NCBI GenBank assembly: GCA_018267955.1
Contig: JAFDXL010000002.1
Span: forward strand, 62,001-126,000
Origin: Bacteroidota bacterium
GTDB lineage: Bacteria; Bacteroidota; Bacteroidia; Chitinophagales; Chitinophagaceae
Length of the DNA stretch: 64,000 nucleotides
Reading direction: 5' to 3'
The number at the start of each line of letters is the position of its first letter. Position 1 is the stretch's first letter. This document shows positions 1 to 64,000 of the stretch, piece by piece. Below the pieces are notes generated by a model. The model did not search any database and was not told where the DNA came from. It saw nothing but the letters and a program-made list of their open reading frames with translations. Both the position numbers and the translations under genes were made by a program.

Positions 1-105
1 TTCCTGCAACCTTAGTTTTAACAAGCATTACAACTTTTTTTAACTGTTTTTTGGCAGCGGGCGGTTTATTACAGCTATAAATTCGCTGTAAAATATTTTC
101 GTTTT

Positions 106-1089
106 ATGAAGGCGATTATCATCCCATTAACTGCGGCAGTTCTTTGCCTTTCCATAACTAATGCAGATGCTCAAAACAAGAGCGTCACAAAAAAGAGCAA
201 AACAACTTCTAATTCCAGGTCTGAAGAAACAATAGTAATAAAGCGTGATGGCCAGCACGACAAAACTACCGTAGAGATCAAAAACGGCCAGGTCTTTGTT
301 AACGGCGAAAAAGTTGCAGATGTCCGTGCAGACAGTAAAACAAATCAGAAAATAATTATCGAAGACGGCGATATCTCAGCTGATGGTTTCGATAAAGCAT
401 TCCCGCTCATTGACAAGGGCGAAAACCCACGTCGTGCAATGCTTGGGGTATATACTGAAAACAATAGCGATATCGCTGGCGCCGAAATTAAAGACGTTAT
501 GCCGGGAACCGCTGCCGACGAAGCCGGTTTACAAAGCGGGGATGTTATTACCGGCCTCAACGGCAAAAAGGTTAGTGATGGTAAACAGCTTACGGAGATC
601 ATTGCGAATCTGCAGCCCGGCGATAACGTTACTGTTACCTATCAGCGCAATGGCAAGGAAAAGCAAACAGAGGCAAAGCTCTCTCAAAATAATGCGATGC
701 CTATGGCTCGCTCATTCAGGTTCAATCCCTACGGCGGCAATGGCTATGATCTTCCCAACCCTATGATGAAGCCCTTCAATATGGATATTGGCGATGGCTT
801 CTGGGAACCATCCCCAAAAATGGGTGTTCGGGTAGAAGATCTTGCGGATGGCAATGGCGTGAGGGTACTGGATGTGCAGGAAAATTCCGCAGCTGCTAAA
901 GCAGGCCTGGAAAAAGGTGATGTGATTAAGAAACTCGACGATGAAAAAATTGAGTCCGTAGATAATCTGCAGGCTGTAGTACGTACCGTACCTCGCAATG
1001 AACCAATAAAGCTGCAGTACGAACGTGATGGTGAACGCGCCACTACAGATATCTATTTCTCTAAACCGGTAAAAAAGAAGGATCTGTAA
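106..1089 (+). CDS. Secreted double-PDZ-domain protein
   Basis: Protein of 327 residues with a signal peptide (about residues 1-23, ending ADAQ), so probably periplasmic. Two PDZ domains are visible, at about residues 108-192 and 238-318; each carries the usual 'AGL.(S/K)GDVI' carboxylate-loop and strand pattern. PDZ domains bind protein C-termini and are common in HtrA/DegP proteases, but no trypsin-like catalytic domain is present, so this looks like a stand-alone binding or scaffolding protein. The region between the signal peptide and PDZ1 is charged and low in complexity. The ATG at 106 was chosen because it gives a good signal peptide. It is a single gene that converges on the next one across a strong hairpin. 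Specific partner unknown. Confidence 0.85.
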   Translation: MKAIIIPLTAAVLCLSITNADAQNKSVTKKSKTTSNSRSEETIVIKRDGQHDKTTVEIKNGQVFVNGEKVADVRADSKTNQKIIIEDGDISADGFDKAFPLIDKGENPRRAMLGVYTENNSDIAGAEIKDVMPGTAADEAGLQSGDVITGLNGKKVSDGKQLTEIIANLQPGDNVTVTYQRNGKEKQTEAKLSQNNAMPMARSFRFNPYGGNGYDLPNPMMKPFNMDIGDGFWEPSPKMGVRVEDLADGNGVRVLDVQENSAAAKAGLEKGDVIKKLDDEKIESVDNLQAVVRTVPRNEPIKLQYERDGERATTDIYFSKPVKKKDL

Positions 1090-1119
1090 TTCTAATTAGA
1101 AGTTTCTCGAAAAATATTA

Positions 1120-1161
1120 GCAGTCTACTAGTATTTGCATATGCAATATCTGGTAGGCTGC
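1120..1161. terminator. Bidirectional terminator between convergent genes
   Basis: Inverted repeat GCAGTCTAC / GTAGGCTGC (one wobble pair) encloses a near-palindromic core around TGCATATGCA. T-rich stretches follow on both strands. It lies between the stop of the PDZ gene (plus) and the stop of the comB-like gene (minus), as expected for a shared terminator. Confidence 0.75.
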
Positions 1162-1179
1162 TTCTCTATTTTAGTGATA

Positions 1180-1908
1180 TTATGGTTTGTGAACTTCAAG
1201 GTCGCGACCATTAAGAATAGGCACTACAGGGTGCACATCTTCCGTAGCGCAATATTCCATATCCTTTTGCAGCCCATAAGCAGATAGCCTTTTATAGTGC
1301 GAGCTATCTCTCAGGAAAGATATGGCATCGCCTTTAGCTGAATATTCATACAGGTAGTTAGCAGCTCTTGCGCTGTCGCAGTTGATCTCAAAATGATCTT
1401 TTACCCTGTTTACAACCGCACCTGCAAACAAGGTATCCTCCAGGTTAAACTTGTCTTTCCATGCAGCGCAACCCAGCAACACATTTTTCTTCTGGCTGAT
1501 AAGATAATCGCATACTGCAGTAAGATTTACAAACGATCCGGTAATAATGGCAGATGCATCCTTTACCATATGCAGTAGCCTGGTACCATTTGTTGTTGTC
1601 AGCACCAATGTTTTTCCCTTAATAAATTCGGCGGGATATTCAGAGGGCGAGTTGCCGTGTTTCAGCCCTTCAGCTATTTTACCATCCCTTTCACCCGCTG
1701 TGATGCTGTCTTCGATATCATTGCCAAGGGCTATACATTCTGCTACGCTTGCAACAGGGATCACACAGTTGGCTCCGTTGTGAAGCGCTGCTGCGATCGT
1801 AGAAGTCGCACGAAAAACATCTATAATTACAGCTATTGTATCTGTAGTATCATACAAGTGCAATAGCGCCGGCGATAGACAAACCTCTAGTTTAGGCAAA
1901 GCTTCCAT
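1180..1908 (-). CDS. comB: 2-phosphosulfolactate phosphatase family protein (ComB)
   Basis: Protein of 242 residues, the usual length of the ComB family. Recognisable features are the N-terminal 'VIIDVFRATSTIAAAL' segment, 'AGERDG', 'TTTNGTRLL' and the late 'DSARAA' motif. Family members hydrolyse 2-phosphosulfolactate to sulfolactate, a step in coenzyme M synthesis in archaea and in sulfolactate formation in some bacteria. The ATG at 1908 is preceded by a TAATTTG -7-like box (1929-1935, minus strand), so it probably has its own promoter. It lies just downstream of gldKLMN but beyond that operon's terminator. A role in sulfonate or sulfonolipid metabolism is an inference, since no other sulfonate gene is in the window. 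Confidence 0.85.
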   Translation of the reverse strand: MEALPKLEVCLSPALLHLYDTTDTIAVIIDVFRATSTIAAALHNGANCVIPVASVAECIALGNDIEDSITAGERDGKIAEGLKHGNSPSEYPAEFIKGKTLVLTTTNGTRLLHMVKDASAIITGSFVNLTAVCDYLISQKKNVLLGCAAWKDKFNLEDTLFAGAVVNRVKDHFEINCDSARAANYLYEYSAKGDAISFLRDSSHYKRLSAYGLQKDMEYCATEDVHPVVPILNGRDLEVHKP

Positions 1909-1971
1909 TGTAAATATTAAACTGGGCGCAAATTAGCACATAAATAGTAGCGTCCCTAACCATTCCTAACA

Positions 1972-1999
1972 AAAAATGCTACCATGAGGTAGCATTTTT
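1972..1999 (-). terminator. Rho-independent terminator of gldKLMN
   Basis: Perfect 12-bp stem (AAAAATGCTACC / GGTAGCATTTTT) with an ATGA loop, followed on the minus strand by a T run. It sits about 20 bp after the gldN stop codon and separates the gld operon from comB. Confidence 0.85.
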
Positions 2000-2020
2000 A
2001 AATTATGTTATGTTGTACTA

Positions 2021-2932
2021 TTAATATACCCACATATCGTGCTCTTTATTGAAAAGCATGTCCTGCATTTTCTGGCCTTCATACAAAGCCTCCAGGTTGC
2101 TCATACCTTTCTCTTTAAACGTCAGGTCAAACGGATTGCTAACCTTAATGATGCGGCTGGCAAAATACCTTCCTTCAAAGAAATCATACCATGTCATACG
2201 GGCAACATCGTTATCAGGATTATATACTTCGTACTGAGCTAACATTGGTGTGATCTCAGGAAAGTACAACCAGAAGATCGGCTGCGATGCGCGGAAAGTA
2301 CCATCATCGTTATAGATGTCTTTGATCGGTGCCATACCAATGATCTGGCGTTGCATACGTCCGGTATTCCTGTCAATGTACCAATCTTCTTTAAGACGGT
2401 ATTTTGTTACTACATCCGGGTCAAACTCCCTGGATTTTACTACCACTGATTCCTTACCGGTTTCAGGATCTACAACGATTGTAGTATCGGGCTTACCAAT
2501 TAGGAAGTCAAGAATCTGTTCTTTTGTCAAAGCACTGGTAAAGCGATCATCCATATTAGAATAGGCTTTGATCTTACCTTTCTTAACAGCGTCAACTATT
2601 ATTTCAATAAAAGAACCACCGCCAGAATAACCGTCTCCAGGATAACGGAATGCCATATTCTGCTTTTCACGAATATCAATTTCGCGCCAAACTCTCTTTT
2701 TCCACATGATGTCCGCTTCACGAACCTCTTGTGGCAACAATGGCGTATTAACGTGAGGAACGCGGTCATAAACACCATCCCTTACTAAGGATGGCTTCCA
2801 AATATCGTTAACTGCATCGTAACTGTTATAATTGCTAACAGCCGGATCCGATGCGCTTTGGGCAAACGATGCGCTACTTGCGAAAATAAAAGCTGATATA
2901 GCGGCAATTCTGTATTTCTTAAGGATACTCAT
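2021..2932 (-). CDS. gldN: T9SS/gliding motility protein GldN
   Basis: Protein of 303 residues with a signal peptide (about 1-24, ending SFAQ). The body has the GldN/PorN pattern: 'DIMWKKRVWREIDIREKQN' near residue 75, and later 'YRLKEDWYIDRNTGRMQRQIIGMAP' split by a conserved turn. GldN/PorN is a periplasmic partner that forms rings with the GldK/PorK lipoprotein on the inner face of the outer membrane and is needed for type IX secretion. It is the last gene of the gldK-L-M-N operon, 41 bp after gldM, and is followed by a strong terminator. Assignment rests on sequence pattern plus conserved gene order. Confidence 0.93.
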   Translation of the reverse strand: MSILKKYRIAAISAFIFASSASFAQSASDPAVSNYNSYDAVNDIWKPSLVRDGVYDRVPHVNTPLLPQEVREADIMWKKRVWREIDIREKQNMAFRYPGDGYSGGGSFIEIIVDAVKKGKIKAYSNMDDRFTSALTKEQILDFLIGKPDTTIVVDPETGKESVVVKSREFDPDVVTKYRLKEDWYIDRNTGRMQRQIIGMAPIKDIYNDDGTFRASQPIFWLYFPEITPMLAQYEVYNPDNDVARMTWYDFFEGRYFASRIIKVSNPFDLTFKEKGMSNLEALYEGQKMQDMLFNKEHDMWVY

Positions 2933-2973
2933 AATCCTGGTACGATTTGCTGAATTAGTAAATTTAATGTTTT

Positions 2974-4518
2974 TTATCGAAGTGTCAAACCAATAGTATT
3001 CAAATTACGCGTGGTTCCATCCGGCCCCCTGGCTTTGATCTCCTCAATATAAACCTTATCACCGGGGCGTAACCTGTTGATCGCATCTGGTACCTGCTTA
3101 TTAGCATCAAACCTGGCACCTTTAACAGGGAATGGTCCGATCATCTCGCCACGCTTAGGTACAATCGAAAAATCAAAACTGGTAACCACAAATCGCGCAT
3201 CGAAATCAAAATTATCCAAAGCAGCTAAAACACCTAATTGTGCTTTAAATAAACTACTTAGCATAGGTCCGCCGGAAACACTACCAACACGTGCAACAGG
3301 ATCAGGTATACGCTTAACACGGATCTCTTGCTTACCAACAGTTTTTGCACCTGCATCCTTCGTTTTAGCAATTATCTCAGCTACTATGTTACCTGGTTTA
3401 GTAACCATTACTTCGTAATGTCCTTTGTCTTTAGGTGTTATGGTAGCACCTGGGATGGCAACGCTTACATCTTCGATTGAGTAACCTGCCGCCGATATAG
3501 TAATTGGATTCGGTACACCAATATAGAACACGTTCATCTTATCCAGCTGCATAGAAGCACCTTCAGAACCTACCATGTAAGTAAATTCGTAGTCTTTTGT
3601 GATATTCTGACCATTCATGTTCAGAGATACATTACCTTTTACAGTTTGCAACCCTGCACCTGCTGCTACAGTTTCCCAATCGGCAAGACCTTGCTCTACT
3701 TTAGTAATATGACCACTATTTGCACTTACAGAAGGATTGATCTGGTTGTTGTAAGCAGCTAACAAAATACTGGCTTCAACTTTCTGGCCTGCAAGTACAT
3801 AACTATTTTTAGGAACTGCTATAGCTTTGATAGCATCAAATTTCATTTGCTGGCTACCTGCTTCATTAGCAAGTTCGTTTACTATGATAGCTTCACTGTT
3901 TCTTACGTCATTCTGAAACTTAGCAAGCAAGGTAATTACCGCCATTGTAGGCATGTTATGGAAGTAAGCCGTAGACCAGTCCGCTTGGGGGTTGTTGTCA
4001 GATTTTGCTGGATCTTCTACCCTGATTGGCATATCCTTTAACATCTGGTCTTTTACCCTAGGATCTACAAGTGCTGCGAGAGACGTACGTAGATCAAGTA
4101 ATTTTTTCCTGATTTCATCACCATGTTTTTGTTCTACTAACAATAGTGTACTGGCATCAATATTATCTTTGCGTTTAATTTCGCCATTCTCTTCACGGCC
4201 ACCGGATTCTTCAATGATCTTGTTTTTCCAGTCATCCAGAAATTTGATCACTTCGGCAGCGTTCGATTTCGCTTGCAGAGCCTTATCATTAAAAGGCTTT
4301 ACACGAGCTTCCTGTCCTGGCTGACGCATTTGCTCTTCTAAAGCAGCATATAATTTGCTATTCTTATCCTCAATAGATTTGTTAGACGCAGTAATACTCT
4401 GGTTAATCGTCTCGAACGCGTGCAGGATCTCAGACGACACGTTAAGCGCCAGCATCGCAGTCAACACCAGATACATCAGGTTGATCATTATCTGCCGAGG
4501 CTCCTTAGGTATAGACAT
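2974..4518 (-). CDS. gldM: T9SS/gliding motor protein GldM
   Basis: Protein of 514 residues, normal for GldM/PorM. A single N-terminal transmembrane helix ('MINLMYLVLTAMLALNVS', about residues 11-28) anchors it in the inner membrane and the rest forms the elongated periplasmic arm. With GldL it makes the proton-driven rotary motor that powers type IX secretion and gliding; the arm contacts the GldK/GldN ring. The N-terminal 'PKEPRQIMINLMYLVLTA' sequence is diagnostic for the family. Gene order (after gldL, before gldN) supports the call. Start at ATG 4518. Confidence 0.95.
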   Translation of the reverse strand: MSIPKEPRQIMINLMYLVLTAMLALNVSSEILHAFETINQSITASNKSIEDKNSKLYAALEEQMRQPGQEARVKPFNDKALQAKSNAAEVIKFLDDWKNKIIEESGGREENGEIKRKDNIDASTLLLVEQKHGDEIRKKLLDLRTSLAALVDPRVKDQMLKDMPIRVEDPAKSDNNPQADWSTAYFHNMPTMAVITLLAKFQNDVRNSEAIIVNELANEAGSQQMKFDAIKAIAVPKNSYVLAGQKVEASILLAAYNNQINPSVSANSGHITKVEQGLADWETVAAGAGLQTVKGNVSLNMNGQNITKDYEFTYMVGSEGASMQLDKMNVFYIGVPNPITISAAGYSIEDVSVAIPGATITPKDKGHYEVMVTKPGNIVAEIIAKTKDAGAKTVGKQEIRVKRIPDPVARVGSVSGGPMLSSLFKAQLGVLAALDNFDFDARFVVTSFDFSIVPKRGEMIGPFPVKGARFDANKQVPDAINRLRPGDKVYIEEIKARGPDGTTRNLNTIGLTLR

Positions 4519-4586
4519 TCTTTAACTTTTACTGATGTTAAATATAAAATAATCGTTTCAACGATTCTGTCTTTTCAAAGTCCCGA

Positions 4587-5405
4587 TTAACGGCCTTGCA
4601 TTGCTGCAAGCATGTTACCGTAAATAGAGTTTAATGTGGTAAGGTTTTTAGAAAGCAGTGCAATTTGCTCTTTAGCAGCTACAGCATCTGTAGCGCTGGA
4701 AGCCATTGCATCTGATGCACTCACCAGGTTGCTATAGAACTTGTTCATAGCTTTCAGGTGGTTGTTTGCATCCTGCAGTTCTACTTCATAGATCTGGTTC
4801 AGAGAACCCAGATTCCTTGAAAGAACCACTACTTGCTCATGGAACCTTGCCGTATCATCAGCAGCATTATTGAATGATGCCATTGTATTAGAAGCACCAA
4901 TAAAAGTATTCTTCATTTCGCCTAAAGCACTCGCAGCTTCGCGTGCACTCTGAGAGTATTCGCTGGTAGCAGATGTAACGTCAGATATATCTTTGATCTG
5001 CTCTACTACTACACCAAAGCGTTGGAAGTTTTCACCCAGTTTACGGATGTTAGCCGGAGTGATCTGTGCATCTTCCATCATCTTATCAAGGGATGCTCCC
5101 GGAGAAATTTTACCGGCTGCAGAATCAAATTTAGTACCTTTTTTGTACGCTTCTACATGCGGATTTTCGTCGATGTTTGGATAAAAACGCTCCCAGTAGT
5201 AATCTTTATGAGGTGGGAGCAAACCCAGCAATGCGAAGATAAACGCCTCAGTCATCATACCCGCGGTAAGCATTGGGCCGGCACCAGGCCAGTGTTGGAT
5301 TTTGAAAAGCGCACCCATCAATACTACAGACGCACCAAATCCAATAATCAGGTTCTTTACATATTTCCCCTGCTTAGTTTCAAAAAACAGCATTACTGCA
5401 TTCAT
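4587..5405 (-). CDS. gldL: T9SS/gliding motor protein GldL
   Basis: Protein of 272 residues with two N-terminal transmembrane helices (about residues 18-35 and 44-62) and a long cytoplasmic, probably coiled-coil tail. The second helix carries a buried glutamate (E53, in 'MMTEAFIFALLG'), the position expected for the proton-handling acidic residue of the GldL-GldM motor. The 'GALFKIQHWPGA' loop is typical of the family. The downstream tail is rich in A, S and Q with heptad-like spacing. It sits between gldK and gldM in the operon. An alternative start four codons later (M5) would remove little. Confidence 0.94.
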   Translation of the reverse strand: MNAVMLFFETKQGKYVKNLIIGFGASVVLMGALFKIQHWPGAGPMLTAGMMTEAFIFALLGLLPPHKDYYWERFYPNIDENPHVEAYKKGTKFDSAAGKISPGASLDKMMEDAQITPANIRKLGENFQRFGVVVEQIKDISDVTSATSEYSQSAREAASALGEMKNTFIGASNTMASFNNAADDTARFHEQVVVLSRNLGSLNQIYEVELQDANNHLKAMNKFYSNLVSASDAMASSATDAVAAKEQIALLSKNLTTLNSIYGNMLAAMQGR

Positions 5406-5476
5406 GTTATACTAATTTTTCTTAAGGATTTAAAATTTTGTTTCTCTCGATTGTTATTTCACTACACTTTTTATAC

Positions 5477-6736
5477 TTATTGACGCCTGTTGGTTAACGC
5501 AGGAGCTATTTGCTGATAGATACAACGGAAACCAATGTATGCTTTAGCAGTATCTGCATATTCATAATCGCGTGTACCGTTTTGCAGATAGAATGCTACG
5601 TCCCTCCAGCTACCACCGCGTACTACTTTACGTTTCATCCATTGAGGATCATTGTCACGCATATTGTAATCAATATTCGGATTCAGATCAGCAACTGTCT
5701 GATAAGCAGTACCGAAGTAAGATGAGCTAGTCCATTCAGCCACGTTACCTGCCATGTTATACAGGCCGTAATCGTTTGGCCAGTAACGATCTACAGGCAC
5801 TGTGTACAAACCACCGTCTGCTGCGTAGTTACCGCGCTGTGGTTTGAAGTTAGCCAGGTAACAACCTTTCTTGTTAACCAGGTATGGTCCGCCCCAAGGA
5901 TATGGAGATTCTACGCGGCCGCCACGTGCTGCCCATTCCCATTGCATTTCGTTTGGCAGGGTAAACTCGCCTTCAAAATACATTTTATGCGCTTCACGAT
6001 CGCCCTTCCACAACTGGGTACGCCAGTTACAGAAAGCCATCGCCTGGTGCCAGTTAACACCCACAACAGGGTAAGTGTTAAATGCAGGGAACCAGTTATA
6101 CTGTACAGCTATCGGTTCGTTATAAGAATACGTGAATTGCTTCATCCAAACAGTAGTATCCGGATAAACAGCTATATCGTGCGTAGCCTTGAAACTGCTG
6201 CCGGGCTGGTTTGGATTCTTAACGTTTGCTGCGTAATCATATGTTTCATAATGATATACCAGCTTAGAGTTGTTAAACTCTTTTTTGCCCCATCCGGATT
6301 GGCTGGCGTCTGTGTAGAACTGCACAAGCTGATCCTGCAGATCCGGATCTCTCCAGTTGATCTTCTTTTTCATGTCCAGGTGCTGGCCGCCATCAGGATC
6401 ATCAACATAGTCTCCCAAAGTAGCATGAGCTATTGAATCGCGAACCCAGTTCGTAAACTGGCGATACTCCTGGTTAGAAATTTCAGTCGCATCCATGTAA
6501 AAACCAGTTATCTGCGAAGTACGGATCATCGCGTCATGCTTCCCGCGAACATCTTCATCACTGGCTCCCATTTTTAAAACTCCAGACGGTACATACACCA
6601 TGCCAAGCGGTACAGGCGGCCTGTAGGTCATCATTGTAGGTTCTCCCACAAGTTGTCCTCCGTTGCCTGGTTGTCCGCAGCTGGCAGCCAATGCTAGTAA
6701 TGCTACAGCCGAGATCTTCAGGGAAAATTGTTTCAT
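5477..6736 (-). CDS. gldK: T9SS/gliding lipoprotein GldK
   Basis: From the ATG at 6736 the protein is 419 residues with a lipoprotein signal (lipobox AASC, Cys about residue 20). The open frame extends 39 codons further upstream, but that extension would bury the signal sequence, so the internal ATG is preferred. The body is a formylglycine-generating-enzyme/sulfatase-modifying-factor fold, seen in 'YPWGGPY', 'GLYNMAGNVAEWTSS', 'RKVVRGGSW' and 'GFRC'. GldK/PorK uses this fold structurally to form the outer-membrane ring with GldN. It is the first gene of the gldKLMN operon. Confidence 0.94.
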   Translation of the reverse strand: MKQFSLKISAVALLALAASCGQPGNGGQLVGEPTMMTYRPPVPLGMVYVPSGVLKMGASDEDVRGKHDAMIRTSQITGFYMDATEISNQEYRQFTNWVRDSIAHATLGDYVDDPDGGQHLDMKKKINWRDPDLQDQLVQFYTDASQSGWGKKEFNNSKLVYHYETYDYAANVKNPNQPGSSFKATHDIAVYPDTTVWMKQFTYSYNEPIAVQYNWFPAFNTYPVVGVNWHQAMAFCNWRTQLWKGDREAHKMYFEGEFTLPNEMQWEWAARGGRVESPYPWGGPYLVNKKGCYLANFKPQRGNYAADGGLYTVPVDRYWPNDYGLYNMAGNVAEWTSSSYFGTAYQTVADLNPNIDYNMRDNDPQWMKRKVVRGGSWRDVAFYLQNGTRDYEYADTAKAYIGFRCIYQQIAPALTNRRQ

Positions 6737-6913
6737 ACTACTGTTGTTATTGTTTTTGCGATTAGGCAAATAAAGTAATTTTTTTGGTCTGTCGGTAGTT
6801 TTCCAACAGAACCGATGCACAATATTTAAAGTTTTTTCCAAAAATGCAAGCATCGAAAAAAAATTTGTTAAGAATTTTAAAAAGCCTTTTAGTTAAAAAC
6901 AATTGAATTTACG

Positions 6914-8941
6914 CTAATTTTTGATAGAACCTAAATACTCTAAAACCTCCGTCCATGTTGACTTTGGCGGCAAACAACTTTCCTGGGTGCAAATATGTAC
7001 GGTATTTTTACCATCAGAAAACTTCCCTTTTAGTATCGCCAATTCAGATATTTCTTTTTGTGAAGTGAGCACAAGCGCCTCCGGTATGCAAAAACTGTTC
7101 AGTTTATTTACGGTCTCATTGGCTTCCTCACCACTGCACACAATGGTTTTATACTGATGCGCGTACCGCTGCATCACCATAGCCCAGTAAGAAAAAGAGT
7201 AACTGTAGCGGCTTACAGCCGATGCCATGTCTGTAAGCATGTTATACCCAAGGTCTGCATAGTCGTTACGCTCCAGGAACATCCCTGCTAGCAGCAAACA
7301 CTCGGCCATTACAGCGTTTGCAGAAGGGGTAGCACCATCATAGGTTTCTACTTTGCGCACGGGTATATCTTTTACTGCAGATGAAGAGTAGTAAAAGAAC
7401 CTTCCCTCTTCGTTTAAAAAACGATCTATTGCACCGGTCAAAAGCTCATCTGCGCTTTGCAGGTATTCGTTCATTCCCGATGCGGATGCCAGCTGTATCA
7501 TGGCTTTGGCCAGGTAGGCTATATCATCAAGATTAGCGGGTATTTTGGCTTTACCTTGTTTCCACGTGTGCATCCAGTCTTCGCCAATGGTAAAATGCCT
7601 GTTGATACTGGCCATATGGTCCTCTGCCAGCTTCCTGTATTGCTCATTGCCAAGGGCCATTGCCGCTCTTGCAAGGGCCATGTTCATCAGTGCATTCCAC
7701 GACAATAAACTCTTATCGTCAGTGCCCGGCCTGATCCGTTTGCCACGCTCATCCAGCAAGGTCTTTTTTGCTCTTTCTATAAGGACACTTAAATGCACTT
7801 CATCTACACCATTCCGGGCAGCAAAATCTGCTACTGTAACAGGCGTATGCAAGATGTTTGTATGCTCCCAGTTACCATGCTCAGATACGCCAAAAAAACG
7901 GGTTACAAACTCATCGCTGATCACCTCGTCCCACTCTTGCCATGTCCAGGTATAAAACTTACCTTCTACACCTTCACTATCTGCGTCTAATGCACTATAA
8001 TAAAGCCCTTCAGGGCTTTTTAATTCCCTTTCAGCAAATGCTATTGTCTCTTCTATTGCGGCCTTATACCGATGCTCTTTGGTAATGCTGTATGCGTCGC
8101 ATAAAGAGGCTATTAGCAAGGCATTATCGTACAGCATTTTCTCAAAATGCGGCACCAGCCAGTCATTGTCTGTGGCATATCTGGCAAAGCCGCCTCCCAA
8201 CTGATCGTAAATACCTCCCTGGAGCATAGCATCCAGGCTTTTTAGTGCATGTTGCAGTGCTGCTTTGTCGCCGGTATAGTGATAATATTCCAAAAGGTAA
8301 GAAATAGCCATGGAGCCGGGGAATTTCGGCGCTTTTCCAAACCCGCCCTTCTCTGTATCTGCCTGTTTCAGCAGGCTATTGCATATCAGCTGTGTCAGTT
8401 CATTATTTATGGGTTTATTGCTGCCTTCTACACCTATCCGGGATGCATTTTGCAGATACTGCAGCATTTGCCCTGTTTGCAGGGCTACATCATCCTGCCT
8501 TTCTGCCCATATTCCTGCAATGCTTTCCATTACCTGCATCCACGAAGATCTGCCATAAACAGGCCTGGGAGGGAAATAGGTACCTCCATAAAAAGGCACT
8601 CTTTCGGGTGTTACAAACACATTCAATGGCCAGCCGCCGCTGCCTGTTATGGCTTGCACAGCATCCATGTAAAAATGGTCTACTGCGGGGTACTCTTCCC
8701 TATCTACTTTAATATTGATGAAATGCTTGTTCATATACGCAGCAACTTCTTCGTTCTCAAAGCTTTCATGCTCCATTACATGGCACCAGTGGCAGGCAGA
8801 GTATCCTATGCTCACCAGCACAGGCTTATTTTCAGTTTTCGCCCGTTCAAAGGGCTCATCTCCCCATGCGTACCAATCTACAGGATTGTGTGCATGTTGT
8901 AATAAGTAGGGACTCGATTCTTCAATCAGCTTATTTGGCAT
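6914..8941 (-). CDS. DUF255 thioredoxin-fold protein (YyaL/SSP411 family)
   Basis: Protein of 675 residues, the normal length for the family. The N-terminal thioredoxin-like domain (about 1-165) starts with the signature '[15 protein letters not shown]' and has a CHWC active-site motif at residues 50-53, then '[10 protein letters not shown]' and '[11 protein letters not shown]'. The rest is an alpha/alpha-toroid related to cellobiose epimerase/N-acylglucosamine epimerase folds ('[17 protein letters not shown]...[11 protein letters not shown]'). No signal peptide, so cytosolic. Physiological substrate is not established for this family; a redox role is inferred from CxxC. It is unusual only in being a long single gene between gldK and hemD. 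Confidence 0.9.
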
Positions 8942-9021
8942 CCCTATGAAATTAGCGTAATTGCCGGACGTTTATTGTGAAAGGTTGAGTAGCAAATAGT
9001 TAAAAAAATCATAAAACAAAA

Positions 9022-9046
9022 CAGGCTGAACTCAAAGTCCAGCCTG
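9022..9046 (-). terminator. Terminator after hemD
   Basis: Stem CAGGCTGAACT / AGTCCAGCCTG with a CAA loop and a single mismatch. The minus strand continues into a T-rich stretch (TTTTGTTTTA). It lies about 22 bp after the hemD stop codon. Confidence 0.7.
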
Positions 9047-9068
9047 CATCTATAGTAATATTTGATTT

Positions 9069-9869
9069 CTATTTCTTCACATCTGTAAGATACCGCTCCA
9101 GGGCAGAAACCATAGATGGTGCATTAGGTGCAGGGGCTTTAATATCCAGCCTTAATCCTGCATCTTCTATTGCCTTAGATGTGGTGGGCCCGAACGCACC
9201 AATAAGAGTACCATTTTGCTTAAAATTGGCATCGTACTCAAATAAGGTATGCACGCTAAAAGGGCTGAAAAATACGATCAGATCATAGCTATCCTTCATC
9301 ACGGGCGTAATATCGTTAGATACAGTCCTGTACAGCGTTACTTCTGAAAAAGCAATATTGTTTTTGGTCATGAACTGGCCAATATCGTTTTTTCCGTTAT
9401 CGGCTATAGGAAGGATAAAGCGCTCATTTGCCTTATGCTTTGTAATTACTTCGAGCAAACCCTCTGTGCTGCCGTCTGCAGAAAAAAAGACTTTCCGCTT
9501 GCGGTAAAGAATAAACTTCTGAAGGTACAATGCTACTGCTTCCGTAATGCAGAAGTACTTCATCTCCTGCGATACTTTTACTTTCAATTCTTCGCAGATC
9601 CTGAAGAAATGATCGATAGCATTGCGACTTGTAAAAACAATTGCCGTATGCTCCAGTATATCAACCCTTTGCTTACGAAACTCTTTACCGGAAAGCCCCT
9701 CTACCCTGATAAACGGATGGAAGGCAAGCTTTACGTCAAACTTCTTAGCCAGGTCAAAATATGGAGACTTCTCCGTTTCCGGCCTGGGCTGGGTTATTAG
9801 TATGGAGTCAACCTTGCGGGACTCTTTGCTATCAGTAGTTTTAGACTGAGGGCGTACAGCTTTTGCCAT
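9069..9869 (-). CDS. hemD: Uroporphyrinogen-III synthase family protein (HemD)
   Basis: 266 residues from the ATG at 9869 ('MAKAVRPQ'); the frame runs nine codons further upstream but those residues look non-native. The two-lobed HemD pattern is seen: 'ILITQPRPE' at the start of lobe 1, 'VFTSRNAIDHFF', then 'VTLYRTVSND', 'DLIVFFSPFSVHTLF' and 'IGAFGPTTSKAIEDAG' in lobe 2. HemD closes hydroxymethylbilane to uroporphyrinogen III, the branch point of heme and corrinoid synthesis. The N-terminal 25 residues are a lysine-rich extension. It follows the DUF4271 gene by 48 bp, an arrangement typical of Bacteroidota, so the two are probably cotranscribed. Confidence 0.85.
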   Translation of the reverse strand: MAKAVRPQSKTTDSKESRKVDSILITQPRPETEKSPYFDLAKKFDVKLAFHPFIRVEGLSGKEFRKQRVDILEHTAIVFTSRNAIDHFFRICEELKVKVSQEMKYFCITEAVALYLQKFILYRKRKVFFSADGSTEGLLEVITKHKANERFILPIADNGKNDIGQFMTKNNIAFSEVTLYRTVSNDITPVMKDSYDLIVFFSPFSVHTLFEYDANFKQNGTLIGAFGPTTSKAIEDAGLRLDIKAPAPNAPSMVSALERYLTDVKK

Positions 9870-9917
9870 ATTTTGGGTTACATATAAAACCAACAAGTCT
9901 GATACGAGTCGATCTTT

Positions 9918-10796
9918 TTAATATAAAAATCCACGTATCAGTAACTTCACCAATACTGCCAGGGGCAGTATTTCTGAGGCGCAAAGGTACGTAAAAAAAT
10001 GAAACTTACTGTGTTGGAAAAACGACCCGAAAACAGACCAGGAGCGTAGGTAACGATTAACGAATGACAAAACAATAATTGCCGCAGATACGATCATAGC
10101 CGGTATTGCCCACGCAGGCGCGCCAAAAGCAAGCAACAAAACGAATGGCAGCAAGGCTATCGCTGTTATCTTATTAACTAAAAATATATTGAATATATAG
10201 TATTCTGTTATATCATTTATCTTGAAAGCCCATCCGCTAAATTTTACTGCCAGGTATTTTGCAGTGTATATAATACCTATGCCGGCTATCAACATTACTA
10301 CCAGCAAGCCGGGCGAGATATTCCTTGGGCGAACGGGTGTAGTGTACCCCACAACATAGTACAGGTAAGAACCTGCCACGATCACAAAAAACATATTCAT
10401 CAACAGGTTGGGAAAAACTGCCAGGTCAAGCTGTTCCTTAGCTGCCCGTGCCTGGCTCGGGGCAATAAAGGCCCGCCATAAATTGTTGAGATACCGGGGA
10501 TCAGCATATCGTAACAATCCAAACACCACAATAAGCAAGGTAAGCAGGTAAAAATCGAGGGTTTTATCGATCATAATATGTGGCCGCTCAATGTTGTAAA
10601 CAATTTGCTTGTTAGACATCATAGGGCTGCCTGCCACTATGCTTTCGTCCATAATAACTGCTGCCCTATACTGCGAAGCGCTATCCGCGGCAATAGACAC
10701 CCCATATTTAGCAGGCAATACCCTCCCTTCCGTAAGTACTGGCAAAAGCAGTGTAAACACTAATCCAATGCAAAAAATCCTGGCTAATAATGGCAT
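9918..10796 (-). CDS. DUF4271 integral membrane protein
   Basis: Protein of 292 residues with an N-terminal signal or anchor ('IFCIGLVFTLLLPVLT') and about six further hydrophobic helices. A patch 'LRYADPRYLNNLWRAF' between helices is characteristic of DUF4271 proteins, which in Bacteroidota are usually encoded next to hemD, as here. Function is unknown. The family association with heme genes is by context only. No catalytic motif is visible. Confidence 0.75.
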   Translation of the reverse strand: MPLLARIFCIGLVFTLLLPVLTEGRVLPAKYGVSIAADSASQYRAAVIMDESIVAGSPMMSNKQIVYNIERPHIMIDKTLDFYLLTLLIVVFGLLRYADPRYLNNLWRAFIAPSQARAAKEQLDLAVFPNLLMNMFFVIVAGSYLYYVVGYTTPVRPRNISPGLLVVMLIAGIGIIYTAKYLAVKFSGWAFKINDITEYYIFNIFLVNKITAIALLPFVLLLAFGAPAWAIPAMIVSAAIIVLSFVNRYLRSWSVFGSFFQHSKFHFFTYLCASEILPLAVLVKLLIRGFLY

Positions 10797-10835
10797 GGGG
10801 CAAATTTAATGTTTCGCAACATATACTCCGCAACT

Positions 10836-11372
10836 TTACCTTCGGGCATTGCGGATGTTGGCGCGCACTACGCTGTATATAGCTTCCAGCCCTTCTTCAT
10901 TTTGTTCCTTGCAACGTTGCAGTGCCTGCAGGCGGGATGCTTTCATACACTTCATCTTATCGCCCGGGCAGGCTGTCATAATATCTAACGCTATAACCCT
11001 CGCCCATTGATATTTATATGCCGGCTTCACAGAGGTAGAAAACAATAAACCTACAACCGCATCAGGGTTTCGTTGTAAAAAATCGCGACAGGTACGGCCA
11101 AGGCCTATCGATAGCTGCCTGTTGGCGGTCAGCAGCATTTTAGATACCAGGAAAATATAGAAGGGCCTTGTGTCATTATTTAGCGTATTCATGCTATCGG
11201 CAATAGAATAGGTGAGATCATTATCGCCGGCAGGTACAGTCCCTGAATGATAATCTTTAGCGGCTTGCGAAACGGTTGACAAACCCATATAATAAACCGT
11301 TGGCTTTAACGCCTGGGCATGTACTGCAGCGAGCGATAAACATAGAATACAAATAATAAGCAGGCGAAACAT
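10836..11372 (-). CDS. Small secreted protein of unknown function
   Basis: 178 residues with a clear signal peptide ('MFRLLIICILCLSLAAVHAQ'). The mature part is mostly helical with four cysteines (around 'GRTCRDF', 'TACPGDKMKCM' and 'QRCKEQ') that could form two disulfides in the periplasm. I recognise no family. It lies 39 bp upstream of the DUF4271 gene on the same strand and could be the first gene of that operon. Confidence 0.6.
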   Translation of the reverse strand: MFRLLIICILCLSLAAVHAQALKPTVYYMGLSTVSQAAKDYHSGTVPAGDNDLTYSIADSMNTLNNDTRPFYIFLVSKMLLTANRQLSIGLGRTCRDFLQRNPDAVVGLLFSTSVKPAYKYQWARVIALDIMTACPGDKMKCMKASRLQALQRCKEQNEEGLEAIYSVVRANIRNARR

Positions 11373-11494
11373 CCCTTATTAATTTTAATCATTTTAAAAG
11401 TAACACAGCTAACCCGACTATCATATACACGATTCCATATTTTTCGAATTCATATTTATATAAATTTCAAAGGAAATGATCGGGGCACACTCCT

Positions 11495-11502
11495 TAGCTT
11501 TG
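11495..11502 (+). promoter_or_regulatory. -7 promoter box of hemW
   Basis: TAGCTTTG matches the Bacteroidota -7 consensus TAnnTTTG exactly. It ends 7 bp before the hemW ATG, which would put the transcript start almost at the start codon (a leaderless or very short leader). No convincing -33 TTG element is visible. Confidence 0.55.
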
Positions 11503-11509
11503 TTGCAGA

Positions 11510-12637
11510 ATGGCAGGTATCTATATTCATATTCCTTTTTGCAGGCAGGCATGTAACTATTGCAATTTCCACTTTTCTACTTCTCTGAAGCTAAAGGACG
11601 AATTGCTCGCGGCGCTGCACAAAGAAATAGAGTTGCAAAAAGATTATCTGAGCGGCGAATCAATCGAGACCGTTTATATTGGCGGGGGCACCCCATCTCT
11701 TCTCCCGGTATCAGATATCCAAAAACTGTTTGACTCGATCCTGGAGAACTTTAAAATAGACACACTTAAAGAGTTTACCCTTGAGGCAAATCCGGATGAT
11801 CTTACCAAAGCTTACTTACAAGAGCTACGCACTACGAATATCGATCGTTTTAGCATTGGCGTACAATCGTTCAGAGATGCCGACCTAAGGTATATGAACC
11901 GGGCTCATAATGCGCAGGAGGCCGACTATGCCATCAAAGCGGCACAGGATGCCGGCTTTACAAATCTATCGATCGACCTGATATATGGTGTACCGGGATT
12001 AAGTGATAAGGACTGGACAAACAACCTTGCAAAGATCAAAGAACTGGATATTCCGCATTTTTCATCCTATGCGCTGACGGTGGAAGAAGGAACGGCTTTA
12101 CACCATAACATCCGGACAAAAAAAACAGCCCCGGTAAATGCAGAACAGGCAGCAACCCAATTTGAGATCCTTACCGAGCAGGCAGATTTGATGGGTTATG
12201 AGCAATACGAAATATCTAATCTTGCAAAGCCCGGCCACCGCGCCATTCACAATACCAATTACTGGCTGGGTAAGCCCTATCTCGGCCTGGGGCCATCTGC
12301 CCATAGCTTTGATGGCAATACCAGGCGCTGGAACATTGCTAATAATGCGCTCTATATCAAAAGTCTTTTGTTGGAAAATAAGCTTTCTTACGAAGAGGAA
12401 ATATTAACTAAGGAACAGCAGCTGAACGAATATATCATGACCTCCTTACGCACTTCCTGGGGTTGTGATCTGAGCCATATTACTACCAAATGGGGCAGCG
12501 ACTATCTAACGCAGATAATGAAAGATACCCAGCAGTTTATCGAGCAGGACAAGATGGTACTTAAGGACAATCATTTGCTACTGACAATAAAAGGCAAACT
12601 CTGGGCAGATCGGATAGCAGGTGAGCTTTTTATCTAG
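11510..12637 (+). CDS. hemW: Radical SAM heme chaperone HemW
   Basis: Protein of 375 residues. The radical SAM 4Fe-4S motif Cx3Cx2C is at C11, C15 and C18, followed by 'NFHFST', the HemW version rather than the HemN version. Other family marks are 'YIGGGTPSLL', 'TLEANPDDLT', 'RFSIGVQSF', 'SIDLIYGVPG' and 'YEISNLAKPGH'. HemW was long annotated as oxygen-independent coproporphyrinogen oxidase, but family evidence supports heme binding and insertion into respiratory proteins. The start sits 7 bp after a -7 promoter box. It is divergent from the small secreted gene upstream. Confidence 0.92.
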   Translation: MAGIYIHIPFCRQACNYCNFHFSTSLKLKDELLAALHKEIELQKDYLSGESIETVYIGGGTPSLLPVSDIQKLFDSILENFKIDTLKEFTLEANPDDLTKAYLQELRTTNIDRFSIGVQSFRDADLRYMNRAHNAQEADYAIKAAQDAGFTNLSIDLIYGVPGLSDKDWTNNLAKIKELDIPHFSSYALTVEEGTALHHNIRTKKTAPVNAEQAATQFEILTEQADLMGYEQYEISNLAKPGHRAIHNTNYWLGKPYLGLGPSAHSFDGNTRRWNIANNALYIKSLLLENKLSYEEEILTKEQQLNEYIMTSLRTSWGCDLSHITTKWGSDYLTQIMKDTQQFIEQDKMVLKDNHLLLTIKGKLWADRIAGELFI

Positions 12638-12672
12638 AAGTAACGTATATTACGATACAATATATCACTACT

Positions 12673-13413
12673 ATGAAAAAGATAATCCTTTTTATCCTGG
12701 CTGCGGTTCCTTCTATTGTGCTGGCACAAAGCATCACTTTGGTAAGTGTAGATTATGGCCAACCGGTCAAAACCAATCCTACCCCGGTATGTTATTCACA
12801 CGAGGTTTTAGAAGAGATCAGCGATCAGATGTATCAGCAAGGTAACCCTAAGTATATATGGGTAGATCTCTTAAAAGACCGGTACATCACTAATGATGAC
12901 GGGCATTCCCTCAATCTTTATATTTCTGCTAACAATGCAAATGGGAAAGGCAACGTACCTATTCCCACGGAAGCAAGTAAAAGATATGCAGAGAAATGGG
13001 AATCGTTTGTCAAATCAATTCATTTAAAGGTGGATACATCTACCCCATATTATCTAGATGCATCGTATGGGATATTGGGTGCCGAGGTTGTAAATGAAAA
13101 ATCTGAATTCAGAAGCATTACAAAAGGCGAGCTATATTTCCTGAACCTAAACCCACAGGGTGAATTGAGATTTTACAAAGAATTAATTAAGGAAGGCCTG
13201 GCAACAGAAAATGATTCTTTATCATGGAACTTTACTGTAAATGGCTATTATGTAAATGGCAAGCGACTAGATACTGAACAAAGGGAAAAATTCAGAAATA
13301 TCGGTATAGAAGAATTTGGAACAGATTACAATAAAATCTGGCAAACCACTAATAGTATTGGATATCCATTACAGCGTAAAATGCAAAAGCTGGCTGCAAT
13401 GCTCGATAATTAA
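12673..13413 (+). CDS. Secreted protein of unknown function
   Basis: 246 residues with a signal peptide ('MKKIILFILAAVPSIVLAQ'), so exported. The C-terminal half contains 'SWNFTVNGYYVNGKRLDTEQREKFRN', here noted only as a pattern (split: a 'NG.YVNGKRL' turn followed by a helix) seen in some Bacteroidota secreted proteins near M56/BlaR-type genes; that resemblance is weak. No catalytic motif. It begins 35 bp after hemW on the same strand and may be read through from it. Its end is 17 bp from the convergent UPF0173 gene. Confidence 0.6.
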   Translation: MKKIILFILAAVPSIVLAQSITLVSVDYGQPVKTNPTPVCYSHEVLEEISDQMYQQGNPKYIWVDLLKDRYITNDDGHSLNLYISANNANGKGNVPIPTEASKRYAEKWESFVKSIHLKVDTSTPYYLDASYGILGAEVVNEKSEFRSITKGELYFLNLNPQGELRFYKELIKEGLATENDSLSWNFTVNGYYVNGKRLDTEQREKFRNIGIEEFGTDYNKIWQTTNSIGYPLQRKMQKLAAMLDN

Positions 13414-13430
13414 AACGCAGATATTCCTGT

Positions 13431-14108
13431 TTACATGATGGTAAAAGTCTTGCCGATCTCTGGTAATATCAATTCTTTGCCTGCATCGGTAAATTTTTGC
13501 AAAGATTGCGCTTTATCGATCTTTATGTATTCAAACGTATCAAAATGCACCCCTACTATTTTATTGCACTGGATAAAATCACTTGCAATGATGGCGCCAT
13601 CAGTATTCATCGTGAAGTTGCCGCCTATTGGCAATACCGCGAAACTAAGTTTTGCGTAGTACCTGGGGATCAATTGCATATCCAGGTTTAAGCCCGTGTC
13701 GCCGCTATAATAAAAGCTTCCTTCGGGTAAGGTTATTACAAAACCACAGGCGCTGCCGCCATTGCTGCCATCGGGCAATGTGCTGCTATGCGCAGCAGGC
13801 ACCATACGTACGGTACCAAAATCAAAGAAAGACACACCATAGTTCATCGCATGAAAACGGGTACAATCTTCTGCCCATGCTATCACTTCATAGGTAGCTA
13901 TAACTGTAGCGCCCGTCCTCTTGGCTATACGGCCAAGATCGGCAACGTGATTATTGTGCGCATGAGATACAAGTATATAGTCAGCTTCTATCTTATCTAC
14001 ATTAATACTTAATGCTAAGGGATTACCGGTGATGAAAGGATCAAATAAAAACTTCTTACCTCCTGACTCTATTAAAAAACACGAATGGCCATAATAAGTA
14101 AAATTCAT
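13431..14108 (-). CDS. UPF0173 family metallo-beta-lactamase-fold hydrolase with altered metal motif
   Basis: Protein of 225 residues, full length for the UPF0173 metal-dependent hydrolases. It starts 'MNFTYYGHSCFLIE' and has 'KKFLFDPFI', 'FYYSGDTGL' and the late 'GVHFDTF', all characteristic. The first metal-binding motif, normally HxHxDH, reads H49-A-H51-N-N53-H54: the Asp that binds the second metal is replaced by Asn. Substrate is unknown for the family. It is cytosolic (no signal peptide) and convergent with the secreted protein gene at 12.7 kb. Whether the change abolishes activity or reflects a one-metal enzyme cannot be told from sequence. Confidence 0.82.
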   Translation of the reverse strand: MNFTYYGHSCFLIESGGKKFLFDPFITGNPLALSINVDKIEADYILVSHAHNNHVADLGRIAKRTGATVIATYEVIAWAEDCTRFHAMNYGVSFFDFGTVRMVPAAHSSTLPDGSNGGSACGFVITLPEGSFYYSGDTGLNLDMQLIPRYYAKLSFAVLPIGGNFTMNTDGAIIASDFIQCNKIVGVHFDTFEYIKIDKAQSLQKFTDAGKELILPEIGKTFTIM

Positions 14109-14630
14109 CTATCATTCATTTAGTAAACGGCAATACAAAAATAGTTAACATAGTCATTAGCAATAATTATACGTTTATATAATTCTTTGTTACATAATAA
14201 AGAATACGTTTTATTATATTCAAATAAAGGGAGATTGACATCTCCCTTCGCATATTGGCGTTATCTCAAACACTTCAAAATTTAGACATAGGCCAACGGC
14301 ATTGTGCTTTATTTCTTGCAGTGAATGCTATTTTTCGAATCTGTATCTAATCTATAACCAATCTTTAAAAGTTAATATGCCCTGCACTTCTCCCACACCC
14401 TATTTTCATCATTTTTTAATTAGATATTAACCAATTTTTAATTCGCAGATACTCAACAAGTTAGCCAAGCAATATATGGTCTGATAATCAAACTCCTGCC
14501 ACAACATCTGGGTCAACTGTGTATTGAAAATGTCAAATCTGCTCCCATCGGGCGCCTGCTATTTATAAAGCTTGTTTACGGTAGTAACTTTAACATAGAG
14601 ACACTGGCCAAAGATGTCACTCACCATTCT
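14109..14630. other. Long AT-rich divergent intergenic region
   Basis: About 520 bp between the divergent UPF0173 gene and the giant T9SS protein gene. It contains a 9-bp inverted repeat with a TGAC loop (AAGGGAGAT / ATCTCCCTT, 14227-14248), and a looser ATTCTTT / AAAGAAT dyad near 14180-14205. No credible ORF and no clear TAnnTTTG box was seen. It probably carries promoters for both flanking genes. Confidence 0.5.
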
Positions 14631-17600
14631 ATGAACACCTCGCATACACCGCACCCAAAGAAATATATAAGACTCTTCACCATCAGTTGTAGTCTTGTAA
14701 TACTTTTTTTAGACGCTTACTACCCAAAGGCACAGTGTACAGACTGGGGAATCAAGGCACAACTTACCTCGGCCTCTACTTGCGCTGCTAATGGAGGTTT
14801 CACAGTATCCATCTATGGGCCAGATGCTGCTAATCTTACCAATATCCAATACAGCATACCAACAGCACCGTCCGGTTTCTATGTGCCACTTAATAATTCA
14901 TCATCTTTTTCTAACATTCCCCCCGGCACATATACAGTTAGCGTCATCGCAGATTGCAACGGGAACCGAACCGGGAAGAATACTACGATTACTATTCCGG
15001 GAGCATACACGGCGCCATCGCTTTCCGTCAGCCAATCGCGTACAAGTCTCAGTTGCGGCAATTATGGAAAGCTAACCGCTTATATAACAAAGGGAGCATC
15101 TCCTTATACCATTAAATTAACAAGGTTTCCAACTTCTTATACAGGTCCTGTTTCATTCACCACTTCGTCACAGGTATATACTATCAATGATCTCGCTGCA
15201 GGCAGTTACACTATACAACTGATTGATGCGTGCGGTAGTGGTTCTAATATTGTTACTACCGCTATAAACTCCGTAATGGTTGCTTCTCTGCCGCTGAGCT
15301 ATAGCGAAGCAATGAACACAACTTGTGATACAATACTCATCCCTAAGCCTGCTGTAAATACAAATGTTTCAGGGTGGGTTAATTACAATGCAGATAATCT
15401 TTTTAAAGCATCTATCCAGGTAGGCGGGGGCTTATTAACTACATCAACGCCATATGACTATTTCAACACCCCACCATTTGCTTTAAAAATACCATCAGGA
15501 AAATCTATAAAAGACTATTACGGACAAACGATCTATTATACAATACAACCACCGTGCGGTAATACAATTTTTGATACACATACTATCCCATATCCTTATG
15601 TATCAACAACAGTCACACAAAATTGCAACACTGATCTTACTGCATCGCTATATTTCAATGGGGCTATCTGTTACCCTATACGTTATACGGTAACAAATAC
15701 TGCCACAAATATTTCCTATGGCCCTTATTCAACTATGTCGCCCATCGCGGTAACGCCCAACTTACCTATTGGTTCTTATTCGCTTACCTACACAACAGGC
15801 GATGGCTATACCGGGATGAGTTCATTTAGTGGTTCCAACATTACGGCTAACCCATACTTCGTACGAGCCGGCATCATCGGCGATGGCCTTGACGGATATA
15901 TAGATTGGTTCATCTTCACAAGTTCTGTCGCGCTGGGTACCAAAACAATAGAACTATTTAATGGCCCGCCGGGATACTCTTTTTTAGATACCTGGACCTA
16001 TAGTGCCGTCTATATTACCTCTGATAATCAGACCCCGGGAGCGGGTACTCTGAAATACAAACCCGGAACCTATGTATGGAAAATAACTGACGACTGCGGT
16101 ACTTATTACATGCCAATCACAGTTTCGCAAAATGATGTATATAGATTTACCGCTGGCATAGATAGCCAAAAACAAACCTGTGCAGGATTAATGGTTTGGC
16201 CTTCCGTAACCGGTACATTAAACAGCACATCTGTAACTACTAAGTTTTCCTTGTTAAAAGACGGACAATTCTACCCCGTACCTGCGCCTTCGTGGGTGCA
16301 GTACCCTGCAGGCAGTTCTATATTACTTACAGATCCGGGTACGTACACAATTGTACCAAGCGCCGCTGTTTATACACTTCGCCTCGATCTGCCTTATCCC
16401 AATGACTATACTACTACCTGGTCTTTCACATACAGTGTGCGGCCTGTTCAGGCTGATATGAATCAAACCCAGGGATTTGTTTGTGCTGCAGCCAACACCG
16501 GGCAGGCTGAAATTTACGTAAAAGGGAAGAACGGCACCCCTTTTAAAAATGGTGGCATGCATTATACCTACTATCTTGCAGCACAAGGCAACGGAATATC
16601 CGGCCCATATATTGCCAATAACACTACGGGTGTATTTACCAATTTTGGCGGAAATGCAAACGATAGGTACGATGTAAAAATTGTCGACTCCTGCGGGGCC
16701 TTTGCCGTACAATCCATTAAGATATTAGACCTTCAGTCATCAAGATTGATCAGCAGCACAGCTTATGCTGCCTGCGAGCATGATACTGTAGAATTGACCG
16801 CTCTGTATCTGCCAGGCGCAACTTATACCTGGTCTGGCCCTAACGGATTTACTTCTGCTATTCGAAACCCGGTAATTAAGAATATCTCCCCTGCTTCAGC
16901 GGGCATCTATAAAGTAACGATAACTACTACGAGTTGCTCGCAGTTATTGATAGATAGTATTACAATAGTCGTTAACCCCAACCCTGCTAAACCTATTGTT
17001 AATGTCAGTTGTAGTCCGCCGCCAACTACACTTTATATTACAAATGGCTCCGCTGCTTATCGGTACGATTGGCATATAAATATTCTTATTGGCAGTTTTA
17101 CATATCCTATCGTTGAACCATCCGACTTTAATTATGGAAAGTATGCCTACCTGGCCGGCGGCTATACCGCATGGGCGGTAGATACAACAACAGGCTGCAA
17201 AACCCTGTCCGATTCTGTATACTTTGGCAACCCTCCAAACACAAAACTAACAGCGCACATCTACTCTCCGCACTTGCAGGTTTGCTCAGGAGATTCTACT
17301 ATACTTGTTGCAATGGGTTCATTAGCTGGTTCCTATCAATGGTTTAAAAACGGCACACCAATACCCGGCGCTACAGGCAAAAGCCTGGTTACTGGTAGCT
17401 CCGGCAACTATAAAGTAAGTATAGGCGCAGGCCCCTGCAATAAAGACACCTCTTCGGATGTTGTTGTTAGTGTCGTTTCGGTTCCGACAGCAAATATTAC
17501 AACCAGCACAACTGATATCTGCCAGGGGCAGTCGGCTTTACTAAGCGCTAATACAGGCCCGGGATATTCCTATACATGGTATAAAGATGGCATCACTATA

Positions 17601-19142
17601 CCGCAGGCAAATAGTGCACAACTATATGCCAACGCTGCTGGCTGGTATTTTGCTACCATTTCTAATGGTGGATGCGTAGCAAACTCTTCTTCCATCAACA
17701 TCCTGGTGCATGATAAGCCTTCCGTCCATCTGCTGCCAGATACAGATCAATCTATTTGCACCGGTGATTCCCTACAATTGAGCACAATATCAGATGCATC
17801 TTATACTTATTCCTGGTATAGAGATGGCAATAAAATAGCTGGCGCTACAGCAAATACCTTTTGGGCAGACACAACAGGTAGCTACCTGGTAAAAGTGCAT
17901 ACGGCATATTGCCCGGATAGCATGTCCAATAGCATTAAGATCATGCTGTTACCTGTTTCATTATCATTAGGGCACGATACCATCATTTGCGATACGGCAA
18001 GCTTCTCTATGACCTTACATGTACCTCATGATTTCGATCATATTTTATGGTCAGATGGCTCAACTCATAATGATCTCTCCATAAACAAAGGAGGAAAATA
18101 CTGGGTGAATGCAAGTAATAAATGTGGAAGCTTCAGCGATACTATAGATATTTACCGGCCCGAAAACTACTTGCCCGATCTGCCTGCTGACACAATAATA
18201 TGTAACGAGAATAACTATGCCAATTTTCATCTTTCTCCCTTGCTTGATGATATTGCCTGGAACACCGGTTCTCACGCTCATACACTACATGTTACCAATC
18301 CGGGCATTTTCTGGGTACAGGCGAGCAGTCCATGCGGCATGGTGTATGACACTACAAATGTGCATTTCTGCTTACCTGATATTCAGAATATAGTCTTATC
18401 AAATGATTCTATTTGTGAAGGCGATTGCGTAGAATATAATGCAACTGTTGGGAACCACCCGCAAAAATATAAATGGCTTTTTGAAGGTGGCAAGCCGGGT
18501 AGCGACTCTGGCTCATCCTCTTCACGGGCTTGTTATGATCGCCCGGGTACATATAAAACTACCCTTATGGCATCCAATGCAGGCGGAACAACAACCAGGA
18601 CTACAAGTGTAGTTGTATTACCCAGGCCGGTGCTCAGGTTTACAGACACCAGCTATATTGTGCCTTACAAATCTACACTGGTGCTTCCGGCAAGTGCCGA
18701 TGCAGAACAGTCTAAATGGATGCTCAACGATTCTTTGATCTGTGAAAACTGTAATACGATCACGGTAGAAGCCAGGTTATGGCATCAAACTTATACTTGC
18801 ATTCTCACAAATGCAGGTTGCAGCTCCAAAGCAAATTATCATATCACAACAACAGACATCCCAACAGACATTTGGTTCCCAACTGCTTTTTCACCTAATG
18901 GCGATGGCTTGAACGATTACTTCCATATTATAACCGACAATCCTAACATTAATGTCATCAGCCTTGCGATTTATAACCGGTTCGGGCAAGTCATCTACAA
19001 CGGGCACCAAGGCGACAAAGGCTGGGACGGTACTTATAAAGGCCAAAAAGTAGATATGGGCACTTACTTCTGGCAGGTGAAATATAAGGTGAACGGGCAG
19101 GACAAGGAGTACTTCCTGAAAGGTGATATCACAGTTCTATAA
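14631..19142 (+). CDS. Giant T9SS type B-sorted surface protein (gliding-associated C-terminal domain)
   Basis: Protein of 1503 residues. An N-terminal hydrophobic segment ('LFTISCSLVILFLDAYY', about 15-31) acts as a signal peptide. The body is a chain of beta-rich, Thr/Ser/Tyr/Gly-rich repeats. From about residue 700 these are Ig-like modules of the 'YTWSGPNGF', 'YQWFKNGTPI', 'YTWYKDGITI', 'YSWYRDGNKI' type, then a PKD-like segment near 1290 ('KWLFEGGKPG'). The C-terminus is the type B sorting domain: 'WFPTAFSPNGDGLNDYF...IYNRFGQVIY...GWDGTYKG...GTYFWQ'. Such proteins are secreted by T9SS and stay surface-associated or are released; an adhesin role is inferred. Many paired cysteines suggest disulfides. 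Downstream is a near-perfect terminator. Confidence 0.93.
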   Translation: MNTSHTPHPKKYIRLFTISCSLVILFLDAYYPKAQCTDWGIKAQLTSASTCAANGGFTVSIYGPDAANLTNIQYSIPTAPSGFYVPLNNSSSFSNIPPGTYTVSVIADCNGNRTGKNTTITIPGAYTAPSLSVSQSRTSLSCGNYGKLTAYITKGASPYTIKLTRFPTSYTGPVSFTTSSQVYTINDLAAGSYTIQLIDACGSGSNIVTTAINSVMVASLPLSYSEAMNTTCDTILIPKPAVNTNVSGWVNYNADNLFKASIQVGGGLLTTSTPYDYFNTPPFALKIPSGKSIKDYYGQTIYYTIQPPCGNTIFDTHTIPYPYVSTTVTQNCNTDLTASLYFNGAICYPIRYTVTNTATNISYGPYSTMSPIAVTPNLPIGSYSLTYTTGDGYTGMSSFSGSNITANPYFVRAGIIGDGLDGYIDWFIFTSSVALGTKTIELFNGPPGYSFLDTWTYSAVYITSDNQTPGAGTLKYKPGTYVWKITDDCGTYYMPITVSQNDVYRFTAGIDSQKQTCAGLMVWPSVTGTLNSTSVTTKFSLLKDGQFYPVPAPSWVQYPAGSSILLTDPGTYTIVPSAAVYTLRLDLPYPNDYTTTWSFTYSVRPVQADMNQTQGFVCAAANTGQAEIYVKGKNGTPFKNGGMHYTYYLAAQGNGISGPYIANNTTGVFTNFGGNANDRYDVKIVDSCGAFAVQSIKILDLQSSRLISSTAYAACEHDTVELTALYLPGATYTWSGPNGFTSAIRNPVIKNISPASAGIYKVTITTTSCSQLLIDSITIVVNPNPAKPIVNVSCSPPPTTLYITNGSAAYRYDWHINILIGSFTYPIVEPSDFNYGKYAYLAGGYTAWAVDTTTGCKTLSDSVYFGNPPNTKLTAHIYSPHLQVCSGDSTILVAMGSLAGSYQWFKNGTPIPGATGKSLVTGSSGNYKVSIGAGPCNKDTSSDVVVSVVSVPTANITTSTTDICQGQSALLSANTGPGYSYTWYKDGITIPQANSAQLYANAAGWYFATISNGGCVANSSSINILVHDKPSVHLLPDTDQSICTGDSLQLSTISDASYTYSWYRDGNKIAGATANTFWADTTGSYLVKVHTAYCPDSMSNSIKIMLLPVSLSLGHDTIICDTASFSMTLHVPHDFDHILWSDGSTHNDLSINKGGKYWVNASNKCGSFSDTIDIYRPENYLPDLPADTIICNENNYANFHLSPLLDDIAWNTGSHAHTLHVTNPGIFWVQASSPCGMVYDTTNVHFCLPDIQNIVLSNDSICEGDCVEYNATVGNHPQKYKWLFEGGKPGSDSGSSSSRACYDRPGTYKTTLMASNAGGTTTRTTSVVVLPRPVLRFTDTSYIVPYKSTLVLPASADAEQSKWMLNDSLICENCNTITVEARLWHQTYTCILTNAGCSSKANYHITTTDIPTDIWFPTAFSPNGDGLNDYFHIITDNPNINVISLAIYNRFGQVIYNGHQGDKGWDGTYKGQKVDMGTYFWQVKYKVNGQDKEYFLKGDITVL

Positions 19143-19145
19143 CGC

Positions 19146-19176
19146 CATTGGGTATTGTATTCGACAATACCCAATG
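19146..19176. terminator. Terminator between convergent genes
   Basis: Perfect 13-bp stem (CATTGGGTATTGT / ACAATACCCAATG) with an ATTCG loop, starting 4 bp after the T9SS surface-protein stop codon and ending 13 bp before the end of the convergent DUF4249 gene. Confidence 0.8.
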
Positions 19177-19188
19177 CCATTTCTTCAC

Positions 19189-20076
19189 TTACTTTTTGGT
19201 AAGATCAAAAACAAACCTTTTTGTATCATACAATGCAAAGTATCCGTACCCTGGTTTGATGTTGGATGGCAAATTAATTGGCTCGCCTGTAAGCTGGTTG
19301 ATCAGGTACCCGGTACGCTTATAAGCTGCCAGGTAATTATAATATCCCTCATCTATCCGGGCAATTTGTATCACTATGGTGTCTTGCCTGGTAGCATTTA
19401 TCGAGAAGTTGTGTTCCAGCACTCCGCTTAAGGCTTTGTTTCCGTCTATCAACTGTATCTTTTTGGGTTCAAACGATACTATTGATTTGATACCTTTATT
19501 CAGGGAAGCAAGCCCAGGTAATTTGGTATTTTTCCGCAGTTGCTCAAGTGTTGTATAACTGATAAAATATTTATCATTGGCCTCCGCATTATTCACCGCT
19601 ACATGTACATTCAGTAAGGAGTCGCCACCATTACCGGCAATAAATGTCGTTTTTACTTCTGCCTCATTGGTAAACGGTAAATATTGAGTGCTGGCACTGG
19701 TTATCTTTCCTGTTTTAAGGTCTGTGATCATAAGTTTATATTCTGCTCTTTCACTCAGCTTTATCTCATCACTCATATATAATCCATTAGAGGCTTTTGC
19801 AAGTTTATACTGCTGCTTCCCTTGTTGCTCGATGGTCACAACAGCTGAATCCATAAGCAAGTCTCGGGGTATGAAACCGGCCGCAGTATCATCTAATTTC
19901 TTTAATGCCTGCGCAGAGTAGCCTGCAGAAACAACTATTACGTTGTCAGCTGCGAACGATGTAACCACTGCATCATTATTCTTTTCAGGGATGACGATAT
20001 CCAGCGGCTTTGGTTTCCTGCATGCAAAAAGTGTTATAACAGCCAGCAAAAGCAGCTGTACATTCCTGTTTTTCAT
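19189..20076 (-). CDS. DUF4249-type lipoprotein (second copy)
   Basis: 295 residues. N-terminal lipoprotein signal 'MKNRNVQLLLLAVITLFAC' with the Cys at about residue 19. The following 'RKPKPLDIVIPEKNNDAVVTSF' resembles the mature start of DUF4249 proteins. DUF4249 lipoproteins are usually encoded directly after TonB-dependent receptors in Bacteroidota; this one follows the receptor at 20089-22170 by 12 bp, matching that rule. The presumed role is as a surface or periplasmic partner of the receptor. Shorter than the copy at 22.2 kb and with little identity to it. Last gene of the uptake cluster. Confidence 0.7.
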   Translation of the reverse strand: MKNRNVQLLLLAVITLFACRKPKPLDIVIPEKNNDAVVTSFAADNVIVVSAGYSAQALKKLDDTAAGFIPRDLLMDSAVVTIEQQGKQQYKLAKASNGLYMSDEIKLSERAEYKLMITDLKTGKITSASTQYLPFTNEAEVKTTFIAGNGGDSLLNVHVAVNNAEANDKYFISYTTLEQLRKNTKLPGLASLNKGIKSIVSFEPKKIQLIDGNKALSGVLEHNFSINATRQDTIVIQIARIDEGYYNYLAAYKRTGYLINQLTGEPINLPSNIKPGYGYFALYDTKRFVFDLTKK

Positions 20077-20088
20077 GTGACTCTATGT

Positions 20089-22170
20089 TTAAAGTGAAAT
20101 ATTTAATGATGCGGCGGTGATAGTACCAAACAGACCTTTCTGCTGATATTTATAGCCGTTATTTTTTTCATCGGGCACGCGTTGTACTGTATATGGTTGC
20201 GTTCTGTTAAATAAATTGTACACGCTTAAATGGGCATCTGCTTTCACACGTTTAGATATTTTAAATTTATACTGCAGGTCCATATCGGTACGAAATGAAG
20301 CGGATAACCGCAGTTCGTTTCTGCCTGTATAGGCCGGCAATGCCTCAACACCAGTAAGTCCCGGCGACGGCACTATATATTGGCTCACCTGCCCCGTAAA
20401 AGGGCTGCCTGTTGCATATATCCAGGTAGTACTGATGCTCCACTTCGGCGTAATATCATACATAGCTACGAGCGATAGGTCGTGTCGCCTGTCATATCGT
20501 GCATAATATTGCTTACCGCTGTTCAGGGAATCAAACTTCCTTGTGGCAAACGACAAGGTATATCCAAGCCATCCCGTAAACCTGCCCGCGGTTTTGCTAA
20601 CGAATAGCTCCGCACCGTATGCTTCTCCACAGCCATGTACCAGTTCTTTTTCATAATCATTATTCATTACCAGCAGTGCCCCTTCTTTGTATTCCAGCAG
20701 GTTTTGCATTCTCTTATAATAAAGCTCCGTACTGATGGATATATCCATAGACGGTATTGTATGATAATACCCTATGCTTAATTGGTCAGATATTCCCGGT
20801 TTTACATTATCGGTTACGGGGTACCAAAGGTCGGTTGGCAATGCCAGGGAAGAACTGGACACCAAATGAAGGTATTGAGTCATCCGCGCATACGAGAGTT
20901 TTAAGGAACTTTCTTCAGACAGGGAATACTTAAAACCTATTCTCGGCTCGGGGTTAATATAGTTTTTACTTCCGGTCGTCATACCACTTAGCCTCATTCC
21001 TGCTGTCAACAGGTACTTATCATTTATAGTGATCTCGTCATTTACGTAAACAGCAGCTTCTGTATTATATATCTTCTTGCCTGTACTATTGGTAAACAGT
21101 GCCATTTGTGGCCCGCTGGTATTTACAATATTCGGGTTGAAATAATGATAGGTCGCATGAATACCCGATGTTATCTTATGTCCGTTAATTCCTGCATATC
21201 GCACATCATAGCGGCCATTATAATCTCTGATAGCAGAGCGTACGCTTAGTATATTATTATCTGCCCGGCCATCTACCAGGTATTTAAAATTCGAATAAGA
21301 CAGGTTTAGGTCGTATGCCAACAAATTATTCGCGGAAAGCCGGTTCCATTTGGCAGACCATACCTTATTGCCCATCTTCATATTGGTAGCTATCTGCTTC
21401 TGGTCTTCGTTCTTTGAGTTCAGGTTCGATGATCGTAACACATCATCCCCGTAGTAACTGCTTAGGTAAAATCTGTTCCTTTCGTTCGCCTTAAAAACTA
21501 GTTTACCGTTAAGATCATAGAAATAATACGGTACGCTTTTCATCACTTTATCAATATACGTGCGCCTGCCAGCCAGCATCAGCGATACCTTGTCCTTTAC
21601 AACGGGCAGCTGTACATTGGCCGATGAGGTTATAGTACCAATATTCACTTGTGTATGATAATCCTGCAGGCTGGCGTCTTTAGTTCTTACATCCAGCACC
21701 GAAGACATTCTTCCTCCATACTGTGCAGGAAATGAAGATTTATATAGCTGCGCCTCCTTTAGTGTGGTATTATTAAACAGTGAAAAAAATCCCAGCAGGT
21801 GGCCGGCATTATATATGGTCGCACCATCCAGCATAATGAGATTTTCATCATTTCCACCACCACGTACATACATTCCTATGCTGCCTTCTGTTCCTTGTTT
21901 CACGCCGGGGGTCAGTTGCAGCGCTTTAATAATATCCTGCTCGCCACCTATCGCCGGGGCTTTCAGCAACATGCTTACCGGCAGGTCTGTTTTACCCATC
22001 TGCGCCGATTCTATAAATAGCTTTCGTTTCACAGAATTTACGCTTACGGTAACCTCTTCCAGTTTCTTACCTTGTGTCGGGCGGGGTATTGATGAGCTGT
22101 TCTTTTGTGCCAGTAACTGCAAAGGCAGGCAAATAGAAGCTAGTAATATGGATGTGCTCTGATGTTTCAT
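20089..22170 (-). CDS. TonB-dependent outer-membrane receptor (short form)
   Basis: 693 residues from the ATG at 22170, which gives the signal peptide 'MKHQSTSILLASICLPLQLLAQ'; ATGs 15 and 18 bp further upstream are possible. A plug domain (about 35-170: 'QDIIKALQLTPGVKQGTEG', 'MYVRGGGNDENLIMLDGATI', 'FPAQYGGRMSSVLDVRTKD') is followed by a 22-strand-type barrel ending in an aromatic-poor 'AASLNISL'. Unlike its neighbour it has no STN signalling domain and no carboxypeptidase-regulatory-like domain. Ligand unknown. It sits between two DUF4249 genes; 56 bp separate it from the upstream one. Confidence 0.9.
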   Translation of the reverse strand: MKHQSTSILLASICLPLQLLAQKNSSSIPRPTQGKKLEEVTVSVNSVKRKLFIESAQMGKTDLPVSMLLKAPAIGGEQDIIKALQLTPGVKQGTEGSIGMYVRGGGNDENLIMLDGATIYNAGHLLGFFSLFNNTTLKEAQLYKSSFPAQYGGRMSSVLDVRTKDASLQDYHTQVNIGTITSSANVQLPVVKDKVSLMLAGRRTYIDKVMKSVPYYFYDLNGKLVFKANERNRFYLSSYYGDDVLRSSNLNSKNEDQKQIATNMKMGNKVWSAKWNRLSANNLLAYDLNLSYSNFKYLVDGRADNNILSVRSAIRDYNGRYDVRYAGINGHKITSGIHATYHYFNPNIVNTSGPQMALFTNSTGKKIYNTEAAVYVNDEITINDKYLLTAGMRLSGMTTGSKNYINPEPRIGFKYSLSEESSLKLSYARMTQYLHLVSSSSLALPTDLWYPVTDNVKPGISDQLSIGYYHTIPSMDISISTELYYKRMQNLLEYKEGALLVMNNDYEKELVHGCGEAYGAELFVSKTAGRFTGWLGYTLSFATRKFDSLNSGKQYYARYDRRHDLSLVAMYDITPKWSISTTWIYATGSPFTGQVSQYIVPSPGLTGVEALPAYTGRNELRLSASFRTDMDLQYKFKISKRVKADAHLSVYNLFNRTQPYTVQRVPDEKNNGYKYQQKGLFGTITAASLNISL

Positions 22171-22244
22171 AATGTTCTGTATCATCATCAGAACACAGAA
22201 ACTTCGCTATACCCCTATGTATGGAAAAAAACTTTTTAAAAGAA

Positions 22245-23291
22245 TTATCTCCGGCCCGATATATAAGTATAGGTAACCTGCGATACGCCGCCTATCATAC
22301 CAAGCCCGTTGACTACATTGCCTTCTATCTTAACAGGCTGCTCTAATGATGTGTAGCCACTCATAGGATCATAGGTCTCGTATGATTTCAGGAATTTGAA
22401 ATAATCGGGCGAAACGGATTTGATGTAAACAAATACTCTTCCCTTTGTACTATCCAATGGTATGCCCGAATTGTCTTCACCAACGTACACGTTGGTATTG
22501 TATTCCATGCCGTTGAAGTTCAGGTCTTTTAACAGTATCCGCTTCGCAGCCGTATTGGCGCCATTATCGGTCACATTCTCAGAATTTATGTCCGAAGTAT
22601 ATACAGGCTGTCTCACATACTTGCTTTGAAATACAGTATCAAATTTTGTTGCAGGATTATTCCCCGACGATCTTAAAAAATCGTACAAACTGCTTTCTGT
22701 TTGCAGAGAATGCCATGCGCCGCTATAATAGAAATACCCCTGAATATCCATTACTTGTTTAACGGCTTCGATAACGTAATAATTAGCCGCATTGCCGGGA
22801 TCGTTGATCCTTATCCTGATGCGCAGGGTCCCGTTATTCGAGTACGTTACAAATGCGGTATCGGTTACTGCTGCGTCAATGGGGCCGGGTATTTTTATCT
22901 GCGCAGTTGCAATACCTAGTGAAGCATGGTTCGCATGGATGGTATATTCCATACCGCTCTTCACTATTTCTTTACCAGCAAATGGCACAGTGTACAACAT
23001 CTGTATAAAAGAATCCCGGTAAGCATTTAACGCGTAACTATACCCGGTTGAATCTTTTAGCTCCAGGCTTAATTCTTCAAGAAGCTGGAAACTCAATTGT
23101 TCTTTACCACTCACTGCAATACTTTGCCCGGCGCGCAATTTAAAGGTATCACCTGCAATAAACTCCCCTATCAGTACGATCTTCTTTTGTGTGCTGATAT
23201 CAGGTAACGGCAATTCTTTTTTACATGACAGCGCCACAACTACCATAAAGCACAGAACGGCCCATATTCCTATTCGGGTTGTCGCTATCAT
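22245..23291 (-). CDS. DUF4249 domain lipoprotein
   Basis: 348 residues with a lipoprotein-type N-terminus ('IWAVLCFMVVVALSCKKELPLPD', lipid-modified Cys about residue 23), typical for DUF4249. The body is beta-rich and shows 'KIVLIGEFIAGDTFKLRAGQSI' near residue 37 and the C-terminal 'MGSY.SLEQPV..EGNVVNGLGMIGG'-like run near 315-340, where GNVVNGLGMIGG is the part I regard as family-typical. Its start codon overlaps the stop of the receptor gene by one base (TGATG), so the two are translationally coupled. Probably an accessory lipoprotein of that receptor. Confidence 0.83.
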   Translation of the reverse strand: MIATTRIGIWAVLCFMVVVALSCKKELPLPDISTQKKIVLIGEFIAGDTFKLRAGQSIAVSGKEQLSFQLLEELSLELKDSTGYSYALNAYRDSFIQMLYTVPFAGKEIVKSGMEYTIHANHASLGIATAQIKIPGPIDAAVTDTAFVTYSNNGTLRIRIRINDPGNAANYYVIEAVKQVMDIQGYFYYSGAWHSLQTESSLYDFLRSSGNNPATKFDTVFQSKYVRQPVYTSDINSENVTDNGANTAAKRILLKDLNFNGMEYNTNVYVGEDNSGIPLDSTKGRVFVYIKSVSPDYFKFLKSYETYDPMSGYTSLEQPVKIEGNVVNGLGMIGGVSQVTYTYISGRR

Positions 23292-25852
23292 CAGAAACTG
23301 AGTTTATAACTGATATAGGGTATAAACTGCAAAATGCTCACGCCCTTTAATTTAAAATTACCTGCGCCACCATTTACATCAGCATTTACCAGCTCTACAT
23401 ACACCACATTCTTCCTTCCGTATGCATTAAATATTCCGCACGACCAGGTACGTTCAGTTACTTTTCGTTTCTTAATAAAATTAACGCCGAAATCCAGCCG
23501 GTGTATGGCCGGCAAACGATAATTATTCCACGATACATAGTTATAAGTATAGTTGGAACTGCTTGTCGTCGCCGATTGAAATATCAATAGGTTATTGTCA
23601 AAGTCAGGATATATCTGGTCGGGCATGGTAATGGCTTCACCGCTCATATAACTCCAGCTTACTGCAGCATCAAATTTCGCCGATGGCTGGTATAGCAAAA
23701 CCGCTCTCAGGTTATGCCTTCTGTCATACCGGTAAGGAAAGGGCTGTCCGTCATTTAGCTGGGAAAATTGTCTCCATGTCCACGACAAAGTGTATGCCAT
23801 TGAAAACACAAAAGGTTTGAACTTAATTTTCCCCGAAGCCTCACCACCGTAGCACCAGCCTTTACCTTGTATGATCTTTTCATCCCAATTCAAGGAATTA
23901 TCGAAGAGGTTCTTACCCATATTATATGCAACCGTATTTTTCAGGTCTTTATAATACCCTTCAATATTATAAGTAAATACTTTGCCTGTTTTCCCATATC
24001 CCAGCGTCACCAACTTAGACGATTCGGGCCTTATTTTAGATGAGCTGGGCAGCCAAAAGTCTGCCGGCAGTCCATAGGTGTTATTACTTATGAGGTGTAC
24101 AAATTGTCCCATCTGTGTATAGGATGCATATACACTGTGGTTCATACTAAGCTTATATGCTGTATATAGGCGTGGTTGTAAACTGGAATAATTAAACCGG
24201 TCGCTGAACCAGTTTGCAAAATGCAATCCGGGGCGCACCGTCCATCTCTCAAATATCTTTATCTCATCTTCTGCGAATAACACCAGTTCGTTCGAATGAA
24301 ACTTATCTGTTGACGTGATAGCTTTACTGCCGGCCAGTACCTGCACGGGTGTAAAGTAGGCGCGGCTATAACCTATCCCCAATTCCAGCTTTTGCGAGGT
24401 AGATAAATACCAGTTCGCCTTTGATCGCAAAGCCAGGTCTTTTATGGAAGAATTACCTTCGTAGCCGTTGGCATTAGATACCGCGTTTTGTTCTATCAGT
24501 TGCTGCTTATCCGACAGGTAAAATTTGAAATTGCTGTAAGTAAACGTTGTGTTTAGAAAAAGTTTAGGATTGAGTATCGAGTTCCATCTTGCACTGGCTA
24601 CTGTGTTACCCCATTTAGCTTTAGTCCCTTGCGAGCTAAAATCTACGCCCATTCCATCTCTCCCATTGTAGATACTTAAGTATAGGCGGTTGTTTTTGTT
24701 CAATATATAATTTGCCTTGCCGTTTACATCATAAAAATTGATCCTGAGCGCATTTGTAAATGGCCTCCATAGCAGGTCGAACCATGTACGCCGCGCACTT
24801 ATCATTACGGAGGCTTTATCTTTAATGATAGGCCCTTCCAGGTTCAGGCTACCCTTTACCAATCCCATGGTAAACTGGCCGCCCAGGTGCTCCATGTCCC
24901 CATCTTTGGTATTAACATCTATAACAGAGGAAAGCCTGCCACCGTACCGGGCAGGGAAAGCACCTTTGTGAAAATCTACCGACTTGATGGCTTCGGAATT
25001 ATATACCGATGTGAGCCCAAAAAAATGGTCTATATAATACAGTGGTACACCATCCAGCAAATTCAGATTCTGCCCCGGGTCACCGCCACGTACCATAATA
25101 GCATTGGTGCCATCAGTACCCGATTGCACGCCGGCAACGTACTGCAATGCACGCATTACGTCATTTTCTCCCAATATTGCCGGCCTGTTTCTTATGTCTG
25201 CATACACCAGGTGATGATGATCGGGCGTACTTGTTTTATCATCGGTAATATTCACCTCTTCCAGTTTTGCCTGCGATGTCAATAAGATGTCTTTACGAAT
25301 ATCTTTATCATCGGCAAAAGAAAAACTATCGGTAACATATCCTATATAGGAGCATAACACTTTATGCGTACCAGCAGGCATCGTCAGGCTATAATAGCCG
25401 TAGCTATTGGTTGTAGTACCTATCCCCAGGGCTGGCACATACACCACGGCGCCAATTAACACTTCCTTGTTGACTGCTTCTTTTACGTATCCATTAATGG
25501 TTATTCTGTTCAGGCCGGCAGGCTTATTATCTTCTGCGGCAACGATCAGGATTTTATCTCCGCTCTCTTTCAAAAACAACTGCTGCCCCTCTAGTATTTG
25601 CTGCAATGCATCCTGTAGTGTAGTTTCGGCTTTATCCAGCGAAACCTTCTTCCTCAGGTCTATATAGGAGGCGCTGTAGGACAAGCGTATTTTGGTCACA
25701 TGTTCTATATCCTGCAAAAACTTTTTTACGGCACCATTGGCAAGAGACGGAGTGTAACGAGTGTTCAATAAGTGGTTGTCCTGCGCCGAAGCTATCATAT
25801 AGCAGCAGGTAAATAACAGGATGAGAATGTAAATGATAATTCCTCTTCTCAT
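23291..25852 (-). CDS. TonB-dependent receptor with STN and carboxypeptidase-like N-terminal domains
   Basis: 853 residues. Signal peptide about 1-23. A secretin/TonB short N-terminal (STN) domain lies at about 35-105 ('VKKFLQDIEHVTKIRLSYS...ILEGQQLFLKE'), then a carboxypeptidase-regulatory-like beta-sandwich at about 115-195 ('ITINGYVKEAVNKEVLIGA'), then the plug ('VMRALQYVAGVQSGTDG', 'MVRGGDPGQNLNLLDGVPL', 'FPARYGGRLSSVIDVNTKD') and a barrel ending '...YISYKLSF' with the terminal Phe usual for outer-membrane proteins. The STN domain is the part that contacts FecR-type anti-sigma factors, and fecR lies 4 bp upstream, so this receptor is probably the signal-transducing one. Ligand unknown. 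Confidence 0.93.
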   Translation of the reverse strand: MRRGIIIYILILLFTCCYMIASAQDNHLLNTRYTPSLANGAVKKFLQDIEHVTKIRLSYSASYIDLRKKVSLDKAETTLQDALQQILEGQQLFLKESGDKILIVAAEDNKPAGLNRITINGYVKEAVNKEVLIGAVVYVPALGIGTTTNSYGYYSLTMPAGTHKVLCSYIGYVTDSFSFADDKDIRKDILLTSQAKLEEVNITDDKTSTPDHHHLVYADIRNRPAILGENDVMRALQYVAGVQSGTDGTNAIMVRGGDPGQNLNLLDGVPLYYIDHFFGLTSVYNSEAIKSVDFHKGAFPARYGGRLSSVIDVNTKDGDMEHLGGQFTMGLVKGSLNLEGPIIKDKASVMISARRTWFDLLWRPFTNALRINFYDVNGKANYILNKNNRLYLSIYNGRDGMGVDFSSQGTKAKWGNTVASARWNSILNPKLFLNTTFTYSNFKFYLSDKQQLIEQNAVSNANGYEGNSSIKDLALRSKANWYLSTSQKLELGIGYSRAYFTPVQVLAGSKAITSTDKFHSNELVLFAEDEIKIFERWTVRPGLHFANWFSDRFNYSSLQPRLYTAYKLSMNHSVYASYTQMGQFVHLISNNTYGLPADFWLPSSSKIRPESSKLVTLGYGKTGKVFTYNIEGYYKDLKNTVAYNMGKNLFDNSLNWDEKIIQGKGWCYGGEASGKIKFKPFVFSMAYTLSWTWRQFSQLNDGQPFPYRYDRRHNLRAVLLYQPSAKFDAAVSWSYMSGEAITMPDQIYPDFDNNLLIFQSATTSSSNYTYNYVSWNNYRLPAIHRLDFGVNFIKKRKVTERTWSCGIFNAYGRKNVVYVELVNADVNGGAGNFKLKGVSILQFIPYISYKLSF

Positions 25853-25856
25853 TAAC

Positions 25857-26825
25857 TTATTTAGCTGATATAATGTATTGTGCGCCCTTACGCTCCCATT
25901 TACAATGCGTTACCAGGCAAAGCTCATCCAGCACTCCATCAAGCGGTTGATTATTGAAACTTATAGTTACCAGTTGATCTTTTACTTCTTGTGCTGTATT
26001 GTCTGCAAACGTTATCTTTTGCTGGTAATAATATGCCAGTCGCTCTGCTATCTTACTCAAAGGCTGGCTTTCAAAACGCAGCAAACCGGTTTTCCAGAAA
26101 AGGTAATTGGCATCCGCAACTATGCCTTCTGTTAGTTTGCTATCAACCAGTTGCCCAAATTCACCTTTGGTCAGCACAACGCGCTGCATGGTATCCTTTT
26201 TAGATTTCACCTGCACTTTTCCGCTGGCAACAGTCACTGATGCGCCTTCTTCACTGCATCTTACGTCAAAAGTTGTTCCCAGCACTTTTACGGATACCGA
26301 TTGGGCATCTATCACAAAAGGTTGTGCTTCATTATGGGTCACCTCGAAGAAAGCTTCTCCTTCCAGTTTCACATTTCTTTCGCTAACAGCAAATGTGGCC
26401 GGATAAGATAGCTTGCTTCCTTTGCGCAAGGTTACATGCGATCTGTCTGGCAGAATCACGTCTTTATTCCCATTTTCCGCAACCACAGTTTCCATCCCCG
26501 GCTTCAACAAATTCCGCACCACGAAGATCCCTATTATAAAGACTGCAGCCACGGCCGCATACCGCATCCAATCCGTTAGCGCAATGCGTTTTGCAGTTTT
26601 GCCTTTATGCACGGTTGCTGCAGCTACTTTGTTCCACGCAGCCGGCGTATCAAAAGTTACGGTATCAAACAACCCATCCGCTTTTCGCCAAAGCCCTGCA
26701 ATACGCTCATATTCTTCTGCATTCTTTTTTTCGGCATCTATCCACGATTGCAGCAGGCGCAGCTCTTCTCCGGAGGCTTCCCCGGTCAGCTTCTTGGCAA
26801 TTAATATGTCAATCTCCTCGTTCAT
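25857..26825 (-). CDS. FecR-family anti-sigma factor
   Basis: 322 residues. The N-terminal cytoplasmic part (about 1-80) begins 'EIDILIAKKLTGEASGEELRLLQSWI', a single transmembrane helix is at about 87-104 ('YAAVAAVFIIGIFVV'), then the FecR periplasmic domain ('VILPDRSHVTLRKGSKLSYP', 'REVKLEGEAFFEV'-like run near 170, 'VKVLGTTFDV') and a C-terminal DUF4974 domain (about 250-322). It would hold the adjacent ECF sigma factor inactive until the STN receptor signals. Overlap with neighbours is nil; spacing to the receptor is 4 bp and to the sigma gene 48 bp. Confidence 0.93.
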   Translation of the reverse strand: MNEEIDILIAKKLTGEASGEELRLLQSWIDAEKKNAEEYERIAGLWRKADGLFDTVTFDTPAAWNKVAAATVHKGKTAKRIALTDWMRYAAVAAVFIIGIFVVRNLLKPGMETVVAENGNKDVILPDRSHVTLRKGSKLSYPATFAVSERNVKLEGEAFFEVTHNEAQPFVIDAQSVSVKVLGTTFDVRCSEEGASVTVASGKVQVKSKKDTMQRVVLTKGEFGQLVDSKLTEGIVADANYLFWKTGLLRFESQPLSKIAERLAYYYQQKITFADNTAQEVKDQLVTISFNNQPLDGVLDELCLVTHCKWERKGAQYIISAK

Positions 26826-26873
26826 TTAAACTTTGTCTACACCTTTATAAAACTGTTCGCTTAGCCAAAACCC

Positions 26874-27431
26874 CTATTCCCAAAATATATTTTTAGTTAA
26901 TAGCATCATCAGGAACACGGTCATTACCGAGCGTGCGTAATCCCTTAACGTCTTGATAGCTTTACCCATCTGGTTTTCTACCGTCTTTATGGATATTTCC
27001 AATGTTTCTGCTGCCTGCTTATAGCTCATGCCATGCAATTTTACCAACAGGAATACTTCCTTGCATTTAGGCGGCAGGGTATTCAGCGCTTCCGCTATCT
27101 TCTTTGATTGCTCGCTTGCATCTTCTCTTACCTGGCGCATCGTAATAAATGGCTCATGATCTGTTTCCGGTGTTTCTTCTACAAATTGAATACCTGCACT
27201 TTTTTGTCGGCGAAGGGCCGTCAGAGAATTATTTCTTACAGCGGTTACCAGGTAAAATTTTGCTTCCGGCGATGAGATCAGTTCTTTCTTTTGCTCCCAA
27301 AACTTAACAAATGTTTCCTGCACCACATCCTCAGCCCACTGGCTGTCCTGTAGGTATGTCAATGCATACCTGCAGAGGTTATTATATTCTTTTTCGAATA
27401 ATTCTTTAAAAACGCTTTCGGCCACGGGCAT
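26874..27431 (-). CDS. ECF RNA polymerase sigma factor (FecI-like)
   Basis: 185 residues. Sigma region 2 is at about 10-75 ('FKELFEKEYNNLCRYALTYLQDSQWAEDVVQETFVKFWE') and region 4 at about 115-170 ('LNTLPPKCKEVFLLVKLHGMSYKQAAETLEISIKTVENQ'), quoted here as two family-typical blocks shorter than each full run. The C-terminal 'VMTVFLMMLLTK' tail is hydrophobic and common in the Bacteroidota sigma-70 family with FecR partners. First gene of the sigma-FecR-receptor-DUF4249 cluster, so it probably directs transcription of the downstream genes when released. Confidence 0.93.
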   Translation of the reverse strand: MPVAESVFKELFEKEYNNLCRYALTYLQDSQWAEDVVQETFVKFWEQKKELISSPEAKFYLVTAVRNNSLTALRRQKSAGIQFVEETPETDHEPFITMRQVREDASEQSKKIAEALNTLPPKCKEVFLLVKLHGMSYKQAAETLEISIKTVENQMGKAIKTLRDYARSVMTVFLMMLLTKNIFWE

Positions 27432-27530
27432 CTGTCTATCGGATACCGCAAAGAAAATAAAACTAGTTCATATACATAATAAAAAGATTATTAAATCGGT
27501 ATATGAAATATTGATTGGGTTAAAAAAGCA

Positions 27531-27547
27531 GCGGCGATAAACGCCGC
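27531..27547 (-). terminator. Terminator of the secreted T9SS type A gene
   Basis: GCGGCG / CGCCGC stem with an ATAAA loop; the minus strand continues into a run of six T. It lies 24 bp after the stop codon of the gene at 27572-28558. Confidence 0.75.
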
Positions 27548-27571
27548 CGCCTCCGATAGGGGTAACTAAAA

Positions 27572-28558
27572 CTATTGCTTCATGAACTTATAAGTGCTTT
27601 CAAATGAAAATCCGTTAACGCTCAGCAGGTACATACCCGGTGCAAACCCGCTTACATCCAATTGGTTTTGTCCGTAGCTAACCTTGCCGGTTTGTAATTG
27701 ACTGCCGGAAACTGATATGATCTTGTAGTTGGCTGCTTCCAAACCATTGTCTATATACAAACGATCACTACATACTGTTGGATATACTTTGATCTGATCT
27801 TTTGCCTGTATGGCTTCAATTGCTGTTGTAGCAGTGCTTTTAGGTACAAAACGATAGGTTGTTCCGCTTACCGGGTAAGAAGATAGGCTTGGGAAAGTCA
27901 TAGAGCCCGATCCTGCGCTGTCTATAGTTGGCGCTGCGGGGTTACCTTTCAGCAGGTATAGCATTTCATAATCTTCGGTCGCACGATTTATGTTTTTCAT
28001 GTATCCTACCAGCGGGCCACCGTTAAAAAAGTAATCGTTGATATGAGATATTTTAGAAGGGCCATAATGCACCTCTACCGCATTACTATCTTCAAATAAC
28101 CAGATCTCAAGATTTACAGAATCATCCAGGGTTCCATACAGGGCATTTTCATCAGCAAAGCCGGCATTAAATATTTCCAGCCTGAAAACCCTCTTACCCG
28201 CACCGCCGGTAAGCATATACCTGATCGGCGATTGGGAAGTGCCGGAAACAATGCCCCTGTCTATCATAGATGTACCCAGGAACGACATTCCGGATACAAC
28301 ACCCGTAGTGTCACTTGCTATGCTATTGCCTTCTGCAAGGGCGATACTGTTGATGGTTTTCCCGCCTATTTTAAAATCGAACCCGATGGGTATTACAAAA
28401 TTGGTGCTATCCGTCCATGCGGCGGTGTTTACGGGTATGCCGCCTGTAAGCGGAATATATGTTTGCGACAGTACACTCAACTTATAAGGCATTTGGGCGT
28501 TTACTGCATTTGCTGCCAGTAATAATGTGCAAATAGTTCCTGTAATTATCTTTCTCAT
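27572..28558 (-). CDS. T9SS type A-sorted secreted protein
   Basis: 328 residues from the ATG at 28558 ('MRKIITGTICTLLLAANAVNAQ' signal peptide); a TTG three codons upstream is a less likely start. The middle part is beta-rich without a family I recognise ('FDFKIGGKTINSIALAEGN', 'VEHYG'-like strands). The last 75 residues are a type A sorting domain: 'IKVYPTVCSDRLYIDN...YKIISVSGSQLQTGKV...LDVSGFAPGMYLLSV'. It is therefore exported by T9SS and anchored or released at the surface. Own terminator downstream; function unknown. Confidence 0.85.
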   Translation of the reverse strand: MRKIITGTICTLLLAANAVNAQMPYKLSVLSQTYIPLTGGIPVNTAAWTDSTNFVIPIGFDFKIGGKTINSIALAEGNSIASDTTGVVSGMSFLGTSMIDRGIVSGTSQSPIRYMLTGGAGKRVFRLEIFNAGFADENALYGTLDDSVNLEIWLFEDSNAVEVHYGPSKISHINDYFFNGGPLVGYMKNINRATEDYEMLYLLKGNPAAPTIDSAGSGSMTFPSLSSYPVSGTTYRFVPKSTATTAIEAIQAKDQIKVYPTVCSDRLYIDNGLEAANYKIISVSGSQLQTGKVSYGQNQLDVSGFAPGMYLLSVNGFSFESTYKFMKQ

Positions 28559-28672
28559 TTCGGTCAATTTTTACAGGAAAACACAATGCTTGCCTGCTAC
28601 CCCTACGCGGCTGCATTTTTTTATAAAAAAAATTGCAGTGAACGCTACGCAGATGATACAAGGCAAAAAAAA

Positions 28673-28691
28673 CGCTGTACTAAGTACAGCG
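28673..28691 (-). terminator. Terminator after the C10 protease pair
   Basis: A 9-bp perfect stem (CGCTGTACT / AGTACAGCG) with a one-base centre, abutting the stop codon of the small secreted gene. The minus strand then has eight T in a row. A one-base loop is sterically tight, so the real loop is probably 3-5 bases. Confidence 0.75.
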
Positions 28692-29156
28692 CTATAATAT
28701 TTCTTTGCAATCTTCTTTTAGCCGATGTTTTCGTATCAGCTTTTTCAGCTTCTTAATGGTCGTTTCCGGTGTCTTTGCGTTACAATCATATAGTTCCAGC
28801 AATGGCTGCTTATCTTCCAGCATCGTAAACATCTCTTTTAGGGAAGGGAGCTCTTTCAGGTTTTTATACTCTTCATAGGTCCACTTTAGAAAGGCTACGT
28901 GCTTATTGATCCGCCCACCGTTATCCAGCAAATAGCCTTTACATAGCTTTGTTGGTTCCTGGTCCTCTTTAATGTCCTCTATACCGGGGTAGGATACAAT
29001 TCGCGATCCGTCGTCTGACAATGTTACCGGTACCAGCTTTTTGTAATCCCCACGGGTTTTATATACCACAACCTTCGGAAAGGCTATCCCCTGGGCATTA
29101 CCGGCATAACACATCAATACTGCAGGTATCAATGCAATAGAAGCAAGTAACTTCAT
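28692..29156 (-). CDS. Small secreted protein coupled to C10 protease; candidate protease inhibitor
   Basis: 154 residues from the ATG at 29156, preferred over a TTG four codons earlier that would overlap the previous gene. Signal peptide 'MKLLASIALIPAVLMCYAGNAQ'. The mature part is charged, Lys- and Glu-rich, with two cysteines. No family recognised. The start is 1 bp after the stop codon of the C10 protease gene, so the two are cotranscribed and likely translationally coupled, and a terminator follows directly. Because C10 proteases elsewhere (speB-spi in Streptococcus, bfp-bfi in Bacteroides) are encoded with a dedicated inhibitor, an inhibitor role is a reasonable inference, not shown by sequence. 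Confidence 0.65.
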   Translation of the reverse strand: MKLLASIALIPAVLMCYAGNAQGIAFPKVVVYKTRGDYKKLVPVTLSDDGSRIVSYPGIEDIKEDQEPTKLCKGYLLDNGGRINKHVAFLKWTYEEYKNLKELPSLKEMFTMLEDKQPLLELYDCNAKTPETTIKKLKKLIRKHRLKEDCKEIL

Positions 29157-29157
29157 A

Positions 29158-30978
29158 CTAGTGCGCAACAGATACTTTACGTGTGATCGTTACATCACCA
29201 GATGTAATATGAACCAGGTACAAGCCATTAGCCAGCGAGCCTACCTGCAGTTTTGCTGTTGATTGGTTCTCTGCAGTAATATGTTGTACGGTACGGCCCT
29301 GCATATCTACCAATGATATATCAGCCTTTTTATTGTCCAGGCCTATGTTGATCTCATTCGATGCCGGGTTAGGATAAATGGATATGGCAGAAGCTTCCGT
29401 ATTAACTTCATTAACCCCGGTTGTTTGCCTTTCTACATGTATATCCAGTACATAAGTACCCATATCTCCCAGCACTACCGGTGCCACGCGGAAGTAAACC
29501 ATACCACCTCCATCTACTGTTTGGTCTGCAAGTACGCTATCGTTATACGGACTCCATACAATTCTCGGGTTCCTGCTGGTAGCAAGCTGCGCATTCACGG
29601 TATAAGTATTGCCGTCTGTGCTGCTGTTTTTATCCTGCAAACGAGCTTTAACTATATAATTATCACCTGCAGGCAGGTAGATGCTATAGTAATCGATATC
29701 ATTTGAAACGTTCAGGTTAGAACCGGTAGTTATTATTTCCATATTCCCCATGTTCACATCCTTGTTCAGTTGATAGGCAGCTTTATAAACATTGTTATTT
29801 TCATAATTGTCCGCTGTCAGCATATTATCGGGTTGAATACCAATAATTGCATGCTGACCGGTATTAAAGCCACCACTTCCTCCGCCTGCGCCTAATGCTG
29901 ACGGGTTCATGGCATCCACTTCAAAATAGCCGTCAGATACGCCACCCCAGCCCCAGTTAATGTGGAACATGTTGTTGGCATCATAGCCGTCAGCAACCCA
30001 GCAGTGCCCTCCCGCAGAACCAAAACCTGCATATATTACAGGCCTCATGTTATCCAGCTCAGTTTTCAGGGCATCGATCCACTGTTGATCGGTAAAGTTG
30101 GATCTTTCTATACCATGTGTTGTAGATGCATATTTAAAATAGGTGGTCAAGGCATATTCTGCGCAATTAGTTTTCGGGCTTTGTGCCTTGGTAACGTACG
30201 CACCGCTCGATGTTGCGCTATAACTCATATCAACTGCCACACCTATCTGGTAGATAAGGGTAGCAACCGCGTTATTATTTGCAGATACCGCATTAGGCAT
30301 AGCGGCCCAATCATAGGTTGTAGCGCCAAAATCTGCATTTAGTATTCCATAAGATGTATTATAACTGTGTGTTCCTTGCCCCGTAGCAGGGTAATTCCAG
30401 TATTTCATTACCTGGGCTGTAGCGGTAGCCACGCAACCGGCCACTGCTTGCTCACTGGTGCTGGCATCAACCGGGCACATAGCGTTATAATAAGGTAATT
30501 GGTTCCATGTAGTGGTTAGCAATGGGCCAACGGTAACAGTGGCAGTAGTACGCTGTGCAACCGGTTTGCTACTAATCAAGGACGACCATTGTGCTGTAAT
30601 GATACCCGTGGCAGGTACGTTATGTTCTACAGCATAACTGATCTGTTCTTTATAATTATCCAGCAAGCCTGTAGCATTGGTTGGTATATTATTAGGATCA
30701 AAGCCACCTTCAGTGGAGTATGCTATTACCGGTTTTACACAGTCATCAGCTGTAACGGTAACAAAACCTCTATTGCCGGCATTAAAAATATAATAGTTCG
30801 CAACGCCTGATGTGGATTGCGCCGTATATACCAGGCGCATGTCCTGCACCGCATCCGTACCTATTTTATCTCCCAGGAAATGGCTGGCCACCATCTTTGC
30901 TGTTTGCACATCCACCGGTTTGGCGGTTACTATATTACACCCTGTAGCTATCGCCGCTACTAAAAAGAATTTCTTCAT
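29158..30978 (-). CDS. C10 family (streptopain-like) cysteine protease with T9SS type A sorting domain
   Basis: 606 residues. Signal peptide about 1-19. An inhibitory propeptide of the Spi_C10 type spans about 20-130 ('TAKMVASHFLGDK...YYIFNAG.NRGFVTVTADD'). The catalytic domain has the nucleophile C182 in 'AVAGCVATATAQVMKYW' and H325 in 'GGHCWVADGY', followed by 'FHINWGWGGVSDGYF', all standard C10 features. After about 390 come a beta-sandwich (pre-peptidase-like C-terminal domain) and a final type A sorting domain ('ISIYPNPASNEINIGL...LVDMQGRTVQHI...LANGLYLVHI'). So it is a secreted protease exported by T9SS and activated by propeptide removal. Confidence 0.94.
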   Translation of the reverse strand: MKKFFLVAAIATGCNIVTAKPVDVQTAKMVASHFLGDKIGTDAVQDMRLVYTAQSTSGVANYYIFNAGNRGFVTVTADDCVKPVIAYSTEGGFDPNNIPTNATGLLDNYKEQISYAVEHNVPATGIITAQWSSLISSKPVAQRTTATVTVGPLLTTTWNQLPYYNAMCPVDASTSEQAVAGCVATATAQVMKYWNYPATGQGTHSYNTSYGILNADFGATTYDWAAMPNAVSANNNAVATLIYQIGVAVDMSYSATSSGAYVTKAQSPKTNCAEYALTTYFKYASTTHGIERSNFTDQQWIDALKTELDNMRPVIYAGFGSAGGHCWVADGYDANNMFHINWGWGGVSDGYFEVDAMNPSALGAGGGSGGFNTGQHAIIGIQPDNMLTADNYENNNVYKAAYQLNKDVNMGNMEIITTGSNLNVSNDIDYYSIYLPAGDNYIVKARLQDKNSSTDGNTYTVNAQLATSRNPRIVWSPYNDSVLADQTVDGGGMVYFRVAPVVLGDMGTYVLDIHVERQTTGVNEVNTEASAISIYPNPASNEINIGLDNKKADISLVDMQGRTVQHITAENQSTAKLQVGSLANGLYLVHITSGDVTITRKVSVAH

Positions 30979-31168
30979 CTACTTATTAAAAGGAAAAATG
31001 ATTTAAAAATAGCCGCCGTAAGATACGTCATTTTAAATAAATTTTTAACTTATGAATAAAATAGTAGAATATTATGACAATTGTCGTTTAAAAACCTGCC
31101 ACCCACCTCTTTATAAAATCTTTATCATTCACCCCTCCAGTTTTATACAACGTTTATATTCTCAGAAA

Positions 31169-31176
31169 TACCTTTG
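31169..31176 (+). promoter_or_regulatory. -7 box of a possible small transcription unit
   Basis: TACCTTTG, an exact TAnnTTTG match and identical to the box in front of rlmN. An ATG follows 2 bp later. No clear -33 TTG is visible, so promoter activity is uncertain. Confidence 0.4.
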
Positions 31177-31178
31177 CC

Positions 31179-31367
31179 ATGCAAATATGGAGGATGGCAA
31201 CATTCGGTTTCAATAAAATCAAAACAAGCAGGCAATACCTTTTTAGTACGGCCTTCATCATTACTTCTCCAACAGGATATACGACAACACCCATTCCATC
31301 CGGCTGGGCGCCAGACCTGGTACAAACCGAAAATCGCCTCATTTTTGCAGTATTGTTCAGGCTATAG
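31179..31367 (+). CDS. Possible small protein (62 aa) or part of a small RNA
   Basis: The frame beginning at the ATG just downstream of a -7 box encodes 62 residues ('MQIWRMATFGFNKIKTS' at the N-terminus, ending 'ENRLIFAVLFRL'). A second ATG five codons in follows a GGAGG stretch. The protein is moderately hydrophobic at the end and matches no family I know. It ends 20 bp before a strong terminator on the same strand. Other plus-frame ORFs overlap it, so the coding status is doubtful; a roughly 245-nt noncoding RNA is an equal alternative. Confidence 0.25.
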   Translation: MQIWRMATFGFNKIKTSRQYLFSTAFIITSPTGYTTTPIPSGWAPDLVQTENRLIFAVLFRL

Positions 31368-31386
31368 TTCTTTAGGGCAGGCTAGT

Positions 31387-31427
31387 AACAGGAGAACATA
31401 ATAATTTGTGTTCTCCTGTTATTTTTT
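31387..31427 (+). terminator. Strong plus-strand intrinsic terminator without an obvious gene
   Basis: Perfect 12-bp stem AACAGGAGAACA / TGTTCTCCTGTT around a 10-base loop, followed on the plus strand by ATTTTTTG. The T run is on the plus strand only, so it ends a plus-strand transcript even though both flanking annotated genes are on the minus strand. Confidence 0.8.
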
Positions 31428-31433
31428 GTCTTA

Positions 31434-32165
31434 CTATATCATTTTATACCGGTCAAGAATCGCACTTACTTTTTCCTTATAAGTAGGACCTATAACAAAT
31501 TGTCTGTCTTTTAGTTTTATCGCATTCCCTTCTATTTCTGATATGTAGTTTAGATTTACAATGTTCGACTTGTTTATCCTGATGAATTGTGGCAATACAA
31601 TAAGCTGATTCTCTATATTCTTCATAGTGCTGTACACCACAAAACTTTCGTCGCCCACATACAACTTCATATAATCCTTCAATCCTTCTACAAGCCACAG
31701 CTTGTTAAGCTCTATTTTTACCAGTTTGCCGTTTGCCTTAATAAACATCACATTTTCTTCATCCCGTCCTGTAGCGCCATCGGCAATATCTGGCTGTTTT
31801 GCATTCGGTGCCAGGTTCATCACCTTGCCTATCGCAGTAAAGAATCGTTCAAAGGCAATCGGCTTCAGCAAATAATCCACGGCATTCAGTTCATAGCTCT
31901 GTACCGCGTATTCTGCATATGCAGTTGTAAAGATTACATATGGCAATTGCCTCAACGATTTTAGAAAGTCTATTCCGTTTATTCGGGGCATATTTACATC
32001 AACCAGCAGCAAATCAATTGGCTTGCTCATAAGTACCTGTTGCGCTTCAAAAGCATCTTTACATTTACCTACCAGTATCAAACCAGGTATCTGGTTTATG
32101 TAACCTTCCAATACATCTCTTGCGAGTGGCTCATCGTCGATGATGAGCACTTCTAAAGGTTTCAT
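31434..32165 (-). CDS. LytTR-family response regulator
   Basis: 243 residues. Receiver domain about 1-120 with the acidic pair 'IIDDEP', phospho-acceptor D56 in 'LLLVDVNMPRING', and the conserved 'TTAYAEYAVQSYELNAVDYLLKP' block (T at about 85, K at about 107). A LytTR DNA-binding domain is at about 140-243 ('NGKLVKIELNKLWLVEGLKDYMKLY'). It overlaps the sensor kinase gene by 4 bp (ATGA), so they form a translationally coupled two-component pair. Targets unknown. Confidence 0.93.
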   Translation of the reverse strand: MKPLEVLIIDDEPLARDVLEGYINQIPGLILVGKCKDAFEAQQVLMSKPIDLLLVDVNMPRINGIDFLKSLRQLPYVIFTTAYAEYAVQSYELNAVDYLLKPIAFERFFTAIGKVMNLAPNAKQPDIADGATGRDEENVMFIKANGKLVKIELNKLWLVEGLKDYMKLYVGDESFVVYSTMKNIENQLIVLPQFIRINKSNIVNLNYISEIEGNAIKLKDRQFVIGPTYKEKVSAILDRYKMI

Positions 32166-33217
32166 TTAAGGCTCAGTTTTAGGTCCACAATATACTCATT
32201 AGCGTCAGCAGTAATATCCAGGGTATATTTGCCAGGATATAACAATTGTAAGCGTTTACGCAGGTTCTCCATACCTATCCCACCAATATTATTTACGTTC
32301 CCCATGCTGGCATCATAGCCATTCCTTGAATAGATCTGAAATTCTTCGTTTAAAATAAAGCATCTGTATTCAATATCTGCTGCTGAATTGTTTCTGCCAT
32401 GTTTAAAGATATTTTCGAGTACAGGAAGCCAAAGAAGAGGGGGCACCATGTAATCCCTATCTGCATTGATGGTAAATGTAACATTATCTATATCAGATAA
32501 TCTAAGCAATTCCAACTCTATATAGGCATTCATGATCTCCTTTTCCCGCCTGAATGAAACTTTGGTAGTATTACTCTCGTATAAAAGATACCGGAGAATA
32601 GAGGACAATTGCAAAATGGCATTGGGTGTAGTATCGGTTTTCTTCAATGCCAGCGCATATAAATTATTAAGGGTATTGAATAGAAAATGTGGATTCAACT
32701 GGTTCTTTAAAAAATCAAGTTCTATTTCCAGTTGTCTTTTCTTTATTACAGTTACTTCATTCTGCTTTCTTCTATAGTCATTGGCATACCAGAGAAGGGT
32801 AAATATCAATAAGTAAACTATAAAAAGGAAGGTATGTACAAAAGCAAGAACAGGAGGTTCTTTTATTGCACGCTGTAGTACAGGCACCCATGCGGTTTTA
32901 AAAATATTGATATCCGGATGGTACAACGCCTGTTGTTCTATGATCAAAACAGATGCGTAAACAGATGCTGCAAGCGTAATGCTGATGCTAATAAAATACT
33001 TGACGTATCTCTTTCTTGCCAGAAGAAATGGAATGAAAACTAGGTTATTCAGATACAACAGGCCAAGTAACAAAACAAATAATATACTGAAGTAGCTTAA
33101 TTCGGCAAGCGAGTAGGAGAACTCATAATTGGAGAACCTTGTAAGAATAATGATCAGCCAGAAATAGATGTTACGGGCAAGGCGGCTAAATGCAGTATTT
33201 ATAATCTTCTTCCACAT
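32162..33217 (-). CDS. LytS/YehU-type sensor histidine kinase
   Basis: 351 residues from the ATG at 33217; a TTG at 33268 would add 17 residues without a recognisable motif. About four transmembrane helices in the first 150 residues, then a coiled linker and the His_kinase (PF06580) block with the phospho-acceptor His in 'LNPHFLFNTLNNLYAL', and a degenerate ATPase domain ('PPLLWLPVLENIFKHG', 'GIGMENLRKRLQLLYPG'). It pairs with the adjacent LytTR regulator. No extracellular ligand domain is present, so the signal is probably sensed in the membrane. Confidence 0.92.
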   Translation of the reverse strand: MWKKIINTAFSRLARNIYFWLIIILTRFSNYEFSYSLAELSYFSILFVLLLGLLYLNNLVFIPFLLARKRYVKYFISISITLAASVYASVLIIEQQALYHPDINIFKTAWVPVLQRAIKEPPVLAFVHTFLFIVYLLIFTLLWYANDYRRKQNEVTVIKKRQLEIELDFLKNQLNPHFLFNTLNNLYALALKKTDTTPNAILQLSSILRYLLYESNTTKVSFRREKEIMNAYIELELLRLSDIDNVTFTINADRDYMVPPLLWLPVLENIFKHGRNNSAADIEYRCFILNEEFQIYSRNGYDASMGNVNNIGGIGMENLRKRLQLLYPGKYTLDITADANEYIVDLKLSLK

Positions 33218-33471
33218 TGTATTAATGGTATTCTTAGCGAAGGAAGTCCTTATGGGCTTATTTGCCAATAAGTTTCGACAAGTTACATTTTTAGCCTGAC
33301 GAAAATAAGTTATTACCCGACAAGCAAGGTAAGGCTACAGAATCTGCAGTAAAATCAGCCAGTTGGCACTTGGTCGAGAGTTCGATGACACTTATCTAAA
33401 AAAGTTTTCAAGCAGTTCCCTCTGCAATTCCTTTGCCTCATATTCTTCAACAATCAACTAAACTACTTTGT

Positions 33472-34392
33472 ATGAAAAAAATTATCTTGTCCGCTTCACT
33501 TCTCTTATTATTCAGTGCCTGCAATGTATTCAAATACTCGGGCAGGGGCGATCTTGCCGTAGCAAATTTTAAAACAGAAATGCCTTTTCAATTATTAAAA
33601 GATATGGCTATTGCAATACCGGTTAAAATAGGCACAAGTGCTACGAGTTTCTTTTTCCATTTCGATACACATGCTGCGGAAAGCGCTTATAATGCCGGCA
33701 GCCTGTCTGATAACCGCCATATCACCTTTCTCGGAACAAGCAGTTTAAAAATAAGTACTACTTCGGGCGAAAAAATAGATCGTCAATATTACAATGCCGA
33801 CTCTGTTTACATCGGCAATGTCCTGGTTACAAATGCATCGTTACTTCGCATCAATGAAAACCGGGACAAAAAAGATACAGTATACCCTAACATGGATGGA
33901 ATACTAGGATTAAGTCTTTTAAGAAAAGGTATCTGGAAAATAGATTTTGAAAACAACACCCTGACATTCGCAAGCAGCATGGATTCTTTGCAGGATGTTT
34001 CAGATAAAATAAAATTTGCAGAGAGCAGTGTGTTCGACATATTCAGCACAAAAGTGCAGCTTAATGGGCTTACAGAAAAAGTATCTGTAGACTTTGGAAC
34101 AAATGCCGGAATATTTTTACCGCTCGAGGACATGCAAAAAATGAACAGCTTCGGAAAAGCAGAAGTGAAGCAAAGCTCGAAAAAAACAGCCGCAGGTATA
34201 TCATCCGAAACAGGTTACCGCCTGCCAGACGAACGCGTGTCAATCAATGGCCACACTTTTAATGTAAGAGTGATTGGAAGTAAAAACCAAACGGAAGCTG
34301 TTATCGGCCTGTCATTTTTCAAACAGTTTCGTTACGTGATCCTCGATTACCTTAATGGTATTATGTACATTTCCGGCACTACTAAAGCATAA
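33472..34392 (+). CDS. Lipoprotein with two retropepsin-like (aspartyl protease) lobes
   Basis: 306 residues from the ATG at 33472, chosen because it opens a lipoprotein signal ('MKKIILSASLLLLFSAC', Cys about residue 17). Two repeats resemble bacterial retropepsin-like domains: lobe 1 has 'FHFDTHAA' and 'GILGLSLLRKGIWKIDF', lobe 2 has 'VSVDFGTNAG' and 'VIGLSFFKQFRYVILDY'. The catalytic triplet is normally DT/SG; here it reads D-T-H and D-F-G, so the Asp residues remain but the following glycine is altered or displaced. Proteolytic activity is doubtful. Single gene, followed by a strong hairpin. Confidence 0.75.
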   Translation: MKKIILSASLLLLFSACNVFKYSGRGDLAVANFKTEMPFQLLKDMAIAIPVKIGTSATSFFFHFDTHAAESAYNAGSLSDNRHITFLGTSSLKISTTSGEKIDRQYYNADSVYIGNVLVTNASLLRINENRDKKDTVYPNMDGILGLSLLRKGIWKIDFENNTLTFASSMDSLQDVSDKIKFAESSVFDIFSTKVQLNGLTEKVSVDFGTNAGIFLPLEDMQKMNSFGKAEVKQSSKKTAAGISSETGYRLPDERVSINGHTFNVRVIGSKNQTEAVIGLSFFKQFRYVILDYLNGIMYISGTTKA

Positions 34393-34404
34393 CTTCTTTA
34401 AACA

Positions 34405-34436
34405 TGATATCCCCAACCAATAGGTTGGGGATATCA
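34405..34436. terminator. Terminator after the retropepsin-like gene
   Basis: Perfect 14-bp stem (TGATATCCCCAACC / GGTTGGGGATATCA) with an AATA loop, 12 bp after the stop codon at 34392. The T tail is weak on the plus strand. Confidence 0.65.
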
Positions 34437-34479
34437 GTTATCAGGGCAGGTTGATTTTCTATATTCTTACTAATTATCG

Positions 34480-34487
34480 TATCTTTG
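34480..34487 (+). promoter_or_regulatory. -7-like box upstream of the GTTAGCA arrays
   Basis: TATCTTTG matches TAnnTTTG. The nearest TTG upstream is at 34451-34453, a 26-bp spacer, longer than the usual 19-21. If active it would transcribe rightward through the repeat arrays. Confidence 0.3.
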
Positions 34488-34562
34488 TATCGTTCTGTTC
34501 TTTGACATACTGTAAACCCAATTACGATCATTTATCACTCCAGTCATCTCACAAAAAAACAG

Positions 34563-34698
34563 GTCAGCAAAGGTTAGCAATGGTTAACAAAAGTTAGCAA
34601 TCGTTAGCAAAAAAAGCCATATCCGCGCCTATACACTCATGTTTTAAAAGGTTAGCACCGGTTAGCTGCACGTTAGCAGAGGTTAGCAAAAGTTAGCA
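34563..34698 (+). repeat. Two helically phased arrays of GTTAGCA (10 units)
   Basis: Ten same-direction units start at 34563 (GTCAGCA), 34573, 34583 (GTTAACA), 34593, 34603, then after a gap at 34651, 34661 (GTTAGCT), 34672, 34682 and 34692. Within each group of five the spacing is 10 bp (once 11), one turn of B-DNA. The last unit ends 6 bp before the 3' end of the convergent minus-strand gene. It is neither a CRISPR (units too short, no long spacers) nor a terminator. The phasing suggests a cooperative DNA-binding site, but nothing in the window names a partner. Confidence 0.85.
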
Positions 34699-34704
34699 TT
34701 ATAC

Positions 34705-35010
34705 CTATGCGCTCCAGCTTTCCACCGGTAATATAAAAGCATGTATAGGATAGCTAAGCTCCGTTTGTTTGTTATACGCATTCACCGAAGACATTAGTTC
34801 CGCTGCCTGCTCATCACCCGTAAAGCTAAAAAACAAAACAGCCTGGTAGGTTTCTCTATCCCTGCCAAACCAGTTGTTCTGCAAATTCACAGGCAGGATA
34901 TTATGGCCCGTTGTTTCCGATTCCGTGAATAATGGTACCTGTGCTTTCTTAAAGATGGCAGCAATATCATCTCGGTATTCTACTATCCCGGTTACAATTA
35001 CAAGTTTCAT
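34705..35010 (-). CDS. Small PII-like/ferredoxin-fold protein, function unknown
   Basis: 101 residues, no signal peptide. Starts 'MKLVIVTGIVEYRDDIAAIFKKA' with the beta-alpha-beta look of PII-like (DUF3240-type) small signalling proteins. It also contains 'AVLFFSFTGDEQAAELMSSV', another beta-alpha unit. Related proteins are often encoded with metal-efflux genes, and here it lies at the far end of the copper island after a DedA protein (45 bp spacing). The assignment is tentative, as PII-specific T-loop motifs cannot be aligned by eye. Confidence 0.55.
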   Translation of the reverse strand: MKLVIVTGIVEYRDDIAAIFKKAQVPLFTESETTGHNILPVNLQNNWFGRDRETYQAVLFFSFTGDEQAAELMSSVNAYNKQTELSYPIHAFILPVESWSA

Positions 35011-35055
35011 AAGTTGTTGTTGTTTTGATTTGAAAATATATACATGAAGTTATAG

Positions 35056-35649
35056 TTAGGCTGTGCGTTTGTTCTCTTTCCGGTACAGCAGGAAAAACAC
35101 TATGCTGAGGATGACTACAAAAGCAATAAAGATGAAATGGTGAGGTAAATGCAGCTCTTTAAATATGGACTGCATTTGACGATGAAATGCTATGCCGATG
35201 ATCATATACACTGTTACATATAACAAGGTCGCTGCCAGGTTCACGATAAAATACTGCTTCCACGAAACCCCTGCCGATGCCGCTATAATGGGGCTAAAGA
35301 ATCGGACCTTAGGCAATAATGCCATTACAAAAAGCGCTTTGGTAGTGTTCAGTTGTAAATAATGCCTGATCTTATCCTGCAGTGTTGAATTGGCTTTGTG
35401 CAATAACCGTTGCGATAATTTGTTCCCTTTCAAAGAAAGATAGAACAGGAAATTATCTGTACTTATCAGGCCAGCCAATGCCACGATACCACCCAGCCAT
35501 GGAGACAGGTTGGTATGCATGGAGATATACCCCAGGCTCATCAGTGATGCTTCTTCAGGTATCGGTGTAAACTGTTCCAGCACAGCAAACCAAAGAAACA
35601 CCCCGAAGTAAGAAAGCTGATAGATATAGTGCAGCAGGTTAGCGTCCAT
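35056..35649 (-). CDS. DedA/VTT-domain membrane protein
   Basis: 197 residues with about five hydrophobic helices. Typical DedA features are the early 'EQFTPIPEEASLMSLGYI' segment, 'LISTDNFLFYLSLKGNKL' and 'FVMALLPKVRFFSPIIAASAG', in which the 'FxR/KFxP' Arg-containing turn is conserved. DedA/VTT proteins are inner-membrane flippases of undecaprenyl phosphate or other lipids in other bacteria; the substrate here is unknown. Same strand as the copper genes but after a terminator, so probably its own unit with the PII-like gene. Confidence 0.82.
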   Translation of the reverse strand: MDANLLHYIYQLSYFGVFLWFAVLEQFTPIPEEASLMSLGYISMHTNLSPWLGGIVALAGLISTDNFLFYLSLKGNKLSQRLLHKANSTLQDKIRHYLQLNTTKALFVMALLPKVRFFSPIIAASAGVSWKQYFIVNLAATLLYVTVYMIIGIAFHRQMQSIFKELHLPHHFIFIAFVVILSIVFFLLYRKENKRTA

Positions 35650-35769
35650 TTCTTTTTCATTCAGAGCCGGTTCAAAATAAATGATTCAGGCGCATTGCCT
35701 CAATGTCCTCCGTCATTCTGAATGCTGATAGATATCAAAAAAGATATGCCCGTGGACAAAAAAACAAGA

Positions 35770-35784
35770 GCCGCAAACTGCGGC
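35770..35784 (-). terminator. Terminator at the end of the copper operon
   Basis: GCCGCA / TGCGGC stem with an AAC loop, followed on the minus strand by CTTGTTTTTTTG. It lies 20 bp after the last copper-island gene. Confidence 0.75.
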
Positions 35785-35803
35785 CCTCATTATACTTGCT
35801 ATC

Positions 35804-36016
35804 CTACTTTTTCTTTTTCTCAACCAGCGTCATGTGGCACTTAGGGCACTTGCCCGGCTTATCTGTTACCACTTCCGGGTGCATCGGGCAGGTATACTGC
35901 TTCACTTTGTGTTCCTTCTTAGGCTTGGTGCTGTCTGCCTGCGATTGCGCAGTTGCATCCATGTATCCCAATAGAAGGAAACAGGAGAGGCTGGCTGCAA
36001 AAATTGTCTTTCTCAT
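35804..36016 (-). CDS. Small secreted heavy-metal-binding domain protein
   Basis: 70 residues with a signal peptide (about 1-23). The mature part holds the heavy-metal-binding (HMBD) motif 'YTCPMHPEVVTDKPGKCPKC' followed by 'HMTLVEKKKK'. The Cys/His/Met residues would bind copper or another soft metal in the periplasm. Same domain occurs as a fused segment in many copper exporters. Last gene of the copper operon, 23 bp after the multicopper oxidase. Confidence 0.85.
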   Translation of the reverse strand: MRKTIFAASLSCFLLLGYMDATAQSQADSTKPKKEHKVKQYTCPMHPEVVTDKPGKCPKCHMTLVEKKKK

Positions 36017-36039
36017 TGTACTTAGATTTTTTATTTGAT

Positions 36040-38385
36040 TTAATAAGTGACTGTAATCCCTGCGCCCAATCCCATATCACTATCGTAATGGGAAGAAAGC
36101 GATATATATTTGGTAAGGATGTACCTAAACCCAGCCATGTATTCTTTATCTGTATTGATCATAAAGTTAAAACGAAGCCTTTTAGCTATAGGTATATCTT
36201 CCCTGCTTAGCTGGAACCTGAGCTTGCCGTTTCCGTCAATGCGCATATCAGCTTCTATAAGCATAGGCAATGTATACCTGATACCGGCAACCACCGTCTG
36301 GCGATTAGGCTTATTACTTTTCTGCCCAAACAAATTGTACTCTTCGCTTCCCAGGATATTCTTCTTTCCATGCTCTTCTTCCATCACGTATTTCATATCC
36401 TTATGATGATAGTCGAAACCAATATAGGGATACCACCATTGCATTTTGCCAAGATACCTTCCAAGCATTGTTTCACTTTCATAGCCATGTTCCGGATGAG
36501 TACCCAGGTGCCACATCGTTTCCAGCTTCCAGCGTGTATTCGCTACCATAGCTTCCCCATCGCTACCATTTGTTTCCAGGCCTATATTGGTCATAAAATG
36601 AAACATCCTATCCTCACGGTAAAGCATTCTGCGAGCATATTGAGCATCTGGTATTTCGGGATTCAATGGTGAGGACTCATAAGAGAATACGCGTCCCATA
36701 CCGCTCATCATATGGTATAGAATATGGCAGTGGAAAAACCAGTCACCGCTTTCTGTAGCTGCAAATTCCAATGTATCCGTTTCCATCGGCATGATGTCCA
36801 GTGTATTCTTCAATGGCGAATAGTCGCCCTGGCCATTCAACACCCTGAAAAAATGACCATGCAGATGCATTGGATGACGCATCATAGTATTGTTGAACAG
36901 GATGATACGCACATTGGTTCCCTTCTTTATTTGTATGGTATCTGCTTCAGAAACGGTCTTGTTATTGATCGTCCACACATACCTGTTCATATTACCGGTC
37001 AGCTCAAAGTATAAGGTTCTGGTAAGCGCATCCGGCAGGGTTGTTTTTTTTGTAGAGCGGAGCATGGCATAATTAAGCGTTTTAATTCCGTCGGGTCCGC
37101 TGTTCATATCCTCCCACTTATTACCAATGTACTTACCTATAACCTGTCCGCTTAAATTGGTTACTACCCGTGTTGTGGTATCAGAATTATCAGAAGATGC
37201 GCTATTTACCCTGTTATCGTATTTCAGATCACTGCCACCTGTTATTTCAGGATACATAACCGTATTCATATCCATGATCTGGTTGGTCATCTGCATATCC
37301 TCCATACCGGTAAGGTTGCCGTTCATCTTCATCATATTGTTCATCATCTCCATACCGGCAAAGTATTTGAGCCTGGGTAAATGCGGTGCTATCACCTTCG
37401 GGCCACTGCCCAGCCACATAGATGTACTCTTTGTTCTGTCTTCCGGCGTAGCCAGGAATTCATAGCTATGATGGTCATCCGGTATAGTAACGATCACATC
37501 ATAAGTTTCCGCAACTGCTATTAGTAACCTGTCTACTTCTACCGGTTCTACATCTTCGCCGTCATTGGCCACAACCGTTATCTTACCCCCGCCCCAGGTG
37601 AGCCAGAAGTATGTGGATGAGCTGCCATTTACGATTCGTAAACGGACTTTGTCGCCGGGCTTGAAGTCCGGATATTCCGCATCATACATACCGTTGATCA
37701 GGAAGCGATCATAGTATACATCGCTTACATCCATAGCCAGCATGCGCTTCCATTCGTTCACCACCTTGGTTTTAAATGCGCCCTCGCTAATTGCTTCTGC
37801 ATAGCTTTGCATCGAATTCTTTTTGATGGCGAACCAGTCTGTAGCCATATGCAGGCTGCGATCTACTTCGCCACTACGCATATTGGTCCAGTCACTTAGC
37901 ACTACAGGAAGTTGTTTATAAGAAGGCTCTTCTCGTTTATGAATGATAAAAGCCCCGTACAAGCCATCTTGTTCCTGTGTACCGGCATGCGAATGATACC
38001 AATACGTACCGCTTTGTACCAGTGGAAATGTAAATAGGTGTGATTCGCCTGCTTTTATAGGCGCAGTGGTCAGGTATGGTACTCCATCATACTGATTCGG
38101 TAATATCAGGCCATGCCAATGCACCATTGTTGCTTCCTTCAGGGTGTTATGCACCCAGATCTCTGCGGTATCGCCTTCGTTAAAGACAAGGGTTGGTGCA
38201 GGCAGCATACCATTTACTACTATAGCGCGGCGCATCTTCTTACCACCATCATAATTAACCAGGCTGTCTCCTATATAAAGATCATAGCGCACTTTATGCG
38301 GTGGATCAGCTTTAACATCAGCCTGAGCGAAAGCTGTACCCTGAGTAAATAGGAGCAATAGTACTATAACGATCTTTGATCTCAT
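36040..38385 (-). CDS. Multicopper oxidase (CopA/PcoA-like) with C-terminal CopB-like domain
   Basis: 781 residues with a signal peptide (1-20). All four copper-site motifs are intact: HWHG (89-92), HSH (131-133), HPMHLHGH (504-511) and HCHILYHMMSGM (552-563, with the axial Met). A Met-rich stretch at about 345-378 ('GMEMMNNMMKMNGN') resembles copper-oxidase Met-rich loops that bind Cu(I). After about residue 585 an extra 200-residue region ('RWKLETMWHLGTHPEHG', 'YPYIGFDYHHKDMKY') ends in a beta-strand 'GLGAGITVTY'. It resembles the outer-membrane CopB/PcoB protein and so looks like an oxidase-CopB fusion. Oxidises Cu(I) in the periplasm by family inference. Confidence 0.92.
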   Translation of the reverse strand: MRSKIVIVLLLLFTQGTAFAQADVKADPPHKVRYDLYIGDSLVNYDGGKKMRRAIVVNGMLPAPTLVFNEGDTAEIWVHNTLKEATMVHWHGLILPNQYDGVPYLTTAPIKAGESHLFTFPLVQSGTYWYHSHAGTQEQDGLYGAFIIHKREEPSYKQLPVVLSDWTNMRSGEVDRSLHMATDWFAIKKNSMQSYAEAISEGAFKTKVVNEWKRMLAMDVSDVYYDRFLINGMYDAEYPDFKPGDKVRLRIVNGSSSTYFWLTWGGGKITVVANDGEDVEPVEVDRLLIAVAETYDVIVTIPDDHHSYEFLATPEDRTKSTSMWLGSGPKVIAPHLPRLKYFAGMEMMNNMMKMNGNLTGMEDMQMTNQIMDMNTVMYPEITGGSDLKYDNRVNSASSDNSDTTTRVVTNLSGQVIGKYIGNKWEDMNSGPDGIKTLNYAMLRSTKKTTLPDALTRTLYFELTGNMNRYVWTINNKTVSEADTIQIKKGTNVRIILFNNTMMRHPMHLHGHFFRVLNGQGDYSPLKNTLDIMPMETDTLEFAATESGDWFFHCHILYHMMSGMGRVFSYESSPLNPEIPDAQYARRMLYREDRMFHFMTNIGLETNGSDGEAMVANTRWKLETMWHLGTHPEHGYESETMLGRYLGKMQWWYPYIGFDYHHKDMKYVMEEEHGKKNILGSEEYNLFGQKSNKPNRQTVVAGIRYTLPMLIEADMRIDGNGKLRFQLSREDIPIAKRLRFNFMINTDKEYMAGFRYILTKYISLSSHYDSDMGLGAGITVTY

Positions 38386-38399
38386 TTCAATTGTTTTAG

Positions 38400-38476
38400 A
38401 TTACAATGAATACGCAGAGTTGTTATGCTGTCATTGACAGCATTTCTTTTTAAACACCCTGCGTATCCATTGTAAT
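38400..38476. repeat. Nested inverted repeat upstream of the multicopper oxidase
   Basis: Outer arms ATTACAATG-A-ATACGCAG (38400-38417) and CTGCGTAT-C-CATTGTAAT (38459-38476) pair over 18 positions with one mismatch. Inside is an independent 8-bp hairpin ATGCTGTC / GACAGCAT (38425-38443). The element fills most of the 104-bp gap between the copper chaperone and oxidase genes and would fold in the minus-strand mRNA. The T-rich tail beside the inner hairpin is on the plus strand, so it is not a standard terminator of the operon. Confidence 0.8.
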
Positions 38477-38489
38477 ATGCGCTTCAACA

Positions 38490-38702
38490 TTATTTAACAG
38501 GCTCAGCGGTATATCCCGCTTTTTTAAGGGCATCCACTACTTGTGCTTCAGTCGCCTTATCTGCGATCACAGACAACGTCTTCTCCGGACTCTGCAGGTC
38601 TACTTCCCAATTATCCTCGCCGGCTGTCTCATCCAGGAAAGGTTTCACTTTTGCTTCACAACCTGTACATTTAATGTTCGTCTTAAATTTTAAAGTGTTC
38701 AT
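38490..38702 (-). CDS. HMA-domain copper chaperone (CopZ-like)
   Basis: 70 residues, the size of a single ferredoxin-like HMA domain. The metal-binding motif is 'IKCTGCEAKV' (CTGC, Cys about residues 12 and 15) after 'LKFKTN', followed by the second-strand 'VDLQSPEKTLSVIA'. Such chaperones carry Cu(I) to the CopA ATPase. In the copper operon between the reductase and oxidase genes. Confidence 0.88.
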   Translation of the reverse strand: MNTLKFKTNIKCTGCEAKVKPFLDETAGEDNWEVDLQSPEKTLSVIADKATEAQVVDALKKAGYTAEPVK

Positions 38703-38787
38703 AAACTCTGATTTATTAATTACAAAATTCGTTCGTTTTAATACTTCTATTGTTACAGCTTCTTTTGTTTAGTTTATATAATTCTCA

Positions 38788-39834
38788 TCAGGAGAAGGAC
38801 TCTACCGTTACGGCATTATCAATGGGGTGGCTTTGGCAAAGCAATACATATCCGTCGTTTACCTGCGCTTCTGTTAAGGCATAATTACTGCGCATCACAA
38901 GCATGCCGTCTGTACGCTTTGCTATGCACACACCACAAGTACCACCTTTACAGGAATAACGTACCGGGATCCTGTCCCTTAAAGCGCTATCCAGGATGGT
39001 TTCTCCCGGAAGTACCTCCAACAGGTTAGTCTGTTCATTATGATGCAGCAACACTTCCAGCATTGTATCGGGTAGGATCATATCATTTTGTTCCGGGCTT
39101 TTATAAAAATACTCCCTGTGTGTGTATTCTTTAGTTACGCCAAGACCCTCCAGCGTGTTCTGAATGGCTTCAATCAAACCTTCTGGCCCGCAGATATAAT
39201 AGTGTGCGTTCAATATTCCATCCGAAAGATTTTCTTTAAGAAGCTTTTTGAAAACTAATTTTGAGATACGCCCATGAATAAAATGCCCCTCTGTATACTC
39301 ACCTGTTCCTTGTGACAAAAAATAAAACAATTTAAAACGCGATCTATATTCCTGTCGCAAAGATTCGATCTCATCATAATAAAGCATTTCATCTGCAGAC
39401 CTCGACCCATAAAACAAGATCACTTCTTTGTCTGAATAATGCAGGCAATATTTCAGCATAGACAATATTGGGGTAATGCCTGATCCGGCGGCTACTAATA
39501 CTATTGGAGCTTTATTTACGACCTCGTCTGATAAATAGAAGTTGCCCATTGGCCCCTCTATATCCCACTCTTTAATATTCTCCATATTATCAACAACATA
39601 ATTACTAAATACCCCTCCCGGTATGCGTTTGATAGCAACCTCCGGTAACTCATCCAGGGATGATGTTGATGAAAGAGAATAGGAGCGAATCAACGTTTCC
39701 CCACCGATCTCCATTTTTATATTTATAAACTGCCCGGGAAGGTGCGTGAATGGTTCTCTAGTTCTGAATTTGATGATAACAACATCCTTACCCACCCGTT
39801 CAAATGAGTGTGTTGTCCATGTACTGTTTGTCAT
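38788..39834 (-). CDS. FNR-type oxidoreductase with C-terminal 2Fe-2S ferredoxin domain
   Basis: 348 residues. FAD domain about 1-100 (family block 'RSYSLSSTSS', the RxYS FAD-binding motif), NAD(P)H domain about 105-235 ('LVAAGSGITPILSML', 'CGPEGLIEAIQNTL') and a plant-type ferredoxin domain about 260-348 with cluster cysteines in 'YSCKGGTCGVCIAK' and a final 'LCQSHP'. The architecture is that of PaaE/phenol hydroxylase reductases. Its neighbour genes are copper genes: it starts 3 bp after the copA stop codon. It may reduce Cu(II) or another partner; that is an inference. Confidence 0.88.
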   Translation of the reverse strand: MTNSTWTTHSFERVGKDVVIIKFRTREPFTHLPGQFINIKMEIGGETLIRSYSLSSTSSLDELPEVAIKRIPGGVFSNYVVDNMENIKEWDIEGPMGNFYLSDEVVNKAPIVLVAAGSGITPILSMLKYCLHYSDKEVILFYGSRSADEMLYYDEIESLRQEYRSRFKLFYFLSQGTGEYTEGHFIHGRISKLVFKKLLKENLSDGILNAHYYICGPEGLIEAIQNTLEGLGVTKEYTHREYFYKSPEQNDMILPDTMLEVLLHHNEQTNLLEVLPGETILDSALRDRIPVRYSCKGGTCGVCIAKRTDGMLVMRSNYALTEAQVNDGYVLLCQSHPIDNAVTVESFS

Positions 39835-39837
39835 AAC

Positions 39838-42255
39838 CTATATCTTTTTCAATTTAAGCCTGAGACTGTTTGACACAACACTTACGGAACTGAGTGCCAT
39901 AGCAGCACCTGCGATCATAGGGTTTAAAAGGAATCCATTGACAGGATAAAGAACACCCGCTGCAATAGGAATACCGATAAGGTTATATATAAATGCCCAG
40001 AACAGGTTTTGCCTGATCGCATTCACTGTGTATTTAGAAATATTGATCGCTTCGGATATTTTGGAAAGGTCAGAGGAGATGATGGTCATCTTAGCTACAT
40101 CCATGGCAATATCACTTCCCTTGCCCATAGCAATACTCACATCTGCAAGCGCCAGGGCATTACTATCATTAATGCCATCGCCAACCATAGCCACAACCTT
40201 GCCTTCTTGTTGCAGCTCTTTAATAAAGTCTGCTTTATGAGCTGGCAATACCTCTGCTTTAAAATGAGATATACCCACTTCATCTGCAATCGCTTTAGCT
40301 GTAGCAGCATTATCCCCGGTGAGCATGTACACATCTATACCGGCCTTATTAAGTTCTGCTACAGCTCTTTTGGATGTTGGTTTGATGGTATCTGCTATGC
40401 CTAATATGGCTATAATATTTTTTTCATCTGAGAAGTAAACAACTGTTTTAGCCTGTGCCAACCACTGATCTGCAGATTTCTTCATTTCTGCATCAATGAG
40501 AATATTACGTTCCCGCATTAACTTTTCAGAACCTATATAGTAGCTGGTATTCCCGACAATCCCTTTTGCTCCAAGCCCTGTAATACTTTCAAAATGCTCG
40601 AGCGATAAAGTATTGCTAAGTCCCAGGTATTTTACTACCGCCTCGGCAAGAGGATGTTCTGATTGGCGTTCTATAGATGATAATATAATGGCGTCCTGTT
40701 CACTTTTATTTTTCCAGCGTATGTCTGTTACGGAAGGTTTGCCTTCTGTAATAGTACCGGTCTTATCTAACACTACTGCATCTACCTTCTTTGCCAACTC
40801 CAGGCTTTCAGCATCTTTTATAAGTATGCCGTTATCGGCCCCTTTACCAACACCTACCATAATGGCTGTTGGCGTAGCGAGGCCTAGCGCACAAGGACAA
40901 GCTATAACAAGGACAGTAACCATGGCCAGCAGTCCTTGTGTAAAACCGTTATCACCACCTAAGATCATCCACGCTGCAAATGTGAGCAGTGCAATACCGA
41001 TAACTACAGGCACAAATATTCCTGCTATCTTATCTACCAGTTTCTGCACCGGTGCCTTACTACCCTGTGCTTCCTGTACCAGTTGTATGATTTGTGCAAG
41101 AATAGTGTCGCCGCCAACTTTTTCTGCTCGGAATTGAAAACTACCTTTCTGGTTGATAGTACCTGCGAATACGGGATCACCTTTAGATTTAGAAACAGGC
41201 ACAGGCTCGCCGCTTATCATACTTTCATCAACAAACGAACTTCCGGAAACGACAGCACCGTCCACAGCTATTTTTTCACCCGGTTTCACCAACAGGGTGT
41301 CGCCAACCTGCACTTTCCCAATGGGCATTTCCATTTGATGGCCACCATGATGCACCACTGTAACTGTCTTGGGTTGTAAGCCAATCAGCTTCTTTATAGC
41401 AGATGAGGTATTCCCCTTGGCCTTCTCTTCTAATAGTTTACCCAATAGTATAAAAGCTATAACAACTGCCGAAGCCTCGAAGTACACATGCGCGTGCAAT
41501 CCCCTGTTATGCCAATAGTGCGGATTTAAAGTATTAAACACACTAAACAAATAGGCAACACCTGTGCTTAAGGCAACTAGCGTATCCATATTAGCAGTCC
41601 GGTGCTTTGCCTGTTTCCATGCGTTGATGAAAAAGTGCCTGCCGGTAATTCCTACAACCGGTGTAGCAAGCACCCACATAATGTAATTGGCATACGGCAT
41701 ATCCATAAAGAACATACCTATAACCATGAGCGGTATGGAAAGAATTATGGTCGCAATGGTTTTATTGCGCAGACTCTTAAACTTATTTTGATGTATCTCT
41801 TCCAGCGCTTCTTTAGCATCCTCACTTTCATCTGTCATCAGGTCATAACCGATCGACTGCAACGCAGCTTTCAATTTCTGCACATCTGTCAGCGATGGTA
41901 TAAATTCTACATTGGTGCTGGCATTGGCATAGTTAACGGATGCATTTACTACGCCCGGCTGATTCTTGAGCATACTTTCCGTACTTACAGCACATGCAGC
42001 GCAAGTCATATTAAGGACAGGAAATGTTTTCTTTATCGTGGGCACTTCATAGCCCAGTGATCTGACTGCCTGCACCGCTTCCGGTATCGCAGTTTCGGGG
42101 GATGCAGTTTCTATCACAGCCCTGCGGTTATTCAATTCCACCTTGTGAGCCGTAATATCCTTTACGTTGCTAAGTCCTTTGTCAACAATAAGCGCACAAT
42201 GTTCGCTGTCAACATCCTCCAGCGGTATATATATCGTTTCAGAATGGTTTGCCAT
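39838..42255 (-). CDS. copA: Copper-exporting P1B-type ATPase CopA
   Basis: 805 residues. The first HMA-like domain (about 1-72) lacks the CxxC motif (only one Cys in 'SEHCALIV'). A second, intact HMA domain has MTCAAC (C85, C88). Then come the P-type ATPase hallmarks: the 'CPC' ion motif in '[16 protein letters not shown]', phosphorylation site '[11 protein letters not shown]', 'SEHPLAEA' and '[13 protein letters not shown]'. Eight transmembrane segments fit the P1B-1 (Cu+) class. Exports Cu(I) from the cytosol at ATP cost. Second gene of the copper operon, 80 bp after the regulator. Confidence 0.95.
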
Positions 42256-42335
42256 ATCGGTAACTTTTGTCCATACAAAGTTCCGACAGGCTTTAAGATC
42301 TGCTGTTACACAATTCTCAAATTATGTTACAACAT

Positions 42336-42893
42336 TTACACTTTATCTATTGGCTTTCTCTTTTCCCTGATGGTTTTAAAATGGGAGGGTGTAAAGCCGG
42401 TTACCTGCTTGAACTGGCTGCTTAAATGCGCTACGCTGCTATAGCCCAGGAAGTCTGCTATCTGCGATAACGAAAGCTCATCATACACCAGCAATTCTTT
42501 CGCCTTTTCAATCTTTTGCTTTATCAGAAATTTCTCGATCGTTACTCCTTCAATTTCAGAAAACAGTGTGCTGAGGTAATTATAGTCGTAGTGCAACTGC
42601 TGAGACAGGTAATCTGAAAGATTAATTTTTCGTTCCGGCGCTTCTTTTTGCACCGATTGTATGATAAGGCTTTTTATCTTTTCTATTATTCGGCTTCTTT
42701 TATCGTCTATTATTTCAAAACCAAGCTGCTCCAAAACTTCGCCAAAGTCTTCTTTGACTTTTTCTGTAATATCCCCGGCTAACTCTACCTGCCCAAGTTC
42801 TACAGCAACCGGCTGTAGGCCCATTTTCTCCAATTCAGATCTGACTACCATCACGCAACGGTCGCAAACCATATTTTTGATATAAATCTTCAT
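42336..42893 (-). CDS. AraC-family regulator with N-terminal HMA-like metal domain
   Basis: 185 residues. N-terminal part about 1-65 looks like a heavy-metal-associated domain: 'MKIYIKNMVCDRCVMVV' carries an M-x-C-x-x-C motif (C10, C13). The C-terminal part (about 80-185) is an AraC helix-turn-helix pair ('LSQIADFLGYSSVAHLSSQFKQVTGFTPSHFK'), quoted in family-typical pieces. The fusion suggests a cytosolic copper-sensing activator. It is the first gene of the copper operon and has its own promoter with a dyad that could be its binding site. Confidence 0.88.
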   Translation of the reverse strand: MKIYIKNMVCDRCVMVVRSELEKMGLQPVAVELGQVELAGDITEKVKEDFGEVLEQLGFEIIDDKRSRIIEKIKSLIIQSVQKEAPERKINLSDYLSQQLHYDYNYLSTLFSEIEGVTIEKFLIKQKIEKAKELLVYDELSLSQIADFLGYSSVAHLSSQFKQVTGFTPSHFKTIREKRKPIDKV

Positions 42894-42913
42894 CAGCCGG
42901 TAGTATTAAGTAG

Positions 42914-42945
42914 CAAAGTTATACTTTACTGCAACTTTAACCCAA
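42914..42945 (-). promoter_or_regulatory. Promoter of the copper island
   Basis: On the minus strand, a TTG (-33, 42943-42945) is separated by 21 bp from TAACTTTG (-7, 42914-42921), an exact TAnnTTTG. Transcription would start about 14 bp before the regulator ATG. An AAAGTT / AACTTT inverted repeat (42915-42938) lies across the spacer and could be an operator for the AraC-HMA protein. Confidence 0.6.
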
Positions 42946-42990
42946 CCGGAACACATCCCGTACTCAACCACCGACTCGTCAAGTCAGTAA

Positions 42991-43329
42991 TCAGGCTTTT
43001 TTAACAAACTCAGATTTTAGCGCCATAGCGCCGAAGCCATCTATTTTGCAATCAATATTATGATCGCTATCTACCAATTTTATATTCCTGACTTTTGTTC
43101 CTGCTTTTATGCTTTGTGGTGTACCTCTTACAGGCAGGTTCTTTATTGTTACAACGGTATCGCCGTTTTGCAGGATATTGCCATTACAGTCTTTTACTAC
43201 AAAAGAATCCTCTGCTTCTTTACTTTCATTTGGGTTCCATTCATACCCGCATTCAGGACATGCAAGTAAATTATCCATCTCATACGTGTAAGTAGACTTA
43301 CATTGAGGACACGGCGCCAGCTCAGCCAT
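42991..43329 (-). CDS. PhnA/YjdM-family zinc-ribbon protein
   Basis: 112 residues, full length. An N-terminal zinc ribbon with two CxxC pairs ('CPQCKSTYTY' and 'CPECGYEW') is followed by the PhnA/YjdM barrel ('VKDCNGNILQNGDTVVTIKNLPV', 'GTKVRNIKLVD'). Once linked to phosphonate use, the family function is still unclear; it is often annotated YjdM. No phosphonate genes nearby. Same strand as, but separate from, the copper genes (97 bp upstream of the AraC-HMA start). Confidence 0.85.
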   Translation of the reverse strand: MAELAPCPQCKSTYTYEMDNLLACPECGYEWNPNESKEAEDSFVVKDCNGNILQNGDTVVTIKNLPVRGTPQSIKAGTKVRNIKLVDSDHNIDCKIDGFGAMALKSEFVKKA

Positions 43330-43464
43330 ATTTTAGATTATTAAGGCCGCAAAGATAAAAAATTATAAAAATATTGTTTTACTACAATTTAAAAAGCAAC
43401 GGCTTATGCAATTTTTCACCTATTGCAAATCTGTTTATAACAGAGTGCCTGGCGATACAATATG

Positions 43465-45684
43465 CTACAACGCTTTTATCAGCCGCGCCTCTCCCACAAT
43501 CCATATTTTATCTCCAACAGCAAACTGTATATCAGATTCCGGGTTCAATATTCGCCTCCCCCGGCGCTCTATACCCACAACCAGCCCCTTTGTTTTCTCC
43601 CTTATGCCGCTTTCGCGAATTGTTTTCCCCGCAAGAACCGATGTTTCCGTAACCGCAACTTTTACCAAAGAGATCTCCTGTTTACCGGCGTATTCATTTA
43701 TATCCGCGGGTTTAGCGTCCGCGTCGCGTCTAAACTGGTCTATCTGTTCGTCTGTTCCTATAATAAATAAAGTATCCCCGGGATAGAGTCTTTCTGTCCT
43801 CCCCGGTGCTGCAATAGTATGGCTGTCTCCACGTTTTATCATAGCGATGTTAACTCCATACTGCTCACGGATAGATATCTCTTCCAACGTCCTCCCGGCA
43901 ATGGGTGAGAGTGCATGTAAATCATATCTTACTATGTGTGCATCCCATGGCGCCAGCTCATGACGATTGATTCGGGCACTTTGCGCTTCACGGGCATTGA
44001 AATTGCTAAAGAATCGTTCTTCAATTTTAATGTAAAATTGCTGCATCTTCCTCGACAAAAAAACAGAAGCTATCATCAGGATAGCAACCCCAATAAGCGC
44101 TATGGTTAGCGGAAACAATAGCAGGAAAGAAAAACAAAGGAATGCGATCCCTATCGCAGCACGCATTAGCCGCAATGCTATTAATGGCCCCCTATAACGT
44201 TTAACGCCCCATAAATTCGCAGTGTTTTTCGGCTTTATTTTTTGCAGCGTCAATGCCCATAAAAAAGGAGATAACGCCAGGAAACACAGCCCGCCTGCAA
44301 GCAACATGGCCACCGTTTCATTCTTGATATGCATGCTTAGCCAGGGCGATACAAAATTGATAAATGCCAGAATAATGCCAATGATGATAATTGAAAACAG
44401 GATGATATGGACAAAGTATGCGCGCAGCACAATTTGCCAGTCGCTCGCTGCATTAATTGTCTGCGCACCGGCGCTATAACGCTCCAGCGTCTTTTTCCAT
44501 TTGCCTGGTAACACCGCCTCTATTTTCCGGTACAGCGGGTCTGCCAGCCTTATCATATAGGGTGTTGAAAAAGTAGTGATGGCAGATACCGCTACCGCTA
44601 CAGGGTAAAGAAAATGGCTGGTTACTTTTAACGAGACACCAAGTGTAGCAATGATAAAAGAAAATTCACCGATCTGCGCCATGCTCATGCCGGCAGCAAG
44701 CGAAGTCTTTAACGGGTTGCCCGCAATAACAGCGCCCAGTGTCACATGCAAGGTTTTAGCAATCAACAACACAGCAGTGATCAATACAATCGGCTTCCAG
44801 TATTCAACAAGCACAGCCGGGTTTATAAGCATACCTACTGATACAAAAAAGATCGCCCCAAAAAGATCACTGATGGGCTTAATAGCTTTTTCGATGCGTT
44901 CAGCCTTTGTAGTTTCTGCAAGTATAGACCCCATAATAAATGCGCCCAATGCCGGGGAAAACCCGGCCGAAGACGATAACATAACCATCACCAGGCACAG
45001 GCCCAGTGATACTATCAGCAGCGTTTCATCATTGAGGTACTTCTGTACCCTGTTTAAAAAGGATGGGATAAAGAATATGCCCGCTACAAACCACAAGATC
45101 AGGAAGAAACCCAGCTTTAGAATAGAACCGATCATTTCCATACCTGCAAACTGCCTGCTGACGGCAATGGTAGATAGCAAAACGAGCAATACTACGGCTA
45201 TAAGATCTTCAATGATCAGGATGCCGAAAACCAGCTCAGAAAAACGCTTCCCTTTCAATCCCATTTCAGTAAGGGACCGCAATATGATAGTTGTGGAAGC
45301 TATTGATAAAATACCGCCAAGAAATATCCTGTCCATTAACGGCCAGCCCAACGCATAGCCCACCAGGTAGCCGATACCCAGCATGGCCGATATCTCGATA
45401 AGGGCGGTCACCGATGCAGACCCACCCACCTTCATCAGTTTTTTAAAACTGAATTCGAGCCCAAGGCCGAAGAGTAGGATAATGACGCCGATGTCCGCCC
45501 ATATACGGATGCTTTCACTATCGGTAATAGAAGGGAATAATGGCATATAGGGCCCTACCAGCAATCCAGCCAGGATATAGCCTAATACTACAGGCTGCTT
45601 CAGACGTTTAAAAACCAACGTCATGATTCCTGCAAGTATTAATATAAGGCCCAGATCACGGATGAGTTGCGGTAGATGGTTCAT
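43465..45684 (-). CDS. CPA2-family cation:proton antiporter (KefB/YbaL-like) with TrkA-C domain
   Basis: 739 residues. The first 390 residues are a Na+/H+ exchanger-type transporter domain with about 12 helices ('ILAGLLVGPYMPLFP', 'ILSIASTTIILRSLTEMG'). Then a further hydrophobic region of about four helices (430-560) and two C-terminal regulatory TrkA-C/RCK_C-like segments (about 590-735: 'RTLEEISIREQYGVNIAMI', 'AGKTIRESGIREKTKGLVVGIERRG'). Exchanges K+ or Na+ for protons at the inner membrane by family inference. Conserved nucleotide-binding TrkA-N domain is absent, which is usual for this sub-type. Confidence 0.88.
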   Translation of the reverse strand: MNHLPQLIRDLGLILILAGIMTLVFKRLKQPVVLGYILAGLLVGPYMPLFPSITDSESIRIWADIGVIILLFGLGLEFSFKKLMKVGGSASVTALIEISAMLGIGYLVGYALGWPLMDRIFLGGILSIASTTIILRSLTEMGLKGKRFSELVFGILIIEDLIAVVLLVLLSTIAVSRQFAGMEMIGSILKLGFFLILWFVAGIFFIPSFLNRVQKYLNDETLLIVSLGLCLVMVMLSSSAGFSPALGAFIMGSILAETTKAERIEKAIKPISDLFGAIFFVSVGMLINPAVLVEYWKPIVLITAVLLIAKTLHVTLGAVIAGNPLKTSLAAGMSMAQIGEFSFIIATLGVSLKVTSHFLYPVAVAVSAITTFSTPYMIRLADPLYRKIEAVLPGKWKKTLERYSAGAQTINAASDWQIVLRAYFVHIILFSIIIIGIILAFINFVSPWLSMHIKNETVAMLLAGGLCFLALSPFLWALTLQKIKPKNTANLWGVKRYRGPLIALRLMRAAIGIAFLCFSFLLLFPLTIALIGVAILMIASVFLSRKMQQFYIKIEERFFSNFNAREAQSARINRHELAPWDAHIVRYDLHALSPIAGRTLEEISIREQYGVNIAMIKRGDSHTIAAPGRTERLYPGDTLFIIGTDEQIDQFRRDADAKPADINEYAGKQEISLVKVAVTETSVLAGKTIRESGIREKTKGLVVGIERRGRRILNPESDIQFAVGDKIWIVGEARLIKAL

Positions 45685-45707
45685 TAATTCTTTGTTTTAT
45701 GGATCAA

Positions 45708-46214
45708 TTAATTATTCCCGGTGTTGCCAATGTAAGTTCGCCATTCTTCAGCACGTTTTGTCAATTCCTGCATTTCCAGCACGCCATCTTCCACCTCGCT
45801 ATAAAAAGGAATGGTAAATATATTTTTGTCGGTCGCAAATTGCAAATGAATGGCGGTGACCTGTTCATGCACCTGGTTTTTACCCTTCGCAGATTTTTCT
45901 GTAATACGGTTTGACAACTTTACGATCTCACATTTTTTTACTTTGTTAAAATGTATCAGCTCATACGCTGGCTCATCGCGCTCCAGCCACAGGTGTATCA
46001 ATGCTTGCTCACTCGCATCAGCGGCAACAAGGCGGTTGCGCAATTTTTCTTTTCTGCTGATGTTTAATTTTCTCTGGCCTGTTAGTTCAGCCAGCTTACT
46101 TTCCAGTTTTCGCATCTTTCCGCGCGCCTGTTTTTTTACTGAATTGATCATGAGCACTATTATCAATGCTATACTGGCAAGCATGATAAAGGTTATTATT
46201 AATGTCTCGGACAT
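45708..46214 (-). CDS. Single-pass membrane protein with coiled-coil, unknown function
   Basis: 168 residues. One N-terminal transmembrane helix ('IITFIMLASIALIIVLMI', about 5-22), then a lysine-rich helical segment ('GKMRKLESKLAELTGQRKLNISRKEKLRNRL', likely coiled coil, in pieces of heptads) and a globular C-terminal part with 'FTIPFYSEVEDG'. No recognised family. Ends 23 bp upstream of the antiporter gene, so probably same operon. Confidence 0.6.
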   Translation of the reverse strand: MSETLIITFIMLASIALIIVLMINSVKKQARGKMRKLESKLAELTGQRKLNISRKEKLRNRLVAADASEQALIHLWLERDEPAYELIHFNKVKKCEIVKLSNRITEKSAKGKNQVHEQVTAIHLQFATDKNIFTIPFYSEVEDGVLEMQELTKRAEEWRTYIGNTGNN

Positions 46215-46305
46215 ACATATCTTGTTTTGATGTAAATAAATAAGTAGGCATCCCGCCCAATGAGCCGGATACTAAAAAGAATGAATCAAAAGGAAGAATG
46301 TGTCC

Positions 46306-46716
46306 TTATCCGAACCAATGTTTGGGATAAAGCAATGCACGGAGCCGGGTTAGAAAAGGAGATATCCGCTCCCGTGGCAGCTTTATTTTCCCGCTGAGTA
46401 AGACTGCATATATACATACTCCATAAGAAAGCAGGATATCCTTCTTCTTAGATGGAGATGTTTGATCTTGCGAAAGATGCCTTGCATGCTTAACGAGAAT
46501 GGTAGATTCTATATCCTTATTCAGGTGCTTGCGGGTATCGCCCGATATAGAATTCTGCCCCGGTAATTCCGTCTTAGTTAGCCCGATAGGGGGTTGGCCT
46601 CCTGTATAAACAGAAGCCACCACCAGCGAAATGGCTATGAATACAATAATCCCTATCCGACGAAACACGGGCAAATTTACAACATTGTTGGTTAATGGCT
46701 TGGGGGAGGCGTTCAC
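46306..46716 (-). CDS. Hypothetical membrane-anchored protein (GTG start)
   Basis: 136 residues from a GTG at 46716; no ATG is available upstream in frame near it. One hydrophobic helix ('IGIIVFIAISLVVASVYTGG', about 22-41) near the N-terminus, then a basic, polar C-terminal part. No family recognised. It is in a stretch of small uncertain genes, so a spurious ORF cannot be excluded, although it has a credible membrane anchor. Confidence 0.4.
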   Translation of the reverse strand: MNASPKPLTNNVVNLPVFRRIGIIVFIAISLVVASVYTGGQPPIGLTKTELPGQNSISGDTRKHLNKDIESTILVKHARHLSQDQTSPSKKKDILLSYGVCIYAVLLSGKIKLPRERISPFLTRLRALLYPKHWFG

Positions 46717-46811
46717 AGGCCAGATCAGGAGCAGATATCGTGAATCTCCTGAGATGATACAGCCATGGAGATGGCTGCTTTTATCAGCTTTCTTTTAATA
46801 CCTTGCAAGGC

Positions 46812-47513
46812 TTATTTTAATTGTAACCCTTGCTTAAGTGCCGGATAATGGTCATCGCCTGTCAGTATTAACAACTTTTCTTTTTCTCTTCTTTCTTTAA
46901 TGATTCCCTTCAGGTTGGCGATCATTCTTTCATTCCTGGCATTATAAAATTCGACCACCCTGTGATGAACTGACCCGGACAGTTTTCTATTAAGGCAGCT
47001 ATAGTAGGACGTAGTCAATGCGGCATCATTACTATTCAACAATTCATTCAATGTACAGGTTTTCAATACCCGCATACGCTGTTGGGTAAGGTTGTTGCAT
47101 GGCGTAATGAGGTGCGACCACTTCGTATCTGCCTCCAATGCCCGCTCCCATTTCTTTATTTCCGACTGTTCACGCCAGTAATTATCAGGGATTCGTTTCC
47201 CTTCAATATCCTTTCCTAACCAATCGAAGCCTGCAATTTTCACATTGGGAAACCAATATGACATCATCCACATTTCCCTGGGATAATTACGCTTCAAATA
47301 TTCTGTATCGCATCCCAGGTCTTCTTTTCTTATCTCTACAGCTATTGTTGCAGGTTGATATGCGGCAATTATCGTCCGGAGGCTGTCGTAATTATATCTT
47401 TCGTTTTCGGTATGTAGTTTATGTATAGTTGGTAATAATAAAACATTCTGTTGCGCTGATGCCATGCCACTGCACAATAATATCGGAATGAAGAACAATA
47501 TATTCTTCATCAT
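46812..47513 (-). CDS. Secreted DUF5694-like (TraB-related) protein
   Basis: 233 residues from the ATG at 47513, which gives the signal peptide 'MKNILFFIPILLCSGMASAQ' from its second Met; an ATG at 47549 would overlap the neighbouring gene and bury the signal. The mature part has 'VLLLPTIHKLHTENERYNYD' and 'PATIAVEIRKEDLG' and a C-terminal 'KLLILTGDDHYPALKQGL', resembling DUF5694 / TraB-GumN-type proteins. Active site not identified. 16 bp after the MDR gene, so likely cotranscribed. Confidence 0.6.
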   Translation of the reverse strand: MMKNILFFIPILLCSGMASAQQNVLLLPTIHKLHTENERYNYDSLRTIIAAYQPATIAVEIRKEDLGCDTEYLKRNYPREMWMMSYWFPNVKIAGFDWLGKDIEGKRIPDNYWREQSEIKKWERALEADTKWSHLITPCNNLTQQRMRVLKTCTLNELLNSNDAALTTSYYSCLNRKLSGSVHHRVVEFYNARNERMIANLKGIIKERREKEKLLILTGDDHYPALKQGLQLK

Positions 47514-47529
47514 ATTAAATATTGTAGCC

Positions 47530-48516
47530 TTATCCATTTCCTGCACCATTCATTGTTATCAGCACTTTACCGCTATTGAAATTATTTTCCATGTAGGTAA
47601 ATGCATCACGAAAATCAACCATGGGATATACCGCGGCAACAGGCATTTTAAAATCAGGGTTAGCTACAATAGCCGCTAATTCACGATATATTCCATGTAC
47701 CTCCTCCCCTTTCTTGGTAAGCCATGCGTCTATACCAAAACCAGTAATGGTTAGATTCTTAAAAATAACCGTTGAGTTATGATAAGACACATTAGCCTTG
47801 TCCAGCAAACCGTAAGAAATGATTTTACCAAATGGAGCCATAGCATGGAGCAGTTCCGAAAGCAAATCTCCCCCTACCGCATCCAGTACGCAGGCCAGGC
47901 CTGCATTGTCTGTTATCTCCATTATTTTTTCAGCAAGTCCGCTTTGCTGCGATGTTAAAACCTCCGTTGCACCAAGGATGTTCAATCCCTGGGCTTCCTT
48001 TTCATTACGGGTTACAACTATTGTCTTTATTTCGCGCAGCTTAGCCAACTGAATTATGATCCTCGATACTCCGGAATTACCGGCATTTATGAGCAACCAC
48101 TCTCCTCGTTTTAGGCTGGCCTCCTCTAATAGCGCATAAGCTGTTGTTGGATTCAGAGAAAGTTGAGCCGCTTTTTCTATAGGATATCCTGCAGGCAATG
48201 ATATGAGCTTCTGCTCCGGAACTATAGCATAATCTGCCCACAAGCCCTTATGCCTGAAGGCTACCAAAGTATTTATGCTATACTGTGAGCCTTCCAATAC
48301 CGTATCAATAATACCTACACCTTCCAGCCCGGTAATTTGCGGGAACTGTGGTTTGATACGGTATTTGCCACTAATAAAAAGCATATCAGCCGGATTGATA
48401 GGGCTTGACAGCATTTTTACGCGTACTTCTCCTGTTGCCGGCTCCGGCATGGGCACTTCCTGCACCTGCAATACATCAGAGGGAGTACCTACCTTTTCAA
48501 ATACTACTGCTTTCAT
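47530..48516 (-). CDS. MDR-superfamily zinc-less reductase (enoyl/quinone reductase-like)
   Basis: 328 residues. The N-terminal GroES-like part starts 'MKAVVFEKVGTPSDVLQVQEVPMP' and contains 'SSPINPADMLFISGKY', as in trans-2-enoyl-CoA and quinone reductases. The NAD(P)H domain has 'LLINAGNSGVSRIIIQLAK' (glycine-rich turn GNSGV). Catalytic-zinc cysteine ligands are absent, so it is a zinc-independent MDR member. Substrate unknown. First gene of a pair with the DUF5694-like gene. Confidence 0.85.
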   Translation of the reverse strand: MKAVVFEKVGTPSDVLQVQEVPMPEPATGEVRVKMLSSPINPADMLFISGKYRIKPQFPQITGLEGVGIIDTVLEGSQYSINTLVAFRHKGLWADYAIVPEQKLISLPAGYPIEKAAQLSLNPTTAYALLEEASLKRGEWLLINAGNSGVSRIIIQLAKLREIKTIVVTRNEKEAQGLNILGATEVLTSQQSGLAEKIMEITDNAGLACVLDAVGGDLLSELLHAMAPFGKIISYGLLDKANVSYHNSTVIFKNLTITGFGIDAWLTKKGEEVHGIYRELAAIVANPDFKMPVAAVYPMVDFRDAFTYMENNFNSGKVLITMNGAGNG

Positions 48517-48607
48517 AATTATGTCTTTAACCTAATTCCTTTGAGGATATCTTCCCCGGCAATTAGTTAGCGGCAAAGATCTAACAGAAATATGAAACTA
48601 TTCGCCC

Positions 48608-48620
48608 GGCGTAGTCTCTG
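48608..48620. repeat. Partial copy of a REP-like repeat
   Basis: GGCGTAGTCTCTG is identical over 13 bp to part of the REP-like element at 50803-50851. It lies in the intergenic space between the methyltransferase and MDR genes and lacks the second hairpin arm, so it is a fragment or chance match. Confidence 0.45.
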
Positions 48621-48780
48621 CGAGCAAGAAAATAAACTTAGAAATTTTACCAGGATAAGCCAATACAAAATTGGCCAGGAAACAAAGAGGCCTGCGAATA
48701 AAGCTAAAGACGCAGGAAGTCTCATACACTGACTTTACCGCTAAAGAAGCGATCGTTTGGTCAGGTTTCTGAAAATACCT

Positions 48781-49383
48781 TCATCGTTTAACCCAAAAAT
48801 TTAGTGTACCGTTCTCTGACGTATGCATAAGGCGATATTCCTTTGGTACCTCATTCCATAATGTATGGTAGGTCACTATCTTCGTTCCTGAAGGCATTAT
48901 ACGAAAATTGCCGTGTAGCTGGCGAACATAGAAATCGTATAATGAGTAAGAATAGCTTATGCGGTCATCTATTCTGTCCGAATCGTCTATATTCTCGTGA
49001 AACGCATTGAAAAAATAGAAATGATCGTAGTGCCTGAAGTCTATTTTTGTAAAGTTCGCTTCTATAAATGAGACATTAGTTAACCCCAGCATGTTTCTGG
49101 CAGTTTTCGCATAGCCAACAAGCTCTTGTCGCTGCTCTACACCAAAAAAGTGAGCTTTGGGAGCATATGCCGCTCCTGCAAGACAAAACTTACCTATCCC
49201 GCTTCCTATATCCAGTATCCTGCATGCACTTCCGGAATATAAGAATTCAACAGCCTGGCGCGTCACGTGCAACGGCGTCCAATGCCTCGCAGCCAATGAT
49301 TGCAACGATACAGGAAATAACTTGTTGAATTCGTAGTCACTTCCAAAGCACTGTTCAAGTGACCATCGCTTTCTATCGTCCAT
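48781..49383 (-). CDS. SAM-dependent methyltransferase
   Basis: 200 residues, no signal peptide. Class I motif I is seen as 'CRILDIGSGIGKFCLAGA' (about 71-88), followed by 'FFGVEQRQELVGYAKTAR' and 'VSFIEANFTKIDF', the usual acidic ribose-binding and motif II positions. Substrate unknown; the family resembles Trm112-independent small methyltransferases. It is divergent from the Crp/Fnr regulator. The last residues are basic. Confidence 0.78.
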   Translation of the reverse strand: MDDRKRWSLEQCFGSDYEFNKLFPVSLQSLAARHWTPLHVTRQAVEFLYSGSACRILDIGSGIGKFCLAGAAYAPKAHFFGVEQRQELVGYAKTARNMLGLTNVSFIEANFTKIDFRHYDHFYFFNAFHENIDDSDRIDDRISYSYSLYDFYVRQLHGNFRIMPSGTKIVTYHTLWNEVPKEYRLMHTSENGTLNFWVKR

Positions 49384-49489
49384 TCTTTCTTTTATGTTGT
49401 CTTTCAGGTAATGTCATTCACAGAGCAGTTAATCTCCGGCACAGTCTTCTGCCGGCCGTATAAAGTAAAATTATGGCTCGTCTTTTGTT

Positions 49490-49511
49490 TAATTTTGCGA
49501 TTTATCACATT
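49490..49511 (+). promoter_or_regulatory. Promoter and possible autoregulatory operator of the Crp/Fnr gene
   Basis: TAATTTTG (49490-49497) is an exact TAnnTTTG box. It overlaps an imperfect palindrome TGCGA-TTTA-TCACA, whose complement reads TGTGA-TAAA-TCGCA, a Crp/Fnr-type half-site with N4 spacing. The 11-mer AATGTGATAAA recurs in the opposite orientation at 50268-50278, just after the regulator gene. Confidence 0.4.
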
Positions 49512-49553
49512 GACATCATTTTCGATTCTTTTTGTGGCCTTATTTTTCACAGT

Positions 49554-50264
49554 ATGAGTTTGACCGGCATATTTCCGATAGATAAATGGGATTTCCACTC
49601 TAAGACCATATTAGCAGGATTAGCGGAGGGCGAACTTAAGCAGTTGATGGCGCATGCTAGAGAAGAACGATACCTGAAGGGAGAAATAATTTTCAGGGAG
49701 GGTAATATGCCGGCAGGCATCTATTACATTCGATCTGGTGTGGTCAAGAAATACAAGATCGATGGCGAAGGTCGGGAGCACATTTTTTATATTGGATGTG
49801 CAGGAGAGTTAATTGGTTACCATGCTGTTCTGTCAAATGAACCTTATGCTGACGCAGCTGCCGCACTGGAAGATAGCCTGGTTAGCTTTATACCTTTATC
49901 TGATTTCCTTGCTGTCCTTGATAGTTCACCAACCTTATCGAGGCAGTTATTGAAAACATTGAGTCACGAGTTCACAGTGTTTATCAATAACATGTCCGTG
50001 TTCGCCCAGAGACCTGTGCGGGAACGTATAGCTATTGCCTTAATTATCCTGCGTGAAAAATTCAAGCATAGCACTAAGGAAGGCCAGCCTATAATGATAA
50101 AGATCTCACGTGACGACATTGCAAACATGTCTGGCACGACCAGGGAAAACGTGGCAAGGGCTCTTACAGACTTCAGGGAAGAGAATATAATAGCTACCTC
50201 CGGACGAAAGATAGAGGTCATTGACATTGAACGATTGGTCAATATTTCAAATTTCTCCGATTAG
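49554..50264 (+). CDS. Crp/Fnr-family transcriptional regulator
   Basis: 236 residues from the ATG at 49554 ('MSLTGIFPIDKWD'); the frame extends 27 codons upstream into the promoter region. Cyclic-nucleotide-binding fold about 15-135 ('EIIFREGNMPAGIYYIRSG', 'GELIGYHAVLSNE'), then a winged helix about 155-236 ('ISRDDIANMSGTTRENVARAL', HTH_CRP recognition helix). No Fnr-type cysteine cluster, so not an oxygen sensor by that means. Probably autoregulated through the site at 49490-49511. Confidence 0.88.
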   Translation: MSLTGIFPIDKWDFHSKTILAGLAEGELKQLMAHAREERYLKGEIIFREGNMPAGIYYIRSGVVKKYKIDGEGREHIFYIGCAGELIGYHAVLSNEPYADAAAALEDSLVSFIPLSDFLAVLDSSPTLSRQLLKTLSHEFTVFINNMSVFAQRPVRERIAIALIILREKFKHSTKEGQPIMIKISRDDIANMSGTTRENVARALTDFREENIIATSGRKIEVIDIERLVNISNFSD

Positions 50265-50267
50265 CGA

Positions 50268-50278
50268 AATGTGATAAA
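50268..50278 (+). promoter_or_regulatory. Second AATGTGATAAA half-site
   Basis: Exact 11-bp match to the (inverse) site in front of the Crp/Fnr gene, located 3 bp after its stop codon and 49 bp before the DUF983 start. Only half of a palindrome is convincing here. Confidence 0.3.
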
Positions 50279-50326
50279 AGTCAAATTTCATCGGTACGGC
50301 ATAATTAATTTTACCTAAAATAATAA

Positions 50327-50704
50327 ATGGCAAAATCGAACGCTGGTGTATTGATAAGCATTTTGAGGTTTAAATGCCCCAAATGCGGTCAGGGTGATAT
50401 TTACCTTAATAAAAGTGCGTTCCCGCTGAACAGTACACTTAAAACTGTAAGCAGTTGTAGTGTTTGTGGTCAAAAAATAAAGAAAGAAGGCAGTGAGAAT
50501 GCACCCGGCATCAATTATGCTGTAAGTGTCATTGTTTACGCGCTTGCCATTGTCTTGTACGTCAGTATCTGGGGCATAACATCTAAGGACGATAGCTTTA
50601 TTTATGCTTTTCTCTTTTCAACTGTGGTAGTTGTGAGCTTACAGCCCTGGCTGATGCGCCTTTCGAAAACGATCTATATTTATATCCTGTTGAAATTCAG
50701 TTGA
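50327..50704 (+). CDS. DUF983 family zinc-ribbon membrane protein
   Basis: 125 residues. An N-terminal zinc ribbon (CPKCGQGDIY near 20-29 and CSVCGQK near 47-53) precedes two transmembrane helices ('YAVSVIVYALAIVLYVSIW' and 'FLFSTVVVVSLQPWLMRLS'). This is the DUF983 pattern; function is unknown. 62 bp after the Crp/Fnr gene on the same strand, so possibly controlled by it. Confidence 0.82.
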   Translation: MAKSNAGVLISILRFKCPKCGQGDIYLNKSAFPLNSTLKTVSSCSVCGQKIKKEGSENAPGINYAVSVIVYALAIVLYVSIWGITSKDDSFIYAFLFSTVVVVSLQPWLMRLSKTIYIYILLKFS

Positions 50705-50742
50705 CGATTTACAAATGAGGATGAGTGAGGGCGGAAGCAATA

Positions 50743-50998
50743 TTACGCTCCACGAAATACATCTTCATTACACCTTTGTTTTTGGCTTCTATTTCTCCAC
50801 TTGGCGTAGTCTCTGACTACGCTACGAAAGGTAGCAAACCTCCGGATTTGCAAATAAGAAAATGACTTGAAATCTTTTATAAAATACGCCTGGTCATAAT
50901 AACCTGCATCAAGTGCCAATTGCGCAAAGTTCCTTTCAATTTTGGTTCAATACGACAGCAATACATTGCATGGCATTTCTTACTTGCATGAAATACAG
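50743..50998 (-). pseudogene. Degraded AraC-family regulator C-terminus
   Basis: On the minus strand, one frame reads 'FMQVRNAMQCIAVVLNQN' (to about 50942), then after a frameshift another reads 'ERNFAQLALDAGYYDQAYF' and 'IKDFKSFSYL', the typical second helix-turn-helix of AraC proteins. There is no start codon or N-terminal domain, and the tail of the frame reads through a REP-like insertion before stopping at 50743. Remains of an inactivated regulator. Exact left boundary uncertain. Confidence 0.75.
50803..50851. repeat. REP-like element with three small hairpins
   Basis: Three consecutive inverted repeats: GCGTAGTC/GACTACGC with a TCT loop (50804-50822), GCTAC/GTAGC (50821-50835), and GCAAA..TTTGC (50834-50851). 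It sits inside the AraC remnant. Such palindrome clusters are typical of dispersed REP/MITE-like elements; a 13-bp piece recurs at 48608-48620. Confidence 0.65.
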
Positions 50999-51048
50999 AA
51001 TTACGTAAATGATGTGCTTTACTGCCCGTTGGCAGTACATGGAATATT

Positions 51049-51642
51049 TTAAGGGCGTATAGTTATCCCTATCATACTGGATGGGAGCCACAACAGATAA
51101 TACCCTGTTTTTAAATCCGCATGGCAGTAATCAAATTCATTGCGCCAGTAAACAGATACTTTTGTGGCTACAGGTACATTAAGTCCAACATTAATACCCG
51201 CCAAATACCCCGAGCCTTCCTGTGCGGTATAGTACCCTGCGCTGATACCAATACTAAAGATAACTTTAGAAAGGTGGAATAACTTATCAGCATTGGCTTT
51301 TATTGCTATTGCGGGGGATGCAACATGATAGACACCCTTCCCTACGTTTTCAGATGTATTTATTGCATTATGAACGCCAGTACTATACTGATTCTGAAAC
51401 TTTAGCCTTGTATAATTTACATTAAAAGCTATTGGCAGCGATTCTACAGATGCCCCAAATTGCCATCCTTTTAATTCATAGTTCGCAAAGGCTCTGCAAC
51501 CAAAACCAATATGCCCTTTTATCCCGTCTGCCGTGTTGGCTATAGGGGCCGTGTTGCCAGCCAACCCACCCTGCAAACCAAAATTTAATTTTGCAGATAC
51601 AGCAACAGGCATTAATAAGAGGATGGCAAGTAGTGTTTTCAT
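51049..51642 (-). CDS. Outer-membrane beta-barrel-like protein
   Basis: 197 residues with a signal peptide ('MKTLLAILLLMPVAVSAK'). The mature part alternates short hydrophobic strands with glycine turns ('NFGLQGGLAGN', 'GFGCRAFANYELKG', 'KVIFSIGISAGYYTAQEG') and ends '...SMIGITIRP', as in small outer-membrane barrels of 8 strands. No specific family or function. Single gene downstream of the tRNA region. Confidence 0.6.
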   Translation of the reverse strand: MKTLLAILLLMPVAVSAKLNFGLQGGLAGNTAPIANTADGIKGHIGFGCRAFANYELKGWQFGASVESLPIAFNVNYTRLKFQNQYSTGVHNAINTSENVGKGVYHVASPAIAIKANADKLFHLSKVIFSIGISAGYYTAQEGSGYLAGINVGLNVPVATKVSVYWRNEFDYCHADLKTGYYLLWLPSSMIGITIRP

Positions 51643-51759
51643 TTTCGTGTGTTTTGCAGTAAATATATGATTAACATATTACATTGGTTAAATGTATATC
51701 AGGGGACAAAACAAGTAATGAAAGTATTATTTCATAAAAACAAAGTGGAAATACCAAAC

Positions 51760-51792
51760 TAAAAACAAAAAAGCATTGCAGTTTGCAACGCT
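51760..51792 (-). terminator. Terminator of tRNA-Asn
   Basis: AGCATTGCA / TGCAACGCT stem (one wobble) with a GTT loop at 51772-51792. The minus strand continues into TTTTTTGTTTTT. It is 10 bp after the tRNA 3' end. Confidence 0.8.
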
Positions 51793-51801
51793 TTTAGGAG
51801 G

Positions 51802-51875
51802 CTCCCCCTTCAGGACTTGAACCTGAGACCCCCTGATTAACAGTCAGGTGCTCTAACCAACTGAGCTAAGGAGGA
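51802..51875 (-). tRNA. tRNA-Asn (GTT)
   Basis: 74 nt cloverleaf on the minus strand: acceptor TCCTCCT / AGGGGGA, D-arm GCTC..GAGC, anticodon arm CCTGA-CTGTTAA-TCAGG with anticodon GTT, T-arm TCAGG-TTCAAGT-CCTGA. The discriminator base is G and the genomic CCA is not encoded (CCT follows), as is normal in Bacteroidota. Confidence 0.95.
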
Positions 51876-51929
51876 GTGTCAATTGGGATTGCAAAAATAA
51901 TCGATTTCTCATTTCTACAAAATCTTTCT

Positions 51930-53879
51930 TCAGTTTGTTCCCAAATATTTTAAATTCTTAAGTATCAGGTTAATGTCCGCCCCCGGTGTGTATTGCTGGG
52001 CGTACACGCTATCCATCTGCATTTGCACATTTGCTGCCGGTTGATAGCCTTCTATCATGTAATAAGGCGGTAGTATCCCCTTCCTTATCTTAGGCAGGTG
52101 TGTTACCGCTACATCATTACTGTAGCCCACCCATGTACGGCTACCAAACAATACCTTGAAACAATTGGCAATAAAACCGATGGGCCTTTTTACCAAAAAG
52201 ATCATGATTGGTAACAGCAGCAGGAAGATAATGCTCATACCCGCATCCAATATCCTTTTGTTTCTCTGGTGCGAGAATTTAGCCAGGTTATAGCGCTTAT
52301 CCAGCGTGTACAGGTCGCCCGCTGTGTGGCTGCTGTTGCTGCCTACAAAGCTGTTGCTGCCCGGCAGGTGTATCTTATATTCGTAATCGCCCCCGCATTC
52401 CTGCATACGCTCCAGTATCTCTGTATAGCTTAGCCCGTTTACACAGAATATTACCTCGTTAATGCCGGCAGTATATACAAGCTGCTTCATCTCATCGGTA
52501 GTAGCCAATGCCTCTCCTTTATGCCCGGTGGTGCTGATGCGCCCGGCAAGTTCAGGGGCATAATGCACACGTTGCAGGGTCCTTGCAGTTTCTGTATAGG
52601 CATCTTCCGATGCTACAATAATGGCCTTGCGCGGCAATTTATCATACGGTATGAATTTGAAGATACCTAGCCTGTATAATAGCTCATGCAGAGCCAGTAG
52701 TATCACGGTACCGGTAAACCCGCTGAATATGATAATAGCTCTTGAATAGCGCAATCCCGGCTGCAGCAAACCATAGTAGGCAAGTATTATTACAGTGCCT
52801 ATTATCATCCCCCGTATTACCCTTAATGCCCTATACGACTGGTCGTACACGCCGTTCATATACAGGCTAAACAGCCAGAGGCCTATGTACACCGGGAAGG
52901 TGGCTATCACAGAGCTCAGCGGTATAGGGCTGATGTTTTTTACATGCACCACCCAAAACTCTTTGATGAACCAGAGCGTTGCCAACAGTATCAATCCGTC
53001 AAACAAGGGCATACGCAGTACTTTCAATACTTGCTTGGCGACGCCCAGTATGGCCCTTAGCACAATACCTATATTGATGAACAATACAAACAACCTGGCA
53101 TTGCCTGCGCTGTAATGTTTCTTCACAAAGGTTACCAGCGCTTCGTTGAATATCCGCACATATGATAGTGTTGCCTTCCTCGTGCTTTCTCCTTTATAAT
53201 GTATTAGTGTTGCCGGCGGATAGTAGATATTCTGATAACCGGCTTTCTGTATGCGGTACGAAAGATCTACATCCTCGCAATACATAAAATAATCCTCGTC
53301 AAATGCGCCTCCTATGCCCGGCAGCAAACTTGCCCTTACCATCATACAGCATCCGCTTAATACATCTACAGGCGCTATCTCATCAGGGCCTATATGCACC
53401 GCATAGTATTTATTAAAGTAGGGCGACTTGCTGAATATTTTATTAATACCCGTCGTTTTAAAGATAGCCACAGACAAAGACGGAAAAGATTTTTTACCAT
53501 CGGGCGCATACTGCCCGCGCCCATCCAGCAGTTTAGGGCCAATGCTGCCCGCCTCCGGGTGGGCATCCATATAGCCGAGCATCTTCGTGAAGAAGTCTTC
53601 CGGCATCACGGTATCCGGGTTCAGGAAAAGGATATATTCACCCTTTGCGATAGCCACACCCTGGTTATTGGCCTTTCCAAAGCCGGCATTGTCTTTATTT
53701 TCTATCAGTATTACAGATGGAAATTGCTGCGCAACCATCTCATTACTGCCGTCTTTAGAATTATTGTCTACTACTATTACCTCTACATCTATACCCCGGG
53801 CAGCCCTCAGCACGCTGTGCAGGCACACCTCCAGGAAATACTTTACATTATAGTTGACAATAATTACGGATATCCTCAT
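51930..53879 (-). CDS. GT2 glycosyltransferase fused to a degenerate polyprenyl glycosylphosphotransferase-like module
   Basis: 649 residues. The N-terminal 240 residues are a GT2 (rhamnosyltransferase-like) domain ('ISVIIVNYNVKYFLEVCLHS', 'VVDNNSKDGS', 'NAGFGKANNQG', NPD metal-binding motif, 'GEDYFMYCEDVDLS'-like block around 200). Then four or five hydrophobic helices (about 260-400), a Rossmann-like segment ('KAIIVASEDAYTETARTLQRV'), and a C-terminal segment 'RNKRILDAGMSIIFLLLLP' that resembles the start of bacterial sugar transferases. The catalytic core of that domain is not recognisable. Probably acts in cell-surface polysaccharide synthesis. Confidence 0.85.
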   Translation of the reverse strand: MRISVIIVNYNVKYFLEVCLHSVLRAARGIDVEVIVVDNNSKDGSNEMVAQQFPSVILIENKDNAGFGKANNQGVAIAKGEYILFLNPDTVMPEDFFTKMLGYMDAHPEAGSIGPKLLDGRGQYAPDGKKSFPSLSVAIFKTTGINKIFSKSPYFNKYYAVHIGPDEIAPVDVLSGCCMMVRASLLPGIGGAFDEDYFMYCEDVDLSYRIQKAGYQNIYYPPATLIHYKGESTRKATLSYVRIFNEALVTFVKKHYSAGNARLFVLFINIGIVLRAILGVAKQVLKVLRMPLFDGLILLATLWFIKEFWVVHVKNISPIPLSSVIATFPVYIGLWLFSLYMNGVYDQSYRALRVIRGMIIGTVIILAYYGLLQPGLRYSRAIIIFSGFTGTVILLALHELLYRLGIFKFIPYDKLPRKAIIVASEDAYTETARTLQRVHYAPELAGRISTTGHKGEALATTDEMKQLVYTAGINEVIFCVNGLSYTEILERMQECGGDYEYKIHLPGSNSFVGSNSSHTAGDLYTLDKRYNLAKFSHQRNKRILDAGMSIIFLLLLPIMIFLVKRPIGFIANCFKVLFGSRTWVGYSNDVAVTHLPKIRKGILPPYYMIEGYQPAANVQMQMDSVYAQQYTPGADINLILKNLKYLGTN

Positions 53880-53927
53880 CTGTACTACGGAATTGCGAAT
53901 ATAAGCGCAGCAGGTCTAATAACGAAA

Positions 53928-53956
53928 AAGCCGCCTACAGATTGTGCAGGCGGCTT
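53928..53956 (-). terminator. Terminator after the SRPBCC gene
   Basis: AAGCCGCCT / AGGCGGCTT stem (9 bp) around an 11-base loop, followed on the minus strand by TTTTTCG. It lies 19 bp after the stop codon of the gene at 53975. Confidence 0.75.
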
Positions 53957-53974
53957 ATTATCCGGCTAACCCTT

Positions 53975-54973
53975 TTAGTTTACCAGGTAAATGATATTTG
54001 TTTCATATTTATTGCTATCCGTTTCGTTAGATGGCATTTTTATATACTCTTCAATAGCCAGCTTCTGCGTTTTACCCGCTGCCTGTATATGCTGCATCAT
54101 GGCAGCATGGGCAGTGTGCATATTACCATAAGGGCCTGTGTACACCATTTTATACCCTGCTGATGCCGGTACTTCTATGATACTACCACCCTGGAAAGGG
54201 GCATTGCTGCTAACCGGGAAACATGCCGCTACATCTCCCTGCATATTTTGCTCGTCCCATGTATAATATAAGGCGCTGGCCGGTCCATTGATCCTCGGGC
54301 CTACCTGCTGGCCCAGCAAGGCGTAGCCATCACCAAAAAACTGGTGCATATCTGTCCATTTCACCACTTTACGTACTGCCGCATAGGTATGTACCGGAAA
54401 CATAATATCAGTTATGCCTCCGCCAACAATGGCTGTATCATCGGCATGCGCCTCAGAATAATTCTTTAGCAACTCCAGGCCACGGTCAAATTGCTTACCC
54501 AGCATCTTCCCTACACCCATGATGGCCATAAAACCACGCTCCATAAATTTCAGGTCCTGATGGTAATACCAGGTTACTTTGGTTTTTCCACCTTCTGATG
54601 CCACTTTATAATAGCCGTCAGCTTTAAACTGGTAAGGCCTTTTAAAATCCATCAGGTATTTCATCTCTCCGTCACTTACCCCATCGTTAATAGTTGTTCC
54701 TTCTCCTATTTTGTTACCCATATAGTGGTAGGTACTTCCTTTTTCTCCATCATTGCCTCGTACATCCCATTTTACCGTGCTATCCATTTCCAGCCATGGA
54801 TTCCAGTTTTTCCAGTTATTAAATTTTACGATCTGGTTAAATACTATAGATTTTGGCGCGTTAACAGTAGTGCTGCGTTCCACACTTACATCTTTAGATG
54901 CAAAAAGGCACAAGGCGAGGAAACCTAAGCCTAATACAAGTATCAGGATGATGATAAAACGTAATACTTTCAT
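53975..54973 (-). CDS. Membrane-anchored SRPBCC/START plus GyrI-like domain protein
   Basis: 332 residues from the ATG at 54973 ('MKVLRFIIILILVLGLGFLA'), preferred over an upstream start that would only add seven basic residues before the helix. An N-terminal membrane anchor (about 4-24) precedes a polyketide-cyclase-like SRPBCC domain ('VSVERSTTVNAPKSIVFNQI', about 30-170) and a C-terminal GyrI/SOUL-like effector-binding domain (about 190-330, 'GGSIIEVPASAGYKMVYTGPYGN'). Ligand unknown. Confidence 0.75.
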   Translation of the reverse strand: MKVLRFIIILILVLGLGFLALCLFASKDVSVERSTTVNAPKSIVFNQIVKFNNWKNWNPWLEMDSTVKWDVRGNDGEKGSTYHYMGNKIGEGTTINDGVSDGEMKYLMDFKRPYQFKADGYYKVASEGGKTKVTWYYHQDLKFMERGFMAIMGVGKMLGKQFDRGLELLKNYSEAHADDTAIVGGGITDIMFPVHTYAAVRKVVKWTDMHQFFGDGYALLGQQVGPRINGPASALYYTWDEQNMQGDVAACFPVSSNAPFQGGSIIEVPASAGYKMVYTGPYGNMHTAHAAMMQHIQAAGKTQKLAIEEYIKMPSNETDSNKYETNIIYLVN

Positions 54974-55078
54974 ACGATGGCGAATTTTTACCAAAATATA
55001 AAAATATATTTAAGATGTATAATTCTTATATAAGTTTAATCTTTTCATAATGCCATATTCTATATGAGATAGTGGGTG

Positions 55079-55086
55079 TACCTTTG
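55079..55086 (+). promoter_or_regulatory. -7 promoter box of rlmN
   Basis: TACCTTTG, exact TAnnTTTG, ending 4 bp before the preferred ATG (55091). The mRNA would be leaderless or nearly so. No clear -33 element. Confidence 0.55.
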
Positions 55087-55090
55087 CACG

Positions 55091-56137
55091 ATGAAAAATA
55101 TCAGGAACAGCAGCCTGCAAGACCTGGAAGCTTTATTTAAAGAATGGGGCGAGTCAAAATTCAGGGCCAAGCAGGTGTATGAGTGGATTTGGCAGAAACA
55201 TGTTGGGGATTTTTCGCAAATGACCAATTTGTCTAAAGCGTTGAGGGATAAGCTGTCTGAACAATTTACTATTCCTAAGGTTAGGGTCCACCACAGCCAG
55301 TTTAGCAGCGATGGCACCATCAAAAACAGGCTGCAGTTGCACGACGGCCACTTTGTGGAGAGTGTACTGATCCCTACGGAAAAAAGGATGACGGTATGCG
55401 TTTCCAGCCAGGTAGGATGCTCGCTTGCCTGCAAGTTCTGTGCTACGGGCTTTTTACCACGCAAGCGTAATATGGACTTTGACGAGATTGTAGATGAGGT
55501 AACGCTGGCTAATGAGCAATCCTTGCAACACTACGGCAAACCGGTCACCAATATCGTGTTCATGGGTATGGGCGAACCTTTGCTGAATTATAAAAACGTA
55601 CTGAAGGCTATTGACAAGATCACATCGCCCGATTGCCTGGGCATGAGCCCACGCCGCATTACCGTTTCTACAGCAGGCATTTCTAAAATGATACGCCAGC
55701 TTGGTGATGATGGTGTCAGGTTCAAACTGGCATTGTCGCTGCACGCTGCCAATGATACCAAGCGCGATAAGATCATGCCTATCAACGAGACCAGCAACCT
55801 GGATGAACTGGTAGATGCACTGAACTATTTTTATCAAAAAACGAAGAACGAGATCACTTTTGAGTATATCCTATTCAAAAACTTCAACGATAGCGCAAAA
55901 GATGCCGATGAACTGGTAAAGCTCTACAGGCGCGTACCGGTAGACCTGGTAAACATCATCGAGTACAATACTATTGATAAGGCAGATTTTACAAAGCCGG
56001 ATGATGATGTAACAGAATCATTTATGCGCTACCTGGAAAGCAAGCGTGTTAATGCCCGTTTGCGTCGCAGCCGTGGTAAAGATATTGATGCTGCCTGCGG
56101 CCAGCTGGCCAACGTAGATCACGAGGTATCTCAATAG
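55091..56137 (+). CDS. rlmN: 23S rRNA/tRNA adenine C2-methyltransferase RlmN
   Basis: 348 residues from the ATG at 55091; an ATG 15 bp upstream overlaps the promoter box. The radical SAM motif Cx3Cx2C is seen in 'CSLACKFCATG' (about 114-124), preceded by 'RMTVCVSSQVG' and followed by 'IVFMGMGEPLLNY', all RlmN marks. The second catalytic Cys is in 'GKDIDAACGQL' near the C-terminus. RlmN methylates A2503 of 23S rRNA and A37 of some tRNAs. Confidence 0.95.
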   Translation: MKNIRNSSLQDLEALFKEWGESKFRAKQVYEWIWQKHVGDFSQMTNLSKALRDKLSEQFTIPKVRVHHSQFSSDGTIKNRLQLHDGHFVESVLIPTEKRMTVCVSSQVGCSLACKFCATGFLPRKRNMDFDEIVDEVTLANEQSLQHYGKPVTNIVFMGMGEPLLNYKNVLKAIDKITSPDCLGMSPRRITVSTAGISKMIRQLGDDGVRFKLALSLHAANDTKRDKIMPINETSNLDELVDALNYFYQKTKNEITFEYILFKNFNDSAKDADELVKLYRRVPVDLVNIIEYNTIDKADFTKPDDDVTESFMRYLESKRVNARLRRSRGKDIDAACGQLANVDHEVSQ

Positions 56138-56141
56138 CCTG

Positions 56142-57452
56142 CTACTCTTTATAGAATTTATAACTGAAGCCATTATCCGATTGCAGCAGGTATAAACCTC
56201 GTGACAGATCCTGTATCTGCAAGATTGCAGACCTCGCTGTGCCTGTATGATTATCATATTTGATAACCCTGCTGCCCATTGCATTATACACCATAATGCT
56301 GCCTAAGGTGCCGTCAGATACAATATGTAATTCATCTTTTGCAGGATTAGGGAATACCTTGATTGCATGATCTTGCTTCACTTCTGTAATATTGGTAGTA
56401 ACACAGGGTAAACTATCTATATAGCGCCATACTTCGTTATCAAAAGAGGATAGCGCAAGTAAAGGCGTACCTGATGTTTCTCCCTGGCGTACTACCACCA
56501 TTTTACGGCTGGGCACTATGTAAATCTTCTGATCGTTCTTACCGAGCGCACAAAACATGTCGGCAGGTGCATTGGGTACAATGGCACCGGGAAATACTAA
56601 CTGTGTTTGCGGCAGCATGCACGATGCTTTACCATTGAGCCACCACAAATAACCGTAAGATAGATTGAAGCTTTGTGATGTATGGATCATCGCGTTATAG
56701 TAAGCGGTATCATGCAGTACGGTGTCGCTATTCCATACGCCCTTATTGAGCATCAGCAGCCCAAAGCGCGCCATAGAGCGGGCATTGCTGTAATATACTC
56801 CGTTATACCACAGCCCTATCATACCAATATGGCTGCCAATAAACGAATTAGTAGCAGCTGTATAGGTAGTCCCGTTTACTTCACTCACTATTGATTCCAG
56901 CTTGCGGTATGCACCTGTATGGTAAGCCCATCGCGTGCCTGCATCTGCTTTATACTGAAGGCAAACAGGTGTGGTATCTTCATTGGTACAGCCACCTGTT
57001 GGTGTATCGTCCAGCCCACTGTTCATGGTAAGCAAATGCTTTACTGTTACCAGGTTTTCTTTAGCAGTCATCTCGCTGGTCCATCCCGTACCAAGGTATT
57101 GCGATGCAGGGTTATTAATATCCAGCAATCCTCTCTCCTGCGCTATACCCACCATCATAGATGTGAGGCTCTTACCTGCTGATGCCCAATAATGCACAGA
57201 GTCACGGGTATAAGTACCAAAGTATTTTTCCAATACTATCTTACCATCTATCAATACAATAAATGCGTCTGTGCTTTTTGCTTCCAGGTATTGATATAAC
57301 GAGTCTATCCTGTCTGGGCACCATCCCAGCGAAGCCGGACTTAAGGTATCCCATGTAGTGCCAAGGTTAGGTGGAAAATAAGAGATCTGTGCCTGTGCTT
57401 TACCACATGCCAATATCAATATTAACAGGATAGTTTGTATTACTAACTTCAT
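56142..57452 (-). CDS. Secreted serine hydrolase (class C beta-lactamase-like) with T9SS type A sorting domain
   Basis: 436 residues with a signal peptide ('ILLILILACGKAQA', about 8-21). The hydrolase domain (about 40-340) has the SxxK catalytic motif in 'YWASAGKSLTSMMVGIA' and the YxN-type motif in 'YYSNARSMARFG', as in penicillin-binding-protein-like serine hydrolases. The last 75 residues are a T9SS type A domain ('IKVFPNPAKDELHIVSD...MVYNAMGSRVIKY...LSRGLYLLQSDNG'). So it is exported by T9SS. Substrate unknown. Converges with rlmN, 4 bp apart. Confidence 0.9.
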   Translation of the reverse strand: MKLVIQTILLILILACGKAQAQISYFPPNLGTTWDTLSPASLGWCPDRIDSLYQYLEAKSTDAFIVLIDGKIVLEKYFGTYTRDSVHYWASAGKSLTSMMVGIAQERGLLDINNPASQYLGTGWTSEMTAKENLVTVKHLLTMNSGLDDTPTGGCTNEDTTPVCLQYKADAGTRWAYHTGAYRKLESIVSEVNGTTYTAATNSFIGSHIGMIGLWYNGVYYSNARSMARFGLLMLNKGVWNSDTVLHDTAYYNAMIHTSQSFNLSYGYLWWLNGKASCMLPQTQLVFPGAIVPNAPADMFCALGKNDQKIYIVPSRKMVVVRQGETSGTPLLALSSFDNEVWRYIDSLPCVTTNITEVKQDHAIKVFPNPAKDELHIVSDGTLGSIMVYNAMGSRVIKYDNHTGTARSAILQIQDLSRGLYLLQSDNGFSYKFYKE

Positions 57453-57529
57453 CGCAAAGCTTTATCTATTATACTCTATAAATTTATCGAGGTTTAATCT
57501 CAGCACTATAAATACGTTATCTTTATTTA

Positions 57530-57880
57530 ATGGTTACCATCAAAACAGCACGGGAAATTGCCTTGTCGTTCGAAGGCGTAACGGAAGCCCCGCATTTCGA
57601 TCTCACTTCTTTTCGTATCAAAAAGGTATTCGCTACCATGAACGAACAGGATAAACGAATGACAGTAAAGCTAACACCACTCGATCAAAATGTATTCTGC
57701 AGTTTCGATAATGAGGTTATTGCCCCGGTACCAAATAAATGGGGCAGCCATGGCTGGACACATGTGTTTCTGCCAAAGGTGCGCAAAGAAATGCTTAAAG
57801 ACATACTCACCGTAGCCTATTGCACCGTAGCGCCAAAAAATCTGGCTGATAAATACCGCATTGACCCGGATACGCAATAA
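57530..57880 (+). CDS. MmcQ/YjbR family protein
   Basis: 116 residues, full length. Typical features are 'ALSFEGVTEAPHFDLTSFRI', 'KKVFATMNEQDKRMTVKLTP' and 'GSHGWTHVFLPKVRKEMLKDIL'. The MmcQ/YjbR fold is a CyaY-like DNA-binding structure; function not settled. Single gene, followed by a shared terminator. Confidence 0.85.
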   Translation: MVTIKTAREIALSFEGVTEAPHFDLTSFRIKKVFATMNEQDKRMTVKLTPLDQNVFCSFDNEVIAPVPNKWGSHGWTHVFLPKVRKEMLKDILTVAYCTVAPKNLADKYRIDPDTQ

Positions 57881-57882
57881 AA

Positions 57883-57907
57883 AAGGCCCGCTATGTTAGC
57901 AGGCCTT
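57883..57907. terminator. Bidirectional terminator
   Basis: AAGGCC-C-GCTA / TAGC-A-GGCCTT stem around TGT, between the MmcQ gene (plus) and fabH (minus), with A/T tracts on both sides. Confidence 0.78.
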
Positions 57908-57926
57908 CCAATTATTTCAATAATGC

Positions 57927-58925
57927 TTAGTTAGTGTCGTATGCCCATTTAATATAGGTAGCACCCCAGGTAAAACCTCCACCAAATGCTGCCAGCACTA
58001 TATTATCACCTTTCTTCAGTTGCTTTTCATACTCCCACAGGCATAATGGCAAGGTACCGTTAGTAGTATTACCATAACGCTCAATATTCAGCATTACTTT
58101 CTCTTCCGGCAGCCCCATCCTGTCTGATGTCGCTGCAATAATGCGCTTGTTAGCCTGGTGCGGCACTAACCATGCTACATTTTCAGCCGTAAGGTCATTA
58201 CGTTCCATGATCTGCGCTGCTACATCAGCCATATTCTTAACAGCGAATTTGAATACGGTCTGCCCTTCCTGGTACACAAAATGTTCTTTATTCATTACCG
58301 TTTCTACAGTAGCCGGCTTTACAGAACCACCTGCTTTCTGATGCAGGTGCACACGTCCCGAGCCATCACTTTTCAAAACGCTGTCTACAATGCCATATCC
58401 TTCGCTATTAGGTTCTAATAACACGGCGCCGCCGCCATCGCCAAAGATGATGCAGGTTGCGCGGTCTTCGTAATTAAGTATAGAGCTCATTTTGTCTACA
58501 CCTACTACAATCACCTTTTTATACTTACCTGTTTCGATAAACTGTGCGCCGGTATTCAGGGCAAATAAAAAGCCGCTGCATGCGGCATTAATATCAAAAC
58601 CAAAAGCATTCGCTAATCCTGCTTTATCTGAGATAATATTGGCTGTAGCCGGGAATTGGAGATCCGGTGTTGTAGTAGCACAAATGAGAAGGTCTATTTC
58701 TTCAGCCCCTATTTTTCGCTTTTTCAGCAATTCTTTTACTGCCTCTACCGCAATATCAGAAGATCCCAAACCTTCGCCCTTCAATATCCTGCGCTCTTTA
58801 ATACCTGTGCGGGTGGTGATCCATTCGTCTGTAGTATCTACAATCTTTTCAAGCTCTGAATTCGTCAATATATAGTCAGGTACATACCCTCCTACTGCTG
58901 TAATAGCAGCTTGTATCTTCTGCAT
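57927..58925 (-). CDS. fabH: 3-oxoacyl-[acyl-carrier-protein] synthase III (FabH)
   Basis: 332 residues. Catalytic Cys in '[14 protein letters not shown]' (about 114), His in '[10 protein letters not shown]' (about 255) and Asn in '[13 protein letters not shown]' (about 285) form the KAS III triad. '[16 protein letters not shown]' is the substrate-entry signature. FabH starts fatty-acid synthesis by condensing acetyl- or branched acyl-CoA with malonyl-ACP. It has its own promoter box 20 bp upstream. fabG follows separately 110 bp upstream on the same strand. Confidence 0.95.
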
Positions 58926-58944
58926 TAAAATCTATTTATGGATG

Positions 58945-58952
58945 CAAAGTTA
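58945..58952 (-). promoter_or_regulatory. -7 promoter box of fabH
   Basis: TAACTTTG on the minus strand, exact TAnnTTTG, 19 bp before the fabH ATG. Confidence 0.5.
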
Positions 58953-59034
58953 GATGTTTAGGAAATAAATAGTGTATAGGGTATTTTGTTAAAATTAATA
59001 TAAGTTAAATATATAATCTACTATACAGCATTTA

Positions 59035-59781
59035 TTAAGTGCTCATACCGCCGCAAGCGTTGATCACCTGGCCGCTTACATAGCTGCTCAGATCGCTCGC
59101 CAGGAACAAGGCTACACCGGCAATTTCTTCCGGTTTGCCAAATCTTGCCAGTGGTATTTTTTCAAACCATTTTTCTGCACCACCGTCCTTCAGGTAATGG
59201 GTCATATCGGTTTCTATAAAGCCGGGAGCTATGGCGTTGCAGCGTATATTGCGGCTACCCATTTCCTGTGCTATAGACTTAGTGAATCCTATAATACCTG
59301 CTTTAGAAGCTGCATAGCTGCTTTGGCCACCATTACCTTCTACACCAACAACACTGCTCATGTTGATGATGCTGCCCGAGCGGGCCTTCATCATAGGCCT
59401 GATCACCTGGCGGGTAAGATTATATACAGATTTCAGATTGGCTTGCATTACATCATCCCATTGATCGGGCGTCAGGCGCAGCAGCAGGTTATCTTTTGAT
59501 ATACCGGCATTATTTACACAAATATCAATTCCTCCAAACTCCTTAACTACATCGTTTGCCAGCTGTTCTGTAGCAGCATAGTCCCCGGCATCGCATTTAT
59601 ATGCTTTTGCTTTAATACCTAATGCTGAAAGCTTATCTTCTAAAGCTTTTGCCTTTTCATCTGATGATAAGTAAGTAAACGCCACATTTGCCCCATTTTC
59701 TGCAAATTTCACGGCAATTGCCTCTCCTATACCGCGGCTCGCCCCGGTAATTAAGGCTACCTTGTTTTCCAACAGTTTCAT
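59035..59781 (-). CDS. fabG: 3-oxoacyl-[acyl-carrier-protein] reductase (FabG)
   Basis: 248 residues, normal for FabG. SDR motifs are intact: 'LITGASRGIGEAIA' (cofactor binding), 'NNAGISKDNLLLRL', catalytic Ser near 140 in 'IINMSSVVGVEG' and the YxxxK pair in 'YAASKAGIIGF' (about 153-157), then 'APGFIETDMT'. Reduces 3-oxoacyl-ACP with NADPH. It is upstream of fabH on the same strand with a 109-bp gap that includes a fabH promoter box. Confidence 0.95.
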   Translation of the reverse strand: MKLLENKVALITGASRGIGEAIAVKFAENGANVAFTYLSSDEKAKALEDKLSALGIKAKAYKCDAGDYAATEQLANDVVKEFGGIDICVNNAGISKDNLLLRLTPDQWDDVMQANLKSVYNLTRQVIRPMMKARSGSIINMSSVVGVEGNGGQSSYAASKAGIIGFTKSIAQEMGSRNIRCNAIAPGFIETDMTHYLKDGGAEKWFEKIPLARFGKPEEIAGVALFLASDLSSYVSGQVINACGGMST

Positions 59782-59803
59782 CTATCGGTCGTTATTTTGG
59801 GCG

Positions 59804-59810
59804 CAAAGTA
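59804..59810 (-). promoter_or_regulatory. Possible -7 box of fabG
   Basis: TACTTTG on the minus strand, a one-base-shorter variant of TAnnTTTG, followed by GCGCC. The same TA-n-TTTGC form precedes comB (1929-1935) and pfkA (63452-63458). Confidence 0.35.
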
Positions 59811-60287
59811 CTAATAAACCCCTGAAAAGTTAAAAATTTAACTCTTCCCCCTGTTGATATTTAAACAAAAACGTGCTCTTCGCTTGTAAACTGTTGTGCC
59901 AAAATCAACCCGCTATATAAGGTTACATGTATGTTGGGTTTCTTCGCTATGTAAACTGGCTATGGCATTGACTTACGTTATATCACCTAAATTCATTAAT
60001 CCTCAGACAGCTATCGCAACAATAATAGCCTGGATTGAACAATCCATGTCATTGATGCAAATTATGGTCGAATGATAAAATCTATATTGTAGAGCCTTCA
60101 ATTGCCTGTTTTTACTTATTGTTGAGTCCTTTCGTAGAACTACCACTACAAATGTTTCCACCCACGCCTAACACTTGTCAGTACTCGAAAAACATAACTG
60201 CTTGTTTTCTCGGGCTTTGTGTTTTGGCGCTATACCCCACTCCATGCTGGCATATATTTTTTAACCTCTAGAACAAAAAAAACAGTC
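59811..60287. other. Long intergenic region upstream of the disordered-protein gene
   Basis: About 480 bp with no credible gene. It holds a perfect AGTTAAA/TTTAACT dyad (59828-59843) near the fabG promoter. The rest is mixed-composition sequence without a clear RNA structure or repeat. Confidence 0.4.
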
Positions 60288-60506
60288 ATGAAAAATCAAC
60301 AAAATCAGTCACAAAACGACGAAAGGACACAACAAGCAGGTTCCAGGAATACAGAACTGGATCAAAACCAACGTAGCGGTACTAACATAGGAACAGGCCG
60401 CAGCCAGGATCTGGATCAGGATTTAAATGAAGATATGGATCTGGATAGCGAAAACGAAAATCGCAGTGGTAAACCATCTCAACAATCACCTGGCCGTAAC
60501 AGGTAG
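60288..60506 (+). CDS. Small disordered, highly polar protein
   Basis: 72 residues from the ATG at 60288, preferred over an upstream start because the residues before it look non-coding. Almost entirely Asn, Gln, Asp, Glu, Ser, Arg, with only a few Leu/Ile/Met and no aromatic residue, so intrinsically disordered. Regular 'DLDQDLNEDMDLDSENENR' acidic segment. No known family. Good terminator at the 3' end supports it being real. Possible stress or hydration-type protein, by composition only. Confidence 0.65.
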   Translation: MKNQQNQSQNDERTQQAGSRNTELDQNQRSGTNIGTGRSQDLDQDLNEDMDLDSENENRSGKPSQQSPGRNR

Positions 60507-60526
60507 AAAAATGAAGTTAATCTTTA

Positions 60527-60545
60527 CGAGGCATGCCTCGTTTTG
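60527..60545 (+). terminator. Terminator of the small disordered-protein gene
   Basis: ACGAGGC-AT-GCCTCGT stem followed by TTTT, 20 bp after the stop codon. Confidence 0.7.
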
Positions 60546-60555
60546 GTTAAATAAA

Positions 60556-60586
60556 AAAGTGCGCTGTTGACCATGGCGCACTTTTC
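60556..60586. terminator. Terminator of the DsbA-family gene
   Basis: Perfect AAAAGTGCGC / GCGCACTTTT stem (10 bp) with an 11-base loop, 20 bp after the stop codon of the minus-strand gene; A/T tracts on both sides. Confidence 0.78.
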
Positions 60587-60606
60587 ATTTTTTATAAAAA
60601 TCCATT

Positions 60607-61314
60607 TTAGCAATTCCCATCCGGGCCACAGACAGGCCCATCTACGGAACCCACATCTTGTAGCTGTATCTTGTCTTTGCTGTATTCATCCCACGCGCGG
60701 TTGAGTGCCGTTAAAAAAGTTTCGGACGGCTGCGCACCGGATACCGCATATTTATTATCCAGTACAAAAAACGGAACGCCATTGATACCTATTTGTGACG
60801 CAGTATTTATATCTGCTTCAACTGCACTTTCATAACCTCCATTTTCAAGCATGGACGCTGCTTCTTTCCTATCCAAACCTACAGAGGCAGCTATATCAGC
60901 TAATACCTGGTGATCACCAATATCTTTACCCTCTGTAAAATATGCTTTGAAAAGGCTTTCCTCTACTGCATCACCTAGTCCATTCGCTTTAGCAAATTGT
61001 ATCAGCCGGTGTGCATCAAAAGAATTATTGATTACTGCTTTGTCAAAATTATATTCCAGTCCTGCATCTGCAGCCATAGCCGTTACTTGCTGATGTACCT
61101 GTTTGCTCCAGTCAAGGCTCTGCCCTTTTCTTTCTGCTAAATAACTATAAATGTCTTTCCCGGGCATTGCCTTCATTTCCGGGTCCAGTTGAAAGCTGTG
61201 CCATTCCACTTCAATCTTATCTTTTGCTGCAAATTGTTGTAAGGCCGTTTCAAACTTCCTTTTGCCGATGTAACAAAACGGGCACATCACATCACTCCAT
61301 ATATCTACCTTCAT
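60607..61314 (-). CDS. DsbA-family oxidoreductase (FrnE-like)
   Basis: 235 residues, no signal peptide, so cytosolic. Thioredoxin-fold CxxC motif CPFC in 'WSDVMCPFCYIGKRKFE' (about 11-14), followed by the helical insertion of the 2-hydroxychromene-isomerase/FrnE type ('SFDAHRLIQFAKANG', 'LFKAYFTEGKDIGD') and cis-Pro region 'GINGVPFFVLDNKYAVSGAQ'. The tail 'DGPVCGPDGNC' adds two Cys, a feature of FrnE proteins. Disulfide chemistry in the cytosol is inferred. Confidence 0.88.
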   Translation of the reverse strand: MKVDIWSDVMCPFCYIGKRKFETALQQFAAKDKIEVEWHSFQLDPEMKAMPGKDIYSYLAERKGQSLDWSKQVHQQVTAMAADAGLEYNFDKAVINNSFDAHRLIQFAKANGLGDAVEESLFKAYFTEGKDIGDHQVLADIAASVGLDRKEAASMLENGGYESAVEADINTASQIGINGVPFFVLDNKYAVSGAQPSETFLTALNRAWDEYSKDKIQLQDVGSVDGPVCGPDGNC

Positions 61315-61383
61315 TCTTCTGTTTATTTTATGTAAAATTACAGGACGCCTGTTTAGTACGGCTTATCGTCCTATAGCTATACC

Positions 61384-62415
61384 TTATTTAGCCAGGTATA
61401 TCACCACGGGGAAGTGGTCGCTGTAACCGTTACTCCAGTAAGTTCCGCGGAAAGATCGTTTGGGATAGCCTTGCAGCTTACCATATTGCAGTTTCATAAA
61501 ATCCCGGTCTTCAATATCTGCGCCGTCATAATGCAGTCCGCTATGCAACAATCCCGCAGACACTATTATCTGGTCAAACAAATTCCAGTGATGCTGAAAT
61601 ATTTCTGTGCCTCTTCCTGATCGCAGAAAGGCTCCCCATGGATCGTACAGCTTGCCATTTTTATCTTCAGCAGCACCCAGCACTTGCGTTATACTCTCAT
61701 TCATCGGGTTATCATTCATATCGCCCATCACAATGATCCGTGCATTAGGTTGTGCTCTTAAAATATGATCTATTTGCCGGCGATTCGCTTCTGCTGCTAC
61801 CGCTCTCTTATCCATGGTTTCCGCCAACCCTTCCCTGCGCGATGGCCAGTGATTTACCAGTACATGTACGGTATCATGTCCCATACGTCCCATAACATAC
61901 AAAATATCGCGGGTGCCTTCTTTGCCACCCATATGCTCTAATCCTACATGCAAAGGCTTAGAGCTGATGACCGTAAAGTATGCGGGGTTGTAAACCAATG
62001 CTACATCAATCCCCCGCGGGTCGTTACTATTATACCAAACGTACCGATATCCTCTATCTTTAATTTCGGGCTGGGATAGCAGGTCATTTAATACCTTGTC
62101 ATTTTCCACTTCTGCCATCCCCAGCAAGGCAACACCTTCTTTATTTCTTTTATCACCCAATACTTGTAATACCGTCGCTATGTTATGCAGCTTCTTCCGG
62201 TATATCTCGTTGGTGTACCGCATGGGGCCATTGGGTGTAAATTCATCGTCGTCCGTTTCGGGATCATCTTCCGTATCAAACAGGTTTTCTACATTATAAA
62301 AAGCTACCGGGTATACAGAGGAGGCCTTCTGCCTTACAGGCGGTGGTTCTTTATGCTGTGCATCGCAGCCGGCAACAATGCAGCTAAGGCACAGGAATAA
62401 TATCAATGAGCGCAC
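61384..62415 (-). CDS. Endonuclease/exonuclease/phosphatase family lipoprotein
   Basis: 343 residues from a GTG start at 62415 with a lipoprotein signal ('LILFLCLSCIVAGC', Cys about 17). EEP motifs: 'FYNVENLFDTEDDPE', 'LLGMAEVENDKVL', 'VNHWPSRREG', 'IIVMGDMNDNP' and 'SDHFPVVIY'. Mg2+-dependent phosphoesterase on nucleic acid, lipid or sugar phosphates; the substrate is unknown. It lies 23 bp downstream of pfkA on the same strand. Confidence 0.88.
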   Translation of the reverse strand: MRSLILFLCLSCIVAGCDAQHKEPPPVRQKASSVYPVAFYNVENLFDTEDDPETDDDEFTPNGPMRYTNEIYRKKLHNIATVLQVLGDKRNKEGVALLGMAEVENDKVLNDLLSQPEIKDRGYRYVWYNSNDPRGIDVALVYNPAYFTVISSKPLHVGLEHMGGKEGTRDILYVMGRMGHDTVHVLVNHWPSRREGLAETMDKRAVAAEANRRQIDHILRAQPNARIIVMGDMNDNPMNESITQVLGAAEDKNGKLYDPWGAFLRSGRGTEIFQHHWNLFDQIIVSAGLLHSGLHYDGADIEDRDFMKLQYGKLQGYPKRSFRGTYWSNGYSDHFPVVIYLAK

Positions 62416-62438
62416 TTGTCTTCTTTAAAATGTCAAAA

Positions 62439-63422
62439 TTAAACGGCCAGTACTCTTATCATATCCAGCATGTCTATGCTCATGCAGCTATTTACTTTTA
62501 CCGCATTCTCAAATGGCGTGAATACAATTTTACCATTGATGATGCCGGCCATTACCTGCGTTTGCCCGGCCCTTAATGCCAATACTGCAGCATGGCCCAG
62601 GCGGCTTGCAAGAATTCTGTCTGCGCAACTGGGGCTACCCCCTCTTTGTATATGTCCTAATACTGCAGAGCGCACATCCAGTTGCGGAAATCTTTGGATC
62701 ACAGCCGCATGTAATTCTTTAGCCCCGCCAAACTCGTCTCCTTCTGCCACTACAATTATATGTACTGTTTTCTTGCGGCGTTCGTCATTGTCTATACGTT
62801 CCAGCACATCTTCAATGTTGGTAGCAGTTTCCGGTATTAAAATATCTTCTGCACCGCAGGCAATACCACTGTGCAAAGCTATATAGCCGGCGTCGCGCCC
62901 CATTACCTCCACTATAAACAGCCGGTCGTGTGCTTCCGCCGTATCGCGTATCTTATCAATTGCTTCCACTGCAGTATTTACCGCGGTATCAAACCCTATG
63001 GTAAAGTCTGTTCCTGCAAGGTCTTTGTCTATGGTGCCGGGCAGCCCCACAGCCGGTATGGTATATTGCTTAAAGAAAGCTGTTGCACCTCTGAATGTTC
63101 CGTCGCCGCCTATCAGCACCAGGCCTTCAATGCCATGTTTCTGCAATTGGTCGTATGCCTTAGCCATCCCCTCGGGTGTCATAAAAGCTTTACTGCGGGC
63201 CGTCTTCAAAATAGTGCCGCCTCGTTGTATGATGTTCGCAACATCTTTAGCTTCCATTTCGCTGATCTCCCCTTCTATCATCCCCTGGTATCCGCGGTGT
63301 ATACCAAACACTTCCATGCCATGATATTTTGCAGTACGCACTACCGCGCGGATAGCGGCATTCATACCCGGGCTATCACCGCCCGATGTCATTACACCTA
63401 TCTTCTTAATAACATTTCCCAT
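62439..63422 (-). CDS. pfkA: ATP-dependent 6-phosphofructokinase
   Basis: 327 residues. Motifs: 'MTSGGDSPGMNAAIRA' (ATP site), 'LIGGDGTFRGA' (Gly at the position that marks ATP use), 'VGLPGTIDKDLAGTDFTIG' with catalytic Asp, and 'EVMGRDAGYIALHSG'. In most bacterial enzymes this motif reads GTIDND; here Asn is Lys, while both Asp are kept. Commits fructose 6-phosphate to glycolysis. A TACTTTG box 30 bp upstream may be its promoter. Confidence 0.95.
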   Translation of the reverse strand: MGNVIKKIGVMTSGGDSPGMNAAIRAVVRTAKYHGMEVFGIHRGYQGMIEGEISEMEAKDVANIIQRGGTILKTARSKAFMTPEGMAKAYDQLQKHGIEGLVLIGGDGTFRGATAFFKQYTIPAVGLPGTIDKDLAGTDFTIGFDTAVNTAVEAIDKIRDTAEAHDRLFIVEVMGRDAGYIALHSGIACGAEDILIPETATNIEDVLERIDNDERRKKTVHIIVVAEGDEFGGAKELHAAVIQRFPQLDVRSAVLGHIQRGGSPSCADRILASRLGHAAVLALRAGQTQVMAGIINGKIVFTPFENAVKVNSCMSIDMLDMIRVLAV

Positions 63423-63451
63423 ATCTATATGTATTTATAATGATCATGCCG

Positions 63452-63458
63452 CAAAGTA
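63452..63458 (-). promoter_or_regulatory. Possible -7 box of pfkA
   Basis: TACTTTG on the minus strand, followed by GCGGC, as in front of fabG. Weak, because the spacing differs from the consensus TAnnTTTG. Confidence 0.35.
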
Positions 63459-63518
63459 TGCCATGAAAGTATAAAAATCTATCGCTCACAAAAGTTACTA
63501 AAAAGTTGTTTTCTGAAA

Positions 63519-63549
63519 TAAAAAAGGTCGTTGCACGATAACAACGACC
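63519..63549 (-). terminator. Terminator after the carbonic anhydrase gene
   Basis: GGTCGTTG / CAACGACC stem (8 bp, 63526-63549) with an 8-base loop, followed on the minus strand by TTTTTTATTTC. It lies about 39 bp after the stop codon. Confidence 0.78.
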
Positions 63550-63587
63550 CTACCTGACTACTACAACAGGTATTTTTACCCTATATC

Positions 63588-64000
63588 TTAGGCTGCCATT
63601 TCACTATCGGCAGTTACTGTATTTATGATGCCTTCTTCTTCGTAGAAAGTTATCTTGCCGGTAGCTACATCATACATGGCAGGCACTATTCCTACTTTGC
63701 CTTCTGCTACCAGTTTTTTTATAATACTACTACGTTCCAGTATCTCTTTCACTGAATTGTTCACATTTAATTTAGCTACAGCATTCACATACTCCGGGTT
63801 TTTGCCTGTGCGATCGTCCATAATGGTTTGCTCCTGTACAGTAGCCGGCTGTATCTTATCCATAATAGAGGTGATATGCCCCAGCTCTACATGGTCGCAG
63901 GCAGCTTTAATGGCGCCACAGCCGGTATGTCCCAATACTACTACCAGGCAAGATCCTACTACTCCTGTAGCATATTCCAGCGATCCCAGTATCCCTTCGG
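63588..64000 (-). CDS. Beta-class carbonic anhydrase (5' end beyond window)
   Basis: 137 codons are in the window; the gene is cut by the right edge, so the start is missing. Readable frame continues from position 64000: 'EGILGSLEYATGVVG', then 'SCLVVLGHTGCGAIKAACD', where the His and Cys of HTGC are two of the zinc ligands of beta-carbonic anhydrases. The first zinc Cys and the Asp-Arg dyad lie upstream, outside the window. Interconverts CO2 and bicarbonate. The C-terminus has the usual 'VGIVPAMYDVATGKITFY'. Confidence 0.9.
   Translation of the reverse strand, partial: EGILGSLEYATGVVGSCLVVVLGHTGCGAIKAACDHVELGHITSIMDKIQPATVQEQTIMDDRTGKNPEYVNAVAKLNVNNSVKEILERSSIIKKLVAEGKVGIVPAMYDVATGKITFYEEEGIINTVTADSEMAA

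Follow-up and report, generated by a model that had tools for sequence, protein, structure and literature searches.

Dispersed helix-phased repeat arrays as candidate docking sites of stand-alone TerS-like proteins on Bacteroidota chromosomes

Introduction

REPs are palindromes tied to a tyrosine (Y1) transposase and are often present in more than 100 copies per genome. RemA, another protein with which comparison is made below, is said to form a ring. Rings are also formed by the phage small terminase subunit (TerS). As described in PMC4737164, TerS rings have a circumference of ~300 Å, with adjacent helix-turn-helix (HTH) motifs about one B-DNA turn apart, and in the wrapping model for the ring ~100 bp of DNA are accommodated; the DNA-binding domain of SF6 is reported there to have little preference for pac repeats (PMC4737164). 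According to PMC9611059, phage TerS binds pac only weakly in vitro, where the interaction is difficult to examine, the models proposed fail on specificity, wrapping among them although it fits the ring, and the recognition of specific DNA by TerS is unclear and controversial after four decades.

Two arrays of GTTAGCA-like units, spaced at one turn of the helix, were analysed in the window (the whole stretch of DNA under study, 64,000 nucleotides of a Bacteroidota genome). The element at the window locus is dispersed, and the copy there has no TerS gene; neither this nor the likely cognate protein family, that of stand-alone terminase small subunits, is visible from the window alone.

Results

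The window locus

Direct reading of the sequence confirmed the ten GTTAGCA-like units of the original prediction, with their starts and their steps of 10-11 bp. Array 1 (34563-34609, + strand) has five units at a 10-bp step (10, 10, 10 and 10 bp), namely GTCAGCA at 34563, GTTAGCA at 34573, GTTAACA at 34583 and GTTAGCA at 34593 and 34603. Array 2 (34651-34698, + strand) has five units with steps of 10, 11, 10 and 10 bp, namely GTTAGCA at 34651, GTTAGCT at 34661 and GTTAGCA at 34672, 34682 and 34692. The exact word makes up 7 of the 10 units and one-base variants the other 3 (34563, 34583 and 34661). Both arrays were picked up by Tandem Repeats Finder; the lone word GTTAGCA is unremarkable in the window (15 observed, 10.3 expected). 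The spacer between the arrays (34610-34650, + strand) is 41 bp long, and that of the ortholog 40 bp, at an identity of 0.66.

The arrays were found, as had been claimed, in the gap between convergent genes (a + strand open reading frame ending at 34392 and a − strand one at 34705-35010). The further statement that they are not at a promoter stands for both flanking genes but not for the arrays themselves, which have their own predicted promoter ~75-210 bp upstream. The -7-like box that had been noticed at 34480 was recovered by reading the sequence as TATCTTTG (34480-34487, + strand), which we take to be a plausible Bacteroidota -7 box. It is followed by the leader start GTTCTTTGACATACTGTAAAC (34497-34517, + strand), in our judgement presumably similar to an rRNA-type boxA, and by a short diverging leader (34518-34562, + strand) in which no conserved reading frame was seen. 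A hairpin at 34406-34435 (read by eye) is probably the terminator of the upstream gene. The exclusion of a CRISPR, with its long identical repeats, unique spacers and Cas genes, was upheld (units of 7 bp with gaps of 3-4 bp), as was that of a terminator. A gene for a LytTR-type response regulator and one for a LytS-like kinase (names by eye) lie at 31434-33268 of the window, 1.3-3 kb upstream of the array.

A dispersed family

A search of the genome and its relatives showed the site to be neither unique nor unconserved. GTTAGCANNNGTTAGC with ≤1 mismatch gave 47 matches in the 4.18-Mb genome (G000), against 4 for the reversed control. Three units with ≤2 mismatches gave 30 matches in G000, against 0 for the reversed control, which bears out the claim of non-random phased repeats, and 34 in G010, a sister species of the same genus; the reversed control gave 0 matches in G010 and one in G018, and the three-unit pattern was absent from the other 97 of the 99 genomes scanned. 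In both genomes the matches group into ten loci, and these pair one-to-one by their flanks (family A). A locus usually consists of a promoter and a leader, followed by array 1 with 2-5 strict units, the spacer and array 2 with 2-6.

At 7 of the 10 G000 loci, the distance from the start of a loose -7 box to array 1 is 80-84 bases (1.2% of random points), and the strict box TAnnTTTG is found at this distance in 5 of the 10 (0.25% of random points). The exact word GTTCTTTGACATACTGTAAAC occurs three times in G000 and three times in G010, always inside a family-A element, and two near matches per genome begin elements of family B (described below); TCTTTGA is present at seven of the ten A loci and at four of the eight B loci. 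Mean identities in the ten ortholog pairs, which like the close species are not independent of each other, were 0.91 for the promoter/boxA-like zone, 0.80 for the leader, 0.92 for array 1, 0.77 for the spacer, 0.84 for array 2 and 0.82 for the region after it. Whole 10-bp units were gained and lost between ortholog loci; array 2 of the pair L060/L061 scored 0.41, with a unit absent from one member. Leader peptides were considered and rejected, since a one-base indel in the L052/L069 leader breaks the frame and makes a coding leader unlikely. At 6 of the 10 A loci the gene to the right runs on the opposite strand, so that the neighbouring genes do not explain the sites; 4 of the 10 loci lie between convergent genes.

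Helical phase

Spacer sequence drifts in all ten ortholog pairs (identity 0.63-0.81), and spacer length changes by 0 in eight pairs and by 1 bp in two. The lengths at the ten G000 A loci were 26, 39, 41, 49, 49, 50, 51, 51, 60 and 70 bp, and 9 of the 10 fall ≤1 bp from a multiple of 10. Rayleigh p values of 0.002-0.007 for this periodicity are nominal, with periods scanned, n = 10 loci and the starts of array 2 chosen by hand with a relaxed unit. Units recur at ~87, 98, 109, 119 and 129 from the first unit, across loci with spacers unrelated by eye. Because spacer length is kept while spacer sequence drifts, the conserved phase points to DNA that would be read on a fixed face; part of the quantisation of spacer length may stem from decayed 10-bp units inside the spacer. 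The initial interpretation is partly supported: the sequence bears out a cooperative, helix-phased DNA-binding site, and the nucleoid or segregation role offered with it would be a more speculative reading.

TerS-like genes next to arrays

At one family-A locus (L057, G000:C10:210.6 kb) the short leader is missing and array 1 begins directly after the stop codon of a gene (G000:C10:210009-210575) for a protein of 189 aa, TerS-A. The profiles that it matches are those of the terminase small subunit, PHROG_51 (E=1.1e-13) and PF03592 (E=1.6e-5). The ortholog in G010 has the same gene-array arrangement. Family B, with the same promoter type and the words ACTAGCAAAAACTAGCATTTTCTAACATTTT, was found via the boxA-like word at 8 G000 loci. 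At 1 of the 8, the array and the stop codon of another TerS-like gene overlap; the product of that gene (TerS-B) is 38% identical to TerS-A over 150 aa. Relative to the Pfam cut-off of 26.1 bits, TerS-A (26.0) is 0.1 below and TerS-B (14.5) well below. For TerS-C, the third of the paralogs, with 44% identity in the part that matched, GTTAGCATTGTTAGCAAATGATAACAACA begins 14 nt after the stop codon (12 nt in G010), and GTTAGCAAATGATAACAACA was found again, exact, at two more loci behind promoter-like boxes, so that family C has at least 3 loci. The fourth, weak TerS-like gene of G000 is without such an array, and no boxA-like word was found in the 330 bp before the start of the TerS-A, TerS-B and TerS-C genes.

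Among 26 aligned TerS-like proteins, 26 matched PHROG_51 and 23 matched PF03592 at E≤0.001, and dN/dS values of 0.04-0.17 in five pairs indicate purifying selection. The AlphaFold model of TerS-A (alignment of 26 rows; mean pLDDT 83.8) has an HTH region, a long helix, a beta hairpin and a last long helix. When the model was compared with the PDB by Foldseek, ranks 1-14 were all SPP1-like phage small terminases, the oligomerisation core included (probability 0.97-1.00; best E 1.1e-3); the core was superposed at 2.2-3.0 Å over ~50 columns and the whole chain poorly (rmsd 13 Å). TerS-A is thus predicted to fold like an SPP1-type phage TerS. By sequence, TerS-C retrieved no TerS chain from the PDB (six rows at chance level); tblastn against phages gave three weak matches in Streptococcus/Enterococcus phages, two of them annotated as terminase small subunit.

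TerS-like genes were found in 13 of the 15 genus genomes (2-18 matches each) and, in the wider family with TerS-A as the query, in at least 4 of 147 genomes and 2 of 100 genera; TerS-C as the query finds more. The 18 matches are in one genome, G014, where the paralogs L269, L271 and L273 share a stretch of sequence that begins ~100 bp ahead of the start codon and runs to near the stop codon. Genes flanking the TerS genes and arrays look cellular (PyrR-, PurB-, PurL- and UvrB-like; names by eye).

Words predicted from TerS 3' ends

Words to be tested for dispersal were chosen beforehand from TerS 3' ends in other species, and the same genomes were then searched. ACTATCAAWWACTATCAAC (ACTATC family) matched G002 (11), G009 (10), G013 (10), G006 (9), G004 (4), G012 (7) and G011 (10), counts that include the TerS copy; each of these 7 of the 15 genus genomes has a TerS gene ending in the word, and 0 matches were found in the other 8. 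The seven are the genomes with that TerS clade (six by tree, G012 by TerS match and position), as judged with part of the TerS genes of the other eight fetched for the clade comparison. The reversed control gave 21 matches (G011, 9; G012, 7; G002, 2; G004, 2; G009, 1), which is not an independent background, because all 21 lie ≤12 bp from the true pattern, on the same arrays, and none elsewhere in the fetched loci. CTAACAATGTTAACAATTGTAAACA gave 6 matches in G014 (TerS copy included), 1 in G001 and 0 in the 13 others. Both dispersal predictions held.

In all, 59 ACTATC-family loci were fetched, 7 of them TerS genes. In the leaders of 19 representatives, identical 5-mers 10 bp apart numbered 39, against 6.4 expected in shuffles, a count that keeps L353 and possibly L401, apparent chance matches. 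Phased words were also noticed in ACTATC leaders (GTAACCNTTTGTAACC in L343 and L352, GCAACAAANNGCAACAAA in L348), and the TerS gene L306 is followed by TTGCAACAATTTGCAACAA. An element may thus combine binding sites of more than one TerS paralog. Phased repeats were significant (p<0.05) at 12 of the 33 TerS 3' ends tested; at the other 21, which include TerS-C (p=0.07) and L293 (p=0.09), they were not, so that TerS-array pairing belongs to some lineages only (A, B, C, ACTATC and G014). Most genes of the longer TerS proteins are without phased 3' repeats.

TerS-less copies

The TerS-less copies viewed mostly consist of a promoter-like box, a short leader and an array. Ahead of the array, a loose -7 box was found in each of the 9 copies of family A without TerS and in 6 of the 7 such copies of family B (chance 14% per 80 nt), the exception being L251. 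The copy L059 matches the promoter and first codons of TerS-A at 78 of 87 bases (score 125, shuffle maximum 29), and its ortholog L062 at 86 of 96 (score 136, shuffle maximum 25); beyond the match, a short unrelated stretch leads to the array. By its sequence, L059/L062 is an internal deletion of the TerS-A gene.

At a single place, promoter, TerS gene and array were found in G004 (L293) and promoter, leader and array in G002, G006, G009 and G013 (L349/L361/L365/L380), with a downstream gene (UvrB-like by eye) that is 94-95% identical between L293 and the others. Similarly, TerS genes of G011 and G004 (L300/L306) occupy the place of the TerS-less family-B element L251 of G000, the downstream gene being 85-86% identical.

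Other phased repeats

A pattern scan of genome contigs gave at least 117 stretches, including tandem 10-mers in unrelated bacteria that were taken as ordinary tandem repeats matched by chance. In many Flavobacteria (loci among L071-L187, e.g. L077, L084 and L111), GTTAACACNNGTTAACACNGGTTAAC, three words at a 10-bp step, lies upstream of the promoter of GLPGLI-like genes, which are divergent from genes that by eye encode an OmpR-like regulator and a histidine kinase; it is likely the operator of that two-component system, and these GTTAAC triplets were rejected as the same element, as their anatomy differs. On the chromosome of Candidatus Paraprochloron terpiosi, GTTAGCAAGTGTTAACATTTGTTAGC recurs after a common stretch (L079, L185 and L187; L141 matched) and is another dispersed helix-phased repeat family, a cyanobacterial one. 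Upstream of a purB-like gene, three genus members have unrelated tandem arrays, GGAACA at a 9-bp step (L202 and L204) and AGTACACAAAC at an 11-bp step (L209), which are local and not dispersed; the notion that the site upstream of purB always holds the element was dropped, other genus members being without the element there. Viral contigs (L193, L194 and L197) carry tandem 10-bp arrays of GTTAGCATCC or GTTAGCATAT.

Discussion

TerS docking as the best explanation

The arrays are best read as cognate DNA docking sites of the stand-alone chromosomal TerS-A, a reading made from sequence and held by us at a probability of about 0.68. It is favoured because arrays A, B and C adjoin the stop codons of TerS-A, TerS-B and TerS-C, because TerS 3' ends predicted the dispersed words, because TerS and TerS-less copies alternate at the same place between species, and because the spacers are quantised and kept and the geometry of the ring fits a one-turn spacing. 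Dispersal, conservation, the pairing of TerS with arrays in five lineages, the two predictions, the constraint on spacer length and the fold match are all computed results. The reading is weakened because only 12 of 33 TerS 3' ends are phased and because phage TerS is a poor precedent for sequence specificity. The modest best Foldseek E-value with its poor whole-chain superposition, the Pfam scores of TerS-A and TerS-B below the cut-off and the lack of a boxA-like word before the three TerS genes also count against it. Binding of these arrays by TerS is probable, and DNA, given binding, would probably be the bound form.

In the proposed mechanism, TerS-A would form a ring whose rim carries HTH heads at a spacing of about one turn of DNA. 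Each head would read one GTTAGCA-like unit, so that the ~ten units, in their two phased blocks, would engage about ten heads and be wrapped on, or bridged by, one or two rings. A ring that wraps DNA and reads its sequence would require long arrays with a word at every turn. The window locus would be a non-autonomous copy of 'promoter - TerS gene - array', reduced to promoter, short leader and array. As the most likely consequence, the bound ring would control or block the transcript starting ~75 bp upstream, which is favoured because the promoter there is conserved; that transcription control is the main role of the arrays is a tentative suggestion. An RNA role is possible because the leader has a predicted promoter and a boxA-like start.

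It may further be, as a single reading to which we give somewhat less than even odds as a whole, that several 'TerS + address' systems co-exist per chromosome in the genus, each paralog having its own helix-phased word at its gene end and at 2-10 other places, that TerS rings mark ~20 sites, and that recognition for packaging has been turned into chromosome-wide addressing for transcription control, chromosome folding or DNA transfer. If true, this addressing would show a route to specificity of the TerS ring, by one head per turn on phased repeats. With natural arrays in strict phase and a candidate protein to go with them, TerS specificity could be tested directly on a clean substrate, and several protein/word pairs would allow specificities to be compared.

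Alternative explanations

The copies could be relics of a mobile or gene-duplicating unit, in which 'promoter-TerS-array' spread, TerS-less copies are non-autonomous and the array is an end sequence required in cis for the spread, a situation similar to that of REPs and their domesticated transposase. The internal-deletion copy L059/L062, the alternation of TerS and TerS-less copies at one locus and the duplication of L269, L271 and L273 of G014 as units are consistent with such a history. We consider it unlikely as the explanation of the arrays: the A loci show vertical stability, all ten being matched in the second species, ACTATC loci cluster by their flanks across species, and arrays and promoters are under constraint. 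We know of no recombinase activity of TerS and of no enzyme for the spread. A relic origin is compatible with TerS binding, and both may be true together.

A family of small non-coding RNAs, with a promoter, a boxA-like start and single-stranded repeats that act as a sponge for an RNA-binding protein or a multi-seed antisense, in the manner of the 14-member FopS family of Bacteroides, is improbable. It would account for the element's own predicted promoter and boxA-like start and for repeats that run in the promoter's sense direction in the copies viewed, and paralogous multicopy sRNAs bound by RbpB are described in the phylum (PMC11697453). It leaves aside the arrays at TerS 3' ends in five lineages, and spacer steps of 10 bp that are kept despite sequence drift are not needed by an RNA. 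No Rfam family reached threshold: with Rfam 15 at gathering score, the 64-kb window gave only a tRNA, the window locus four sub-threshold matches (the best, Yfr10, at 29 of 43 bits, on the opposite strand over the upstream hairpin); at the ten element loci two matches stayed below threshold, and one tRNA was found nearby. Nor is there a common hairpin, as GUUAGC units can self-pair and ACUAUC units cannot (by eye). RbpB/FopS was tried as an explanation without result, literature matches listed for the word GUUAGC were unrelated, and the boxA literature gave nothing usable for Bacteroidota. Hairpins were also considered as the shared feature of the elements in their own right, and were rejected because, in RNA folding of 20 loci, GTTAGC units are able to pair with one another through G-U and those of the ACTATC family cannot.

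Slightly less probable still is an operator of an ordinary regulator that reads one-turn direct repeats, such as a response regulator of the OmpR/PhoB type, in place of TerS. Such operators have direct repeats ~10-11 bp apart just ahead of a promoter and a regulator gene nearby. The triple GTTAAC at 10 bp in many Flavobacteria, upstream of a promoter and beside a histidine kinase and an OmpR-like regulator, is a pattern of this kind, and the window has a LytTR-type regulator and kinase 1.3-3 kb upstream (by eye). The spacing fits, but the arrays are downstream of the element's promoter and in two blocks, their neighbours are unsuggestive (right-hand gene opposite at 6 of 10 A loci, 4 of 10 convergent) and no recurrent regulator gene was seen by eye beside the arrays in the flanks viewed.

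Packaging addresses, with the arrays and TerS as many starting points for the uptake of chromosomal DNA into a phage or a similar particle, are very improbable. TerS normally marks pac sites, at which the large subunit TerL cuts the bound DNA and packaging begins; in P22 and SPP1 these sites are located within the TerS gene or where it begins, as described in PMC9611059 and PMC4737164. No gene for a terminase large subunit or a capsid was seen in the flanks (by eye). A six-frame stop cassette, in which 10-bp steps would place TAG/TAA in all frames, was rejected, as GTTATC units without a sense stop keep the phase.

Comparison with known systems

No report of a similar dispersed element was found among the matches listed in the open-access full-text literature, searched without preprints. 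The closest described system is that of phage TerS with pac or cos (SPP1/SF6), which would share the protein family, the predicted fold and an array beside the gene, and whose ring geometry, as given in PMC4737164, fits the one-turn spacing of the arrays. Unlike phage TerS-pac, the proteins here are stand-alone paralogs, several per genome, among genes that look cellular by eye, and the arrays are dispersed over the chromosome as long, strictly phased repeats.

REP/REPIN elements with RAYT (TnpA-REP), the subject of PMC3116915, PMC8266576 and PMC2817692, likewise combine the gene of a domesticated protein with the same sequence dispersed without the gene. The elements here differ in having phased direct repeats, their own promoter, a TerS-like gene and ~3-11 copies per family. 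The FopS sRNAs of Bacteroides, from the same phylum, form a paralogous family of 14 copies with intergenic, antisense and 3'-end members (PMC11697453); unlike the elements here they are ~65-70 nt long, and the portion of PMC11697453 available makes no mention of phased arrays. RemA, a different protein, also binds repetitive DNA, in repeats that PMC8481266 calls poorly conserved. Chromosomal TerS paralogs, several with a dispersed helix-phased word of their own, fit neither the known TerS-pac pairs, which are phage modules, nor REP/RAYT.
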